From contig DYDG01000004.1 of the NCBI GenBank assembly GCA_020717845.1, positions 1-49,935 on the forward strand: a stretch of DNA of 49,935 nt, written 5' to 3'. Numbering within the stretch: the first letter of the stretch is position 1; each line of letters starts with the position of its first letter. Source of the stretch: Marinifilum sp. Lineage in GTDB: Bacteria; UBA9089; CG2-30-40-21. Both the position numbers and the translations under genes were made by a program. Positions 1 to 49,935 of this stretch are shown here, one piece after another. The notes beneath the pieces were generated by a model. That model saw nothing but the letters and a program-made list of their open reading frames with translations. It had not been told where the DNA came from and did no database searches.

Positions 1-53
1 TAGGCTCTTCTTGCAACCGCCTATTTTTTTTCGCAAAATGTCAGGAGTTCTGA

Positions 54-218
54 CAATTCTGGCTAAAAACAAGCCAAATCTCTTTAGACGCAATTTGGAA
101 TAACCCAGAGGATGATATATATGGACAATTGCTCAAAAGCAGAAGATTGATAATTAAAAAGGTTGGAAGGTTATCTGGTTCTGATGCCAAAAGTTTAGAA
201 AGTTCTTTACGGAAGTAG
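54..218 (+). pseudogene. Remnant of a toxin-antitoxin locus (antitoxin tail joined to MazF/PemK-like tail)
   Basis: A short open frame follows a stop at 51-53 and has no start codon. It encodes a piece like the C-terminus of small AbrB-type or similar antitoxins (SLDAIWNNPEDDIY), followed directly by a piece resembling the end of MazF/PemK toxins (IIKKVGRLS, then SLESSLRK), ending at a TAG at 216-218. The pieces look fused by a deletion. The family assignment rests on short motifs only, so it is tentative; it cannot be a working gene as it stands. Confidence 0.3.
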
Positions 219-416
219 CTTGGTTTTTAAGAAGAGATACCCCGGACAAGATAGTCCCTTACATAGTATTTTATAATAGTGCTGACAAAAAAATAAGGCA
301 AGGGAATCAAGGTCTGACCCTGAATCTCTCCTCTCATTAAGAACGGATAATTTTATAAGAGATATCTTAGAGAACCTTCATGTCTTAGTGCCTTTGTGGC
401 AGAAATTATCCGGCAA
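219..416. other. Intergenic stretch with no recognisable gene
   Basis: No start codon with a ribosome binding site and no strong hairpin is visible. Near 381-400 it has a short phrase (cttagtgcctttgtggc) related to the dispersed 'gtgcctctgtggtgaa' repeat seen at 10243-10258. Confidence 0.5.
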
Positions 417-2798
417 CTAACAAGCTAAGTTATTCTCAGACACCACCGTTTTTTTAAGTGGCAGCATTTTTCGTATCCAGCCCATCCCTATTATTAAAAT
501 CAACGAGATAATGCTGCCCCATATCCCTGCCTTAAGAGAAAGAGGGTCATAGACAAAATCAATCTTACTTGTGCCTGCTTTTATCTTTATCGCTCGAAAA
601 GCATAATCTGCTCGATATATTTTTGTCTCTTGATTATTCACATATGCCTTCCACCCAGGATAATAATTGTCGGTCAACACAATCCAGCCATCCCTGTTTG
701 TATCAGCCTTGATAGAAACACGATGAAGTTTGTAGTCAGTTATTTTTACTGCTGGCAGCAGACCTTCTGTTGGCAGCAGACCTTCTGCCGGCCTGCTTCC
801 AGCCTGCTTCTGCTTCTTATCTCCTGTCCCCTCGCTTAGAACTACCTGATTTCTTGGGTCAAAATTCACTGTTCCTACAGTAGTAAATACTTTCTCTGAT
901 GCAATGGATACTGCCTCTGGCACAAAAAATGCTCTTGGAAGTGCTGATTCATTTTTATAGAAACAGACACCTTTGTCATAGACTATAAGCTTCCAGTTAT
1001 CTTGAACAATTTCTGGGGCAAGCTGTTCTATAGAAACAATATATTTAATATTAAACAGATTAATTAATTCTCGCAACACATTTAATGTCGGCGGATAGTT
1101 CATAAACAGGGCAAGAAGGTCCATGTACTCATCCGGACACAGTGCCATATAACCAGCAACATGGGCATAAAAGATGTGGTGAGAAAGACCTAAATAAGGG
1201 ACAATTCCCCGCTGATATTCAGTGTAGTTTGCTACAAAATTTTTATTAAATTCTATACCTGCATAATGTTTTCTTGTTGCAGGTGTATGCATTACCCGAA
1301 AAATTTCCTTATCGCTGTTAATGAATTCTACGGTTTTTGTGTAATAAAAAAAGTACTTTTCCTTCATAGTAGGTTGATATTTCCAGCCAGCTAAGAACAA
1401 ATCGATGATTATTACACAAAACAGCACTGGCAATAACAGTTTTTTTGTCTTTATTCCCCACAAAGAGAGGATAATAATACCCAGAAAAATGCTGCTCATC
1501 GTTATGTTGCAAATAATATGATAGTATCTTATAAACAAAATATTATTATCCTCACCCTTGATGTTAGAAAATAAGGTTTTTAGAATGGATTCATAATAAT
1601 TGCCTCCAATGATACATGTGATTATAAATATTACGAGTAAAACCGGAAGGCTGTATTTCAGGAATCTTAGCAGTTTTTTTGACTCCATGACCATGTCCAA
1701 CCCAAATCCAGAAAGCAAACTGCCAGAAAAAGCAACTATACAGAGAAACTTTACTGGAAATCTAAAAAGAGAGAATCCGGGTAATATCTCATAGCACCAA
1801 TAGTATAATGGCAGGATATTGCCAAAGGACAGGATCAAAAAAATGAGGAAGACAAATGTAAAAAAAGAGTATCTCTGCTGTTGACGATTAACCACAGCCA
1901 GACAAAGAAAGATAAAGGGCAGAAGCCCAAAATATGGGCAGGAAAGCCACGTCTGTTCTGCCTGAAACTTTGTTGGCTCAAGGATTTCTGCAAAGAATGG
2001 GACAATGTATTCTATCATTTGCAAGGGATTAAATGACCATGCATTTGCCTCCTTAAATGTTACACCCAGTGTTGCTCTGGATGAATTGATAATTGCCTCT
2101 ATAGTCGGAATTATCTTGAACAAGCTCAATCCACAGCCAATTAGCATTACTAATAGAAATCCCTTAATAGGGCTGACATTCTTATGAACAAAACACTGAT
2201 GAATAGTATAACATAACAGGATACAGTTCATTCCATAAACAACTGTAATATCCCCGGAAAGCAAAAATAATGCCATCATCCCGCCACTTGCAGCCAGGTT
2301 TGAGAAACTATTTTTTATTAAGTATCGATGGAAGAACAAAAAAACAAATGGCATAAGGGAGGCAGAGGTAAGTGTATTGAGCATGTCCAGAATACCCAGC
2401 ATATACCCCCCAAAGACAAAGGATATGGCAGACATAAATGCCCCACTACAGCTTGTCTTGAATTCACGGCTAAGAAGATACATACCGCAGGCAGCAGCAA
2501 GGTAATGGCTGATGATAAACCATTTCAATCCTAAATTAAAGTTCGGAATGTATGTTAGAATAGATGGAGGATAAAGAGACATGTCCGCAACGGTTGGCAC
2601 CCCTCCAAAGGCATATGGATTCCATATCGGCAATCCTAATCCCTGATAAAGGCATTGATGTGTAAAAAACCTCACCGGATACCAGAGTCGATAAAAGTCA
2701 CGAAAACAGAACATGGTGTCAGTGAAAAGTGTGCCGGAAAAGAAGGCAATAACCAGCAGGCATAAAATAATCAGGATATGAGCATCTCTTTTCAACAA
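417..2798 (-). CDS. YfhO-like multi-pass membrane protein
   Basis: A 793-residue integral membrane protein. The N-terminal two thirds has about a dozen hydrophobic segments with an early acidic/aromatic loop (CFRDFYRLWYP), as in YfhO and other GT-C-fold proteins. The soluble C-terminal part carries the typical YfhO block (VLTDNYYPGWKAYVN, then FDFVYDP-like FVYDPLSLKAG) before a last membrane helix. YfhO proteins are linked to glycosylation of cell-envelope polymers, probably using lipid-linked sugars; the substrate here is unknown. The likely start is TTG at 2796-2798, with AAGGAG about eight bases upstream. Near residues 670-683 there is a tandem insertion (AEGLLP, TEGLLP) encoded by an 18-bp repeat that also occurs in the uracil-DNA glycosylase gene. 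Downstream is empty; upstream is a decayed gene. Confidence 0.85.
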   Translation of the reverse strand: MLKRDAHILIILCLLVIAFFSGTLFTDTMFCFRDFYRLWYPVRFFTHQCLYQGLGLPIWNPYAFGGVPTVADMSLYPPSILTYIPNFNLGLKWFIISHYLAAACGMYLLSREFKTSCSGAFMSAISFVFGGYMLGILDMLNTLTSASLMPFVFLFFHRYLIKNSFSNLAASGGMMALFLLSGDITVVYGMNCILLCYTIHQCFVHKNVSPIKGFLLVMLIGCGLSLFKIIPTIEAIINSSRATLGVTFKEANAWSFNPLQMIEYIVPFFAEILEPTKFQAEQTWLSCPYFGLLPFIFLCLAVVNRQQQRYSFFTFVFLIFLILSFGNILPLYYWCYEILPGFSLFRFPVKFLCIVAFSGSLLSGFGLDMVMESKKLLRFLKYSLPVLLVIFIITCIIGGNYYESILKTLFSNIKGEDNNILFIRYYHIICNITMSSIFLGIIILSLWGIKTKKLLLPVLFCVIIIDLFLAGWKYQPTMKEKYFFYYTKTVEFINSDKEIFRVMHTPATRKHYAGIEFNKNFVANYTEYQRGIVPYLGLSHHIFYAHVAGYMALCPDEYMDLLALFMNYPPTLNVLRELINLFNIKYIVSIEQLAPEIVQDNWKLIVYDKGVCFYKNESALPRAFFVPEAVSIASEKVFTTVGTVNFDPRNQVVLSEGTGDKKQKQAGSRPAEGLLPTEGLLPAVKITDYKLHRVSIKADTNRDGWIVLTDNYYPGWKAYVNNQETKIYRADYAFRAIKIKAGTSKIDFVYDPLSLKAGIWGSIISLILIIGMGWIRKMLPLKKTVVSENNLAC
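753..788. repeat. 18-bp direct tandem repeat inside the YfhO-like gene
   Basis: Two adjacent 18-bp units, 753-770 and 771-788, differ only in the last base. The second unit (tggcagcagaccttctgc) is identical to 12872-12889 inside the uracil-DNA glycosylase gene. Being 18 bp, each unit adds six codons and keeps the frame. Confidence 0.85.
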
Positions 2799-2949
2799 AA
2801 TTTCTCCTTAACTGATAAAGTAACTGCTTACCACAGAGAGAACAGAGATGAATGAGAATAATCGTTACTATATGGAGTCCAAAGTTCTTTGCGAACTTTG
2901 CGAGAAATCTTTTCGTCAAGTTGGTTTGCATATAGTAGTTACATCTTGC

Positions 2950-3525
2950 AGTCAATTCTGTAGCAGCAAGCACTTTTGTTTCATTCACAGAGCTGGCATA
3001 GTCCAATATCCATCTGGGGTGTCCCGTATCAATACCACGATAATAGAGGAATTTAGCTATCTCATGTAGCCAGCCGTAATAAGAGCGTTCAAAGTCATGC
3101 TCATGGTAGGTAACATCATCTGCTTCTCTCAAGTCCATAGGATGGGCAGCCACTAAAGGTGATCTGATCCCCGCCCTGACCACCCCACACCCCAATACCC
3201 TACAATCGTCTTTATCTGTGAGTTAACCGCATAGTCTGCCTTTTTTATCTCGCTGATAAACTCCTTAATCTTTTCACCACGCCATGTAATCCATCGCTGC
3301 TAAGCAGGATTGCTCCAGTTTTTAATTGCAGGCAGGTCATGTCCTGTCCTCAGCCTTAAACTTTGTTTTTGCAGGCATCACAGTGGCATGACCATAGCTA
3401 TCCCAGCCTTCACCAAAATCATGGATAAAAACTATATCCCATCAAGCCCTGTTTTGGCTATTCTGGCTACCCGTTCGGTGTAAAATGCCAGATATTCCAG
3501 ATTGTTTAGACACAATCATCTGTCC
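2950..3525 (-). pseudogene. Decayed gene, unidentified (possibly glycosidase-like)
   Basis: Read on the minus strand, protein-like segments follow in order but in different frames. They are NLEYLAFYTERVARI, then FIHDFGEGWDSYGHATVMP, then KIKEFISEIKKADYAV with GYWGVGW, then HPMDLREADDVTYHEHDFE, WLHEIAKFLYYRGIDTGHP and NETKVLAATELTA. At least three frameshifts or stops separate them, and the 3' end dissolves into repeat-like sequence near 2880-2950. The aromatic and acidic composition suggests a carbohydrate-active or similar secreted enzyme, but I do not recognise the family. A 158-aa frame across 2719-3195 is a mosaic of this relic and the start of the YfhO-like gene, not a gene. Confidence 0.55.
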
Positions 3526-3539
3526 TCATCTGCTACGAT

Positions 3540-6155
3540 TTAATCCTCTCCGTCTACCTCAACCATTACCTTTTTTTTCGCAACAGTAACCTTACGATAT
3601 ACCTCTTCCGGCTCTTTACGGACATCATCAACAACAAGCAATTCTTCAATAGAGATGCCGAATAACCGCTCGTTTTCCTGCAAATAAGGAAGCATAACCT
3701 GCCAATCTTCAGGGGTAAGACGAACAAATTCTCCGCCATTTAGTTGTCCCTTGACCATTTTTTTGTGTGGATCACGAACATAGATAGCACCGCCAGAGGC
3801 AAGCGAAAAAAGGTTTGAACCAGGATAGGGGCTGGGTTGCTCTACAAACTTGCCTCTTATCTCGTCAAACTCAATCCCATTGAGGATAACAAACCCACCG
3901 CCATTTAATGGGTCGCCAGCCATAAACGATTCAGCTAAGAAGTCGAGACAGGTGCCGTTTATGACCACCCTTGGCCTGCCAACCGCATTAATCATGGGTC
4001 TTCCTGCAATATTGCCAAGGACATAAACATTGCCGCCCTTAGCACCATACATAAATGTTTGCCCTGCATCACCATAGATGACGAGCTTCCCACTTTTCAT
4101 TATCTGTCCCAATTGATCCTGAGCATTCCCATGAATAAAAATCTCCAGACCATCTATGCCTGAGGCAATATAATCACCAGAGGAATCATAAATATCAATC
4201 CTGACACCCTGTGTATTTAATCCAAGCCCACAGCCGCAAAATCGTTGTCCAAGATAGCCATAGCAGATAAACCTTTTCCATCCCAGGTTATAGGCAGCAA
4301 CTACCAAATGCGAGTCGCAGTCCTCACCCTCAGGGGTAAAGTCATGGGCATCAATTATCAGCACCTGTTCATTGTCTCTGGGTGCTCTCAGGGTATTCCG
4401 TTTCTTAAAATCAATTAATTTGTATACCCCATCGCTATGGCTCAGATCCTTTGTTGACTCAAATACATCGTGAAGGGTTAGCTTAAGTATTTCCAATATC
4501 CCGCTTCTCTTTTTTGTCCCAGTATCGTATCGTTGGTCATTGAGCAGGGTAAGTATCTCGAGTGTCTTTGTTTTGTCCTGATCATTCCCAGCAGCCATGC
4601 TTACCATCTCATGGCAAACCCAACGAAATGTATTATAGTCCCAGTCTTTGAGGTTATCCTTAAGATACTCAAACAACTCCATGCTTGAACAGGCAGCAAA
4701 CCTTTCCTTGATTGACTGAGACTGTTGAGTGGTCTGAATGATGACAGACAGATCAGGGTGTGTCTGGTTTTCAGTGGTCTTGATTACTCGTCCAAACTTA
4801 TCGGTGCAAGTAAGCTTCTTTTGCTTTTTTTGCTCTCCGCCATTTTCATCAAGGGTAAAGATAAATGCCCCGCCGTCTGTATGACTTCCGCCACGGGCAT
4901 TCCAGTATTTATCTGCGATAAGGTGAAATCTTTTATCCTCTTTGGAAAGGCTATTGAGAATAGCATCGATTGCCTGTTTTTCAGAGCCAATGATGCCTAT
5001 CTGTATCTCTCCCTCTTGCAGGGCAAAAACCTGGGGCCTGAGCATGGCCGTATCAGTAATGCCGATAAGCTGAAGTTTTTTATTCTCTGCATCATTACGG
5101 GCAATGATAAAAAGCCAGGGTCCATCAGGTGAACCATGAACATGGAGCTCCTGAATATGCCGATATATTCGCTGCTTTTCAGCAGGCAGTTGATCAAAAT
5201 CAAGCTCTGTTGTTGGTGCCAATGCCTCAACAATATACTCCAGTGGATAGCCATATGTTCTGTTCAAGAGGTCAAAGACAAGAACAGACACCTCTGTATC
5301 GGTCAGGAATAATGGCTGGATATTTCGCTGATAAAGGTATTCGCTTACTGAATGGTAGTTAGCAAAATCGCCATTATGCACCAATGCCTCGTTTAAGCCA
5401 ATGAATGGGTGTGCCCCGCCAGGATGCCAGAGCCTGCCTCTGGTGGGATAGCGTTGATGAGCAATCCAGACATGAGCCTTAAAATCATCCATCTGGTAAT
5501 ACTGGACTGCCTGTTCAGCATAGCCAACCACCTTTAATATCATCATGTTGCGTCCATGTGAGAGAACAAACGCTCTTTTCTCACCTTTTTCATCCAATGA
5601 GGCATAAAACTGCTTGTTCAACTTGAATGTATTCTGGTAAATAAATTCATCCTCTGCCTTTCGCAGATCCATTCCAGCAAGGTTATTCTCCTTGATAAAT
5701 TGTGTCAACACATCTTCCTTTATTCGGACAAAGTATTGACAGACATCTGGCGGCTTAACCTCCAGACCAATCTCTTGATAATCATCAATAGTAGGAATCA
5801 TGGCTGAGTGTGTAACATCCATGAATGGCAGGATGCAGTCTTTTTCAACCTCACCCTTTGCTGTAGGGTCTAATAAGGCTATTTGCAGCAAATAGCAGTC
5901 ATCAAGCGTTTCCTTACTTATCCCAAAGTGTTTGGGATCAAATCCAACCGCAGCGATCCCGCCGCCCTTGCCATTACCTCGATTATGCATCTGGATAGAC
6001 GGCTCAAAGATATGCCTGCCACGGACTGGAACAGAGCAGGCAAACCCAACAACACCACAGCCGCCCTCTGCCTCAGTCTGCCATTTATCAGGCATTATAT
6101 CATCTTTCAATCTTTCTCTTGAGTTAATAACTTGTTCTGCAAAATTATTTACCAT
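3540..6155 (-). CDS. Glutamate synthase, glutamine amidotransferase plus GXGXG subunit (split type)
   Basis: This 871-residue protein joins the two outer domains of glutamate synthase. The N-terminal class II (Ntn) amidotransferase domain has its nucleophile in GGCGVVGFA at about Cys33, so a short propeptide must be removed to expose it, as in other glutamate synthases. The motif WIAHQRYPTRGR and the block EALVHNGDFAN follow. The C-terminal part is the GXGXG beta-helix (IFIHGNAQDQLG, VIYGDAGQTFMYGAKGG, PMINAVGRPRVVING). The central FMN domain is absent and is encoded by the upstream gene. I chose ATG at 6153-6155 because AAGGGGTATGAAATG, the same context as at rpsC, lies there; the frame opens at 6269 but that extension is encoded by a palindromic repeat. 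It probably releases ammonia from glutamine for transfer to the FMN subunit. Confidence 0.85.
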   Translation of the reverse strand: MVNNFAEQVINSRERLKDDIMPDKWQTEAEGGCGVVGFACSVPVRGRHIFEPSIQMHNRGNGKGGGIAAVGFDPKHFGISKETLDDCYLLQIALLDPTAKGEVEKDCILPFMDVTHSAMIPTIDDYQEIGLEVKPPDVCQYFVRIKEDVLTQFIKENNLAGMDLRKAEDEFIYQNTFKLNKQFYASLDEKGEKRAFVLSHGRNMMILKVVGYAEQAVQYYQMDDFKAHVWIAHQRYPTRGRLWHPGGAHPFIGLNEALVHNGDFANYHSVSEYLYQRNIQPLFLTDTEVSVLVFDLLNRTYGYPLEYIVEALAPTTELDFDQLPAEKQRIYRHIQELHVHGSPDGPWLFIIARNDAENKKLQLIGITDTAMLRPQVFALQEGEIQIGIIGSEKQAIDAILNSLSKEDKRFHLIADKYWNARGGSHTDGGAFIFTLDENGGEQKKQKKLTCTDKFGRVIKTTENQTHPDLSVIIQTTQQSQSIKERFAACSSMELFEYLKDNLKDWDYNTFRWVCHEMVSMAAGNDQDKTKTLEILTLLNDQRYDTGTKKRSGILEILKLTLHDVFESTKDLSHSDGVYKLIDFKKRNTLRAPRDNEQVLIIDAHDFTPEGEDCDSHLVVAAYNLGWKRFICYGYLGQRFCGCGLGLNTQGVRIDIYDSSGDYIASGIDGLEIFIHGNAQDQLGQIMKSGKLVIYGDAGQTFMYGAKGGNVYVLGNIAGRPMINAVGRPRVVINGTCLDFLAESFMAGDPLNGGGFVILNGIEFDEIRGKFVEQPSPYPGSNLFSLASGGAIYVRDPHKKMVKGQLNGGEFVRLTPEDWQVMLPYLQENERLFGISIEELLVVDDVRKEPEEVYRKVTVAKKKVMVEVDGED

Positions 6156-6186
6156 TTCATACCCCTTCGCATTTTCGTGTAAAATC

Positions 6187-6283
6187 CGATCGTTCAGGAT
6201 ATGTATCCTGAACGTAATATTGGCTGTGGGGATATATATCCCCACTTCAACTTTGCATTCAGGATACATATCCTGAACGATCG
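6187..6283. repeat. Nested palindrome upstream of the amidotransferase subunit gene
   Basis: A perfect 26-bp inverted repeat (6187-6212 against 6258-6283) flanks a perfect 20-bp palindrome (6226-6245, gtggggatatatatccccac). Each arm is itself almost a palindrome around ttcaggata...tatcctgaa. The whole block can fold as one long stem or as three hairpins. It lies just upstream of the chosen start at 6155. Confidence 0.9.
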
Positions 6284-6288
6284 AGCAG

Positions 6289-6305
6289 GATGGGTGAAAC
6301 CCATC
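6289..6305. repeat. Short hairpin GATGGGT-GAA-ACCCATC, copy 1
   Basis: A perfect 7-bp stem with a 3-base loop. The identical sequence, with matching bases on both sides, lies at 12163-12179. Confidence 0.8.
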
Positions 6306-6343
6306 TATTTTGTTCTATTCTGTTCTATTTTGTCTACCCACCG

Positions 6344-7825
6344 TTAGCCTATCTTTACCCCTTCATACTCCAAACAATCATGTCTGCCCACTAATTCCTG
6401 AATGCTTCTCATGCCCAATTTTTTGAGGATGTCAACCAATTGAGTATGCCATGATGAAAGGAGGTTAGTCAGCCGTTGGCTTGACCAGTCAGAATCAAAG
6501 TGATGGGTTAATTCCTTATCTGTTGTTGCAATACCTCGCGGGCATCCACGCCCGCTTTCACAATTAGCACATCGGACACATTCAAGGGCAACCATCTCTG
6601 CTGTGCCAATAACCACCCCATCAGCACCCAGGGCAATTGCCTTGGCTGCATCTTGAGCGGTCCGAATCCCGCCTGAGGCAATCAGGGTTATTTTATCCCT
6701 GACACCCTCAGCCTTTAAAAAGTTATGCACCTTCGGAATAGCATATTCTATAGGCATAGCAATATTTTTCTTAGCAATATTTGGTGCTGCACCTGTTCCG
6801 CCATAGCTGCCGTCTATATGAATAATATGAGCCTCAGCATAATAGCTGCCTATGGCTACCATATCAACATCTGTTGGTGTTGAAACCTTGACTGAGACCA
6901 ATGCCTTAGGATTCATTGCCTTTATCCAGTCAACATGCTTTTTATGATCCTCAACCGAATAGACTGAATGGAATGGGAATGGTGAGAAAAGGGCAGAGCC
7001 TGGCAGAGCCTCACGCATGACAGCTACCTCTGGTGTATTTTTATCACCAAGTAAATGCCCACCTAAACCTGGTTTTGCCCCTTGAGCATACTTGAACTCA
7101 ACGATCTTAACCCGTTTGATAGTATCTTCCCGAACACCGAAGAGTCCGGTTGCAACCTGAGTAATAACATGGTCATCATAAGGATACAAGGTAGTATGAT
7201 ACCCGCCTTCACCTGTACAGGTAAAGGTATTCCACGCCTTAGCTGCCCTTGCCTTGCCAATTATGGTAGACAATCCAACTGAGCCAAATGACATTCCGCC
7301 ACCATAAACAGGCAGTCCTATCTCAACCCTGTGTGCTGAATCATTCCGTCTGTTAAGAGGGATAGCGGTGCTTATTTCTTCATTTTTTAGTTTAATAGAG
7401 GGATTTTCTGGAAATTTTATCTTCAGCCTGTCAAATCCGCCGCCAGAATTTCCCACACTATATTCAAGCCCATTTGTTGGCACCTTGCCTGTCTCTGCCT
7501 GATACCATGTAGACAGGATAAGATCGTTTGTCCAACGGTAATCTCCCAGCATTTCCATCATAGGATTGATGATAACAGACAATGCTCCCTGAGGACAAGA
7601 GTCAACACAGGCGTTGCATGAGATACCAACACACTTATGCTCCTCTGGTCTTGAAAAGGACGAAGTGCCTGCCTGTTGATGAACCCCAACCGTGCAAACC
7701 TCGACACACTTACCGCAGTTAATACAAGTTTTGTCACGATAGACAATATATTTGGATATCTGATTTCTATACCGTGAGGGGGCAAGTGCTACCCCTGGTA
7801 CAGATTCAACAATATTATTTGACAT
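6344..7825 (-). CDS. Glutamate synthase FMN/Fe-S subunit (split, archaeal-type)
   Basis: This 493-residue subunit should carry out the synthase half-reaction, combining 2-oxoglutarate with ammonia on an FMN/Fe-S centre. The N-terminus is a ferredoxin domain with CINCGKC...C at residues 34-44 and a second cysteine group at 65-77. The FMN-binding glutamate synthase domain follows, with KPGLGGHLLG, the glycine-rich HIDGSYGGTGAAP and IASGGIRTAQDA. A cysteine cluster CVRCANCESGRGCP near residue 415 matches the 3Fe-4S site of the family. The start is ATG at 7823-7825, preceded by GGAGG; the ATG at 7838-7840 overlaps that binding site and is less likely. It lies between the amidotransferase subunit and a degenerate paralogue. 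No NADPH-binding gltD is nearby. Confidence 0.88.
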   Translation of the reverse strand: MSNNIVESVPGVALAPSRYRNQISKYIVYRDKTCINCGKCVEVCTVGVHQQAGTSSFSRPEEHKCVGISCNACVDSCPQGALSVIINPMMEMLGDYRWTNDLILSTWYQAETGKVPTNGLEYSVGNSGGGFDRLKIKFPENPSIKLKNEEISTAIPLNRRNDSAHRVEIGLPVYGGGMSFGSVGLSTIIGKARAAKAWNTFTCTGEGGYHTTLYPYDDHVITQVATGLFGVREDTIKRVKIVEFKYAQGAKPGLGGHLLGDKNTPEVAVMREALPGSALFSPFPFHSVYSVEDHKKHVDWIKAMNPKALVSVKVSTPTDVDMVAIGSYYAEAHIIHIDGSYGGTGAAPNIAKKNIAMPIEYAIPKVHNFLKAEGVRDKITLIASGGIRTAQDAAKAIALGADGVVIGTAEMVALECVRCANCESGRGCPRGIATTDKELTHHFDSDWSSQRLTNLLSSWHTQLVDILKKLGMRSIQELVGRHDCLEYEGVKIG

Positions 7826-7872
7826 CACGTTTTCCTCCATTTTTCCCTTTTCCCCTGTTTTCCCATTTTCCC

Positions 7873-9252
7873 TTACTTACACATAATCGCATTCACAAAA
7901 TCTCGTTCCAGATCCTCAAGGAACATTGCTCTTCCTGTTTCACCCCGAAGCCTGCGTGCCTCACGAATACCCATAGCACCCATGACCTCTATTAATTGGG
8001 AATGCCATGCACCCATCAGGTTTATTATTCGTCTGCTGGCCCACGCAACATCTATCTTTTCCATCTCTACTGGACAGGACAACCCTTTTGTGCATCGTTT
8101 ACACACCCGACATTCCAGGGCAATAGGGAGTATCAGGTCAACAGCTGCTCCATCTGCCCCGCACAGGATGACCTTGGCTAAGTGTTCAGCCAGACCAATG
8201 CCGCCAGAGACGATAATGGTTACCTCATCCCTTATAGATTTAGCTACAAGCTGCCGATGAATATCCCGCACCATATCCTTGATAAACCGCGGCTGTGCGG
8301 CATCATGTTCATTTCCTTGATAGTCTGCATAAAGGTGGATAATCTCTACCCCATCCTGTATCAGTTTTTGACTGATATCAGCTGCGTTTTTATCGAGCTT
8401 CAGCCGGACAGAAGCAATTAAGCTGGAATTAATCTTTTTGGCTTGAGCAATATATTCCATGATATTTTCTTCATAGATGAACTCAGCCAGTCTCGCCCCT
8501 GTAAGCAATTTTTTCTGCGTCTCAAATGTCTTTGCACTAAATTGTGGCATCAGGATTTTATTGTAAGGGCTAAGCTCATCGAAATACTCCTCTGCCTCAA
8601 TCAGCATGGGGATATCCAATTTATTAGCTGCCTTAGCCATAGCCAGCCTCATGTTTTTATTTATCTTGCCAAATGGCAGGATATTAAAGATGATCGGCAT
8701 AGGAATATTTATGGTAGGCGGTGGGCTGGAGACAAGATGCCCTTGCGTATCAAACTCAAGGCTAACCAATTTTCTGCCAAGGTCAATACTGGTACTGATA
8801 TATTCTCTGCCATGGATACCGTCACGGGTTGGCCTGACAATCTCAGACATATCAGTCCACATAGAATCAAAGCCATGCCCTGTAAATGGACCCAGATACC
8901 CGGCACCAGAGACAGGGATCTTGCCGGTTTCTGCCTGATACCAGGTAGTAGCAATGATATCCGGCTTCCAGTATGAATCACCAAGCCTTTTATATTCAGG
9001 GTTTATTGCCCTGGAAAACAATCTTCCCTTACACTCCTGAACACAACGGAAGCAATTTTTACACAAATAATCAATGGTATCTGTCAATTGCTTAGAATCG
9101 AAGCTGCGGTTTTTATATACATCATAGACGCATGATTTCTTAGCACACTTAGCACATCCAAGACAGCCATCCCTTTCGATCGCAGATACCTTGCCAACAG
9201 GTGTAAACCTTGGCAAGGTTGGGGTGATATTTATATGATATTTTTCTGGCAT
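7873..9252 (-). CDS. Degenerate glutamate synthase-like FMN/Fe-S paralogue
   Basis: A 459-residue relative of the downstream FMN subunit with the same overall plan. It has an N-terminal two-cluster ferredoxin region (Cys30, 33, 36, 41 and Cys64, 67, 70, 74), a TIM-barrel region (IIVSGGIGLAEHLAKV) and a C-terminal cysteine cluster (CRVCKRCTKGLSC). Where the true subunit has GSYGGTGAAP this protein has DYQGNEHDAAQP, and KPGLGGHL is missing, so the active site seems lost while the Fe-S ligands are kept. I infer an electron-transfer or scaffold role for the synthase; independent catalysis is not excluded. The start ATG has GGAG nine bases upstream and flpD ends 17 bases before it. Confidence 0.8.
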   Translation of the reverse strand: MPEKYHINITPTLPRFTPVGKVSAIERDGCLGCAKCAKKSCVYDVYKNRSFDSKQLTDTIDYLCKNCFRCVQECKGRLFSRAINPEYKRLGDSYWKPDIIATTWYQAETGKIPVSGAGYLGPFTGHGFDSMWTDMSEIVRPTRDGIHGREYISTSIDLGRKLVSLEFDTQGHLVSSPPPTINIPMPIIFNILPFGKINKNMRLAMAKAANKLDIPMLIEAEEYFDELSPYNKILMPQFSAKTFETQKKLLTGARLAEFIYEENIMEYIAQAKKINSSLIASVRLKLDKNAADISQKLIQDGVEIIHLYADYQGNEHDAAQPRFIKDMVRDIHRQLVAKSIRDEVTIIVSGGIGLAEHLAKVILCGADGAAVDLILPIALECRVCKRCTKGLSCPVEMEKIDVAWASRRIINLMGAWHSQLIEVMGAMGIREARRLRGETGRAMFLEDLERDFVNAIMCK

Positions 9253-9269
9253 ATTAGTTTTCTCCTTAA

Positions 9270-9668
9270 TTATCGTAACGGATTCTGTCCAATCTCTTTT
9301 ATTCTGGCAACCATCTCATCCACAGCCTCAAGCATTGTATTTGAAACATCATCTCCTGGCACTTGTTTCATTAACAACCGATTCTGTCCAAGACCTATCT
9401 CATCCAAATATTTTTTTGCCATTTCAAACCTATTTCTGGCACGCTTATTCCCGATAAGCGACTGACACTTCCCATTCAAGCATATAGCTACAATCACCCC
9501 ATCAGCTCCTGTTTCAAACGCCTCAAGGATATGAAGCACCTCAAGCCTGCCAGAGCATGACAGCTTAATCAGATGAATATCGACAACCTCATGTTGTTCA
9601 AGAGAATCAACATCCTTAACTGACATACAATTATGACAACAAAACATTGCAATCTTTATTTTTTCCAT
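9270..9668 (-). CDS. FlpD/MvhD-family iron-sulfur electron carrier
   Basis: A 132-residue protein of the family known from the delta subunit of F420-non-reducing hydrogenase, which passes electrons between hydrogenases or formate dehydrogenases and heterodisulfide reductase. Family marks seen are FCCHNC at residues 9-14, LSCSGR around Cys38, ILEAFETGADGV, and CLNGKC at 63-68. The start is ATG at 9666-9668 with AAGGA six bases upstream; a longer frame to 9806 runs through the promoter and leader and is rejected. It is the first gene of the glutamate synthase operon, which suggests it feeds reductant to the Fe-S subunits downstream. No hydrogenase or Hdr genes are in the window. Confidence 0.82.
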   Translation of the reverse strand: MEKIKIAMFCCHNCMSVKDVDSLEQHEVVDIHLIKLSCSGRLEVLHILEAFETGADGVIVAICLNGKCQSLIGNKRARNRFEMAKKYLDEIGLGQNRLLMKQVPGDDVSNTMLEAVDEMVARIKEIGQNPLR

Positions 9669-9682
9669 GTTAAATCCTTTTT

Positions 9683-9709
9683 GTAGGGAAAGGCGTGACC
9701 GTTTCCTAC
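9683..9709. repeat. GTAG-flanked palindromic element in the flpD leader
   Basis: An imperfect palindrome beginning GTAGGGAAAGG and ending CCGTTTCCTAC. A relative lies at 38780-38802. It sits between the leader hairpin and the flpD start. Confidence 0.6.
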
Positions 9710-9732
9710 ATGTTAAACCGGGTATACAGACA

Positions 9733-9763
9733 CAAAAAGAGTGTCTTATCGAAGATAAGACAC
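9733..9763 (-). terminator. Terminator-like hairpin in the flpD operon leader (possible attenuator)
   Basis: A perfect 10-bp stem (gtgtcttatc / gataagacac, 9741-9763) with a 3-base loop. On the minus strand it is followed by TCTTTTTGTG. It lies downstream of the promoter at 9797-9825 and upstream of flpD, so it would act on the operon's own leader, possibly as an attenuator. The regulator is not visible. Confidence 0.5.
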
Positions 9764-9796
9764 CCTTATCTCTTACTAATACCACAATGTTAAAAT

Positions 9797-9825
9797 ATAA
9801 TACCATAGTGGCTGTATTTTGTCAA
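9797..9825 (-). promoter_or_regulatory. Sigma70-type promoter for the flpD-glutamate synthase operon
   Basis: On the minus strand TTGACA (9820-9825) is followed after 17 bases by TATTAT (9797-9802), one mismatch from full consensus. The expected transcript starts near 9790 and has a leader of about 120 nt containing two hairpins. Confidence 0.75.
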
Positions 9826-9911
9826 GCACTTTTTGGGCTCTGCATGGAAGACGTCCCTCAAGGATGAGGATGGCAGGGTAGTGTCGCGTCAACCTTAATC
9901 TGTCGCATGTA

Positions 9912-9939
9912 GTAGAGACGCGATTAATCGCGTCTCTAC
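9912..9939. repeat. Perfect 28-bp palindrome of the GTAG family
   Basis: A fully self-complementary sequence beginning GTAGAGACGCGATT. Relatives with the gagacgc core lie at 40597-40622, 43287-43305 and 49359-49382. Confidence 0.85.
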
Positions 9940-9950
9940 ATTGGAAAAAG

Positions 9951-9973
9951 GCAGGGACAAGCCCTGCAGCTAC
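9951..9973. repeat. GTAG-family hairpin (GCAGGG stem)
   Basis: A hairpin gcagggacaagccctgc followed by agctac, which is GTAGCT on the minus strand. A relative is at 45659-45680. Together with neighbouring elements it fills most of the 9669-10283 gap, where I see no gene. Confidence 0.65.
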
Positions 9974-10143
9974 ATTAATAAACCATTCGACACTTGAGAC
10001 TTGACACAACAGTAGTCGAAATTCATTGCACCTATAACCCTGAAACCAGGAGTGGCTGGTCGTAATGTCATGGGAACACTGCATTGGGTCTCAGCAAATC
10101 ATGCCATTTTCATGGGCAAAGGGTGGAAAGGCGAAGTAATTTA

Positions 10144-10258
10144 TTCACCACAGAGGCACAGAGACACGGAGAAATATTACGAGAATGGACATTGAAATTT
10201 ATAATAAATCCTATTTTAATCCCGGTTCTAAAAGCATTCTTCGTGCCTCTGTGGTGAA
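10144..10258. repeat. Small element with perfect 16-bp inverted ends
   Basis: The sequence ttcaccacagaggcac at 10144-10159 is exactly complementary to gtgcctctgtggtgaa at 10243-10258. The 115-bp block has no coding capacity. It resembles a miniature inverted-repeat element; no target-site duplication was identified. Confidence 0.65.
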
Positions 10259-10283
10259 AATATGTTTCTATATTGTCTTATTC

Positions 10284-11480
10284 TCATTTTTTAATAATAG
10301 ACCGCAGCATCAAGGGAGTAAGTAGCACAGAAACTATTACCACCAGTATTATGGCTGAAAAGACATCTTTGGTTAGCACCCCCAGACTCAGACCCACTGA
10401 GGCAATGACTAAGGTCAACTCGTTTCTTGGGACAAGGGCAATGCCAATAACTAATGAATCCCTGAGATTGAACCTGCCTATCTTCCCGCCTATAAACCCG
10501 CCTATTATCTGGCTTACAATAGTCAAAAGGACAAGTATTCCCCCAAATAGCCCGACACTACCTATTGCCCTAAAATCAAACAAAAGTCCGATATTGAAGA
10601 AAAAGAATGGGACAAAGAATCCATTGGAAATGCCGCTTATTCTGTAACTCATTGTTTCTGTCTTAAATCTTGGGATTATGGAGATAGAGATGCCGAATAA
10701 AAAGGCACCAATAATAGCACTCAATCCCATCTTTTCTGTGAGATAGGCAAACATAAAGAGTATACCAGTGATGATAGAAAAGCTTGCCTCTTCCACAATC
10801 ATTCTGTCTATTAATCGAGAAAGCCATAAAAAAACATACTTGCTGGCTAAAAATATCAATAAACCAAAACCGCCTGTCTCAAAGAAAATAATACTAATGG
10901 TGCGGAATGAGATACTGCCTGTTTGAACAATCCCCATGACCATGGAGAGGATAACCAGTCCAATAAAGCCGCCTGCAACCGCTGAAATAAGGATAGTGCT
11001 CCCAGCCGCAGTAGCCAGATACCTCATATCAATCAAGGAACGAAGGCTAACCCCAATACTGGTAGCAGACATGGCCAGACCAACCAACAACGGCCCATTG
11101 ATTGAAGAAGACTGCGGGAAGATTGTTGATGAAAAAATGATTGCTGCCAGAAAACCGCCAAAGAATGGAAAGATTGTCCCCAGAATAGCTGCTGGCAGGG
11201 ATCTAATAATAGAGCCTGAAAACCTTTCCAGTTCAATTTTTTCAAACCCTATGGAAAACAACAAAAAGATGATGCCTATCTCTCCAAGGAGTTTAATCGC
11301 TGCAGCAGAATGAGTAAGGTTGCCGTCTCCGGTAGAAATGATAATAAGTCCAAGCCCAGGACCAAGAATAACCCCTAAGATAATTTCACCAAAGATGGAC
11401 GGAAGGCTTATCCTTTCAAATACCTCTCCAATAAGCTTGATGAGGATTAATATTATGCCTATGGTAAAAATGACATCCAT
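10284..11480 (-). CDS. CPA2-family cation:proton antiporter (Kef/NapA-like membrane domain)
   Basis: This 398-residue protein is almost wholly hydrophobic with about twelve membrane segments. It opens with the typical CPA2 sequence (ERISLPSIFGEIILGVILGP) and has the later PRNELTLVIASVGL signature of the sodium/proton exchanger domain. Such proteins exchange Na+ or K+ for protons across the inner membrane. There is no C-terminal TrkA-N nucleotide-binding domain, so it is the short form. The start is ATG at 11478-11480, with GGAGG seven bases upstream; an ATG six bases earlier is too close to that site. A CBS-domain protein lies about 145 bases upstream on the same strand and could be a separate regulator. 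Confidence 0.85.
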   Translation of the reverse strand: MDVIFTIGIILILIKLIGEVFERISLPSIFGEIILGVILGPGLGLIIISTGDGNLTHSAAAIKLLGEIGIIFLLFSIGFEKIELERFSGSIIRSLPAAILGTIFPFFGGFLAAIIFSSTIFPQSSSINGPLLVGLAMSATSIGVSLRSLIDMRYLATAAGSTILISAVAGGFIGLVILSMVMGIVQTGSISFRTISIIFFETGGFGLLIFLASKYVFLWLSRLIDRMIVEEASFSIITGILFMFAYLTEKMGLSAIIGAFLFGISISIIPRFKTETMSYRISGISNGFFVPFFFFNIGLLFDFRAIGSVGLFGGILVLLTIVSQIIGGFIGGKIGRFNLRDSLVIGIALVPRNELTLVIASVGLSLGVLTKDVFSAIILVVIVSVLLTPLMLRSIIKK

Positions 11481-11505
11481 GTTCATACCTCCAACGGTAT
11501 CTATG

Positions 11506-11529
11506 GTAGCACAGACATTCCTGTCTGTG
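11506..11529. repeat. GTAG-family hairpin, cacagacattc type, copy 1
   Basis: A 24-bp element opening GTAGCACAGACATTC. It is perfectly inverted relative to the copy at 11567-11590. Confidence 0.85.
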
Positions 11530-11566
11530 TCTGTATCTGCGATACTTACTTACTCACTCACTTACT

Positions 11567-11590
11567 CACAGACAGGAATGTCTGTGCTAC
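11567..11590. repeat. GTAG-family hairpin, cacagacattc type, copy 2
   Basis: Exact reverse complement of 11506-11529. Between the two copies is a low-complexity actcactcacttactc run. Confidence 0.85.
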
Positions 11591-11598
11591 TTACTTTT

Positions 11599-11622
11599 CA
11601 CAGACAAGAATGTCTGTGCTAC
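11599..11622. repeat. GTAG-family hairpin, cacagacattc type, copy 3
   Basis: Same orientation as copy 2 with one change (cacagacaagaatgtctgtg). It begins just after the stop codon of the CBS gene. A further near copy is at 30179-30202, next to the rpsM stop. Confidence 0.85.
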
Positions 11623-11625
11623 TAT

Positions 11626-12099
11626 TTACAACCCCATCATACTCAAGATACGGCCAACTACATCTATCTTGCCCACCATCCCCACAACCCGTTTATTTTC
11701 AACCACAGGGATACTCTGAATTTTATGCTCAAACATAAGATACGCTGCCTCATCTACTGTATCACCAGGGGAAAGGGTTATGGGATGAAGGCTCATGATT
11801 GAGCGAATGCTTGGAATGCCCAGAAAGCATTTCTCAACCAGCAGCCTATTTCTGGTTGAGCCATGAAATAGGATGAGCTTTAACAGATCTGTCTGCGAGA
11901 TGATGCCAACAAGTTCGTTGTTTTCATCTATCACCGGAAACGAAAGGTAGTCATACATCTCAATATCTGCCGCAAACTCAAGAAATTGTCCGTCCTCTTT
12001 AACCGTAACCACATCATGGCTCATAATATCCCGGACCTTTTTTTTGCCGAAATCCTTGCATTTTTCCATTATTGTGTAAAAATCTATTCGTTTGACCAT
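11626..12099 (-). CDS. CBS-domain pair protein
   Basis: A 157-residue soluble protein made of two CBS domains, about residues 18-80 (VRDIMSHDVVTVKEDG, ELVGIISQTDLL) and 95-152 (IRSIMSLHPITLSPGD, VVGMVGKIDVV). CBS pairs bind adenine nucleotides and usually regulate a partner enzyme or transporter. No catalytic domain is attached. The start ATG has AAAGGAGG seven bases upstream. It precedes the antiporter gene on the same strand, so the antiporter is a possible partner; this is inference from position only. Confidence 0.88.
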   Translation of the reverse strand: MVKRIDFYTIMEKCKDFGKKKVRDIMSHDVVTVKEDGQFLEFAADIEMYDYLSFPVIDENNELVGIISQTDLLKLILFHGSTRNRLLVEKCFLGIPSIRSIMSLHPITLSPGDTVDEAAYLMFEHKIQSIPVVENKRVVGMVGKIDVVGRILSMMGL

Positions 12100-12162
12100 A
12101 AACGCCTCCTTTGTGAGGGTTAGCCGTTAGATAGTGACTAATTGCTAACCGATAGCTTTCAG

Positions 12163-12179
12163 GATGGGTGAAACCCATC
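12163..12179. repeat. Short hairpin GATGGGT-GAA-ACCCATC, copy 2
   Basis: Identical to 6289-6305. It touches the uracil-DNA glycosylase stop codon (12179-12181), so the repeat begins at the end of the coding region. Confidence 0.8.
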
Positions 12180-13042
12180 TATTCCGACAGCTCCTTTTGC
12201 AGCAACTGCAAATCTATCCATACATCCTTTTTTAATGCAGGGTGATAAAGCAGGGCTGCGGGATGATATGTAGGCAGGAGCTTAATCCCCTGATAATCGA
12301 AGAATTTACCCCGCAGGATGCTTATCCCTTTATCTGCTACTTTGAGCAGTGTTTTGGTAGCAAAATTTCCCAGGCACAGGATAATCTCTGGCTTAATAAC
12401 CCTAATTTGGGCAGTAAGATATGCATTACATGCCACAATCTCATCATGATTGGGGTCCCTGTTGTTTTCCGGACGGCATTTGACAACATTGGTGATATAA
12501 ACATCTTTCCTTTCGATCTGGATAGCAGCCAGCATCTTAGTCAATAGCTGTCCCGCATCCCCAACAAACGGCTGACCATTTATATCTTCCTGTGCCCCTG
12601 GTGCCTCTCCAATGATCATCAGCCTTGCCTCAGGATTACCTGTGCCAAAGACAATGTTCTTCCGATGTTTTGCCAGAAGGCATCTTTTGCAATCTTGAAT
12701 AGATTCTTCGATATCCTCAATTGTTTCAACATGCAATCTATCCAGTGGTTCTGCCACTTTTGCAAGGGTGACAGCTGAGAGAGGCTGTCTCCCTCTGCCA
12801 GAGGGTGTGGGAGTGATTCCTTCTCTGACATGGGCTGCCATAGAGAGAGCCTCTCTGGCAGAGGAAAGCCCTGGCAGCAGACCTTCTGCTCTGGCAGAGG
12901 GAGTGGCAGTAGGACTCCCACCTCTGGCAGTGGGACTCCCACTGGCAAGGACAGGTGACGGTATCCTCACCCCTGTCTCTTGCTCAATATATCTTCTGCT
13001 GAGCTTAAGCAATTGCACGTATTCCTGATGCAGATTAAACAT
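12179..13042 (-). CDS. Uracil-DNA glycosylase, family 4 (Fe-S type)
   Basis: This 287-residue DNA repair enzyme removes uracil from DNA. Four cysteines fit the family 4Fe-4S cluster: Cys118, Cys121, Cys189 (in NVVKCRP) and Cys205. Catalytic motifs are GEAPG at 145-149 with AQED following, and HPAAL at 260-264. The first 30 residues resemble the usual N-terminal helix. Residues about 32-92 are unusual: a Pro/Ser/Ala/Gly/Arg-rich stretch (GSPTARGGSPTATPSARAEG, then GLLPGLSSAREAL) encoded by GGCAG/CTCTGGCAGAG repeats, including the 18-mer also found in the YfhO-like gene. The insert separates the N-terminal helix from the Fe-S core and keeps the frame. The stop codon abuts a hairpin repeat. The enzyme core looks intact. 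Confidence 0.9.
   Translation of the reverse strand: MFNLHQEYVQLLKLSRRYIEQETGVRIPSPVLASGSPTARGGSPTATPSARAEGLLPGLSSAREALSMAAHVREGITPTPSGRGRQPLSAVTLAKVAEPLDRLHVETIEDIEESIQDCKRCLLAKHRKNIVFGTGNPEARLMIIGEAPGAQEDINGQPFVGDAGQLLTKMLAAIQIERKDVYITNVVKCRPENNRDPNHDEIVACNAYLTAQIRVIKPEIILCLGNFATKTLLKVADKGISILRGKFFDYQGIKLLPTYHPAALLYHPALKKDVWIDLQLLQKELSE
12770..12960. repeat. In-frame repeat-rich insert within the uracil-DNA glycosylase gene
   Basis: The stretch contains ctctgccagagg (12792-12803), ctctggcagagg at about 12852-12863 and again at about 12889-12900 (inverted relative to the first), and tandem forms of ctggcagtgggactccca. It also contains the exact 18-mer tggcagcagaccttctgc (12872-12889) shared with 771-788. 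The translation is low-complexity and unlike the flanking enzyme. Confidence 0.75.
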
Positions 13043-13233
13043 ATGGTTTGCTCCATTTGGATAATTCGGGACGGTTCATTTTCACCATTTTTCGTGTGAT
13101 TTCTTTCGAAATTTAATTCCTTGGGACGGTTCATAATCTCTAATCTTAATGTAGATTAGTGATGTTAAAAACCTTGAACATTGAGTATTAGGTTGCAATT
13201 CTTTTCCCTACCTAACCGTCTTCAGCCTTCAGC
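13043..13233. other. Spacer holding a dispersed repeat, no gene
   Basis: The phrase gggacggttcat occurs twice (about 13069 and 13132). From 13188 there is a repeat with a ttaggt/acctaa stem ending in cctatccacct at 13243, related to 34046-34108 and 39541-39580. The repeat runs into the end of the HD-GYP gene and supplies its last codons and stop. Confidence 0.6.
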
Positions 13234-15183
13234 CTATCCACCTATCCTCCCCAACGCCTCAACAACAACAGGATCAAAGTCATAACCACTTGTTTCCATA
13301 AGTTGTCTTAATGCATCCTCATGGCTTAAAGCATGACGATATGGCCGTTCATGGAGCAAGGCAGTATAGGTATCAGCCACAGCCAGGATACGGGCAAAGA
13401 CAGGGATTTTTTCTCCCTTTAAGCCGTCAGGGTAGCCGCTCCCATCCATCCTTTCATGATGATAAAGGATACAATCCTCGACCTCCTTGCATAGTTTGAT
13501 AGTTTTGACAATATTCATGCCAGTAGGGATATGTGCCTTAACATCCTCAAACTCTTCTGGGGTCAGTCTTCGGTTTGCATTCAATATCTCCTCACTTACC
13601 CCCATATTACCAATATCGTGCAGAAAGCTGGCAATCTTGATAGATTCTATCAGCTCTTTATTCATTCCCATTTGTTGGGCAATCCTGACGCTATAATCAG
13701 CAACAAGCAGGGAATGTCCCTCAGCATACATATTCTGAGATTCTATGGCCACACACAGGGCATCAATGGTGCTAATCATCAGGTTTATCCTGTTATCCAA
13801 CAGCCTGATATTTTCAAAGGCAAGGATAGCCCCTGCAGACAGGGTTTCTAAAAGGAATATTTCCTCTTCACTATATTCAAGAGTAGAAAGTTTTTCTCCC
13901 AGGCTTAAGATGCCAATAAGCTTGTTATGAGAGAAAAGGGGGATAACCAGGACAGCCTCTATTTCCTCTAATCCCTTTAGCAGCGAATCCCTTACCCATC
14001 TAAGGTCATAGCTTTCGTTTGCCTCTCTACGAAGCAAAGACCTTTTCCCCTGAAGCAGCCACTGGATAAGAGCTGCATCTTGATTTAATTTTATCCTTTG
14101 TGAATCCAACCCCCTGGACATAGACAGGGAATAATTCCCTGCATCATCAACAATCATTACCCCTACCTTTTCTACCTCTACCACATGCAGGACAGCATTA
14201 AACATGGACATCAAGATAAACTCCCGGTCAAAGGAAGAGCTAACCGTTAAGCTAAACTCATGGATAATATCTTCTATCTCTCGTCGTTGAGCAAAGAAAG
14301 CCCTATCTATCCAGAATTGAACCTTATCCTTTATCGGTAAAAAGGTAAAGGCAATAATTCCAGAGGTCAGACCAATAGAAAAAAAGGTTTGATAACCAAA
14401 TAGGAATGAGGAAAGGCTGCTAAAGATAAAGACATTACCAATCCAGAGAGCTGTGGCCAGAAAGGTTAAGACAGAGTAAACCAGTGCCCGGCGAATAATA
14501 ATAGTAATATCCATCAAACGATAGCGGATAATGGCATAGGCAGTCATGGCATTAAAGAATAAAAGCCCAAGGTGAAAAAGCGGGTAGATATTAAAACCTG
14601 AAACACACAGGATATTGGTCAGGGTGCTGAGAACAGCAACAAATACACCCAAAAAAAGATAGCCGAGACGGTTTCTTTCAATGCCAGAGTCACTGATTTT
14701 ATACCTCTGGTAAAGAAGATAACAACTGTAGAAGGCTATCGCACAAAGGAACAGGTTGAAGTATGGACCTGCTGGTCCAGGCACAGATCGATAACGTCCC
14801 AGACTATAGAGGACATCCCCACCAAGCTTTCCTGCCAGATGAAGCAAAAAGAAGATAAAACTGCATCCATAACCAATCTTAACCAGATAGTGATTGATCT
14901 TGTTTTTGTCCTTTTTGTCCTCTGTAATGCTGAGGATAAAGGCAAGGAGTGCAGGTCCACCAAAGACCAATCCCAAATACAGGACAGGTGAAGAGGCCAG
15001 GGCAGCCTCCTTAGTCTTAACTAAGGCTAAGGCTAACATGCCAAATCCCCAGACACTAAGCGAGGCAGAAAGAAAGGCAAAATTCCTGTTCACATCTCGT
15101 TGAACATTTCTGGTGTAAACAAAAAGCCCCAGGAAAAGCATGAAAAAACTGGTAATAATTAGGGTAATTTGGTAGAAATTCAT
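13234..15183 (-). CDS. 7TM-GAF-HD-GYP protein (probable c-di-GMP phosphodiesterase) 1
   Basis: A 649-residue membrane signalling protein. Residues 1-285 hold about eight membrane helices like the 7TM N-termini of histidine kinases. A GAF-type sensor is at about 305-460, and an HD-GYP domain at about 470-645 with HD at 522-523 (LHDIGNMGVS) and HHERMDGSGYP at 575-585. HD-GYP domains hydrolyse c-di-GMP; the usual K of HDIGKIG is N here, but the metal ligands and GYP are intact. Its ATG overlaps the TGA of the methyltransferase gene (ATGA), so translation is probably coupled. The C-terminal IGG and stop are encoded by a dispersed repeat. A same-length paralogue starts the cluster at 21978. Confidence 0.88.
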   Translation of the reverse strand: MNFYQITLIITSFFMLFLGLFVYTRNVQRDVNRNFAFLSASLSVWGFGMLALALVKTKEAALASSPVLYLGLVFGGPALLAFILSITEDKKDKNKINHYLVKIGYGCSFIFFLLHLAGKLGGDVLYSLGRYRSVPGPAGPYFNLFLCAIAFYSCYLLYQRYKISDSGIERNRLGYLFLGVFVAVLSTLTNILCVSGFNIYPLFHLGLLFFNAMTAYAIIRYRLMDITIIIRRALVYSVLTFLATALWIGNVFIFSSLSSFLFGYQTFFSIGLTSGIIAFTFLPIKDKVQFWIDRAFFAQRREIEDIIHEFSLTVSSSFDREFILMSMFNAVLHVVEVEKVGVMIVDDAGNYSLSMSRGLDSQRIKLNQDAALIQWLLQGKRSLLRREANESYDLRWVRDSLLKGLEEIEAVLVIPLFSHNKLIGILSLGEKLSTLEYSEEEIFLLETLSAGAILAFENIRLLDNRINLMISTIDALCVAIESQNMYAEGHSLLVADYSVRIAQQMGMNKELIESIKIASFLHDIGNMGVSEEILNANRRLTPEEFEDVKAHIPTGMNIVKTIKLCKEVEDCILYHHERMDGSGYPDGLKGEKIPVFARILAVADTYTALLHERPYRHALSHEDALRQLMETSGYDFDPVVVEALGRIGG

Positions 15184-15767
15184 TTCTTATATCTCCATGG
15201 GATAAGCCTGTCAACCTTTTTTTGATAATCTATATATTCATAACCAAACCTTTCAATCAGTGCCTTTTCCTCTAATCTGATACGGTAGAGCATAAAAGGC
15301 AGGAATAGTCCAATCGCTATCAGTGCAGAAAAATAGGCATTGGCTACAAGAGCAAAGCCAATCACTTCAACAATTACACACAAGGCAAGGGGATGGCGAA
15401 CATATCGATATGGACCATCCTTGATCAGTCTGTGGTCATCATTAATCTTGATATCATGGCTGACATGCTCCTTCAAATGACTCAGACTCCAGGCACGAAG
15501 AGGAATCACCCCAACATACATCATCAAACCAATCAGACTGATAATTAGATTGACCTCATGCCTGTCCTGCAAGACATAGCGGCAATAGAAGTATTCAAAT
15601 ATAGAGCCAAGGGTTATTAGCAGATAAAGCATAAGCATTATCGCATAACTAAAATGTCCATAAATCTTTGCCGGTTTTCCCTCGACAGAATATGACCTGG
15701 TTATCCGTCTCAGTCGATAGGTAGTTGAAAGAACGATAAAGATAATATAAAGGATGGTAAATGTCAT
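15180..15767 (-). CDS. Isoprenylcysteine carboxyl methyltransferase-like membrane protein (ICMT/PEMT fold)
   Basis: A 195-residue protein with about five membrane helices and the C-terminal signature of the ICMT/NnrU-like group (GPYRYVRHPLALCVIVEVIG, then EEKALIERFGYEYIDYQK). The RHP and the distal acidic residues form the SAM and substrate site in this family. Bacterial members methylate unknown small or lipid substrates. The start is ATG at 15765-15767 with GGAG about nine bases upstream; earlier codons lie in the preceding gene. Both ends overlap neighbours as ATGA, tying it tightly to the SRPBCC gene and the HD-GYP gene. An acyl or ring product of the cluster is a plausible substrate, by inference. 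Confidence 0.82.
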   Translation of the reverse strand: MTFTILYIIFIVLSTTYRLRRITRSYSVEGKPAKIYGHFSYAIMLMLYLLITLGSIFEYFYCRYVLQDRHEVNLIISLIGLMMYVGVIPLRAWSLSHLKEHVSHDIKINDDHRLIKDGPYRYVRHPLALCVIVEVIGFALVANAYFSALIAIGLFLPFMLYRIRLEEKALIERFGYEYIDYQKKVDRLIPWRYKK

Positions 15768-16204
15768 CTTGTTTTCTCCATATTTTGTTTCAGAGTTATT
15801 AAGCAATTCTTAGCCAATGAACTGATAACCATGGCATAGACAAACATTTCCAGCCATTTCCCAACCACTGGTATCCTTAGATCAAGCTGATGGTTAATAG
15901 TAACCCGCGTATCCTCATCAACACCATCAAATACCCATGTTGTCCTTAACCCTGGCAATGGCCCCTTGATTTGCTTATGATCAATGGATTCATTTTGTCT
16001 GATCACTGTTTCTGAGGTATAGCTGACAGGTATCCCAAAAATTCTGATAGTCGAACGATGAGAGATGCTCTCCCCACTTGCTTTGAGTATCTCCACCTTT
16101 TTATAGCCTGAGACCTCCTCAAGAGAGCTGGCAATATCTTGAGCCCTGTTAAAGACTTCAGGCAATTTACGGTGAATGATAATCGATTCTTCCCTGTAAA
16201 GCAC
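15764..16204 (-). CDS. SRPBCC/START-like protein (cyclase or lipid-binding) A
   Basis: A 146-residue single-domain helix-grip protein similar in plan to the 148-residue protein encoded at 16515-16961. An N-terminal helix region (EVFNRAQDIASSLEE) is followed by beta strands and a long C-terminal helix (MFVYAMVISSLAKNCLITLK). Such domains bind hydrophobic ligands and include aromatase/cyclases of aromatic polyketides and Coq10-like proteins. I chose GTG at 16202-16204 with AGGAGG just upstream. The longer frame to 16255 begins inside a dispersed repeat. ATGA overlap with the methyltransferase gene indicates one operon. Confidence 0.72.
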   Translation of the reverse strand: MLYREESIIIHRKLPEVFNRAQDIASSLEEVSGYKKVEILKASGESISHRSTIRIFGIPVSYTSETVIRQNESIDHKQIKGPLPGLRTTWVFDGVDEDTRVTINHQLDLRIPVVGKWLEMFVYAMVISSLAKNCLITLKQNMEKTR

Positions 16205-16230
16205 AACCCCTCCTTTCCCAGCAATTCTTT

Positions 16231-16513
16231 TTGACAGGATTAACAGGATTAACAAGATATACTCAACACCGTAATGCGTCAGTGAAATGGGGAGAAATTG
16301 TTTAATTGTTTAAAGGTATATTCTGTTTCAGCGGAGTGAACTTCACACACCCCTAACCCCTCTTATTAGAGGGGAATACAGAAAATCCCCTCTTGAGAGG
16401 GGGTAGGGGGTGTGTATCTTTCCTACAGAAATTCCCCTCTCCCTAACCCTCTCCCACAAGGGGAGAGTGAACCATCCCAAAAAAAATCCTGTTAATCCTG
16501 TTAATCCTGTCAA
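16231..16513. mobile_element. Nested repeat element with 28-bp inverted ends
   Basis: Left end 16231-16258 (ttgacaggattaacaggatt...) and right end 16486-16513 are inverted copies with one mismatch in 28. Inside, cacacccctaacccctctt and its inverted partner (aagagg...gtaggggg...gtgtg) form a second inverted pair around 16345-16415, followed by a CCCCTCTCC/GGGGAGAG pair. There is no gene. It splits the two SRPBCC genes of the cluster. It looks like a miniature non-autonomous element or nested insertions. Confidence 0.65.
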
Positions 16514-16514
16514 A

Positions 16515-16961
16515 TTAATCTGTCTGGAATTCCACCCTTCTCTTAATCCCGGCTAATGTCTCATCAGCCATGCGGCTGACCATCCTGGCAATAATAAGCC
16601 TGGCGATGAGGTTGCCAATTAATGGTATCCTTTTATACTCAAAATCATGAACAAGCAGTATCCTTGTCCTGCCATCCCTTTCTTCAAACTGCCATTTGAT
16701 CATCATCCCTTTAAGTGGTCCCTCAAGCTGAACAGCAGTGATTGTTTTTTCTGCCTCAATCATGACCTCAGATTTCCACTTAACCTCTCTTTTGCCAACC
16801 AAGCCAACCCGTTCAATAATCATGCGTTGTCCATCCTGTTCAACAATCCTTACCTTTTTATAGGCAGGAATAAACTCTGGGTATCTCTCCATATCAGAGG
16901 CTACATTAAATACCACTGATACTGAGGCATCAACAATAATCTCGTTTCTAACACTTATCAT
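16515..16961 (-). CDS. SRPBCC/START-like protein (Coq10 or polyketide cyclase type) B
   Basis: A 148-residue helix-grip domain with the family opening VDASVSVVFNVASDMERYPEF and a closing helix (IARLIIARMVSRMADETLAGI). Members bind hydrophobic ligands: Coq10 binds quinones, and aromatase/cyclases fold polyketide chains. The start ATG has AGGAGG seven bases upstream. Its first 14 bases overlap the end of the PocR-ketosynthase gene, so the two are probably co-translated. The paired SRPBCC A lies beyond a repeat element. Cyclase action on the ketosynthase product is a reasonable but untested inference. Confidence 0.82.
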   Translation of the reverse strand: MISVRNEIIVDASVSVVFNVASDMERYPEFIPAYKKVRIVEQDGQRMIIERVGLVGKREVKWKSEVMIEAEKTITAVQLEGPLKGMMIKWQFEERDGRTRILLVHDFEYKRIPLIGNLIARLIIARMVSRMADETLAGIKRRVEFQTD

Positions 16962-18906
16962 CTGGATACCTCCTCACAACCAGTACAGAGTTTTTCCCGC
17001 CAAACCCAAAAGAGTTAGACATGGCTATATTTATCCTTGCCTCTCTTGGCTTATTGGGCACACAATCCAGATCACATTCAGGGTCAGGGTGTTCCTGGTT
17101 TATGGTTGGCGGCAGGAAGTTATTTTCCATACCCAGCAGGGTTGCTATCAGCTCTATCCCGCCAGAGGCGCCAATGCTATGACCAACCATGGATTTGGTT
17201 GAGCTTATTGCCAGATTAGAGGCATATGGGCCAAAAACATTCTTTATTACCATGGTCTCTGTCTTATCGTTTAATGGGGTAGAGCTGCCATGAACATTGA
17301 CATACTCTATATCCTCAGGGTTTAAGCCAGCATCCTTGATGGCCAGCTCCATTGCCCTTGCTGCCTGCTCTCCAGTTGGATCAGGGGCAACCATATGATA
17401 GGCATCACCTGTAGATGAATAACCAACCAATTCAGCATAAATATGTGCCCCACGGTTAAGGGCATGTTCCAGCTCCTCCAGGATAACTATCCCGGCCCCT
17501 TCTCCCATGATAAACCCATCACGCCTGGCATCAAACGGTCTGCTTGCCTTTTCAGGGGCATCGTTTCGAGAAGATAGGGCACCCATAGCATAAAAAGAGG
17601 TCAGGATAAGTGGTCTGATAGGTGCTTCTGCCCCGCCAGCAATCATTATCTTAGATTCTCCATTCTGAATGCGTTCAAAGGCATAGCCGATGGCATCCGT
17701 CCCAGCTGCACACCCGGTAGAGATGGTAATGCTTGGCCCCTTTACCCCCAGTTCCAGAGAAACGGCTGATGAACATGCCCCAGCAAACATGATCACAGAA
17801 AGAAACGGGCTTACCTTTTGTGGACCCTCCTTAATAAACTTAAGGTGCTGCTCCTCCCCAAACCCAAGCCCACCCATGCCTGCCCCAATAATAACCCCAA
17901 TCCTTTCTACATCCTCCTTACTAAGGTCAAGCTCAGCATCTTTTAGGGCCATGTTTGCAGCAGTGATAGCAAACTGAGTGGTTCTATCGGTTCGTTTTAC
18001 CTGTTTTCTATCCATATAGCTTAATGGATCAAACCCCTTTACCTCTCCAGCTATTTTCACTGGCAGCAAAGAGGTATCAAAGAGAGAGATATGGGATACC
18101 CCAGAGCTTGCATGAAGCAGTCCGGATAAGAATTCCTCCTTGCCAATACCAATGGATGAGATAACACCAAGCCCGGTAATAACACACCGTTTATCAGATA
18201 CTCTTTGGGATGCAATCATCTCAGATTGAACAACTCGCTGCTCTGTCTGTCTGATAAATTCCTCAGAGGTAATTGGCTCTTTAGGAATGCTTAACTCGCC
18301 AGGATGCCTTTTATCCATTATCTCCAAAAGACTGGCTGACTCCTCCAAGAAGGAATAATACCTGAGGATATCCTCTTTCAATGGCTCAACAAGAAGTTTA
18401 ATGATTCTATCGGTATAAATAACCTCTTTTGCCGGAAGGTGTTTTGCGTTTTTAATTGCCTCAAGAAAGACACTTGAGTCAATCTCTAACTCCAGAGCAT
18501 ACTCCCTGCACCATTTCTCATCAACCTCATCCAGAAGCATACTGCCAACCACCATGATGATATGATTTTCTTGATGGATAATAATAGGTGTACTGAAATT
18601 GGTTAATCCAGCGTGGCAGCGAAAAATAGAAATCCCTTCGCTATTTTCGTCTCTCCTGTCTACAACATTCTCTACAAAACATCTCTGACAATAGGAATCA
18701 AGACATCTCTGATACCCTATCTTTGAATTCAGGACAAGGTGACAGATTGGAGAGGTATATTGTCGTTCAAGCACACCCTGACCAGAGGCATTAATAAAGT
18801 GCAATCCACATCCAAATGTTTTTTCTAAAACATCCTGCACCTCTTCCCATTCATTAAAAAGCTGTAGAAGCTCCCATAAGTGTGTGAGTTTATCCTTGCT
18901 CGGCAT
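16948..18906 (-). CDS. PocR sensory domain fused to a FabF-like beta-ketoacyl synthase
   Basis: A 652-residue fusion. Residues about 15-185 are a PocR domain (FGCGLHFINASGQG, Cys55, Cys68, Cys73, Cys76, then FRCHAGLTNFSTPI with Cys97), a predicted sensor of small organic ligands normally found on regulators. A linker (about 190-238) leads to a full KAS II-type ketosynthase (239-648): CVITGLGVIS, nucleophile Cys399 in STGCAAG, His539 in VNVHGSSTP, Lys571 and His576 in KSMVGHSIGASG, and a final NSFGFGGKN. The triad is complete, so decarboxylative condensation is expected. No acyl carrier protein, chain-length factor or ketoreductase is adjacent. The start ATG has GGAGG upstream. The fusion is unusual; the sequence shows one continuous frame with its own start signal. 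Confidence 0.88.
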   Translation of the reverse strand: MPSKDKLTHLWELLQLFNEWEEVQDVLEKTFGCGLHFINASGQGVLERQYTSPICHLVLNSKIGYQRCLDSYCQRCFVENVVDRRDENSEGISIFRCHAGLTNFSTPIIIHQENHIIMVVGSMLLDEVDEKWCREYALELEIDSSVFLEAIKNAKHLPAKEVIYTDRIIKLLVEPLKEDILRYYSFLEESASLLEIMDKRHPGELSIPKEPITSEEFIRQTEQRVVQSEMIASQRVSDKRCVITGLGVISSIGIGKEEFLSGLLHASSGVSHISLFDTSLLPVKIAGEVKGFDPLSYMDRKQVKRTDRTTQFAITAANMALKDAELDLSKEDVERIGVIIGAGMGGLGFGEEQHLKFIKEGPQKVSPFLSVIMFAGACSSAVSLELGVKGPSITISTGCAAGTDAIGYAFERIQNGESKIMIAGGAEAPIRPLILTSFYAMGALSSRNDAPEKASRPFDARRDGFIMGEGAGIVILEELEHALNRGAHIYAELVGYSSTGDAYHMVAPDPTGEQAARAMELAIKDAGLNPEDIEYVNVHGSSTPLNDKTETMVIKNVFGPYASNLAISSTKSMVGHSIGASGGIELIATLLGMENNFLPPTINQEHPDPECDLDCVPNKPREARINIAMSNSFGFGGKNSVLVVRRYPDDKC

Positions 18907-18934
18907 CTTTCCCTCCTTTATTCTATACTCACCA

Positions 18935-19199
18935 GGTGATCGGTGATCAGTGATCGGTGATCGGTAGGAGGGTAAGAGAGTAGGAGGTGATCACCGATTA
19001 CTACTCACTACTTACCCTTTGCTTGCTTTTTGTGCATCATTCACGCACCGCTCACCGTGCCAAATTCGCCCTTCTGTTTCTACGGTTCAATCAATCAGGA
19101 CGGGGAAACCCCGCACCGTTCTCCGTTTTCAACTCACCGATCACTGATCACCGATCACCATTTCCAACTCACTGATCACCGATCACCATTTCCAACTCA
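18935..19199. mobile_element. GATCGGT-ended repeat element, copy 1
   Basis: It opens with a run of GGTGATC/GGTGATCAGTGATC units (18935-18964) and closes with inverted CCGATCACTGATCACC units (19137-19159). Then comes a perfect 28-bp tandem duplication (19145-19172 and 19173-19200). The interior has gcttgctttttgtgcatcatt, shared in near-identical form with 23363-23383. There is no gene; the block fills the gap between the cyclase and PocR-ketosynthase genes. Confidence 0.6.
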
Positions 19200-19216
19200 C
19201 CCTGCCCCCGCACTCC

Positions 19217-20038
19217 TCACTCCACCATTGCCACTGCCCTTGTCCATCCCGCGCTTGCTCCCTCTATCTTTACTGGAAAGCAGGCAATCTTAAACCCATA
19301 TGGTTTTGGGATAGCGTCTAAGTTAGCCATTTTTTCGATATGAGCATACTCTTTGACCCTGCCGGCTAAATGGGCTGGCCAGAGATGGTTTTTGTCATTT
19401 GTCTTAAGATAATCACGGATCATATTCTTAAACGGTTGATCAAATCCGTAAGCATCTGTCCCCATAACCCTTACCCCTTGATCAATAAGCCAGAGTGTTG
19501 CCTCACTGCTCATCCCAGGATGGCAGTCGAGGTAATCTTTTTTGTCCCAATGTTTATCAGCACCAGTCATAATAAGAACAATATCAAGGGGTTGGATATG
19601 ATAATCAATCCTTTTTAGTTCATTCTGGACATCTGTCAATGAAATCACCTCACCCTGTTTTTTGTGCCTCATATCAAGGATAACACCATTGCCAAAGCAC
19701 CATTCAAGAGGGATGTTATCAATGGTTCTTGCCGGCTTGCCCCCTGAGATTGGGCCAAAGTGGTAAGGGGCATCCATATGTGTCCCTGTATGTGTGCTGG
19801 CAATAACCTTTTCCCAGGCAAGCCCCATTCCCTCTGGAAAATCAGATGGCATTATCCGAAACCTGCCCAGCAGATAAAGAAAGAGATTTTTTATGCTGGC
19901 CATTATTGAGCCTTTGACAATCAGGGCAGCCAATCCAAGAAGAAAGGCACCCCTTTTATGATTTAAGTATCTAATCCTTGGTTCCTCTGGCTCTATTGCC
20001 CCATTTTTTAAGGGAAGACTCAAATCTATTAGCTGCAT
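19217..20038 (-). CDS. Cyclase-family metal-dependent hydrolase (kynurenine formamidase-like)
   Basis: A 273-residue member of the PF04199 cyclase family. The metal-binding motif HxGTHxDxPxH is complete (HTGTHMDAPYH, residues 83-93). Other family marks are the opening IDLSLPL and TDAYGFDQP near residue 195. Members include bacterial N-formylkynurenine hydrolase and cyclases found with polyketide genes; function here is open. Residues about 30-65 contain a hydrophobic stretch (LLGLAALIVKG) that is longer than in typical members. Its ATG lies within the last codons of the upstream HD-GYP gene (10-base overlap) with no clear binding site, so translation is probably coupled. Confidence 0.82.
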   Translation of the reverse strand: MQLIDLSLPLKNGAIEPEEPRIRYLNHKRGAFLLGLAALIVKGSIMASIKNLFLYLLGRFRIMPSDFPEGMGLAWEKVIASTHTGTHMDAPYHFGPISGGKPARTIDNIPLEWCFGNGVILDMRHKKQGEVISLTDVQNELKRIDYHIQPLDIVLIMTGADKHWDKKDYLDCHPGMSSEATLWLIDQGVRVMGTDAYGFDQPFKNMIRDYLKTNDKNHLWPAHLAGRVKEYAHIEKMANLDAIPKPYGFKIACFPVKIEGASAGWTRAVAMVE

Positions 20039-21978
20039 TTTTGCCCAACCACCTTCACAAATATATCAACAATATATGGATCAAATTGTTTTGCCTTTCC
20101 TTTCTGAAGCTCATCCAATGCTTGCTCCTGACTCATCGCCTGGCGATATGGTCGATTCGAGGTCATGGCTTCATAGGCATCTGCTACCTGGATGATCCTG
20201 GCCAGCAATGGACAATCTGCTGTCCCTTTGCCATCAGGGTAGCCATGCCCATCAAACCTTTCATGATGCAGCTTTATCCCATCATGAACATCCTTTGGAA
20301 AGCTGATGCCCTCGACTATCCTTTCTCCGATAGCAGGATGCTTCTTTATCTCTGTAAACTCTTCCTGGGTTAAAAAGCCTGGTTTATTCAATATCTGTTT
20401 ACTAATCCCTATCTTACCAATGTCATGAAGCATGGCTGCCATCTTTAAGTTTTCCATCTGTGATTCAGATAGTTTAAGTTCATGTCCAATAAGTAAAGAA
20501 ATTTCTGCAACCCGTTCACAATGACCACGGGTATAGGTATCCTTAGCCTCAAGAACATCTACCAGAACCTTAATCCCTTCATGGAGATGCCTTGTTTGCT
20601 CTTCATACAGGCTGGTATTAATCATACCAAGGCTGGCACTAATAGAAAAACTGGCAAAACGAAGCAGGTCATCGTCATGATAATCACCATACCTCTTCCT
20701 GCCAATTCCAATTATCCCCAGTAAGTCATCCCTATAAATAACAGGGAGAAAGGCAGCTGTTTGTGTCTTACTAAAATACCTCTTCATGTCCTCTGTCAGA
20801 TAGGTTGTCTTCCCTGTTTCCTTTAACAGAATGGCACCCTTTCTTTCCATTAAAGCTGATACTATCGGATGATTGGAGCTAAACACTGTTTTATAAACAA
20901 TAGCTTCATCTACGCCTTTAGCCTGGACGATCTTATACCGATTATTCTCCATAGCCATAATAAAGATGACATTCGTATCTACGATTTGTTCCAGTGTCCG
21001 CAGCATGGAATCTAATAAAACCTCTTTAGTCAGGGTAGAGGATAATCCTCGCGTAAATTCCTGTAAGGCAATGGTATGCCTATAACTCTTGCGAAAGAAC
21101 AGATAGTCTATTATCTTATTAATCAGGGTGTGCAATGACTTAAAAACTATGACCATTACCAGACTAAGGATAATGGTCGAATAGGGGAATAGGTGAGAAT
21201 AGCCCTCTGTCGTTGTCAGTAGATAATTCAAGCATAAAACACCAGAGACAAGAATAGTCATGAGAAACCCTGCTGTTAGAGAATGAACCTCCCTCTTTTT
21301 TATGGATGTGATTGGTATTAATTGGTATTTTAGGATAAGATAGCCTAAAAACAGAATATATGGAAAAACGATAATATTGCCTGCAGGGTAGACCTTGACC
21401 TTATAAACAGGTAAGATGTTTAAGATAACCAGGGCAACACTGCATATCCCGCCCAGGAGCACATACCTTGCCATCCTTTGCCCAATCATCTCTTTAATCC
21501 TTGCTCTCTCTGAATAAAGGATGTAAATACCTTCACCAAGGACAAGAAAAAGGAAAAGATGGAATAGACTGACTACAGTCGTAATCTCTGGATAATATCC
21601 CCAGGAATAGAGGTTGATATTTTTATGGCTCAAAATTAATGGTGTGATAAATGCGAAACTCACTGCATAGACCCAGTAATGCAGCTTATGCTCCAATACT
21701 GGCTTATAATTAACTGCCATGGCAATAAAATGCAGATATGCAGGCAGGATAAAAACCAGACCAATAATAGATATCCTCATCCAGAACAATGCCATGCATT
21801 CAGAGATCCCTGGGGTAAAAAGATTGAAGTGCCCAAAACTAAAGACACAAAGGCTTAAACAAAGGATGGTAAAACTGTATTTACTTTCATCCTTACCACG
21901 TTGCAGGATAAAGATTGACATATAAAGGTAAAAGAAGGAAATAAATAATTGAAGTAAGCTATAACTATTCATCTGCAT
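20029..21978 (-). CDS. 7TM-GAF-HD-GYP protein (probable c-di-GMP phosphodiesterase) 2
   Basis: A 649-residue paralogue of the protein encoded at 13234-15183 with the same order: about eight membrane helices (1-285), GAF-type sensor (about 305-460) and HD-GYP (about 465-645). The catalytic marks are canonical: HD at 518-519 in LHDIGKIGIS and HHERFDGHGYP at 571-581, with NRPYRQAMS following. It should degrade c-di-GMP in response to an unknown membrane or cytosolic signal. It is the first gene of the cluster. AGGA precedes the first ATG closely; the second ATG, two codons later, is an alternative start. Its end overlaps the cyclase gene. Confidence 0.9.
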   Translation of the reverse strand: MQMNSYSLLQLFISFFYLYMSIFILQRGKDESKYSFTILCLSLCVFSFGHFNLFTPGISECMALFWMRISIIGLVFILPAYLHFIAMAVNYKPVLEHKLHYWVYAVSFAFITPLILSHKNINLYSWGYYPEITTVVSLFHLFLFLVLGEGIYILYSERARIKEMIGQRMARYVLLGGICSVALVILNILPVYKVKVYPAGNIIVFPYILFLGYLILKYQLIPITSIKKREVHSLTAGFLMTILVSGVLCLNYLLTTTEGYSHLFPYSTIILSLVMVIVFKSLHTLINKIIDYLFFRKSYRHTIALQEFTRGLSSTLTKEVLLDSMLRTLEQIVDTNVIFIMAMENNRYKIVQAKGVDEAIVYKTVFSSNHPIVSALMERKGAILLKETGKTTYLTEDMKRYFSKTQTAAFLPVIYRDDLLGIIGIGRKRYGDYHDDDLLRFASFSISASLGMINTSLYEEQTRHLHEGIKVLVDVLEAKDTYTRGHCERVAEISLLIGHELKLSESQMENLKMAAMLHDIGKIGISKQILNKPGFLTQEEFTEIKKHPAIGERIVEGISFPKDVHDGIKLHHERFDGHGYPDGKGTADCPLLARIIQVADAYEAMTSNRPYRQAMSQEQALDELQKGKAKQFDPYIVDIFVKVVGQKCS

Positions 21979-22043
21979 TTATCCTTTCGCCGGTTTTGTG
22001 AGACGTGGATAGGCTACAAGCAATTGCTCAATCGTAATCTTAC

Positions 22044-22334
22044 TTAAATTCTATTTTCCCAATAATCTGGATGCCTATGTAAATTCATGATCGACAATAT
22101 TAAAATAGAATCTTGTTCAACTGTATAAATAACTCCAAAAGGAAACCGATTAGTCAGGCAACGGCGACAATTCAAAGAAACTTTTGTCCATCCAGCAGGA
22201 TGTTCAAGTATTCGGATTATTGTGAGATGTACTTCTGATGCGAAATCCGCTCCAAGCCCTGTCTGGCATTCTTCATAATATTCAACGGCTTCATTAAAAT
22301 CTGCTTCTGCGTCAGGAAGAAATCTATAGTTCAT
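22044..22334 (-). CDS. RelE/ParE-family toxin
   Basis: A 96-residue ParE-like protein: FLPDAEADFNEAVEYYEE at the start, then RRCLTNRFPFGVIYTVEQDS and a final MNLHRHPDYWENR. This fold covers ribosome-dependent RNases (RelE) and gyrase poisons (ParE); the latter fits better by motif. The ATG overlaps the antitoxin TGA (ATGA), the normal arrangement for such pairs. Confidence 0.88.
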   Translation of the reverse strand: MNYRFLPDAEADFNEAVEYYEECQTGLGADFASEVHLTIIRILEHPAGWTKVSLNCRRCLTNRFPFGVIYTVEQDSILILSIMNLHRHPDYWENRI

Positions 22335-22561
22335 TTGCTTAACCGAGCATGAATCTTTCTAAAAACCTCTTCACCTGAAATTGCTTGAACCTTTCCCTCT
22401 CTATATTTTTGGAGTCTTTTTTCAGATTCAACAATCCATGCATCTTCAATTGATTTATTTGAGGGGGTAATGCTTTGAAGTAGTTTGTCTATCAACCCAA
22501 CCCGTTCTTCTGCTGGCAAATCCAGTACTTCATCATAAATTTTTTCGGCTAAAGCAATCAT
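22331..22561 (-). CDS. Addiction-module antitoxin (PF09720-like)
   Basis: A 76-residue acidic/basic helical protein with the family pattern: LPAEERVGLIDKLLQS near the start, the W-x-x-E-x-x-R turn (AWIVESEKRLQKYREG), and EEVFRKI at the end. It should neutralise the ParE-like toxin encoded directly downstream. The ATG has AAGGAGGAG upstream. The pair probably autoregulates, but no operator was recognised. Confidence 0.88.
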   Translation of the reverse strand: MIALAEKIYDEVLDLPAEERVGLIDKLLQSITPSNKSIEDAWIVESEKRLQKYREGKVQAISGEEVFRKIHARLSK

Positions 22562-22980
22562 ACTCTCCTCCTTGTTTTCATAAAGTTAATATGTAATCGT
22601 TTGGGATAGTTAGTTCATCTTCGGTCGAACACCTGTAAATCCTTTCACCAGATATCCTTCACACATTTCTTCACAGCGTTCACTTAAATGCCTGCAATTT
22701 TTCAAACAATTCGTTCAAAAGGGATTTGTTTAATTTGAAGTTGTGTTTTTGCTTGGACATTTTCTTTTTTAGGTCGTCGTCTTTCTCCACCAACAACCAG
22801 CATAGATAATATCAAATCATCTCTTTCAAAAAATGCTTCGTAATCTTCTCTTGCTGCATTCACTCCGCCTGATTCGTCCTCAATCAAAATAGGGATTTTT
22901 GTCGTTATCCCTCCTTATCATAAGGGGTATAGTTAGCCGATAGATTCTCCATCTGCCGGCTAACTGCTAACAGCTTCCCT
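22562..22980 (-). other. Spacer between trxA and the toxin-antitoxin pair, with one doubtful small ORF
   Basis: A 61-codon frame at 22702-22887 (TTG start) encodes NAAREDYEAFFERDDLIL and GGERRRPKKENVQAKT. An AAGGAGGG lies 25 or so bases before the TTG, but no ATG, GTG or TTG stands at a proper distance from it. The peptide looks protein-like, so this may be a gene end or a decayed gene. I do not recognise it. The trxA-side end holds a gttagc/gctaac hairpin-like repeat (about 22930-22975). Confidence 0.35.
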
Positions 22981-23301
22981 CTATCCTGCCAGTATTGCCT
23001 CCAGCTTTTTGACGATATTCCCCTTTGGTGACATGCCAACTATCTCGTCTGCAATGCTGCCTTTTTTGAAAAACTTCAGGCATGGGATGCCTGAAATCCG
23101 ATAATAGCTTGACATGGCCGGGTTTTCATCTACATTGAGCTTACATATCTTAACCTTACCCTCATACTCTGCAGCCAGCTCATCCAATACCGGGGCAAGC
23201 ATTCGGCATGGGCCACACCATGGTGCCCAGAAGTCAACCAGCACAGGCTGGTCAGAATTAAGCACCTCCTGATCAAACGTATTGTCTGTCAATTGAATCA
23301 T
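22981..23301 (-). CDS. trxA: Thioredoxin
   Basis: A 106-residue thioredoxin with the active site FWAPWCGPC and the cis-proline loop GIPCLKFF. It reduces protein disulfides in the cytoplasm. The length and the GIP motif are normal; the residue after the cis-proline is Cys rather than the common Thr, which adds a cysteine near the active site. The ATG has AGGAGG nine bases upstream. No reductase gene is nearby. Upstream is a repeat element (23326-23629). Confidence 0.92.
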
Positions 23302-23325
23302 TTTGTTGATCCTCCTTTTTATGTT

Positions 23326-23629
23326 CGGTGATCGGTGATCAGTGATCGGTAGGAGGTAGGCAGGCTTGCTTTTTGTGTATCATTTCCACACCTCTCTCCT
23401 GTCCTCGCATTGTTCTCCCATCCCCACACCACTCTATCGTTTCCGCACCATTTTTTTGTTTTCCGTACTGCAACTTCTGTTTCAGCACCACACACGGGCA
23501 ACATGCTTGCAGAGGCAAGCAAGGATGCTTGCACTACCCATCCTCGCACCGCTCTCAATTTCGCACACCGCTCACCATCCATTCAGAACTCTCCGCTTAC
23601 TGTTTACCAATCACTGATCACTGATCACC
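23326..23629. mobile_element. GATCGGT-ended repeat element, copy 2
   Basis: Like 18935-19199 it starts with CGGTGATCGGTGATCAGTGATCGGT and ends with inverted atcactgatcactgatcacc (23610-23629), with gcttgctttttgtgtatcatt inside. A GTAG-family hairpin (gcaagcaaggatgcttgc, 23515-23537) is inserted in it. On the minus strand the element starts directly after the TAG of the TPR gene. No gene is present in this 329-bp gap. Confidence 0.6.
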
Positions 23630-23630
23630 A

Positions 23631-26600
23631 CTACTTCTTCTTCATCCCCTCACTAATAACCTCTATCCTCTCCTTAACCGCTGCCCGCCAATCCTCCCTG
23701 TCTGTATTCTGGGCAATATCCTTGTAGATATCCAGAGCCTTGACCCACTCCTTTTTATTTTCATAGATCTCGCCCAATTTAGCCAGAGCCCTTAGCCGAT
23801 AGATATTGTTTGGCGGGGACATAGCCCTTAGATTCAGATACTGATCCAGCACAGATTTTTCATCACCCATCTCGGCATAGCATTCAGACAGGCTATAAAC
23901 TATCTCCAGCCTCGATTCATCTGCCATATCAAGCTTTTTCAAAAGCTCATTAAAGGCATTGATTGCCAGGTTATAACGAAACTGATTCTTATAGATATCT
24001 GCCAGTTCCAACAGAATATCATTTATCATCTTATCGTTTGGATACTGCTCTGCAAACTTAGCATAAACCGCAGCTGCCTCACCCAGTTTACCTATTTTTT
24101 TATAGCACAAGCCAGCATTGAAGAGAGCTGGGGCAATATACTCGGTATTGGGAAAATCTGAAGACAATCTTTGATAGCTGCTGATAGCCTCTTCATGTTT
24201 TTGCAGGTTATAGTAGGCTGTGCCCAGATGGAAAAGAACGGCTGGGATTGATTCATGCTCTGGAAAATTCTGGAGAAACCTTTGATAGACCGATATTGCC
24301 TCTTCATAGTTTTCCATCTCATAATACGCCTCGCCAATATAATATTGAGCCTCAGCCATAAACCTGCTGTCAGCATATAGGGTCGCTATCTTTTGCAGCT
24401 CTAACAAAGCTATCTGATAGCTGCCAATGCTGTAATATTTTTTAGCCAGATGAAACTGAATATCAGGGGCAAGCTTACTTTGAGGGTATTTAGCCAGGAA
24501 GCCTTTAAGCATCTCAATAATCGTCTGATTAATCTTTTTCTCTACATCCTGACCCTGTCCCTGCTGAACCAGCATACTCTTTTCCTTGCGATATAAAACC
24601 GTTTCAATTGCCTCAAGGGCATCACTACTTTTAGGGTCATCAGGATATTTATTGATAAAGCCCTGAAAACATTCTATTGCCTTATCATCATTTTCCTGAT
24701 TATAATAACACTGCCCAATACGCAAGAGTGCTTCCTTAACCCCAGGTGACTGCGAATACTCGTTAATGATTCTCTGATAATTGGCAACAGCCTTTTCATA
24801 ATCCTGTGACCGAAAATAGGTATCAGCAATCTTATAAACTGCCTCAACAGCCATAGAATGTGTCGGATATATCTCTATCAGTTTTTGCCAGGCATCAATT
24901 GCCTGGCTATAATATTCTAATCTATAATAACAAAGCCCGCTTTGATACAGAGCGTCAGGCATGAGCTTATGATTGGGGTATACCTTGATAAGATTTTCAT
25001 ACATCTGGAGTGCCTGCTCATATTTTTGCTGATTGAACAATCCATTGGCTATCTCATATTGACGGTTAACGCTTAATTCACCATCCTCTCCCCTTTCTCC
25101 CCTTTTCCCTTCTCCTGCCTTTGGCTTTGTTGCCTCTATCTCTGCCAGCAGTTTATTTGCCTTATCATATTCACCCTTTTGCAAGAAATACCAGACCAGC
25201 CCATCTTTGGCATAATAAGCAGCCTTAGTCTGGGGATAGTTCTTAATAATCAACTCATAGATACCCTTTGCCTCATCATAAAAACGATGCTGATAGTAAG
25301 CCTCGCCAATGTAGAGGTAAGCAAATGCCCGCCACTTACTTATGCTTGGAGGGAAGTTATTCAGGACATAGTGATACCCGGTGATAATCTGGGCATAGTT
25401 TCCCTGGTCATAATAAGCCCGATTGATGAGATACAGCACCATCTCATGAAGGTTTTTCTCATATGATTGGTTTAATATCTCCTGATAACAGGCAACAGCC
25501 TGGTCATGGTTTTTCTGATAGTAAAAACAATTGCCCAATAAAAGGTTTGTTGTTGGCAGCAATGGATGTTTTGGATACTGAGCAATCAGTTTTTGATACA
25601 TAGAGATAGCGAGCTGATAGTCTTTTAACTGATAGTAGCACCAGCCAATCTTGGACAGAGAAGCAGGGATAACCTGGCTTGCCGGATAGTTTGCAATCAC
25701 TGCCCCAAAGGAAAAAGAGGCGTTGGAATACTCAGCCATCTGTAATTGAGCGTCACCAATCAGGTATTGAGCACAGGGGAGTAATTCGCTTTGAGGATGA
25801 TCAGTGATCAATCTCTTAAACACATCTATGCTGTCAACATAGTTTTTCTGTTTGAATTTGATACAGCCTATCTTATACTTAGCATAAACAACCAGTTCAC
25901 TTTCAGGATAACGGGTCATGAATTCTTGATATTTTGTCATTGCAGACGGAAAATCTCCACAGGCATAAAACATCTCGGCAATCAAATAATAGGCACTGCC
26001 AAGAAACATACTCTCTGGATAATTTTCAATAAGTTTTTTATACTTACCAATAGCAAGCAATGGTCTTTTAAGCATCTGGAGGCATTTGCCTGCGTAATAG
26101 ATAGCATCAGGCGTATCTATCTGTTCAAACAGCTTTAGAGCCTCATCGTATTTTTGATCGTGGTAGGCTATAAGCCCCAGGGCATAGATAACCTTTGGCT
26201 GCCTTTGATATGCAGGGTGAGCAGTGATTAATTCCTGATAGGTCAGGCTTGCCTCAGCCCAATTCTCCTGAGATAGATAACATTGCCCCAAACCTACCAA
26301 TGCCTCACCCTTGAGATAGCTTCGCGGATATTTTTTTATCAGATTGCGAAACCATGAAATAGCAGGGACATAATCCTGCTGATTATAATAGCATTCACCA
26401 ACCCTTAAAAAGGCATCATCCATTAGACTACTTTTTGGATATTTATCCAGAAACTTCTGGTATGCTCCAATACTTGTGGAAAACATGTTTTTCTTCAAGC
26501 CTTGAGCTCTCAAGACATCTTTATTGTTTTCAAACAGACACTCGCCAATCATAAACTGAGCCTTATCAGCCCGTTTACTATGAGTAAAGCGTTCAAGGAA

Positions 26601-26795
26601 GAGATTAAAAGAATTTATTGCCTCTGCCTTATCCCTTTCTTTTAAGAATAATTTTGATGAAAGCTCAAACAATTCCTTTTCAGGCAGATCCTTTGGTGCT
26701 GCTTCAACAAAAGACACGAAGCAGAAACAATAGGTTAGAAAAGTCAGAAAAACTGCTTTCTGGTGATTGCCCCAAAATCGTTTAACAACATTCAT
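23631..26795 (-). CDS. Very large tetratricopeptide-repeat protein, probably exported
   Basis: A 1054-residue protein with an N-terminal signal-like segment (KAVFLTFLTYCFCFVSFVEA), then more than twenty TPR units through to the C-terminus. Each has the pattern of a paired helix with 'YYQLKDYQLAISMYQKLI' and 'YPKHPLL' type joints, closest to the tol-pal/YbgF and outer-membrane assembly lipoprotein TPR groups. There is no catalytic domain. It is probably a periplasmic scaffold. A charged linker (KPKAGEGKRGERGEDGEL) lies near residue 570 and divides the array. The start is ATG at 26793-26795, with AGGAGG seven bases upstream; the ATG at 26813 lies before that site. It follows the Uma2 gene by ten bases. 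Confidence 0.85.
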   Translation of the reverse strand: MNVVKRFWGNHQKAVFLTFLTYCFCFVSFVEAAPKDLPEKELFELSSKLFLKERDKAEAINSFNLFLERFTHSKRADKAQFMIGECLFENNKDVLRAQGLKKNMFSTSIGAYQKFLDKYPKSSLMDDAFLRVGECYYNQQDYVPAISWFRNLIKKYPRSYLKGEALVGLGQCYLSQENWAEASLTYQELITAHPAYQRQPKVIYALGLIAYHDQKYDEALKLFEQIDTPDAIYYAGKCLQMLKRPLLAIGKYKKLIENYPESMFLGSAYYLIAEMFYACGDFPSAMTKYQEFMTRYPESELVVYAKYKIGCIKFKQKNYVDSIDVFKRLITDHPQSELLPCAQYLIGDAQLQMAEYSNASFSFGAVIANYPASQVIPASLSKIGWCYYQLKDYQLAISMYQKLIAQYPKHPLLPTTNLLLGNCFYYQKNHDQAVACYQEILNQSYEKNLHEMVLYLINRAYYDQGNYAQIITGYHYVLNNFPPSISKWRAFAYLYIGEAYYQHRFYDEAKGIYELIIKNYPQTKAAYYAKDGLVWYFLQKGEYDKANKLLAEIEATKPKAGEGKRGERGEDGELSVNRQYEIANGLFNQQKYEQALQMYENLIKVYPNHKLMPDALYQSGLCYYRLEYYSQAIDAWQKLIEIYPTHSMAVEAVYKIADTYFRSQDYEKAVANYQRIINEYSQSPGVKEALLRIGQCYYNQENDDKAIECFQGFINKYPDDPKSSDALEAIETVLYRKEKSMLVQQGQGQDVEKKINQTIIEMLKGFLAKYPQSKLAPDIQFHLAKKYYSIGSYQIALLELQKIATLYADSRFMAEAQYYIGEAYYEMENYEEAISVYQRFLQNFPEHESIPAVLFHLGTAYYNLQKHEEAISSYQRLSSDFPNTEYIAPALFNAGLCYKKIGKLGEAAAVYAKFAEQYPNDKMINDILLELADIYKNQFRYNLAINAFNELLKKLDMADESRLEIVYSLSECYAEMGDEKSVLDQYLNLRAMSPPNNIYRLRALAKLGEIYENKKEWVKALDIYKDIAQNTDREDWRAAVKERIEVISEGMKKK

Positions 26796-26805
26796 GCCAA
26801 GCCTC

Positions 26806-27417
26806 CTACCCAAATATTGTCCCCAAATCTATTTCCAAACCCTCAAACATATCCACTCGCACCTTTTCCCCTTTACCATATTCCTGCGGTTCTCCATACT
26901 TATCACCTTTGAGCTTAAAGATAACCACCTCATCTATTGCCGGGTCAAATATCCAGTATTGCTTTACCCCATGCCTTTCATATAAATGGTATTTGGTTAT
27001 CATGTCCTTTTTGGCGGTCCAAGGAGATAGCACCTCTATAACGATATCCGGACTGCCCTTACATCCCCTCTCATCAAGTTTATCTTTTTCACAAACAACC
27101 ACAATATCTGGCTGGACAACGGTTTCTATCTCTTCATCAGTTATCCGCAGGGCTGCCTTCTCATCAACATCAGGTAATCGGATATCAAAAGGGGCAATAT
27201 ACACCTGACACGGTTTATCCAATAAATAATTTGAAATCTGCCTATACAATTCTCCCACAACCTCCTGATGCCTCCTTGAAGGTGCAGGGCTCATATCATA
27301 TGCCGCGCCATCAATCAACTCCCACCGCTCCTCATCCGGCCAGGTCAAGTAATCACCATAAGTAAATTCTTTTTCACCTTCTTCACCTTCTTCACTTTTT
27401 CTTACAGGTAAACCCAT
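26806..27417 (-). CDS. Uma2-family PD-(D/E)XK nuclease-fold protein
   Basis: A 203-residue Uma2 (DUF820) protein. The family frame is clear: YLTWPDEERWELIDG near residue 25, APSRRHQEVVGEL, then the nuclease core with QPDIVVV, SPDIVIEVLSPWT and the lysine after it (TAKKD), followed by KYHLYERHGVKQYWIFDP. These proteins keep the restriction-endonuclease active site, but their role is not established; they are abundant in cyanobacteria and in many uncultured lineages. The start is ATG at 27415-27417 with GGAGGAGG upstream. The segment KSEEGEEGEKEF near the N-terminus is an acidic low-complexity run. It is co-directional with the TPR gene. Confidence 0.88.
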   Translation of the reverse strand: MGLPVRKSEEGEEGEKEFTYGDYLTWPDEERWELIDGAAYDMSPAPSRRHQEVVGELYRQISNYLLDKPCQVYIAPFDIRLPDVDEKAALRITDEEIETVVQPDIVVVCEKDKLDERGCKGSPDIVIEVLSPWTAKKDMITKYHLYERHGVKQYWIFDPAIDEVVIFKLKGDKYGEPQEYGKGEKVRVDMFEGLEIDLGTIFG

Positions 27418-27470
27418 AATAACCTCCTCCTTACCGGTTATACTCACGCAAATATAGCAACCGATCCTCA

Positions 27471-27513
27471 AAAAAACAAAAAAAGCAGGGAAAGACAATC
27501 ATTCCCTGCTTTT
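27471..27513 (-). terminator. Rho-independent terminator of the ribosomal super-operon
   Basis: A 12-bp stem (aaaagcagggaa 27481-27492 with ttccctgctttt 27502-27513) followed on the minus strand by a T-rich run with two blocks of six or more T. It lies about 130 bases after the rplQ stop and before the Uma2 gene. Confidence 0.88.
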
Positions 27514-27645
27514 AAAATCACCTTACGTCATAGAGGAAATAGCTTGACCATTGATTTCTTCCTCCATCATTATCATATTAGCCCATTTTAGCCAATTGAC
27601 TCAAAAACCATTTTGGCTTTGCTGTTCACCATCGATTAACCCCTA

Positions 27646-27999
27646 TCATTCTACCAGTTCAATAACCGCCATATCTGCTGCATCACCCATTCGTGTGCCA
27701 ACATTAATAATTCGGGTATAACCACCTGGATGCGTTTGAAACCTTGGAGCAATTATCTCAAACAACTTTTTCACCACAGCATTATCCTTGACATAGGTAA
27801 GCACCTGCCGTCTGGCATGTAAATCTCCACGGATAGCAAAGGTAATGAGCTTATGAACAAGCTTCACCATTGCCTTAGCCTTAGCCCTTGTAGTTTTTAT
27901 CTTCCCATGTCTAAAAAGCTCTGTAGCTAAATTATTAAGCAATGCCTTGCGATGAGCCGTTAATCTGCTCAATCTTGGGACTGAATTTAAGTGTCGCAT
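27646..27999 (-). CDS. rplQ: 50S ribosomal protein L17
   Basis: 117 residues, normal length. The opening SRLTAHRKALLNNLATELF and the later PRFQTHPGGYTRI are diagnostic. L17 sits near the peptide exit tunnel. It is the last gene of the alpha operon, 11 bases after rpoA, and is followed by the operon terminator. GAGGG precedes the ATG. Confidence 0.96.
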   Translation of the reverse strand: MRHLNSVPRLSRLTAHRKALLNNLATELFRHGKIKTTRAKAKAMVKLVHKLITFAIRGDLHARRQVLTYVKDNAVVKKLFEIIAPRFQTHPGGYTRIINVGTRMGDAADMAVIELVE

Positions 28000-28010
28000 A
28001 TTTATTCCCT

Positions 28011-29012
28011 CTATTCTTCTTTCATCTTTTCCATTAAAGGAAGATACTCTTTCATTCCAAGAGTAAGATTATATGTCAATAACTTTTCTTTAATCTCAGT
28101 TAAAGATTTTTTTCCAAAATTTCTTGTTTTAAGCATCTCCTGCTCTGTTTTAGTAATCAATTCACCAATTGTATTCAGATCAGAGCTTCTAAGGCAATTT
28201 GCAGATCTGACAGAAAGCTCTAATTCATCTACAGTCATTCGAAGCAATGCCTTTATCCTCTCCTCTTCCCTATCAACACTATCCTCTATCTTTTTCTCCT
28301 CAACCTCTGAGAAGTTAATAAATATATTAAGATGATCCTTTAATGTCTTAGCCGCATAAGCCACTGCATCCTGAGGCAAAACGGTTCCATTTGTCCATAC
28401 CTCAAGGATGAGCTTCTCATAATTTGTCACCTGTCCAACCCTGACAACCTCAACACTATAAGCAACCTTGACCACTGGAGAGAAGAATGAATCGATGGCA
28501 ATCGTTCCTACAGGCAAATCATCTCTTTTATTTTCAGCAGCAAGCACATACCCATATCCAGTATTTACTTCCATATCTACTATCAGCTTTCCATCAGTAT
28601 CAATGGTAGCCAGATGCAGGTCTTTATTGATTACCTCTACACCAGAGGGGCATTCAATATCTCCAGCCGTCACATCACTTTCTCCCTCAATATTCAGGGA
28701 AATATGGTGAGATGAGCCATCATGAACCTTCAAGCATAACTGCTTTATGTTCATTAAGAGATCCATAACATCTTCTTTCATTCCAGTCAGTGTAGAAAAC
28801 TCATGAAACACATCCTCTATCTTTACAGAGGTAACTGCTGCCCCTTCGATATAAGAAATAAGCATTTTTCTTAAGGAATTTCCCATTGTCACGGCAATCC
28901 CTGGTTCAAATGGTTCTGCAATAAACTTTCCATAGCTATTGGTTAGCGTTTCATCTTCCCACTTTACGTTTTTAGGTCTCTGTAAATCTCTTATTCCGCA
29001 CATAACACCCAT
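28011..29012 (-). CDS. rpoA: RNA polymerase alpha subunit
   Basis: 333 residues, with the N-terminal dimerisation domain (FEPGIAVTMGNSLRKMLIS) and a C-terminal domain that binds UP elements and activators (SANCLRSSDLNTIGELITKT, FGKKSLTEIKEKL). Both are complete, joined by an acidic linker near residue 235. GGAGG lies nine bases before the ATG. It follows rpsD as in most bacteria. Confidence 0.96.
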   Translation of the reverse strand: MGVMCGIRDLQRPKNVKWEDETLTNSYGKFIAEPFEPGIAVTMGNSLRKMLISYIEGAAVTSVKIEDVFHEFSTLTGMKEDVMDLLMNIKQLCLKVHDGSSHHISLNIEGESDVTAGDIECPSGVEVINKDLHLATIDTDGKLIVDMEVNTGYGYVLAAENKRDDLPVGTIAIDSFFSPVVKVAYSVEVVRVGQVTNYEKLILEVWTNGTVLPQDAVAYAAKTLKDHLNIFINFSEVEEKKIEDSVDREEERIKALLRMTVDELELSVRSANCLRSSDLNTIGELITKTEQEMLKTRNFGKKSLTEIKEKLLTYNLTLGMKEYLPLMEKMKEE

Positions 29013-29039
29013 GCAATCAAACCTCCTACTAGTTACAAG

Positions 29040-29660
29040 TTACTTAGAATACAAGGCAATAATCAGATTTTCATTAATCTCAACCTCTATATCTTCCCTT
29101 TTTGGAAGACGAAGCACCTGAGCTGATGCGTTGTCATTATTCATCTTTAACCAGATAGGCATCTTATTGCCAGGATTTTTCACCTTATCACCAATCAACA
29201 ATTTCCTACTTTTTTCTTTAACAGTAACCACATCATCCATGTCAACAAGGTATGAAGGAATATTTACACTCTTTCCATTAACCATAACATGACCATGTCT
29301 AACAAACTGTCTGCTCTGAATACGAGATTCTGCCCAGCCAGCCCGAAAGACTACATTATCCAACCGTCTTTCAAGCAAAATCAAAAGGTTATCACCAGTA
29401 ACCCCTTTTTGCCTGGCTGCCTTAGCAAAGTATAGCCTGAACTGTCCCTCTAATACGCCGTAAATTGCCTTAGCATTCTGCTTTTCTCTGAGCTGAAGTC
29501 CATAATCTGATACCTTTTTAGTTTCTTGTCCCTTTAATCCAGGCGGATAGTTTCTTCTCAAAATAGCACACTTTCCAGTCATGCATCTTGTACCCTTTAA
29601 GAAAAGCTTTTTTTGTGCTCGACGGCAAAGCTTACAACCTGGCCCTGTATATCGTGCCAT
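29040..29660 (-). CDS. rpsD: 30S ribosomal protein S4 (zinc-binding form)
   Basis: 206 residues. The N-terminus has four cysteines at 9, 12, 26 and 31 (GCKLC...RCMTGKC), the zinc-binding version of S4. The S4 RNA-binding domain follows (RLDNVVFRAGWAESRIQSRQ, VRHGHVMVNGK). S4 starts 16S rRNA assembly and is often the operon repressor. AGAGGTG precedes the ATG. Confidence 0.96.
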   Translation of the reverse strand: MARYTGPGCKLCRRAQKKLFLKGTRCMTGKCAILRRNYPPGLKGQETKKVSDYGLQLREKQNAKAIYGVLEGQFRLYFAKAARQKGVTGDNLLILLERRLDNVVFRAGWAESRIQSRQFVRHGHVMVNGKSVNIPSYLVDMDDVVTVKEKSRKLLIGDKVKNPGNKMPIWLKMNNDNASAQVLRLPKREDIEVEINENLIIALYSK

Positions 29661-29693
29661 AACATTTCACCTCTTATTATTCTATGACCTATA

Positions 29694-30098
29694 TTACACC
29701 CTTCTTTTCTTCGGTGGTCTGCATCCATTATGAGGAATTGGTGTTGTATCCTTGATTAATTTAATATCCATTCCAGATGCCTGAAGGGCACGAATAGCAG
29801 ATTCCCTTCCAGACCCAGGACCATTGACATACACAGAAACCTCTCGGACCCCGCAATCACTTGCTGTTTTTGCAGCCTGTTGAGCCGCCTGTTGAGCCGC
29901 AAACGGAGTTCCCTTTTTTGTCCCCTTAAATCCAACCGTCCCACTGCTTGCCCAGCAAACAACATTACCGATCCTATCTGTTATGGATACAATAGTATTA
30001 TTAAATGTGGATTGAATATAAACATTCCCTATGCCAATATTCTTTTTTTCCTTTTTCTTTCCAACCCCAACCTTCTTACCCTTTCCCTTAGTTGCCAT
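29694..30098 (-). CDS. rpsK: 30S ribosomal protein S11
   Basis: 134 residues, with [16 protein letters not shown] and the C-terminal [12 protein letters not shown] typical of S11. The N-terminus has a lysine-rich tail ([17 protein letters not shown]). GGAGG precedes the ATG; rpsM lies about 110 bases upstream. Confidence 0.96.
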
Positions 30099-30178
30099 TT
30101 AAATCCTCCAAACTAAGCCCTATAAATCACAGACAAAATCTATGCTACTGGACAAATTAATACTACTACTATCAAGAA

Positions 30179-30202
30179 CACAGACAAGAATGTCTGTGTT
30201 AC
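30179..30202. repeat. GTAG-family hairpin (cacagacattc type) after rpsM
   Basis: The core cacagacaagaatgtctgtg is identical to that at 11599-11618, 18.6 kb away. A decayed copy is at about 30128-30148. It starts a few bases after the rpsM stop. Confidence 0.8.
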
Positions 30203-30207
30203 TGTAA

Positions 30208-30591
30208 TCAACCCTTTCCTGCTACCTTTTTCTTAGTAATCGTATGACCTCGCTTCCCTTTACGTGTCCGGGCATTAGTATGAGTTCTCTGTCCCCTGAC
30301 AGGCAAACCCTTTCGATGTCTAAAACCACGATAACACCCTATCTCCATTAATCTTTTAATGCTCATGGTCAGTTCTCGTCGCAGATCCCCTTCAACCCTA
30401 TAATCACTCTCTATTATTTGACGAAGCCTATTAACCTCTTCCTCAATCAAATCCCGCACCCTGGTAGCAGGATTAATATTTGCCTTTGCAAGAATATCTT
30501 GAGAAGATGGCAAACCTATACCAAAAATATAGGTTAATCCTCTATCTATCCTCTTATCCCTTGGTAAATCTACTCCAACTATTCTGGCCAC
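30208..30591 (-). CDS. rpsM: 30S ribosomal protein S13
   Basis: 127 residues, with [19 protein letters not shown] and [20 protein letters not shown] of S13, which contacts the P-site tRNA and S19. The start is GTG at 30589-30591, with GAGGAGG upstream; no in-frame ATG fits. It opens the alpha operon after rpmJ, from which it is separated by a 155-base repeat-rich spacer. Confidence 0.95.
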
Positions 30592-30688
30592 ATTATCCTC
30601 CTCGATAAATCAGCTATCAGCCGTCAGCTATCAGCCGTTAGCAAGCACCCACGAACATTCTCAAAAGGGAAATAACAACCCCCTTAAT

Positions 30689-30740
30689 CCCCCTTTATTA
30701 AGAGGGACAACCTCCTACAGACCCCCCTTTATTAAGGGGG
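30689..30740. repeat. Two CCCCCTTTATTAAG hairpins between rpmJ and rpsM
   Basis: The sequence ccccctttattaagaggg at 30689-30706 and cccccctttattaaggggg at 30722-30740 are both strong inverted repeats. Relatives are at 35855-35872 and in the 16.3-16.5 kb element. Upstream at 30608-30640 is a tandem cagctatcagccgt. Confidence 0.75.
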
Positions 30741-30746
30741 ACTATA

Positions 30747-30860
30747 CTATCCCTGTCTCTGTTTATGCTTGGGATTAACACAGATAACCCTGACAATCCC
30801 TTTTCGCTTGACTATTTTACATTTCTCACACATTTTTTTGATTGAAGACCTGACCTTCAT
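30747..30860 (-). CDS. rpmJ: 50S ribosomal protein L36 (zinc-binding form)
   Basis: A 37-residue gene read directly from the sequence. It begins [20 protein letters not shown] and ends NPKHKQRQG. Cys11, Cys14, Cys27 and His32 give the complete zinc site of the normal L36 form. It lies between infA and rpsM as usual. Its first 35 bases overlap the extended 3' end of infA, and the upstream binding site is weak, so it may depend on translational coupling. Confidence 0.95.
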
Positions 30861-31128
30861 TACTATTCACCATTCCTTTTCCGTCCTTGCCTCTATATAC
30901 AATCCGACCACGGGTTAAATCATAAAGTGACAGCTCTATCACCACTTTATCACCTGGCAATATTTTTATAAAATGCATTCTCATCTTACCCGATATATGG
31001 GCTTGAATCTTATGTCCATTCTCAAGCTCTACCCTAAAAACAGCATTGGGCAAAGCCTCTAAAACCGTTCCCTCTACCCTGACCGCCTCTTCCTTTTTAC
31101 CTGAATCCTGTTTGGCTCTTTTAGCCAT
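30826..31128 (-). CDS. infA: Translation initiation factor IF-1 with extended ends
   Basis: 100 residues where IF-1 is usually about 72. The core ([51 protein letters not shown]) is normal. About ten extra residues at the N-terminus are charged ([13 protein letters not shown]). About 15 extra residues at the C-terminus ([14 protein letters not shown]) run past the usual YRYK end into rpmJ. GGAG precedes the ATG. IF-1 blocks the A site during initiation. Confidence 0.94.
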
Positions 31129-31148
31129 ATTATCTCCTCAATATCTAT

Positions 31149-31168
31149 GGAACCTCAACTTAAGTTCC
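31149..31168. repeat. Hairpin between map and infA
   Basis: The sequence ggaacctcaacttaagttcc has a ggaac/gttcc stem and is followed by acg. It belongs to the same loose group of spacer palindromes. Confidence 0.5.
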
Positions 31169-31181
31169 ACGTCTTATACCC

Positions 31182-31925
31182 TCACCCGGTTAATATCATT
31201 GGTCCATTATCAGTAACAACAATTGTATGCTCAAAATGAGCTGACAGGCTTCTATCTGATGTGATAACCGTCCAGCCATCAAGCAAAACCTCTGTTTTGC
31301 ACTCACCAGCATTAACCATTGGCTCAATACAAAACACCATCCCTGACTTAAGCCTTGGACCCTTTCCCTGTTTACCAAAGTTTGGAATCTGAGGATCCTC
31401 ATGAACCTCCTGACCAATCCCATGCCCTGTATAATCACGCACCACAGAAAATCCATGCTTTTCAACATGCGATTGAACTGCCGCAGAAATATCATACAAC
31501 CGATTATTCTCCATAGCCTGTTCAATACCCTTACAAAGGGATTCCTCAGTCACAGTCATTAATCTTTCTGCCTCAGATGTTACCTTACCTATCTTTATAG
31601 TACTGGCAGCATCACTACAATAATCCTTAAGTCGGACACCAACATCAATCTTTAATATCTCCCCTTCTTTGAGTCTCCTGGTTCCGGGGATACCATGAAC
31701 CACCTCATGATTGATTGACGTACAAATACTTCCTGGAAACCCACGGTATCCTAAAAAGGCTGGAATTCCACCCCTTTTTATTATCAGCTTCTCAGCTGCA
31801 TTAGCAATATACTGTGTTGTCATTCCATGTTCAACAATATTTTGCAGATGCTGCAGAACCTCTCTCACTATCTTTGATGCATCAGCTATTTTGCCTATCT
31901 CTTGCTTAGATCTCCTGATTATCAT
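31182..31925 (-). CDS. map: Methionine aminopeptidase, type I
   Basis: 247 residues. It removes the initiator methionine from nascent proteins. The metal ligands are seen in LKIDVGVRLKDYCSDAA (two Asp), GHGIGQEVHEDP (His), CIEPMVN (Glu) and HFEHTIVV (Glu). No N-terminal zinc finger is present, so it is the short type I form. AGGA precedes the ATG. It lies between adk and infA as in many spc operons. Confidence 0.95.
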   Translation of the reverse strand: MIIRRSKQEIGKIADASKIVREVLQHLQNIVEHGMTTQYIANAAEKLIIKRGGIPAFLGYRGFPGSICTSINHEVVHGIPGTRRLKEGEILKIDVGVRLKDYCSDAASTIKIGKVTSEAERLMTVTEESLCKGIEQAMENNRLYDISAAVQSHVEKHGFSVVRDYTGHGIGQEVHEDPQIPNFGKQGKGPRLKSGMVFCIEPMVNAGECKTEVLLDGWTVITSDRSLSAHFEHTIVVTDNGPMILTG

Positions 31926-31949
31926 TTAATCCTACGCTCATAAGAATAC

Positions 31950-31974
31950 GCAAGCAGGATGCTTGCAATACTAT
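31950..31974. repeat. GTAG-family hairpin at the adk stop codon
   Basis: The sequence gcaagcaggatgcttgc followed by aatacta. On the minus strand the adk TAG stop (31971-31973) is the start of TAGTATTGCAAGC, so the repeat overlaps the stop. Relatives are at 23515, 37138 and 48443. Confidence 0.8.
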
Positions 31975-32618
31975 ATCCCTTCAAGCACACCAACCAATTG
32001 CTTGAAGATATTTTCTATCTCATTCGTCCCATCTATTACACTTAAAAGCCCTTTTTGCTGATAATATCCAATCAATGGCTCGGTTGTCTCTTTATAAATC
32101 TTTAATCGCCGCCTGACAACATCCTCTTCATCATCCGGACGATGATACAATTTGCCGCCACAATTTGAGCACACACCCTTTTTCTTTGGTGGATTAAACT
32201 CAAGATGATAATTAGTTTTACACTCCTTACATACCGTTCGGCCGCATAATCTTCTAACCACCATCTCTTCACTTACATCTAAGCTCAAAACAATATCTAT
32301 GGGAATATTTTTCTCACCTATCATCTTATCAAATGACTCTGCCTGAACAATCGTTCTTGGGAATCCATCCAATATAAAACCATTTTCACAATCTGTCTGA
32401 ACAATCCTATCACAGATAATACCAATAATCACATCATCAGAAACAAGCTCACCATTATCCATGGATTCTTTTGCTTTTATCCCCATCTCTGTCTTATTAG
32501 CAACTGCCTCTCTGAGTATATCACCAGTTGAAATCTGAGGGATACCAAACCGCTGACTTAAACGACTTGCCTGTGTTCCCTTGCCTGAACCTGGTGGTCC
32601 TAAAAATATCAATCGCAA
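31971..32618 (-). CDS. adk: Adenylate kinase (zinc-lid form)
   Basis: It interconverts ATP, ADP and AMP. It has the P-loop GPPGSGKGT, GFPRTIVQAE in the AMP site, and a zinc lid with CKEC and CSNC. I prefer TTG at 32616-32618, preceded by AGGGGGAAG, because it gives MRLIFLGPPGSGKGT and 215 residues, the usual length. A frame opening at ATG 32691-32693 would add 25 residues (MPINKASLLVLESFVR...) and overlaps the secY stop as TAATG; it cannot be excluded. The stop codon overlaps a repeat. Confidence 0.92.
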   Translation of the reverse strand: MRLIFLGPPGSGKGTQASRLSQRFGIPQISTGDILREAVANKTEMGIKAKESMDNGELVSDDVIIGIICDRIVQTDCENGFILDGFPRTIVQAESFDKMIGEKNIPIDIVLSLDVSEEMVVRRLCGRTVCKECKTNYHLEFNPPKKKGVCSNCGGKLYHRPDDEEDVVRRRLKIYKETTEPLIGYYQQKGLLSVIDGTNEIENIFKQLVGVLEGI

Positions 32619-32692
32619 TTTTCTTCCCCCTTTGCCTTCTCTCTGCCGGACAAAACTTTCTAACACCAGCAAACTTGCCTTATTTATTGGCA

Positions 32693-34018
32693 TTAGAACC
32701 TACCCCGTATCTTCCCTTTTTTCATAAAACCATCATAATGACCCATCAAAAGATGCGATTCTATCTGCCGCATAATATCAAGAGCCACACCAACAGCAAT
32801 CAGAACAGATGTCCCTCCAAAATGAAACGGCACCTTCATCCCGCCATATATCAACGATGGTATCAGATTAATCAATGCCAGGAATATTGCCCCAACAAAG
32901 GTAATCCTCTTCAGGATGCGTTCAATATACTCAGCCGTTGGTTTACCAGGTCTAATCCCTGGAACAAACCCGCCATACTTACGCATATTCTCAGCAACAT
33001 CCACTGGATTAAAGATGATAGTCACATAAAAATAGGTAAAGAATACTATCGCCAGAGTTTCTATGATATAATATAGTGCCCCTTGTCCAGGTGTTAATTG
33101 ACTAACAATAAACTCCATAACAGGATTGCCTGTTCCGCCAAAAAAGGTCATGATTGTCGCTGGTATGGTCAGCAGGGATGAGGCAAAGATAATAGGAATA
33201 ACACCTGCCATATTAACCTGCAGGGGCATATGCGTACTCTGTCCGCCATACACCTTTCTGCCCACCATTCGCTTAGCATACTGCACCATAATCTTACGAT
33301 GTCCTTGAATCATGGTCACTGTTGCTGCTATGGCTACCAAAATAACCGCTAACCCTATAATAAAGACAATAATATTTCTTTCACCAGTAAAAAGCAACTT
33401 GCCGCTCTCAATAATACCATTGGGTATCCTTGAGATAATATTAGCAAAGATTATCAAGGATGCCCCATTACCCAGCCCCCTTTCAGTAATCTGTTCCCCA
33501 AGCCACATGACAAAGGCAGTCCCTGTAGTCAGGGTGATAATAGTCATTAGATGGAAGCCAATACCAGGCACCAGAACCATACTCTCGCCCTGCAGCCCCT
33601 TCATGCTCTGTATCCAGATACTTACACCAGACGCTTGAATAATACCAATTACCAATGTCAGATATCTGGTATACTGATTTATCTTCTTACGACCTATCTC
33701 CCCCTCTTTCTGAATCTTTTCAAAGGAAGGCACCACCTTTGTCAATAATGACATAATGATTGATGCACTGATATAGGGCATAATACCAAGGGTAAAGATA
33801 GAAAACTTCTCAAACGCTCCCCCGGCAAACATATCCAGCATCCCAATAATAGTACCCTTTGCCTCCTGAAATATCTGTCCAAGAGCAACGGTATCTACAC
33901 CAGGTGTAGGCACTGCTGCACCAAAACGATAAACAGCCAACAAGCCAAGAGTAAAAAGTATCCTTTTCCTTAACTCATAAACCTTAAACGGATTAAGTAC
34001 ATTTTCAATTCCCTTCAC
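32693..34018 (-). CDS. secY: Preprotein translocase subunit SecY
   Basis: 441 residues with ten membrane helices, forming the protein-conducting channel of the inner membrane with SecE and SecG. Diagnostic segments are AVPTPGVD near the start, LGIMPYISASIIMSLL, and the cytosolic loop GGFVPGIRPGKPTAEYI. The start is GTG at 34016-34018. It ends directly at adk in a TAATG overlap with that gene's long frame. Confidence 0.95.
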   Translation of the reverse strand: MKGIENVLNPFKVYELRKRILFTLGLLAVYRFGAAVPTPGVDTVALGQIFQEAKGTIIGMLDMFAGGAFEKFSIFTLGIMPYISASIIMSLLTKVVPSFEKIQKEGEIGRKKINQYTRYLTLVIGIIQASGVSIWIQSMKGLQGESMVLVPGIGFHLMTIITLTTGTAFVMWLGEQITERGLGNGASLIIFANIISRIPNGIIESGKLLFTGERNIIVFIIGLAVILVAIAATVTMIQGHRKIMVQYAKRMVGRKVYGGQSTHMPLQVNMAGVIPIIFASSLLTIPATIMTFFGGTGNPVMEFIVSQLTPGQGALYYIIETLAIVFFTYFYVTIIFNPVDVAENMRKYGGFVPGIRPGKPTAEYIERILKRITFVGAIFLALINLIPSLIYGGMKVPFHFGGTSVLIAVGVALDIMRQIESHLLMGHYDGFMKKGKIRGRF

Positions 34019-34045
34019 CCTTACTCTTCCTCCACTGTTCAGATA

Positions 34046-34108
34046 GATAGACTGAAGACTATTAGGTTCTTATCCTCGCCTGCCTAACAGCCTTCAGTCT
34101 ATCCACCT
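34046..34108. repeat. CTATCCACCT-type repeat between rplO and secY
   Basis: A perfect 12-bp stem (gatagactgaag 34046-34057 with cttcagtctatc 34092-34103) and an inner ttagg/cctaa stem, ending in cacct. Relatives are at 13188-13243 and 39541-39580. Confidence 0.7.
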
Positions 34109-34135
34109 GTTTTCCACATAAATCATCAATTACAA

Positions 34136-34576
34136 TTACACTAACTTCACTGTCCCGCCTGCAGCCTCTATCTTTCTCACTGCTTCCTTGCTTGCGGCTT
34201 CAACCACCAGATGCAAAGGGATATTTATCTCTCCATCACCTAATATCTTTACACCACATTTCAGCTTTGAGACCACACCTGTACTTAAAAGCAGAGCAGA
34301 TGTAATCGCAGAGTCTGGCTCAAATTCTGCCAATCTTTCCACATTAACAATAGCAAATTCCCTTCTATGTATGTTATGAAAGCCTCTTTTAGGGATTCGA
34401 CGCTGAAGTGGCATCTGACCACCCTCAAAACCCCTTCTCGGCTTTCTTCCTGATCTTGCCTTCTGTCCCTTTGCTCCCTTGCCAGCAGTCAATCCAGTAC
34501 CACTTCCATGTCCTCTGCCTATTCTTTTAGCTTTTTTCCGTGAACCAGCCGGAGCAACCAACTCATTTAACTTCAT
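34136..34576 (-). CDS. rplO: 50S ribosomal protein L15
   Basis: 146 residues, opening MKLNELVAPAGSRKKAKRIG with the glycine/arginine-rich GRGHGSGTGLTAGKGAKGQ. The start ATG at 34574-34576 has GAGGTG upstream and lies within the last codons of rpmD. It is followed by secY. Confidence 0.95.
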   Translation of the reverse strand: MKLNELVAPAGSRKKAKRIGRGHGSGTGLTAGKGAKGQKARSGRKPRRGFEGGQMPLQRRIPKRGFHNIHRREFAIVNVERLAEFEPDSAITSALLLSTGVVSKLKCGVKILGDGEINIPLHLVVEAASKEAVRKIEAAGGTVKLV

Positions 34577-34754
34577 TTTCCACCTCAACCAAATAAACCA
34601 CTTTATTAATCATACCACGAATAGAGGCAGTATCATTCTTCACCACCACATCATCTATCCTTCGCAATCCAAGAGCATTTAATGTCTTACAATGCTTTGG
34701 CACCCTTCCGAAGGCACTCTTTACCAATTTTATTCTTATCTGATTACTTTCCAT
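34563..34754 (-). CDS. rpmD: 50S ribosomal protein L30
   Basis: 63 residues, with IRIKLVKSAFGRVPKHCKTL and RRIDDVVVKND typical of L30. Its 3' end overlaps rplO by 14 bases. AAGGTGAG precedes the ATG. Confidence 0.94.
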   Translation of the reverse strand: MESNQIRIKLVKSAFGRVPKHCKTLNALGLRRIDDVVVKNDTASIRGMINKVVYLVEVENEVK

Positions 34755-34841
34755 TTTCTCACCTTACCACCTTATTTTTGGCATCATTTGAATACAACCC
34801 TCATCTTACAATCTAAGCTAAAGGGCAGGGAAATCCTACAA

Positions 34842-35360
34842 CTACTTTCCATTTCTCAATTCAACCTTACCTATTAAAGTCTTCATTGCTTTCAACCCCT
34901 CTATAGTAGCATAAACCACATTTATGGGATTATTTGTTCCAATAGTTTTGGTTAAGATATCACGAATACCCGCTGCCTCCATCACAGCACGCACAGGAGC
35001 ACCAGCCACAATCCCTGTCCCTGGTGCAGCCGGCTTTAGTATCACCCGACCTGCTCCAAAATGACCTACATAAAAGCAGGGAACAGTACTATTCTTTACT
35101 GCCACAGTAATCATGCTCTTCTTTGCCAATTCAATCCCTTTAGATATAGCAACAGGCACCTCTTTTGCCTTTCCAATGCCAACACCAACCTGTCCCTTTT
35201 CATCACCAACCACAACTAAGGCTGAGAACCCAAACCGTTTTCCACCCTTAACCACCTTTGCTACCCGATTGAGAAACACCACCTTTTCCTTAAGCCCTGA
35301 TGATGATTCAGCATCCTTTTTCCTTTCTCTTGTCTTCCGTTCTCTTCTTTCCTCTGCCAT
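34842..35360 (-). CDS. rpsE: 30S ribosomal protein S5
   Basis: 172 residues from the chosen start, with [20 protein letters not shown] and the C-terminal [20 protein letters not shown] of S5, which guards decoding accuracy. AGAGGT lies upstream of two in-frame ATGs (35364-35366 and 35358-35360); I chose the second (MAEERRE), but the first is equally possible. The N-terminus is very basic/acidic. Confidence 0.94.
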
Positions 35361-35388
35361 AATCATTCTACCTCTTGTCATAAGTCTT

Positions 35389-35426
35389 ATAGGTCTTATA
35401 AGACCTATATGTCCTATAGGACATAT
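35389..35426. repeat. Two overlapping 20-bp palindromes at the rplR stop codon
   Basis: The sequences ataggtcttataagacctat (35389-35408) and atatgtcctataggacatat (35407-35426) are each perfectly self-complementary. The second shares its last base with the rplR TAA stop. A relative is at 37730-37758. Confidence 0.85.
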
Positions 35427-35782
35427 TAAAAATTCAGCCCTTCTTCCCTTGCCCCATCAGCAACGGCTTTGATTCGACCATGATAAAGCAATCCACCACG
35501 ATCAAAAACCACATCCTTTATCCCTTTTTCCAGAGCCTTACGGGCAACCATTCTGCCCACCTCTTTAGCCACATCACTCTTCTTCATCCCAGTCTTATCA
35601 ATACCCTTCATGCTGGAAGCAGAAACAAGTGTTATCCCTTTATCATCATCTATTATCTGGCTATAAATATGGTTTAATGTGCGACAAACACTCAACCGCG
35701 GTCTTCCAGGTGTCCCACTTATCTTCTGTCGTATCCTTAACTTTCTTCTCAACTTAGCATCTTGTTTTGTCTTAACCTTCAT
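35426..35782 (-). CDS. rplR: 50S ribosomal protein L18
   Basis: 118 residues, with [19 protein letters not shown] and the C-terminal [20 protein letters not shown] of L18, which binds 5S rRNA. AAGGAAAG precedes the ATG. Confidence 0.95.
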
Positions 35783-35854
35783 CTTTTCTTTCCTTTTTTA
35801 TCAGGTATATTGTAATCGTTCAATAATCACTGCCCAGGAGTAACAACCCCCTAA

Positions 35855-35872
35855 CCCCCTTTTTTAAGGGGG
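35855..35872. repeat. CCCCC-TTTTTTAA-GGGGG hairpin between rplF and rplR
   Basis: The sequence cccccttttttaaggggg is a short strong inverted repeat related to those at 30689-30740. It is not followed by a T-run on the minus strand, so a terminator role is unlikely. Confidence 0.7.
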
Positions 35873-35910
35873 AATAGCCATTAATAACTAATTGCTTACC
35901 AACAGCTTCC

Positions 35911-36453
35911 TTACTTCTTCCCGCCTACCTTACCGGCCTTTCTCCTGATTACCTCACCAACATACCTTACGCCTTTTGCCTTATAACAATCTGCCTTACG
36001 AATCTGACGTATCTTGGCTGCGGTCTCACCTACCAATTCCTTATCAATCCCAATGACCCTTACCCTTGTAAGTTCTGGAACTTCAAAGGTAATCCCCTCT
36101 GGCGGCTCAAAAACAACAGGATGAGAGTAACCAAGAGCAAAGACAACATTCTTGCCCTTTAATTCAGCTCGATACCCTATCCCTTCAATAATCAGCTCCC
36201 TGGTCCACCCTTTGGATACCCCATCAACCATATTCTGAATAAGGCTTCTGGTTAATCCATGCAATTGTCTGTGCAGACAGCTATCTGTCGGACGGGTTAC
36301 AATAACCTGATTCCCCTCACTTGAAACACTCATTGAGGCTGGAACTATCCAGTCCAATCTTCCCTTTGGACCAGAAACAACTATTCTTTGATTATCTAAC
36401 TCAAACTTTATCCCTGACGGGATAACTACTGGTTTTCTTCCAATCCTTGACAT
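35911..36453 (-). CDS. rplF: 50S ribosomal protein L6
   Basis: 180 residues, with SRIGRKPVVIPSGIKFEL at the start and the end block VRYVGEVIRRKAGK. The ATG at 36451-36453 shares one base with the rpsH TAA (TAATG) and has GAGGTG upstream; the GTG six bases earlier is less likely. Confidence 0.95.
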   Translation of the reverse strand: MSRIGRKPVVIPSGIKFELDNQRIVVSGPKGRLDWIVPASMSVSSEGNQVIVTRPTDSCLHRQLHGLTRSLIQNMVDGVSKGWTRELIIEGIGYRAELKGKNVVFALGYSHPVVFEPPEGITFEVPELTRVRVIGIDKELVGETAAKIRQIRKADCYKAKGVRYVGEVIRRKAGKVGGKK

Positions 36454-36845
36454 TACCACACCTCACACAATATCTCTCCGCCAACATTCATCTTTCGACA
36501 CTCTCTATCTGTTAATATTCCCTTTGATGTAGAAACAATTGCCATTCCTAACCCACTAAACACCCTTGTAACATCCTCTGATCCCTTATACCTTCGCAAG
36601 CCCGGTCTACTAATCCTTTTCAGGTTAGTAATGATCTTCTCATTATTTGGACCATATCTCAAGTATATCCGCAATATGCCCTGCTTTCTGTCCTCTATAA
36701 ACTTATAGTTCTTGATATACTTTTCCCTTTTAAGAAGCGAAGCTATCTCTGTTTTTAAGATAGAAGCAGGCACATCTAACTTTTCATGGCCAGCCTTATT
36801 CGCATTCCTGATTCTCGTTAGCATATCAGCAATTGGATCTGTCAT
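36453..36845 (-). CDS. rpsH: 30S ribosomal protein S8
   Basis: 130 residues, opening [20 protein letters not shown] and ending [21 protein letters not shown]8 is a common translational repressor of the spc operon; no target site was identified here. AAGGGG lies about 12 bases upstream of the ATG. Confidence 0.95.
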
Positions 36846-36924
36846 CAATTTAAATCACCCCTTTATTAGCTCTCAGCATTCAGCCATCAGCCAATAAAAA
36901 ATAATAGCTGAAAGCTGATAACTT

Positions 36925-37110
36925 TTACCAACTTGCCTTTCTTACACCAGGTATCTTTCCCTGCAAAGCAAGCATACGGAAACATATTCGGCACATTCCA
37001 AACTGACGGAGATAACCCCTCGGACGACCGCACAACTGGCATCGGTGATACTTCCTCACCTTAAACCTTGGTTCCTTATTTGCTTTAATTATCATAGACT
37101 TTTTTGCCAT
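36925..37110 (-). CDS. rpsZ: 30S ribosomal protein S14, zinc-binding type Z
   Basis: 61 residues, the short zinc form of S14, with [20 protein letters not shown]. The start ATG at 37108-37110 has AGGTGG upstream; the frame extends to 37182 but that part is spacer and repeat. It lies between rplE and rpsH as usual. Confidence 0.95.
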
Positions 37111-37137
37111 AACCACCCACCTGAATTTAATGCAGCT

Positions 37138-37162
37138 CACAAGCAAAATGCTTGTGTTACTA
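37138..37162. repeat. GTAG-family hairpin at the rplE stop codon
   Basis: The sequence cacaagcaaaatgcttgtg followed by ttacta. The rplE TAG (37160-37162) directly adjoins TAACACAAGC on the minus strand. Confidence 0.8.
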
Positions 37163-37705
37163 TTTTCTAAACGGCATACCAAACAACCTTAACAACTCTC
37201 TTGCCTCTTCATCTGTTTTAGCCGTTGTTGTCATGGTAATATTCATCCCAGTAGACTTTTCGATCCTATCATAATTAATCTCTGGAAAAATTATCTGTTC
37301 TCTAATCCCCATGGTATAATTCCCCTGACCATCAAAAGACTTAGGAGACACCCCCCTAAAATCCCTGACCCTGGGAAGGGCAATATTTATTAAACGATAG
37401 AAGAATTCATACATAGCCCGACCACGAAGTGTAACCATACAGCCTATAGCCTGTCCTTCTCGCAGCTTAAAATTAGCGATAGACTTTTTTGCCTTAGTCT
37501 TTACCCCACGCCTTCCTGTGATTTGTGCCAATTCCTGCAATGCAGTATCAATCAGCTTGGGATTAGAAGTCGCCTCACCCAACCCAATGTTTAGCACAAT
37601 CTTTTCTATGCGAGGCACAGCCAATCTGTTTTTATATCCCAATCCCTTCATCATTTGAGGAATAATCTCATTATCATATTTTTCTTTTAAAACTACTGCT
37701 GCCAT
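37160..37705 (-). CDS. rplE: 50S ribosomal protein L5
   Basis: 181 residues, with [16 protein letters not shown] and the central [20 protein letters not shown] of L5, which binds 5S rRNA. GAGGAG precedes the ATG by about ten bases. It ends in a TAG that abuts a hairpin repeat. Confidence 0.95.
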
Positions 37706-37729
37706 TACTATCTTTCTCCTCTGGAAAGT

Positions 37730-37758
37730 ATAAGTCCTATAAGTCTTATAGGACTTAT
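37730..37758. repeat. ataagtcctat hairpin between rplX and rplE
   Basis: The sequences ataagtcctat (37730-37740) and ataggacttat (37748-37758) form a perfect 11-bp stem with a 7-base loop. It begins seven bases after the rplX stop. Related to 35389-35426. Confidence 0.8.
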
Positions 37759-37765
37759 TATCCTA

Positions 37766-38101
37766 TTACTTCTTCTCTTTATCCACAATCTCAGAGCATT
37801 TCCGACAAATACGTGTTTTAATTCCACCCTCTAATATCAAATGTCCCAATCTGGTTGATTGATTACAATTTGGACAGATAAACATCACATTTGAGGCATT
37901 AAGAGATGCCTCACGAGTAACTATCCCACCTGTTTGAGCCTTTTGAGGATTTGGACGGGTATGTTTTTTAATCATATTAATCCCTTCAACCAGAACCCGC
38001 TGTTTATCAACAAGAATATGGAGTATCTTTCCTTTCTTCCCCTTATCCTTACCAGCAATCACCTCTACTCTATCACCTTTTTTAACATGCAATTGATTCA
38101 T
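37766..38101 (-). CDS. rplX: 50S ribosomal protein L24 with C-terminal zinc ribbon
   Basis: 111 residues. The KOW-type N-terminus (VKKGDRVEVIAGKDKGKKGK) and EGINMIKKHTRPNPQ are typical. The C-terminus has ICPNC and ICRKC, a paired CxxC zinc ribbon seen in part of the L24 family. The upstream binding site is weak (GGTG). Confidence 0.95.
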   Translation of the reverse strand: MNQLHVKKGDRVEVIAGKDKGKKGKILHILVDKQRVLVEGINMIKKHTRPNPQKAQTGGIVTREASLNASNVMFICPNCNQSTRLGHLILEGGIKTRICRKCSEIVDKEKK

Positions 38102-38115
38102 CTTATTTCACCGTC

Positions 38116-38484
38116 CTATACAACCTCTGGGGCAAGGGTAATAATCTTCATATAATTCTTTGCCCTTAATTCCCTTGCAACTGGACCAAAAATTCTGGTT
38201 CCCTTTGGGTTACCCTGTTCATCTATTACTACCACAGCATTATTATCAAACCTTAATGCTGAACCATCCTTTCTTTTTATTTGATTAACGGTTCGGACCA
38301 CCACAGCCTTGACAACATCGCCGGATTTAACCGCAGCATTTGGGATAGCCTCTTTTACGGCAGCAACAATTACATCCCCTACCCTTGCATACCGAGCATT
38401 TGATCCCTTTAGTACCCGAATGCACAGCACCTCTTTTGCCCCTGAATTATCAGCTACACTACACCTTGTCTGTGTCTGAATCAT
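38116..38484 (-). CDS. rplN: 50S ribosomal protein L14
   Basis: 122 residues, opening [20 protein letters not shown] and ending with [26 protein letters not shown] precedes the ATG, four bases after the rpsQ stop. It opens the spc group. Confidence 0.96.
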
Positions 38485-38488
38485 TTCC

Positions 38489-38746
38489 TTACACCGCCTT
38501 CCTTACGATCTCTGTTACCCGCCATCTCTTTGTCTTAGAAAGTGGTCTTGTCTCCATGATCTTCACCCTATCCCCTGTCTTACAACTATTCTCTTCATCA
38601 TGGGCATAATAACTCTTTTTAACACTAATTATCTTTTCATAGATAGGATGTTTTTTTCGACTAACAACATTCACGACAACGGTTTTATCCATCTTATCAG
38701 AGATAACATCTCCCTCTCTTACCTTTCGCCTTCCTCTATCCTGCAT
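38489..38746 (-). CDS. rpsQ: 30S ribosomal protein S17
   Basis: 85 residues, with [21 protein letters not shown] of the S17 OB fold and [13 protein letters not shown] at the end. The ATG at 38744-38746 has GGAGGAG upstream; the TTG before it is not needed. Confidence 0.95.
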
Positions 38747-38779
38747 CAAACATCTCCTCCATATACCTACAATGATAAG

Positions 38780-38802
38780 AAACGGTCACGACCGTTCCCT
38801 AC
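38780..38802. repeat. GTAG-family palindrome supplying the rpmC stop codon
   Basis: The sequence aaacggtcacgaccgtt followed by ccctac. On the minus strand its opening GTAGGGAACGG contains the TAG stop of rpmC (38799-38801). A relative is at 9683-9709 and a decayed one at 47899-47925. Confidence 0.8.
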
Positions 38803-38984
38803 TCCATATTTCTAATCAAGGTCAATACCCTGGCAATCGCACGACGAACCTGATTAATCCTTGCTGGATTATCAAGCTTTCTTAATGCAGCCTGATGTCT
38901 TAAGTTTACCAGTTCCCTATACAAGTCCTTTCTTTTATCATAAAGCTCTTCTAATGTTAATTCCTTCAACTCTCTCAGTTTCAT
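38799..38984 (-). CDS. rpmC: 50S ribosomal protein L29
   Basis: 61 residues, a two-helix protein with LRELKELTLEELYDKRKDLY and ARINQVRRAIARVLTLI. GGAG lies upstream of the ATG. Its stop codon TAG is part of a dispersed repeat. Confidence 0.94.
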   Translation of the reverse strand: MKLRELKELTLEELYDKRKDLYRELVNLRHQAALRKLDNPARINQVRRAIARVLTLIRNME

Positions 38985-39041
38985 CTTTCTTTACTCCTAC
39001 TATCATGTCATGGCTATAATCAATAACCAATACACGTTCTT

Positions 39042-39068
39042 GGATAAGGGCAAGCCCTATCCCTACTA
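39042..39068. repeat. GTAG-family hairpin at the rplP stop codon
   Basis: The stem ggata.gggc / gccctatcc is followed by ctac. The rplP TAG (39066-39068) directly precedes TAGGGATAGGGC on the minus strand. Confidence 0.75.
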
Positions 39069-39488
39069 CACCGTAATTTCCTCTCCACGAACCACAAACT
39101 TTGTCTTCAATGGCAGCTTATGGCTCATACGCCTCATAGCCTCTTTAGCCACCTCTGCGGTAACACCAGCCAGCTCAAACATCATCCTGCCCGGCTTAAC
39201 CACAGCCACCCAGCCGCATGGTGCTCCTTTTCCTTTACCCATACGAGTTTCAGCAGGCTTAGAGGTAATAGGCTTATCCGGGAATATCCTGATCCATACC
39301 TTTCCGCCTCGTTTTACATACCTGGTCATAGCAATTCTGGCTGCCTCAATCTGCCTATCGGTTATCCATTTTGGCTCTAATGCCTGAAGACCAAACTCAC
39401 CAAAACTCATCCGACACCCAGTATCTGCCATACCCTTCATTCTGCCCTTATGTTGTTTTCTATATTTAACCCTTTTTGGCATTAACAT
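39066..39488 (-). CDS. rplP: 50S ribosomal protein L16
   Basis: 140 residues, with [19 protein letters not shown] at the start and [17 protein letters not shown] in the middle. The ATG at 39486-39488 follows AGGGGG; the longer frame to 39512 adds spacer sequence only. Confidence 0.95.
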
Positions 39489-39540
39489 GCTCTTATTCCC
39501 CCTGCGATTCAAACTGTTCAGGCTAAAGATTGAAGACTGT

Positions 39541-39580
39541 TAGGTTCTAACATTTCTTCTCCCTAATAACCTATCCACCT
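39541..39580. repeat. CTATCCACCT-type repeat after rpsC
   Basis: A taggtt/aaccta stem ending in ctatccacct, directly after the rpsC TAA on the minus strand. Related to 13188-13243 and 34046-34108. Confidence 0.7.
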
Positions 39581-39581
39581 A

Positions 39582-40226
39582 TTATTCCTCTGACTTTCCT
39601 CTATCTATAATCTCTCCCTTAAATATCCACACCTTTATACCAATCTTTCCAAAGGTTGTATTTGCTTCAGCAACCCCATAATCAATATCAGCCCTGATTG
39701 TCTGCAGAGGCACCCTTCCCTCACGATACCATTCGGTTCGAGCTATTTCTGCCCCGCCAAGCCGTCCAGCACACATTATCTTTACCCCAAGTGCACCATT
39801 GCGTAAAGCTGTAGTCACCGCCTGTTTCATCGCCCTGCGAAAAGAAACCCTCTTCACGAGCTGTTGAGCAATATTCTCGGCTACAAGCGTAGCATTGGTC
39901 TCTACATCCTTTACCTCGCGAATATCTATCAGCAATTGTGCCTTAGTCATAGGCTGAACTATCTTGCGTAACTTATCTATCTCCTGTCCACCGCGGCCAA
40001 TAATTATGCCTGGTCTGGATGTATGAATGTTTACCCGCATCTTTTGACCAAATCGATCAATGGTTATTTTAGCAATCCCAGCCTGCTGCAGCTTATTCTT
40101 GATAAACCTTCTAATCTTTATATCCTCGATAATATCCTTAGCATATGTTCTGTCATTAAACCATCTGGATTCCCAGTCATAGAGATAATTCACCCGAAAT
40201 CCAATTGGATGCGTCTTTTGTCCCAT
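39582..40226 (-). CDS. rpsC: 30S ribosomal protein S3
   Basis: 214 residues, with [20 protein letters not shown], the KH domain ([20 protein letters not shown]) and the C-terminal [20 protein letters not shown]3 forms the mRNA entry site. AAGGGGTATGAA precedes the ATG. The usual upstream neighbour rplV is displaced by a small membrane protein gene. Confidence 0.96.
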
Positions 40227-40251
40227 TTCATACCCCTTATCTTTTTAAGCT

Positions 40252-40464
40252 CTAAGCACCGATCATCCCGGTACCAATATCTATAACCTGATTTATCATC
40301 CAAACAAATAAGACAATCAATACCACCAATACCCCAATCTTAAGGAAAAAATTTAACTGATCCCTTTTTGTTTTGCTCCGCTGATACTCTCGATAATATC
40401 CAACAGTCTCATATACGGTAAAAATCATAACCAGAAACATTAACAATACATAAAGCCATTGCAT
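40252..40464 (-). CDS. Small two-helix membrane protein inserted in the S10 operon
   Basis: A 70-residue protein with two hydrophobic helices (LYVLLMFLVMIFTVYETV, then FLKIGVLVVLIVLFVWMI) joined by a charged loop (YREYQRSKTKRDQL). A strong AGGAGG seven bases upstream of the ATG, the same strand, and its location between rplV and rpsC all support expression with the operon. I do not recognise a family. It is not a normal member of the S10 operon, in which rplV and rpsC are adjacent. A role at the membrane linked to translation or secretion would be speculation. Confidence 0.78.
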   Translation of the reverse strand: MQWLYVLLMFLVMIFTVYETVGYYREYQRSKTKRDQLNFFLKIGVLVVLIVLFVWMINQVIDIGTGMIGA

Positions 40465-40489
40465 ATCACTACCTCCTTACATTTCGACT

Positions 40490-40592
40490 TCGCTCAATAA
40501 CCACATTTCGACAGGCTCAATGACCCTCGCTTCCTGAGCGGAGTCGAAGGACGACTTTGCTCAATGACCACATTTCGACAGACTCAATGACC
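40490..40592. repeat. Tandem TTCGACAGGCTCAATGACC-type repeats
   Basis: Three or four degenerate copies of catttcgacaggctcaatg (clearest at 40504-40525 and 40570-40592), one partly inverted (gagcggagtcgaagg). They lie just upstream of the small membrane protein gene and downstream of rplV. Confidence 0.7.
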
Positions 40593-40596
40593 ATAT

Positions 40597-40622
40597 AGAG
40601 ACGCAAATTTTTGCGTCTCTAC
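40597..40622. repeat. GTAG-family hairpin (gagacgc type) after rplV
   Basis: The sequence agagacgcaaatttttgcgtctct is an almost perfect palindrome followed by ac. On the minus strand it starts about 30 bases after the rplV stop. Confidence 0.8.
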
Positions 40623-40653
40623 AGCCTGATTGCCATCATTAGTAACACAACCA

Positions 40654-40989
40654 TCACCCTTCAACAACAACAACCGTGATATAGCTTGTCCTTTTCCTGA
40701 GCCTGTTTGCCCGGCCAAAACACCTTGGCAGCCATCGTTTCAGGGTAGTCCCTGCATCTGCATAAATAGCCTTAATATATAAATCTTCCTGTTCAAGGTT
40801 TGCCTGTTTCTGTTTTGCATTAGCCACTGCTGCCATAAGCACCTTTTCTATCAGCCGTGCTGCCTTTTTTGGCAAAAACTTCAATATATTAGAGGCATTA
40901 TTAACGCTTTTCCCACGCACTACATCCATTACCTGTCTCAATTTTCTTGAGGAAATCCTCAAGTATCTTGCTTTTGCCATTGCTTCCAT
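40654..40989 (-). CDS. rplV: 50S ribosomal protein L22
   Basis: 111 residues, with KARYLRISSRKLRQVMDVVR and the tunnel-lining hairpin region ADAGTTLKRWLPRCFGRANR. The ATG at 40987-40989 has AGGGG nine bases upstream. The next gene downstream is not rpsC but a small membrane protein. Confidence 0.95.
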   Translation of the reverse strand: MEAMAKARYLRISSRKLRQVMDVVRGKSVNNASNILKFLPKKAARLIEKVLMAAVANAKQKQANLEQEDLYIKAIYADAGTTLKRWLPRCFGRANRLRKRTSYITVVVVEG

Positions 40990-41070
40990 CTTCACTTACC
41001 CCTATTTAATAGTTGACAGCTCAGTATTGGATCTCAAAACCACCACTACAAGCTCCCACATAGTCTACTC

Positions 41071-41364
41071 TTATTTCTTTGCTCCCTTTGACGCCTTATC
41101 TGCCTTTGTTCCGCTATGTCCCCTAAATGTCCTTGTAGGCGAAAACTCACCCAATTTATGTCCAACCATATTTTCTGTCACATATACAGGGACAAACTTC
41201 TTTCCATTATGAACAGCAAAGGTGTAACCCACAAAATCCGGGGGGATGGTTGACCTTCTTGCCCATGTTTTCACTACCTTCTTATCCCCAACACTATTCA
41301 TGGTATCCACTTTTTTCAACAATTTTTCATCAATATACGGTCCTTTTTTGATTGACCTGCCCAC
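41071..41364 (-). CDS. rpsS: 30S ribosomal protein S19
   Basis: 97 residues, opening with [17 protein letters not shown] and including [19 protein letters not shown]. The start is GTG at 41362-41364, with AAGGGGG upstream, 12 bases after rplB. It has a short lysine-rich C-terminal extension. Confidence 0.95.
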
Positions 41365-41376
41365 AACTATTCCCCC

Positions 41377-42204
41377 TTATTTCTTCCGTTTCTTAACAAT
41401 CATATCCTGTGTCCGTTTATTTCTTCTGGTTTTATATCCCTTGGACAGCTGACCCCATGGTGAACATGGATGTCTACCGCCAGATGTTTTGCCTTCGCCG
41501 CCACCCATTGGATGATCCACTGGATTCATAGCCACACCACGCACATGCGGTCTTTTCCCCTTCCATCTATTACGGCCTGCCTTGCCAATCTTAACATTTT
41601 CCCACTCTACATTTCCTACCTGACCAATAGTAGCCATACAATCAAGATGAACAAGCCGTATCTCTCCAGACGGCAGTTTTACTTGAGAATAATTCCCATC
41701 CTTTGCCACCAGCTGAGCTGCATTGCCTGCTGATCTGGCCAATTGACCACCCTTTCCCTTTTTGAGCTCAATATTATGAATAGACACCCCATCAGGGATA
41801 AACCGTATAGGAAGGGCATTACCTGGTTTAATCTCTGCCTCTTCACCAGCAGAAATAACATTCCCTACCTTTAACCCAACAGGGCACAAGATATATCTCT
41901 TTTCACCATCTGCATAGGTCAATAAAGCAATATTAGCCGAACGATTTGGATCATACTCAATAGCTGTCACCTTAGCTGGAACATTTAATTTATCCCGACG
42001 AAAGTCTATAATCCTATATTTCCGTTTTACCCTTCCACCACGAAACCTCAGGGTAGCCCTACCCTGATTATTCCTTGCACCTGTAGATGGTAATATCTCT
42101 ACCAATGACTTTTCCGGAGACTTACCCTTAGTAATATCATCTGCCACAAGAACACTCATACCTCTTCTGGATGGTGTTGTTGGCTTAAATGTCTTTATTG
42201 CCAT
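41377..42204 (-). CDS. rplB: 50S ribosomal protein L2
   Basis: 275 residues, with [19 protein letters not shown] at the start and the conserved [19 protein letters not shown] near the peptidyl transferase centre. GGAGG lies six bases before the ATG. Confidence 0.96.
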
Positions 42205-42251
42205 TTCATTCCTCCGATATATATGCTGAAGGCTATTAGTCTTTCAGCTAC

Positions 42252-42557
42252 TTACATCCCCTCAAACAATGGGATCACCTGTCCCTTGGCTATGGTTACC
42301 ATAGCTTTCTTCCAATCAGGCGTTTTACCTACCTGCTGCCTTACCCTTTTCTTTTTTCCCAATTGATTCAAGGTATTTACCTTTGTTACCTTAACCCCAA
42401 AGAGCTCCTCTATAGCATGTCTTATCTGAAACTTATTTACATCCTTTGACACTTCAAACACATAGGTATTACGAGTCAATAGATCATTTGCCTTTTCTGT
42501 AAATATCGGCCGTTTTATAATCTTATATGCAAAGAGTTCACCTGTATATTTAGACAT
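42252..42557 (-). CDS. rplW: 50S ribosomal protein L23
   Basis: 101 residues, with IIKRPIFTEKANDLLTRNTY and FQIRHAIEELFGVKVTKVN. L23 docks SRP and trigger factor at the tunnel exit. The ATG at 42555-42557 overlaps the rplD end by eight bases and has GAGGTG upstream. Confidence 0.95.
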   Translation of the reverse strand: MSKYTGELFAYKIIKRPIFTEKANDLLTRNTYVFEVSKDVNKFQIRHAIEELFGVKVTKVNTLNQLGKKKRVRQQVGKTPDWKKAMVTIAKGQVIPLFEGM

Positions 42558-43194
42558 TAGCAATCACCTCATCAACATTTTCCTCTCTACGCAATCCATC
42601 AATCACATCCTTAGTTATAAGCATTGTAGGATGCTTTAATATCTCATAGGCATACAGGTTTTCAAACCTCAGATACCCTGTCCCAGCAATATTTCTCATA
42701 GAAAGAATAACATTTTCATCTTTACTTCCCAGAACAACCAGGGGCTTATTCAATTTCAGCTTCTTAAATATCTGTGCCATTCTTGAGGTTTTTGGACTAT
42801 CAAGGCTTAAAGAATCAACTACCCTCAAACTCCCTTCCTTTACCTTATCTGAAAGCACGGTATAAAGGGCTGCCCTTCGCACCTTAATAGGTATCTTAGC
42901 CTCAAACAGTCTTGGTTTGGGTGGGAATACCACACCGCCACCCCTCCAAACAGGGCTTCGATTACTTCCTGCTCGAGCATTACCAGTCCCTTTTTGCTTA
43001 AAGGGTTTTCTACCGCCGCCTGAAACCTCACCCCTTGACTTAGCCTTCACTGTTCCCTGACGACAATTCAACAGATGAGCCTTTACTGCCTCATAGACCA
43101 CTGATTTCGAACCCTTATATCCAAAGATTTCATCAGGAAGAGAAACCTTTCCTATTACCTCACCCTCTATATTATACAAATCAACACTTGGCAT
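42550..43194 (-). CDS. rplD: 50S ribosomal protein L4
   Basis: 214 residues, with GRKPFKQKGTGNARAGSNRS and SPVWRGGGVVFPPKPR of the tunnel loop. L4 also represses the S10 operon in some bacteria; no leader target was recognised. GGGAG precedes the ATG. Confidence 0.95.
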   Translation of the reverse strand: MPSVDLYNIEGEVIGKVSLPDEIFGYKGSKSVVYEAVKAHLLNCRQGTVKAKSRGEVSGGGRKPFKQKGTGNARAGSNRSPVWRGGGVVFPPKPRLFEAKIPIKVRRAALYTVLSDKVKEGSLRVVDSLSLDSPKTSRMAQIFKKLKLNKPLVVLGSKDENVILSMRNIAGTGYLRFENLYAYEILKHPTMLITKDVIDGLRREENVDEVIANV

Positions 43195-43221
43195 CTTTTA
43201 TCTCCCGCAATAGAAATGTCC

Positions 43222-43305
43222 CTCAAGCTTCCAACTTGAGTAGTGTAATCCACAAGCAGGAGCTTATGCTACACCATTACAGATAACAAAATCTTACGTC
43301 TCTAC
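43222..43305. repeat. Three degenerate hairpin repeats between rplD and rplC
   Basis: The sequence ctcaagcttccaacttgag at 43222-43240 is a 6-bp-stem hairpin followed by tag. At 43251-43272 a cacaagcaggagcttatg hairpin is followed by ctac. At 43287-43305 lies a decayed gagacgc-type element whose GTAG gives the rplC stop TAG (43302-43304). Confidence 0.65.
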
Positions 43306-43931
43306 TTATTCTTCACAGAGCTTTTAATTGTCAACAAAGCACCCTTTGGTCCAGGCACAGCACCCCTGACCAACAATATCCCCTGTTCAGCATCCACCAT
43401 AACAACCTTCAAATTCTTCACTGTATTCAGCTCATTTCCCATCCTGCCAGGCAACCTTGTCCCTTTAAGGGTTCTGGATGGCTGAGAGCTCTGTCCAATA
43501 GAACCTGGTGCCCTATGAAACATAGAGCCATGCGAATCCTTTCCACCACTATACCCATGCCTTTTTATTACACCGGCAAAGCCTTTACCCTTAGTGGTTC
43601 CCTGTATATTCACAAACTGCCCTACCTTAAACAGGTCGGCATTAAAGACATCCCCCACATTGTATCCCTCTGCTGTGATACGAAATTCTCGCAAAGTCCT
43701 CTTGGGAGATATCTTCTTTGCCTTAAAATGTCCCATCATAGGTTTATTTACCAACCGTTCCGGCTTATCCTCAAATCCAACCTGAATACTGTCATAACCA
43801 TCCGTATTCTTTGTCTTCTTCTGAATAACTATACACGGACCAGCCTTAATCACTGTCACAGGAACAACCTTTCTTTCTCCATCAAAGATTTGAGTCATTC
43901 CTATCTTTCTACCCAATAGCCCAACAGCCAT
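43302..43931 (-). CDS. rplC: 50S ribosomal protein L3
   Basis: 209 residues, opening MAVGLLGRKIGMTQIFDGE, with the conserved loop GSMFHRAPGSIGQSSQPSR that carries the methylated glutamine site in related L3 proteins. Two ATGs follow GGAGG; the one at 43929-43931 has the better spacing. The stop codon is formed by a repeat. Confidence 0.95.
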   Translation of the reverse strand: MAVGLLGRKIGMTQIFDGERKVVPVTVIKAGPCIVIQKKTKNTDGYDSIQVGFEDKPERLVNKPMMGHFKAKKISPKRTLREFRITAEGYNVGDVFNADLFKVGQFVNIQGTTKGKGFAGVIKRHGYSGGKDSHGSMFHRAPGSIGQSSQPSRTLKGTRLPGRMGNELNTVKNLKVVMVDAEQGILLVRGAVPGPKGALLTIKSSVKNK

Positions 43932-44018
43932 CATCTTCCTCCATTTCAACAGGTGCAGTGGTTAAAATAGACTGTTAAGCAACAGCCTATAACCCATTTT
44001 TAACCACTAAAACACTAC

Positions 44019-44327
44019 CTACGACTTTATCTCTACATCAACACCAGCCGGCAAGTCCAATTTCATCAGAGCAGATACCGTATCCATGGTTGGTTCCAGG
44101 ATATCTATCAGCCTCTTATGTGTCCGCATCTCAAACTGTTCCCTTGACTTCTTATCTACATGAGGAGATCTAAGAACAGTATAAACGCTTCTCTTGGTAG
44201 GCAATGGTATTGGCCCTGATAATTTTGCCCCTGTTCGTATAGCCGTAGCCACAATCTCTTTTGTTGACTTATCCAACAACCTGCAATCATACGCCTTTAA
44301 TCTTATTCGAATCTTTTGTGAAGCCAT
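44019..44327 (-). CDS. rpsJ: 30S ribosomal protein S10
   Basis: 102 residues, with [20 protein letters not shown] and [21 protein letters not shown]10 also acts in transcription antitermination with NusB. It follows tuf by about 21 bases, so str and S10 groups seem continuous. AAGGGTG precedes the ATG. Confidence 0.96.
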
Positions 44328-44348
44328 CTGTCACACCCTTTACACCCT

Positions 44349-45551
44349 TTATTCAATAATCTCTGTTACAACCCCTGAGCCAACTGTTCGTCCACCCTCA
44401 CGGATAGCAAACCTTAATGACTTATCCATAGCAATTGGGTTAATAAGCTCTACATCTATATTCACGTTATCGCCTGGCATTATCATCTCAATCCCTTCAG
44501 GCATCTTAATCGCACCAGTCACATCCGTTGTTCTAAAATAGAACTGCGGTCTATAGTTATTAAAGAATGGGGTATGTCTGCCACCCTCTTCTTTGGTCAA
44601 GACGTAAACCTCTGCCTTAAACTTGGTATGAGGGGTAATTGATCCTGGAGCAGCAACAACCTGACCACGTTCAATCTGATTTTTTTCAACACCACGGAGC
44701 AATAATCCAACATTATCCCCTGCCTCACCATAATCAAGTGTTTTTCTAAACATCTCAACACCAGTAACCACAGATTTTCTGGTCTCTTCATGTATACCAA
44801 TGATCTCAACATTATCACCTGTTTTAATCTGGCCTTTTTCTATCCTTCCAGTAGCCACGGTTCCTCTTCCAGTAATCGTGAAAACATCTTCAACCGCCAT
44901 CAGGAATGGTTTGTCTGTTTCTCGTTTCGGCATAGGAATAAACTCATCAGCTGCCTTCATCAACTCAAAGATACACTTACAATTCGGGCAATCATCCTTA
45001 CCGCATCCACACTGAGCGGCCTTAAGGGCTGAGCCTCTGACAATCGGTATCTCATCACCCGGGAAATCATACTCAGAGAGCAGCTCCCTTACCTCTAACT
45101 CTACCAGATCCAATAACTCTGGGTCATCAACCATATCAACCTTGTTCATAAAAACAACGAGTGTTGGCACACCAACCTGTCTTGCTAAAAGGATATGCTC
45201 TCTTGTCTGCGGCATTGGACCATCACAGGCAGCAACCACTAATATTGCCCCATCCATCTGGGCTGCCCCGGTAATCATATTCTTGATATAATCAGCGTGA
45301 CCAGGACAATCGACATGGGCATAATGCCTTGTCTCTGTCTGATACTCTACGTGAGCGATAGCAATCGTAATACCTCTCTCCCTTTCCTCAGGGGCACTAT
45401 CAATACTATCAAACCCACGAAACTCAGCAAATCCCTTTTTGCTCAATAGCTGCGTAATCGTTGATGTAAGCGTTGTCTTGCCATGATCGATATGACCAAT
45501 GGTTCCAATATTCACATGTGGTTTTGTTCTTTCAAACTTTTGCTTTGCCAT
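44349..45551 (-). CDS. tuf: Elongation factor Tu with a cysteine-rich insertion
   Basis: 400 residues. It delivers aminoacyl-tRNA to the ribosome. GTPase motifs are intact: GHIDHGKT (19-26), DCPGH (81-85), NKVD (136-139) and SALK (174-177). The tRNA-binding domains 2 and 3 are normal, with a complete C-terminus. Directly after SALK there is [13 protein letters not shown] (residues 181-193), five cysteines in a zinc-ribbon-like spacing where most EF-Tu have an acidic loop. AAGGAGG precedes the ATG. It lies between fusA and rpsJ, the common str arrangement. Confidence 0.95.
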
Positions 45552-45658
45552 TTTTTTCCTCCTTAATCTTTCATGAATCTTTCATGTCAGCTATAAACTG
45601 ACAAATAGTTGTATAAAATCAACCCTGCTGCTAACAGGGAACAAACTAAGTTAAATGG

Positions 45659-45680
45659 GCAGGGGAACCCTGCACCCTAC
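45659..45680. repeat. GTAG-family hairpin at the fusA stop codon
   Basis: The sequence gcaggggaaccctgc followed by accctac. On the minus strand GGTAGGGTGCAGGG begins directly after the fusA TGA. Nearby at about 45568-45590 is a direct repeat of aatctttcatg. Confidence 0.7.
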
Positions 45681-45681
45681 C

Positions 45682-47793
45682 TCACTTTGTTATAATCTTT
45701 TCCGCTATATTCTTTGGCACCTCAGCATAATAAGCAAACTCCATCGAATAATTTCCTCGCCCTTGAGAAAACGACCTCATCACAGTTGCATAACCAAACA
45801 TCTCAGCCAACGGAACCTCACCTCGAATAACCTGAACACCATGACGGGTTTCCATTTCCATGACATTACCACGGCGAGAGTTAATATCACCGATACAATC
45901 CCCCATATATTCCTGAGGAAGGACAACCTCTAACTTCATCATTGGCTCCAGAATAACAGGCTTTGCCTGTTTCATCCCATCCTTCATGGCCATGGAGGCA
46001 GCATTTTTAAAGGCTATTTCTGACGAATCCACCTCATGGAAAGAACCATCAAAAAGTGTTACCTTTACATCTACCACCGGGAACCCGGCCAACACACCAT
46101 TTTCCAGAGATTCCTTCACCCCCTTTTCTATGGGTGAAATATATTCCTTAGGAATTGACCCGCCAACGATCTTATCAATAAACTCGAATCCTCCGCCTGC
46201 CTCATTTGGCTCTACCCTCAACCACACATGTCCATACTGTCCACGTCCACCGCTCTGTCGGATATACTTACCTTCAACCTCTTCTACAATCGACCTTATC
46301 GTTTCCCTATAGGCTACCTGCGGCTTACTGACATTTACCTCAACACTAAACTCTCTTTTCATCCTATCAACTAATATCTCCAGGTGAAGCTCACCCATAC
46401 CGGCTATCACGGTTTGACCTGTTTCACGATTAAGAGATGCTCTGAATGTTGGGTCTTCATGAGAGAGTCTGGATAAAGCCACGCCTAATTTCTCTTCATC
46501 TGCCCTTGTTTTTGGCTCAATAGCCATTGAGATTACTGGCTCTGGAATATGAATGGACTCTAAGATAATCGGATAATCTAAATTACAAAGGGTATCCCCG
46601 GTAATAACATCCTTCAACCCTACCACTGCTGCAATATCCCCTGTCCTTATCTTATCAACATCCTCTCTTTTATTGGCATGCATAAGCAGAATCCTGCTTA
46701 TCCGTTCCTTTCTATCCTTTGTAGCATTATAAACATAACTTCCTGATGCCAAACTACCTGAATACACCCGAGTATAAGTAAGATTACCCACAAACGGATC
46801 AGTCATTATCTTAAAACAAAGGGCAGAGAACGGTTCATCATCACTTGGCACCCTTTCTTCCTCTACCTGCTTCACCGGATTCATCCCGGTTACTGCCGCC
46901 ACATCTGAAGGGGCAGGAAGATAATCAAGCACCGCATCAAGCATCGGCTGAACCCCTTTATTTTTAAAGGATGTCCCGCAAATTACCGGAAAAATCTCAC
47001 AGGCCAATGTTGCCTTTCTCAAAACCCTCTTTATTTCATCCACAGAAACAGGCTCATCCTGGATATATTTTTCCATCAAGGCATCATCAAACTCAGATAT
47101 GGATTCAATCAGATCATGTCTTTGCTTTTCTGCCTCTTCTTTCAATTCTGAAGGGATATCTATTATTCTAAAAATTGCCCCCAGTTCCTCTCCATCCCAG
47201 ACAATACCCTTCATCTCGACTAAGTCAATAACACCCTTAAAATTTTCTGCCTGACCAATCGGTATCTGAATCGGCACAGGATTTGCTACAAGTCTATCCC
47301 TCATCATGGAAACCACTTTAAGAAAATCAGCACCAATCTTATCCATTTTATTAACATAAGCAATTCGTGGCACACGGTATCTATCTGCCTGACGCCAGAC
47401 TGTTTCAGACTGCGGCTCAACCCCGCCTACTGAGCAAAAAACAGCCACCGCACCATCAAGCACCCTTAATGACCTTTCCACCTCTATAGTAAAATCAACA
47501 TGTCCTGGTGTATCAATGAGATTGATCCGATGATCACGCCAGAAACAGGTTGTTGCCGCAGAGGTAATAGTAATCCCCCGCTCCTGCTCCTGTTCCATCC
47601 AATCCATGGTAGCTGCACCATCATGAACCTCACCTATCTTATGGACCCTACCAGTATAAAAAAGAACCCTCTCGGTTGTGGTTGTCTTACCTGCATCAAT
47701 ATGAGCCATTATGCCTATATTTCTTATCTTAGACAACGGGAAGACTCTTTCATTTGTTTTTAGCGCATCCTTTGCACCTGCAGCAACTGCCAT
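45682..47793 (-). CDS. fusA: Elongation factor G
   Basis: 703 residues, the translocase GTPase. GTPase motifs are [30 protein letters not shown] and YVNKMD, and domain IV has [15 protein letters not shown]. There is a short N-terminal extension ([17 protein letters not shown]) before the usual start of the GTPase domain. I chose ATG at 47791-47793; AGGAG is about ten bases upstream. A GTG nine bases earlier is too close to that site. It is a single, full-length copy. Confidence 0.95.
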
Positions 47794-47898
47794 TTCTTTC
47801 ACACTCCTATTAAATTACACATTTCTCAACTTACACAAATATGCGCTAATTGATTAATTTCTCCTGAATCTATCTGGCTTCTGCCATAGAATTACAGA

Positions 47899-47925
47899 GG
47901 AACTCTTCTCGATCGTTCCCTACTA
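47899..47925. repeat. Decayed GTAGGGAACG element at the rpsG stop codon
   Basis: Weak stem ggaac/gttcc; on the minus strand the rpsG TAG is followed directly by TAGGGAACGATCG. Related to 38780-38802. Confidence 0.55.
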
Positions 47926-48393
47926 CCATTTATAATGAGCAAAGGCTTTATTTGCCTCAGCCATCTTATGAGTATCATCTCTTTTCTTTATAGATGAACC
48001 AGTGTTATTGGATGCATTCATGATCTCATAAGATAATCGTTCCTTCATTGGCTTTCCTGACTGTTGTATAGCAAAATGAATGATCCATCTCATAGCCATT
48101 GACATCCCCTTATCTTCCTTCACCTCAATAGGCACCTGATAGGTTGCCCCTCCTACTCGTCTTGATTTCACACACACATGAGGACGAGCATTACCTAAAG
48201 CCTGCTTAAACACAGCCAAAGGAGAACTCTTTGTCTTATTTTGAATAATATCAAAGGCACCATAAACAATCCCCTGTGCCACAGACTTCTTCCCTTTTTT
48301 CATGATAACATTTACAAGCCTTGTTACCAATTGACTATTAAAAATTGGATCTGGCAATACTGGCCTTTTCCTCGCCGGTCCCTTTCTTGGCAT
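47923..48393 (-). CDS. rpsG: 30S ribosomal protein S7
   Basis: 156 residues from ATG at 48391-48393, opening MPRKGPARKRPVLPDPIFNS, with KSRRVGGATYQVPIEV in the middle. The frame runs on to 48426 but GAGGTG stands before the chosen ATG. S7 starts assembly of the 30S head and represses the str operon in E. coli. Confidence 0.95.
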   Translation of the reverse strand: MPRKGPARKRPVLPDPIFNSQLVTRLVNVIMKKGKKSVAQGIVYGAFDIIQNKTKSSPLAVFKQALGNARPHVCVKSRRVGGATYQVPIEVKEDKGMSMAMRWIIHFAIQQSGKPMKERLSYEIMNASNNTGSSIKKRDDTHKMAEANKAFAHYKW

Positions 48394-48442
48394 AAAATTC
48401 ACCTCTTCATTAGCTGTTAGCTTCAATCATTTCTATCAGATT

Positions 48443-48464
48443 GCAAGCAAGATGCTTGCATTAC
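48443..48464. repeat. GTAG-family hairpin after the rpsL stop codon
   Basis: The sequence gcaagcaagatgcttgc followed by attac, directly after the rpsL TAA on the minus strand. Near-identical to 31950-31974 and 23515-23537. Confidence 0.8.
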
Positions 48465-48465
48465 T

Positions 48466-48858
48466 TTACTTCTTCTTTACTGCTGCGGCCTTTGCCTTCT
48501 TGGCTCCATATTTAGACCTTGATCGTTTTCTTCCAGCTACCCCGGTTGTATCCAGTGCACCTCGGACAATATGATACCTTACACCTGGCAGATCCTTCAC
48601 CCTGCCCCCACGAATAATCACCACCGAATGCTCCTGAAGATTATGACCAATCCCTGGGATATATGCTGTTACCTCAAACCCGCTGGTCAACCTTACCCTG
48701 GCTATCTTTCTCAAGGCAGAATTAGGTTTCTTTGGGGTAGTAGTATATACCCTTGTGCAGACCCCTTTTCGCACTGGACATGCCTTTAATGCAGGGGTTT
48801 TCCCCTTTTCTATGATTTTTTCCCGATTTTTCCTCACCAATTGGTTGACTGTCGGCAT
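48466..48858 (-). CDS. rpsL: 30S ribosomal protein S12
   Basis: 130 residues, with the decoding loops [19 protein letters not shown] and [16 protein letters not shown]. The lysine in TTPKKPNSA is unmutated, as in streptomycin-sensitive strains. It is the first gene of the super-operon, with GGAGG before the ATG, and has a lysine/alanine-rich tail. Confidence 0.96.
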
Positions 48859-48923
48859 CCTTTTCCTCCATTTATATCCAAAAATGCAATCAAACTCAAC
48901 ACTTTTTTAAGTGCCTATAGACT

Positions 48924-48948
48924 AAAAAAAGCAGCCAAGCTGCTTTTT
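48924..48948 (-). terminator. Terminator-like hairpin in the leader upstream of rpsL (possible attenuator)
   Basis: A 10-bp stem (aaaaagcagc / gctgcttttt) with a 3-base loop, followed on the minus strand by seven T. It lies between the promoter at 49115-49143 and the rpsL start at 48858. It would end transcripts early unless bypassed. It is nearly symmetric and could also act on the plus strand. Confidence 0.65.
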
Positions 48949-48999
48949 AAGGTAAGAAAGAGTTCAACTTTTCCAAAAAATTAAAACCCACTTATACCC

Positions 49000-49075
49000 T
49001 TTTAATTTCTACCATCAAGCACTCACTCAAAACAATACTCACCCGGACAACACCGGGCAACAGTAGAAATTAAAA
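49000..49075 (-). promoter_or_regulatory. Structured segment of the str operon leader
   Basis: The sequences ttttaatttctac (49000-49012) and gtagaaattaaaa (49063-49075) form a perfect 13-bp stem closing a 50-base loop that holds a second hairpin (cccgg 49042-49046 with ccggg 49053-49057). It lies about 35 nt into the predicted leader RNA. It matches no riboswitch or ribosomal-protein leader I recognise. It could be a binding site for S12, S7 or another regulator. Confidence 0.5.
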
Positions 49076-49114
49076 AATTTAATAACAGATTCAACAATGC
49101 TGTTGATGTTATGT

Positions 49115-49143
49115 ATTATACCATTGCTATTTTAATTTGTCAA
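49115..49143 (-). promoter_or_regulatory. Perfect consensus sigma70 promoter of the ribosomal super-operon
   Basis: On the minus strand TTGACA (49138-49143) and TATAAT (49115-49120) are separated by exactly 17 bases. The predicted transcript starts near 49108, giving a leader of about 250 nt before rpsL. No other strong promoter was noticed up to rplQ. Confidence 0.88.
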
Positions 49144-49436
49144 CATATTTTTTTCAATATTTTTCAATTGGTCGTTTTTACCCTGCAACACCAACAACAG
49201 TGTGGGCATTACCCACCAATCTGCTCAGCCTGCCACACAGTCGCACACTGCTCAAGCAGCTGGCCACATGATTCGTTAAGGAACCGAAGTTTTCTAAAAA
49301 ATCAGAGCAAACGCATCTAAATCCCACAATTACAGGCATTGCCAGAAGAACTTGTATGGAACGCAATATCTTGCGTCTCTACGATAGCCTGTCTGCGGTT
49401 AAAAACATGGATATAAATCACGGGCTAACCCTTTAA
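49144..49436. other. Spacer between the small membrane genes and the ribosomal promoter
   Basis: No gene is supported. A 62-codon minus frame at 49178-49366 has no binding site and crosses repeats. A gagacgc-type GTAG-family hairpin is at 49359-49382. A gtgggcattacccac palindrome lies near 49202-49216. Confidence 0.5.
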
Positions 49437-49544
49437 TTACTGATGTATCTGATGCTGATGTTTTTTACCCGAGATTAAGAGATAGAAAATAATAATGAAG
49501 CCCACTATACTTATTATACTGAAGAGAATAGTTACTCCTATCAT
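49437..49544 (-). CDS. Tiny single-helix membrane protein
   Basis: A 35-residue gene, opening MIGVTILFSIISIVGFIIIF, followed by YLLISGKKHQHQIHQ: one membrane helix and a short His/Gln/Lys tail. GGAGG lies nine bases before the ATG at 49542-49544, which is one base from the TAA of the upstream gene. An in-frame ATG nine bases earlier touches the binding site. The tight coupling to the 63-residue membrane protein suggests a two-subunit unit. No family recognised. Confidence 0.6.
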   Translation of the reverse strand: MIGVTILFSIISIVGFIIIFYLLISGKKHQHQIHQ

Positions 49545-49545
49545 T

Positions 49546-49737
49546 TTACCCATCCTCCTTTCTATCTAACAAAAAGGCTATCAAATAGGTCACTAAACAA
49601 GCAATAACTCCACTTATAAAAAGACCTATTTGAACCCCTTCTCTTTGAATTAATTGCCCAATAACTACTGTCGCAAAAATAATTTTGCTGATATCATAAA
49701 GATATTTAGTTGTATTTTCTTGCTGTTTTCTATTCAT
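49546..49737 (-). CDS. Small two-helix membrane protein (possibly DUF6722-like), leaderless transcript
   Basis: 63 residues with two helices (IIFATVVIGQLIQ region and IGLFISGVIACLVTYLIAFLL) and charged ends (MNRKQQENTTKYLYDISK, DRKEDG). The opening 'KYLYDISKIIFA' reminds me of DUF6722 proteins, but this is from memory and weak. The ATG lies only seven bases after the -10 box of a perfect promoter (49745-49773), so the mRNA probably has almost no leader and no binding site. It is followed by a coupled 35-residue membrane protein. Confidence 0.6.
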   Translation of the reverse strand: MNRKQQENTTKYLYDISKIIFATVVIGQLIQREGVQIGLFISGVIACLVTYLIAFLLDRKEDG

Positions 49738-49744
49738 CTTTTAT

Positions 49745-49773
49745 ATTATACAAGAAGTTTTACTCTCTGTCAA
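49745..49773 (-). promoter_or_regulatory. Perfect consensus promoter immediately before a start codon
   Basis: On the minus strand TTGACA (49768-49773), a 17-base spacer, and TATAAT (49745-49750). Seven bases separate the -10 box from the ATG at 49737, so transcription should start at or next to the start codon. Confidence 0.82.
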
Positions 49774-49935
49774 TAAAATTCTTTCAACTCGTGCAAACAT
49801 ATACCTCGACAAGCTGTTACGGAATAAGAATTTGGTACGAGAGGCACACAATATAAAGCAGCAGCGAGCTACAGCTATGATGATTACCTTTGGCATAGGG
49901 ATATTAACCCTGATCCTGGCAGGCGGGGGAATAAT
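49751..49935 (+). CDS. Plus-strand fragment running off the edge, probably a membrane receptor or kinase piece
   Basis: An open plus-strand frame reads QEVLLSVNKILSTRANIYLD, then RNKNLVREAHNIKQQRATA, then a membrane helix (MMITFGIGILTLILAGGGII) to the window end. A helical linker before a second membrane segment is typical of sensor kinases or chemoreceptors just before a HAMP domain. No start codon with a binding site is seen at its left end, which overlaps the promoter at 49745-49773, so it may be a truncated gene. The call is tentative. Confidence 0.35.

Follow-up and report, generated by a model that had tools for sequence, protein, structure and literature searches.

Glutamate synthase (GltS) is the point at which ammonia enters biomass, and its known electron donors are NADPH, NADH and ferredoxin, with F420H2 proposed as another. 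The locus described here lies in a 49,935-nucleotide window (the whole stretch of DNA analyzed) of a 2.55 Mb draft genome (181 contigs, 94% complete) from a small uncultured phylum represented by 19 species, and it raises the question of what delivers electrons to a glutamate synthase whose genes follow one for a FlpD/MvhD-type protein. A first-pass annotation, made from the sequence alone, had placed three glutamate synthase genes behind flpD and proposed that they draw on an Hdr/Mvh-type or ferredoxin-based module rather than on NADPH. All four genes are indeed present on the minus strand (Table 1). The three behind flpD are all related to glutamate synthase, but one is best read as a non-catalytic Fe-S paralog of GltB2 (GltB2') and another is a fusion of GltB1 with GltB3.

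Table 1. Features of the FlpD-GltS locus, in window coordinates.
Feature	Position	Strand	Evidence
Sigma-70-like promoter, TTGACA-17-TATTAT, upstream of flpD	9797..9825	-	11/12 consensus positions
Terminator-like hairpin and U-tract, between promoter and flpD start	9737..9767	-	14 pairs
FlpD/MvhD-type [2Fe-2S] protein, probable GltS-specific subfamily, 132 aa	9270..9668	-	PF02662 E 2.3e-27, 95.9 bits vs cut-off 22.3
GltB2', GltB2 paralog, 459 aa	7873..9252	-	PF01645 over residues 246-429 only, E 5.2e-14
GltB2, catalytic-type FMN/Fe-S glutamate synthase subunit, 498 aa	6344..7840	-	PF01645 E 2.7e-91, 306.9 bits
GltB1+GltB3 fusion, class II glutamine amidotransferase and GXGXG domain (probable start)	3540..6155	-	PF01493 49.5 bits; GATase similarity
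Palindromic MITE-like element, between gltB2 and the GltB1/3 fusion	6187..6283		36-nt arms, TTCAGGATATGTATCCTGAA core

The genes are separated by 17 nt (FlpD/GltB2'), 32 nt (GltB2'/GltB2) and about 190 nt (GltB2/GltB1+GltB3). GltB2 carries the motifs of a synthase subunit (AQGAKPG, GGTGA and the cluster cysteines), and alignment of its catalytic half to 6s6s, 1ea0 and 1llw finds these and the Fe-S motifs kept. Twelve of its cysteines, eight N-terminal and four C-terminal, are invariant in 65 of 65 sequences; classical GltS has three cysteines at the C-terminal site whereas GltB2 has four, making a [4Fe-4S] cluster possible at this position. The fusion protein combines a GXGXG domain with a class II amidotransferase that has its catalytic cysteine (Cys71 after EGG, invariant in all 54 sequences). 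Although the open reading frame of the fusion begins at 6269 (3540-6269, 909 aa), translation probably starts at residue 39 of that frame, at position 6155, where the homologs start.

In a profile alignment against GltB2, GltB2' lacks a 44-residue stretch (AQGAKPG...YSVEDH) corresponding to the 2-oxoglutarate/FMN loop, and its GGTGA motif is lost. Twelve cysteines, again eight N-terminal and four C-terminal, are invariant in 75 of 75 GltB2' sequences, and an AF2 model (pLDDT 83.9, pTM 0.86) adopts the glutamate synthase/glycolate oxidase barrel fold. With its cysteines kept, its substrate loop lost and its barrel predicted, GltB2' is most plausibly a subunit that transfers electrons and does no catalysis; its N-terminal eight-cysteine domain would hold about two [4Fe-4S] clusters. 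A near-invariant segment at residues 115-152 (window positions about 8797-8910), which includes MWTDMSEIVRPTRDGIHGREYI, belongs to the best-conserved part of GltB2'; residues 115-147 are the sole segment with a pLDDT below 50. Since this segment is invariant yet predicted to be unstructured alone, it is likely to be a partner-binding element.

The arrangement is not peculiar to the window. Across the 19 genomes of the phylum, GltB2' is complete in seven and is present in an eighth as a C-terminal piece cut by the end of a contig; in a ninth genome, the contig ends just past GltB2. The order FlpD-GltB2'-GltB2-GltB1/3 holds wherever contigs reach far enough. The strong GltB2 matches of the phylum come from eight genomes and all belong to such an operon or to what a contig end has left of it; the remaining genomes have distant FMN-barrel proteins and no strong GltB2. 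Scanning 84,980 named genomes with an alignment of GltB2' yielded 269 relatives, among which we kept 80 loci that, judging by their record titles, come from Desulfobacterota, Chloroflexota, Planctomycetota, Poribacteria, Latescibacterota, ANME-1/Methanophagales, Methanocellales and others, including the cultured strain Desulfospira joergensenii; a search of a plasmid collection returned weak, partial relatives only. Recurrence of the gene order across the phylum and dozens of named genomes indicates that the operon is not a chance assembly. Glutamine synthetase (glnA) is encoded at 22 of the 80 loci, mostly directly upstream, which ties the operon to ammonia assimilation, and carbamoyl-phosphate synthase genes lie downstream at some. 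At four loci (L059, L115, L116 and L130) GltB2' and GltB2 form a single polypeptide; an AF2 model of such a natural fusion, taken as a proxy for the complex, reached a pTM of 0.54, and the arrangement of the subunits is not readable from it.

The pairing of FlpD with GltS that was first noticed in the window thus recurs across the phylum, and FlpD is encoded at 58 of the 80 named-genome loci. Thirteen loci instead carry an LdhD-like module, none carries both, and the nine with neither have short upstream DNA. When the count is limited to the 55 loci whose upstream sequence extends for 2.5 kb or more, the tally becomes 46 with FlpD, nine with the LdhD-like module (all archaeal) and none with both. 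The LdhD-like module, identified at L074, is a protein of the GlcD/LdhD kind with FAD_binding_4, FAD-oxidase_C and Fer4 domains. In ANME-1 and Methanocellales (L074, L082, L122 and other archaeal loci), this FAD/Fe-S protein replaces FlpD before GltB2', which suggests a 2-hydroxyacid as the electron donor for glutamate synthase at these loci.

The FlpD of the operon matches the family profile and has its four conserved cysteines (C11, C38, C63 and C68), which are invariant in 59 of 59 GltS-linked FlpDs and are conserved as well in the wider family, of which MvhD, in HdrABC-MvhAGD, is one of the members with a solved structure. The window protein does not resemble an HdrA/Mvh-associated FlpD in context, as Hdr and Mvh genes are absent from both the operon and its flanks, nor in phylogeny, as it belongs to a separate branch. 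In a tree that included 48 control FlpDs, many of them from the same genomes, the GltS-linked copies are separated from the rest by a branch supported at 95/98, with one long-branch exception among 54; the alignment spans about 135 columns, five long branches were dropped, and an earlier tree with fewer controls gave 58/97. Pfam scores within the phylum are likewise split, at 77-116 bits for GltS-linked copies versus mostly 135-191 for other full-length FlpDs. The case that GltS-linked FlpDs constitute a subfamily of their own is good but not conclusive, and their presence at 46 of the 55 loci with enough upstream DNA bears out the idea that FlpD is tied to glutamate synthase, as a dedicated and conserved partner.

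No gltD lies near the operon, as had been noted at the outset, and the same is true genome-wide: in this 94% complete genome, every match to the GltD model TIGR01316 falls below the curated cut-off. Four such sub-cut-off matches exist, comprising an HdrL-type fusion, a NuoF fusion, a [2Fe-2S]/GltD protein and a DsrL-like protein beside dsrMKJOP-like genes. The genome has one glnA and, for glutamate dehydrogenase, no convincing match and one weak, partial one; when classical GltD and glutamate dehydrogenase were considered as alternative routes in this genome, neither was found. Among the named-genome loci, GltD occurs near two, both Desulfobacula-like (L089:3-5009 and L091:3-4988), where it belongs to a second, complete split GltS (GltB1, GltB2 and a GltB3~GltD fusion) about 2 kb upstream of a FlpD-MetVF-GltS operon. 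Such side-by-side occurrence argues that the GltD-bearing and FlpD-type synthases are different enzymes.

Considering this gene content and conservation, the cysteine ligands, the loss of the catalytic loop and the separate FlpD branch together, we infer a complex, an electron path and a donor, and judge it reasonably likely that the operon's product is a glutamate synthase lacking GltD, to which FlpD and GltB2' bring electrons as a dedicated input module. Judging from the conserved catalytic motifs, the GltB1+GltB3 fusion would hydrolyze glutamine and channel ammonia to GltB2, the FMN of which would reduce 2-iminoglutarate to glutamate. The donor would dock on FlpD, in the role that GltD otherwise has, and its electrons would move from there by way of the GltB2' Fe-S clusters to those of GltB2 and to its FMN. 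Because the locus encodes no donor, the donor in the window genome would act in trans. FlpD could instead be a structural or accessory subunit.

The best comparative lead to the first donor is MetVF, acting on methyl-THF. MetV (PF12225) and MetF (PF02219, methylene-THF reductase) are the commonest extra neighbors among the loci, lying between FlpD and GltB2' in most bacterial ones, and are absent from the window locus. Most genomes with a GltS-linked MetVF have three to six copies of MetV, so the GltS-linked copy looks dedicated, and in a quick tree most GltS-linked MetVs form groups of their own. The notion that GltS-linked MetVF is the sole methylene-THF reductase was accordingly rejected for most genomes, the exception being L123, which has one MetV. 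Formation of glutamate from 2-oxoglutarate and ammonia has a potential near -130 mV, somewhat above that of the methyl-THF couple, making a methyl-THF donor thermodynamically possible. Each step has a published precedent: the methyl-THF couple lies at -200 mV, purified MetVF reduces viologen with methyl-THF, and MvhD pulls down MetF in Sporomusa ovata (PMC9430772). A dedicated MetVF is probably the donor in many relatives. A fuller version of this model, in which MetF (FAD), MetV, FlpD, GltB2', GltB2 and GltB1/3 would form one complex in many anaerobes, with methyl-THF oxidation (about -200 mV) driving the reductive amination of 2-oxoglutarate, and in which the window lineage would keep the FlpD-GltS core and rely on another carrier or on a MetVF from elsewhere in the genome, we regard as possible but doubtful as a whole.

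Ferredoxin is the main rival donor. It would dock on the 2[4Fe-4S] domain of GltB2 or GltB2', leaving FlpD an accessory or regulatory part, and GltB2 could take such electrons directly through its own N-terminal Fe-S domain; the eight-cysteine ferredoxin-like domains on both proteins are in keeping with this scheme, as are the facts that the known Fd-GltS works without GltD (PMC8097209) and that purified MetVF accepts ferredoxin (PMC9430772). Such a synthase would not account for FlpD being almost universal and forming a separate subfamily, nor for its strict alternation with the LdhD-like module, and we consider it possible but rather unlikely. The Hdr-type donor proposed in the first-pass annotation, which would be an HdrA or HdrL module with genes outside the operon that feeds FlpD, has a precedent in complexes in which MvhD binds HdrA (PMC2702500; PMC9430772), and the window genome does encode several HdrA-like proteins with FlpDs of their own, located beside HdrA- and HdrL-like genes and in one such cluster (C37) also with MetVF. 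That proposal fares poorly on gene context: Hdr genes are missing from the window locus, HdrA and HdrC share a gene run with the operon at one of the 80 loci (L123, Desulfofervidaceae), other FlpD-bearing loci lack flanking Hdr genes, and the GltS-linked FlpDs branch apart from the rest. Its Mvh-type variant finds no matching hydrogenase in the window genome, since the single NiFe large subunit scores best as an NAD(P)-type sulfhydrogenase, not as VhuA/MvhA. We consider an Hdr-type donor improbable.

An input other than NADPH, the remaining part of the original proposal, is plausible, and gltD is missing from the locus. NADPH or NADH might still reach the synthase if a stand-alone GltD-like protein, such as the 559-aa DsrL-like protein or HdrL, acted in trans, and four GltD-like domains are available in the genome for such a role. 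None of the four passes the GltD cut-off, however, all lie among genes of other systems (dsrMKJOP-like, Nuo or HdrL-FlpD), and the Desulfobacula loci carry a GltD-bearing GltS beside the FlpD type as a distinct enzyme, which together make an NAD(P)H donor very unlikely.

Comparison with known systems places the FlpD-GltS operon among glutamate synthases with an altered electron input. The split archaeal-type enzyme (GltB1, GltB2, GltB3) has the same three functional parts and an N-terminal Fe-S domain on GltB2, whereas the window operon has GltB1 and GltB3 fused, adds GltB2' and FlpD, and has no GltD. The NADPH-dependent bacterial enzyme shares the catalytic FMN domain, the class II amidotransferase and the GXGXG domain, but consists of a single large GltB and an NADPH-oxidizing GltD, neither of which the operon has. 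FGltS and the FrhB10 clusters of ANME (PMC9012536) likewise pair GltS with a swapped electron-input subunit; there the swapped part is an FrhB/Fsr-N homolog taking F420H2, whereas the window operon's family uses GltB2' and FlpD, the latter sometimes accompanied by MetVF, and no FrhB/Fsr-N-like subunit was found in the operon or the scanned flanking genes. The S. ovata system (PMC9430772) joins FlpD/MvhD to MetV and MetF as many operon relatives do; in the operon, glutamate synthase subunits stand in place of HdrA, HdrB and HdrC, and MetVF is lacking at the window locus. Among open-licence PMC papers, we found no report of FlpD or MetVF with glutamate synthase. Taken together with its relatives, the operon suggests another GltS form that is widespread and has a modular input (FlpD, FlpD plus MetVF, or an LdhD-like flavoprotein). 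In sulfate reducers, anaerobic methanotrophs and uncultured anaerobes, such a form would connect the assimilation of nitrogen with one-carbon metabolism or with other metabolism at low potential. Ammonia assimilation in many anaerobes may thus use a previously unrecognized electron source.

Several further features of these genomes deserve mention. In the window genome, a dsrMKJOP-like cluster with an adjacent DsrL-like protein of the GltD family (contig C74; L054, L055) suggests dissimilatory sulfur metabolism in this phylum. A PF01645-related FMN-barrel protein of about 530 aa, with no assigned function, occurs in many operon genomes (L172:3531-5123 in the window genome, contig C96; L110:1122-2774; L116:9700-11283; L071:638-2302) and at several loci lies within 10 kb of FlpD-GltS, the copies outside the window genome having been recognized by eye.

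The strong promoter first seen before flpD is near-consensus and is kept in a congener (G003), where the DNA upstream of it diverges. The flpD leader folds with a z of -4.4, and its hairpin, which persists in the congener with one wobble change, is possibly an attenuator or the terminator of an upstream gene; Rfam has no match within 2900-10400. The MITE-like element is present in the window species and absent from the congener, and its TTCAGGATATGTATCCTGAA core is dispersed through the genome, with 24 forward and 25 reverse matches (at most three mismatches) against 0 for the control.
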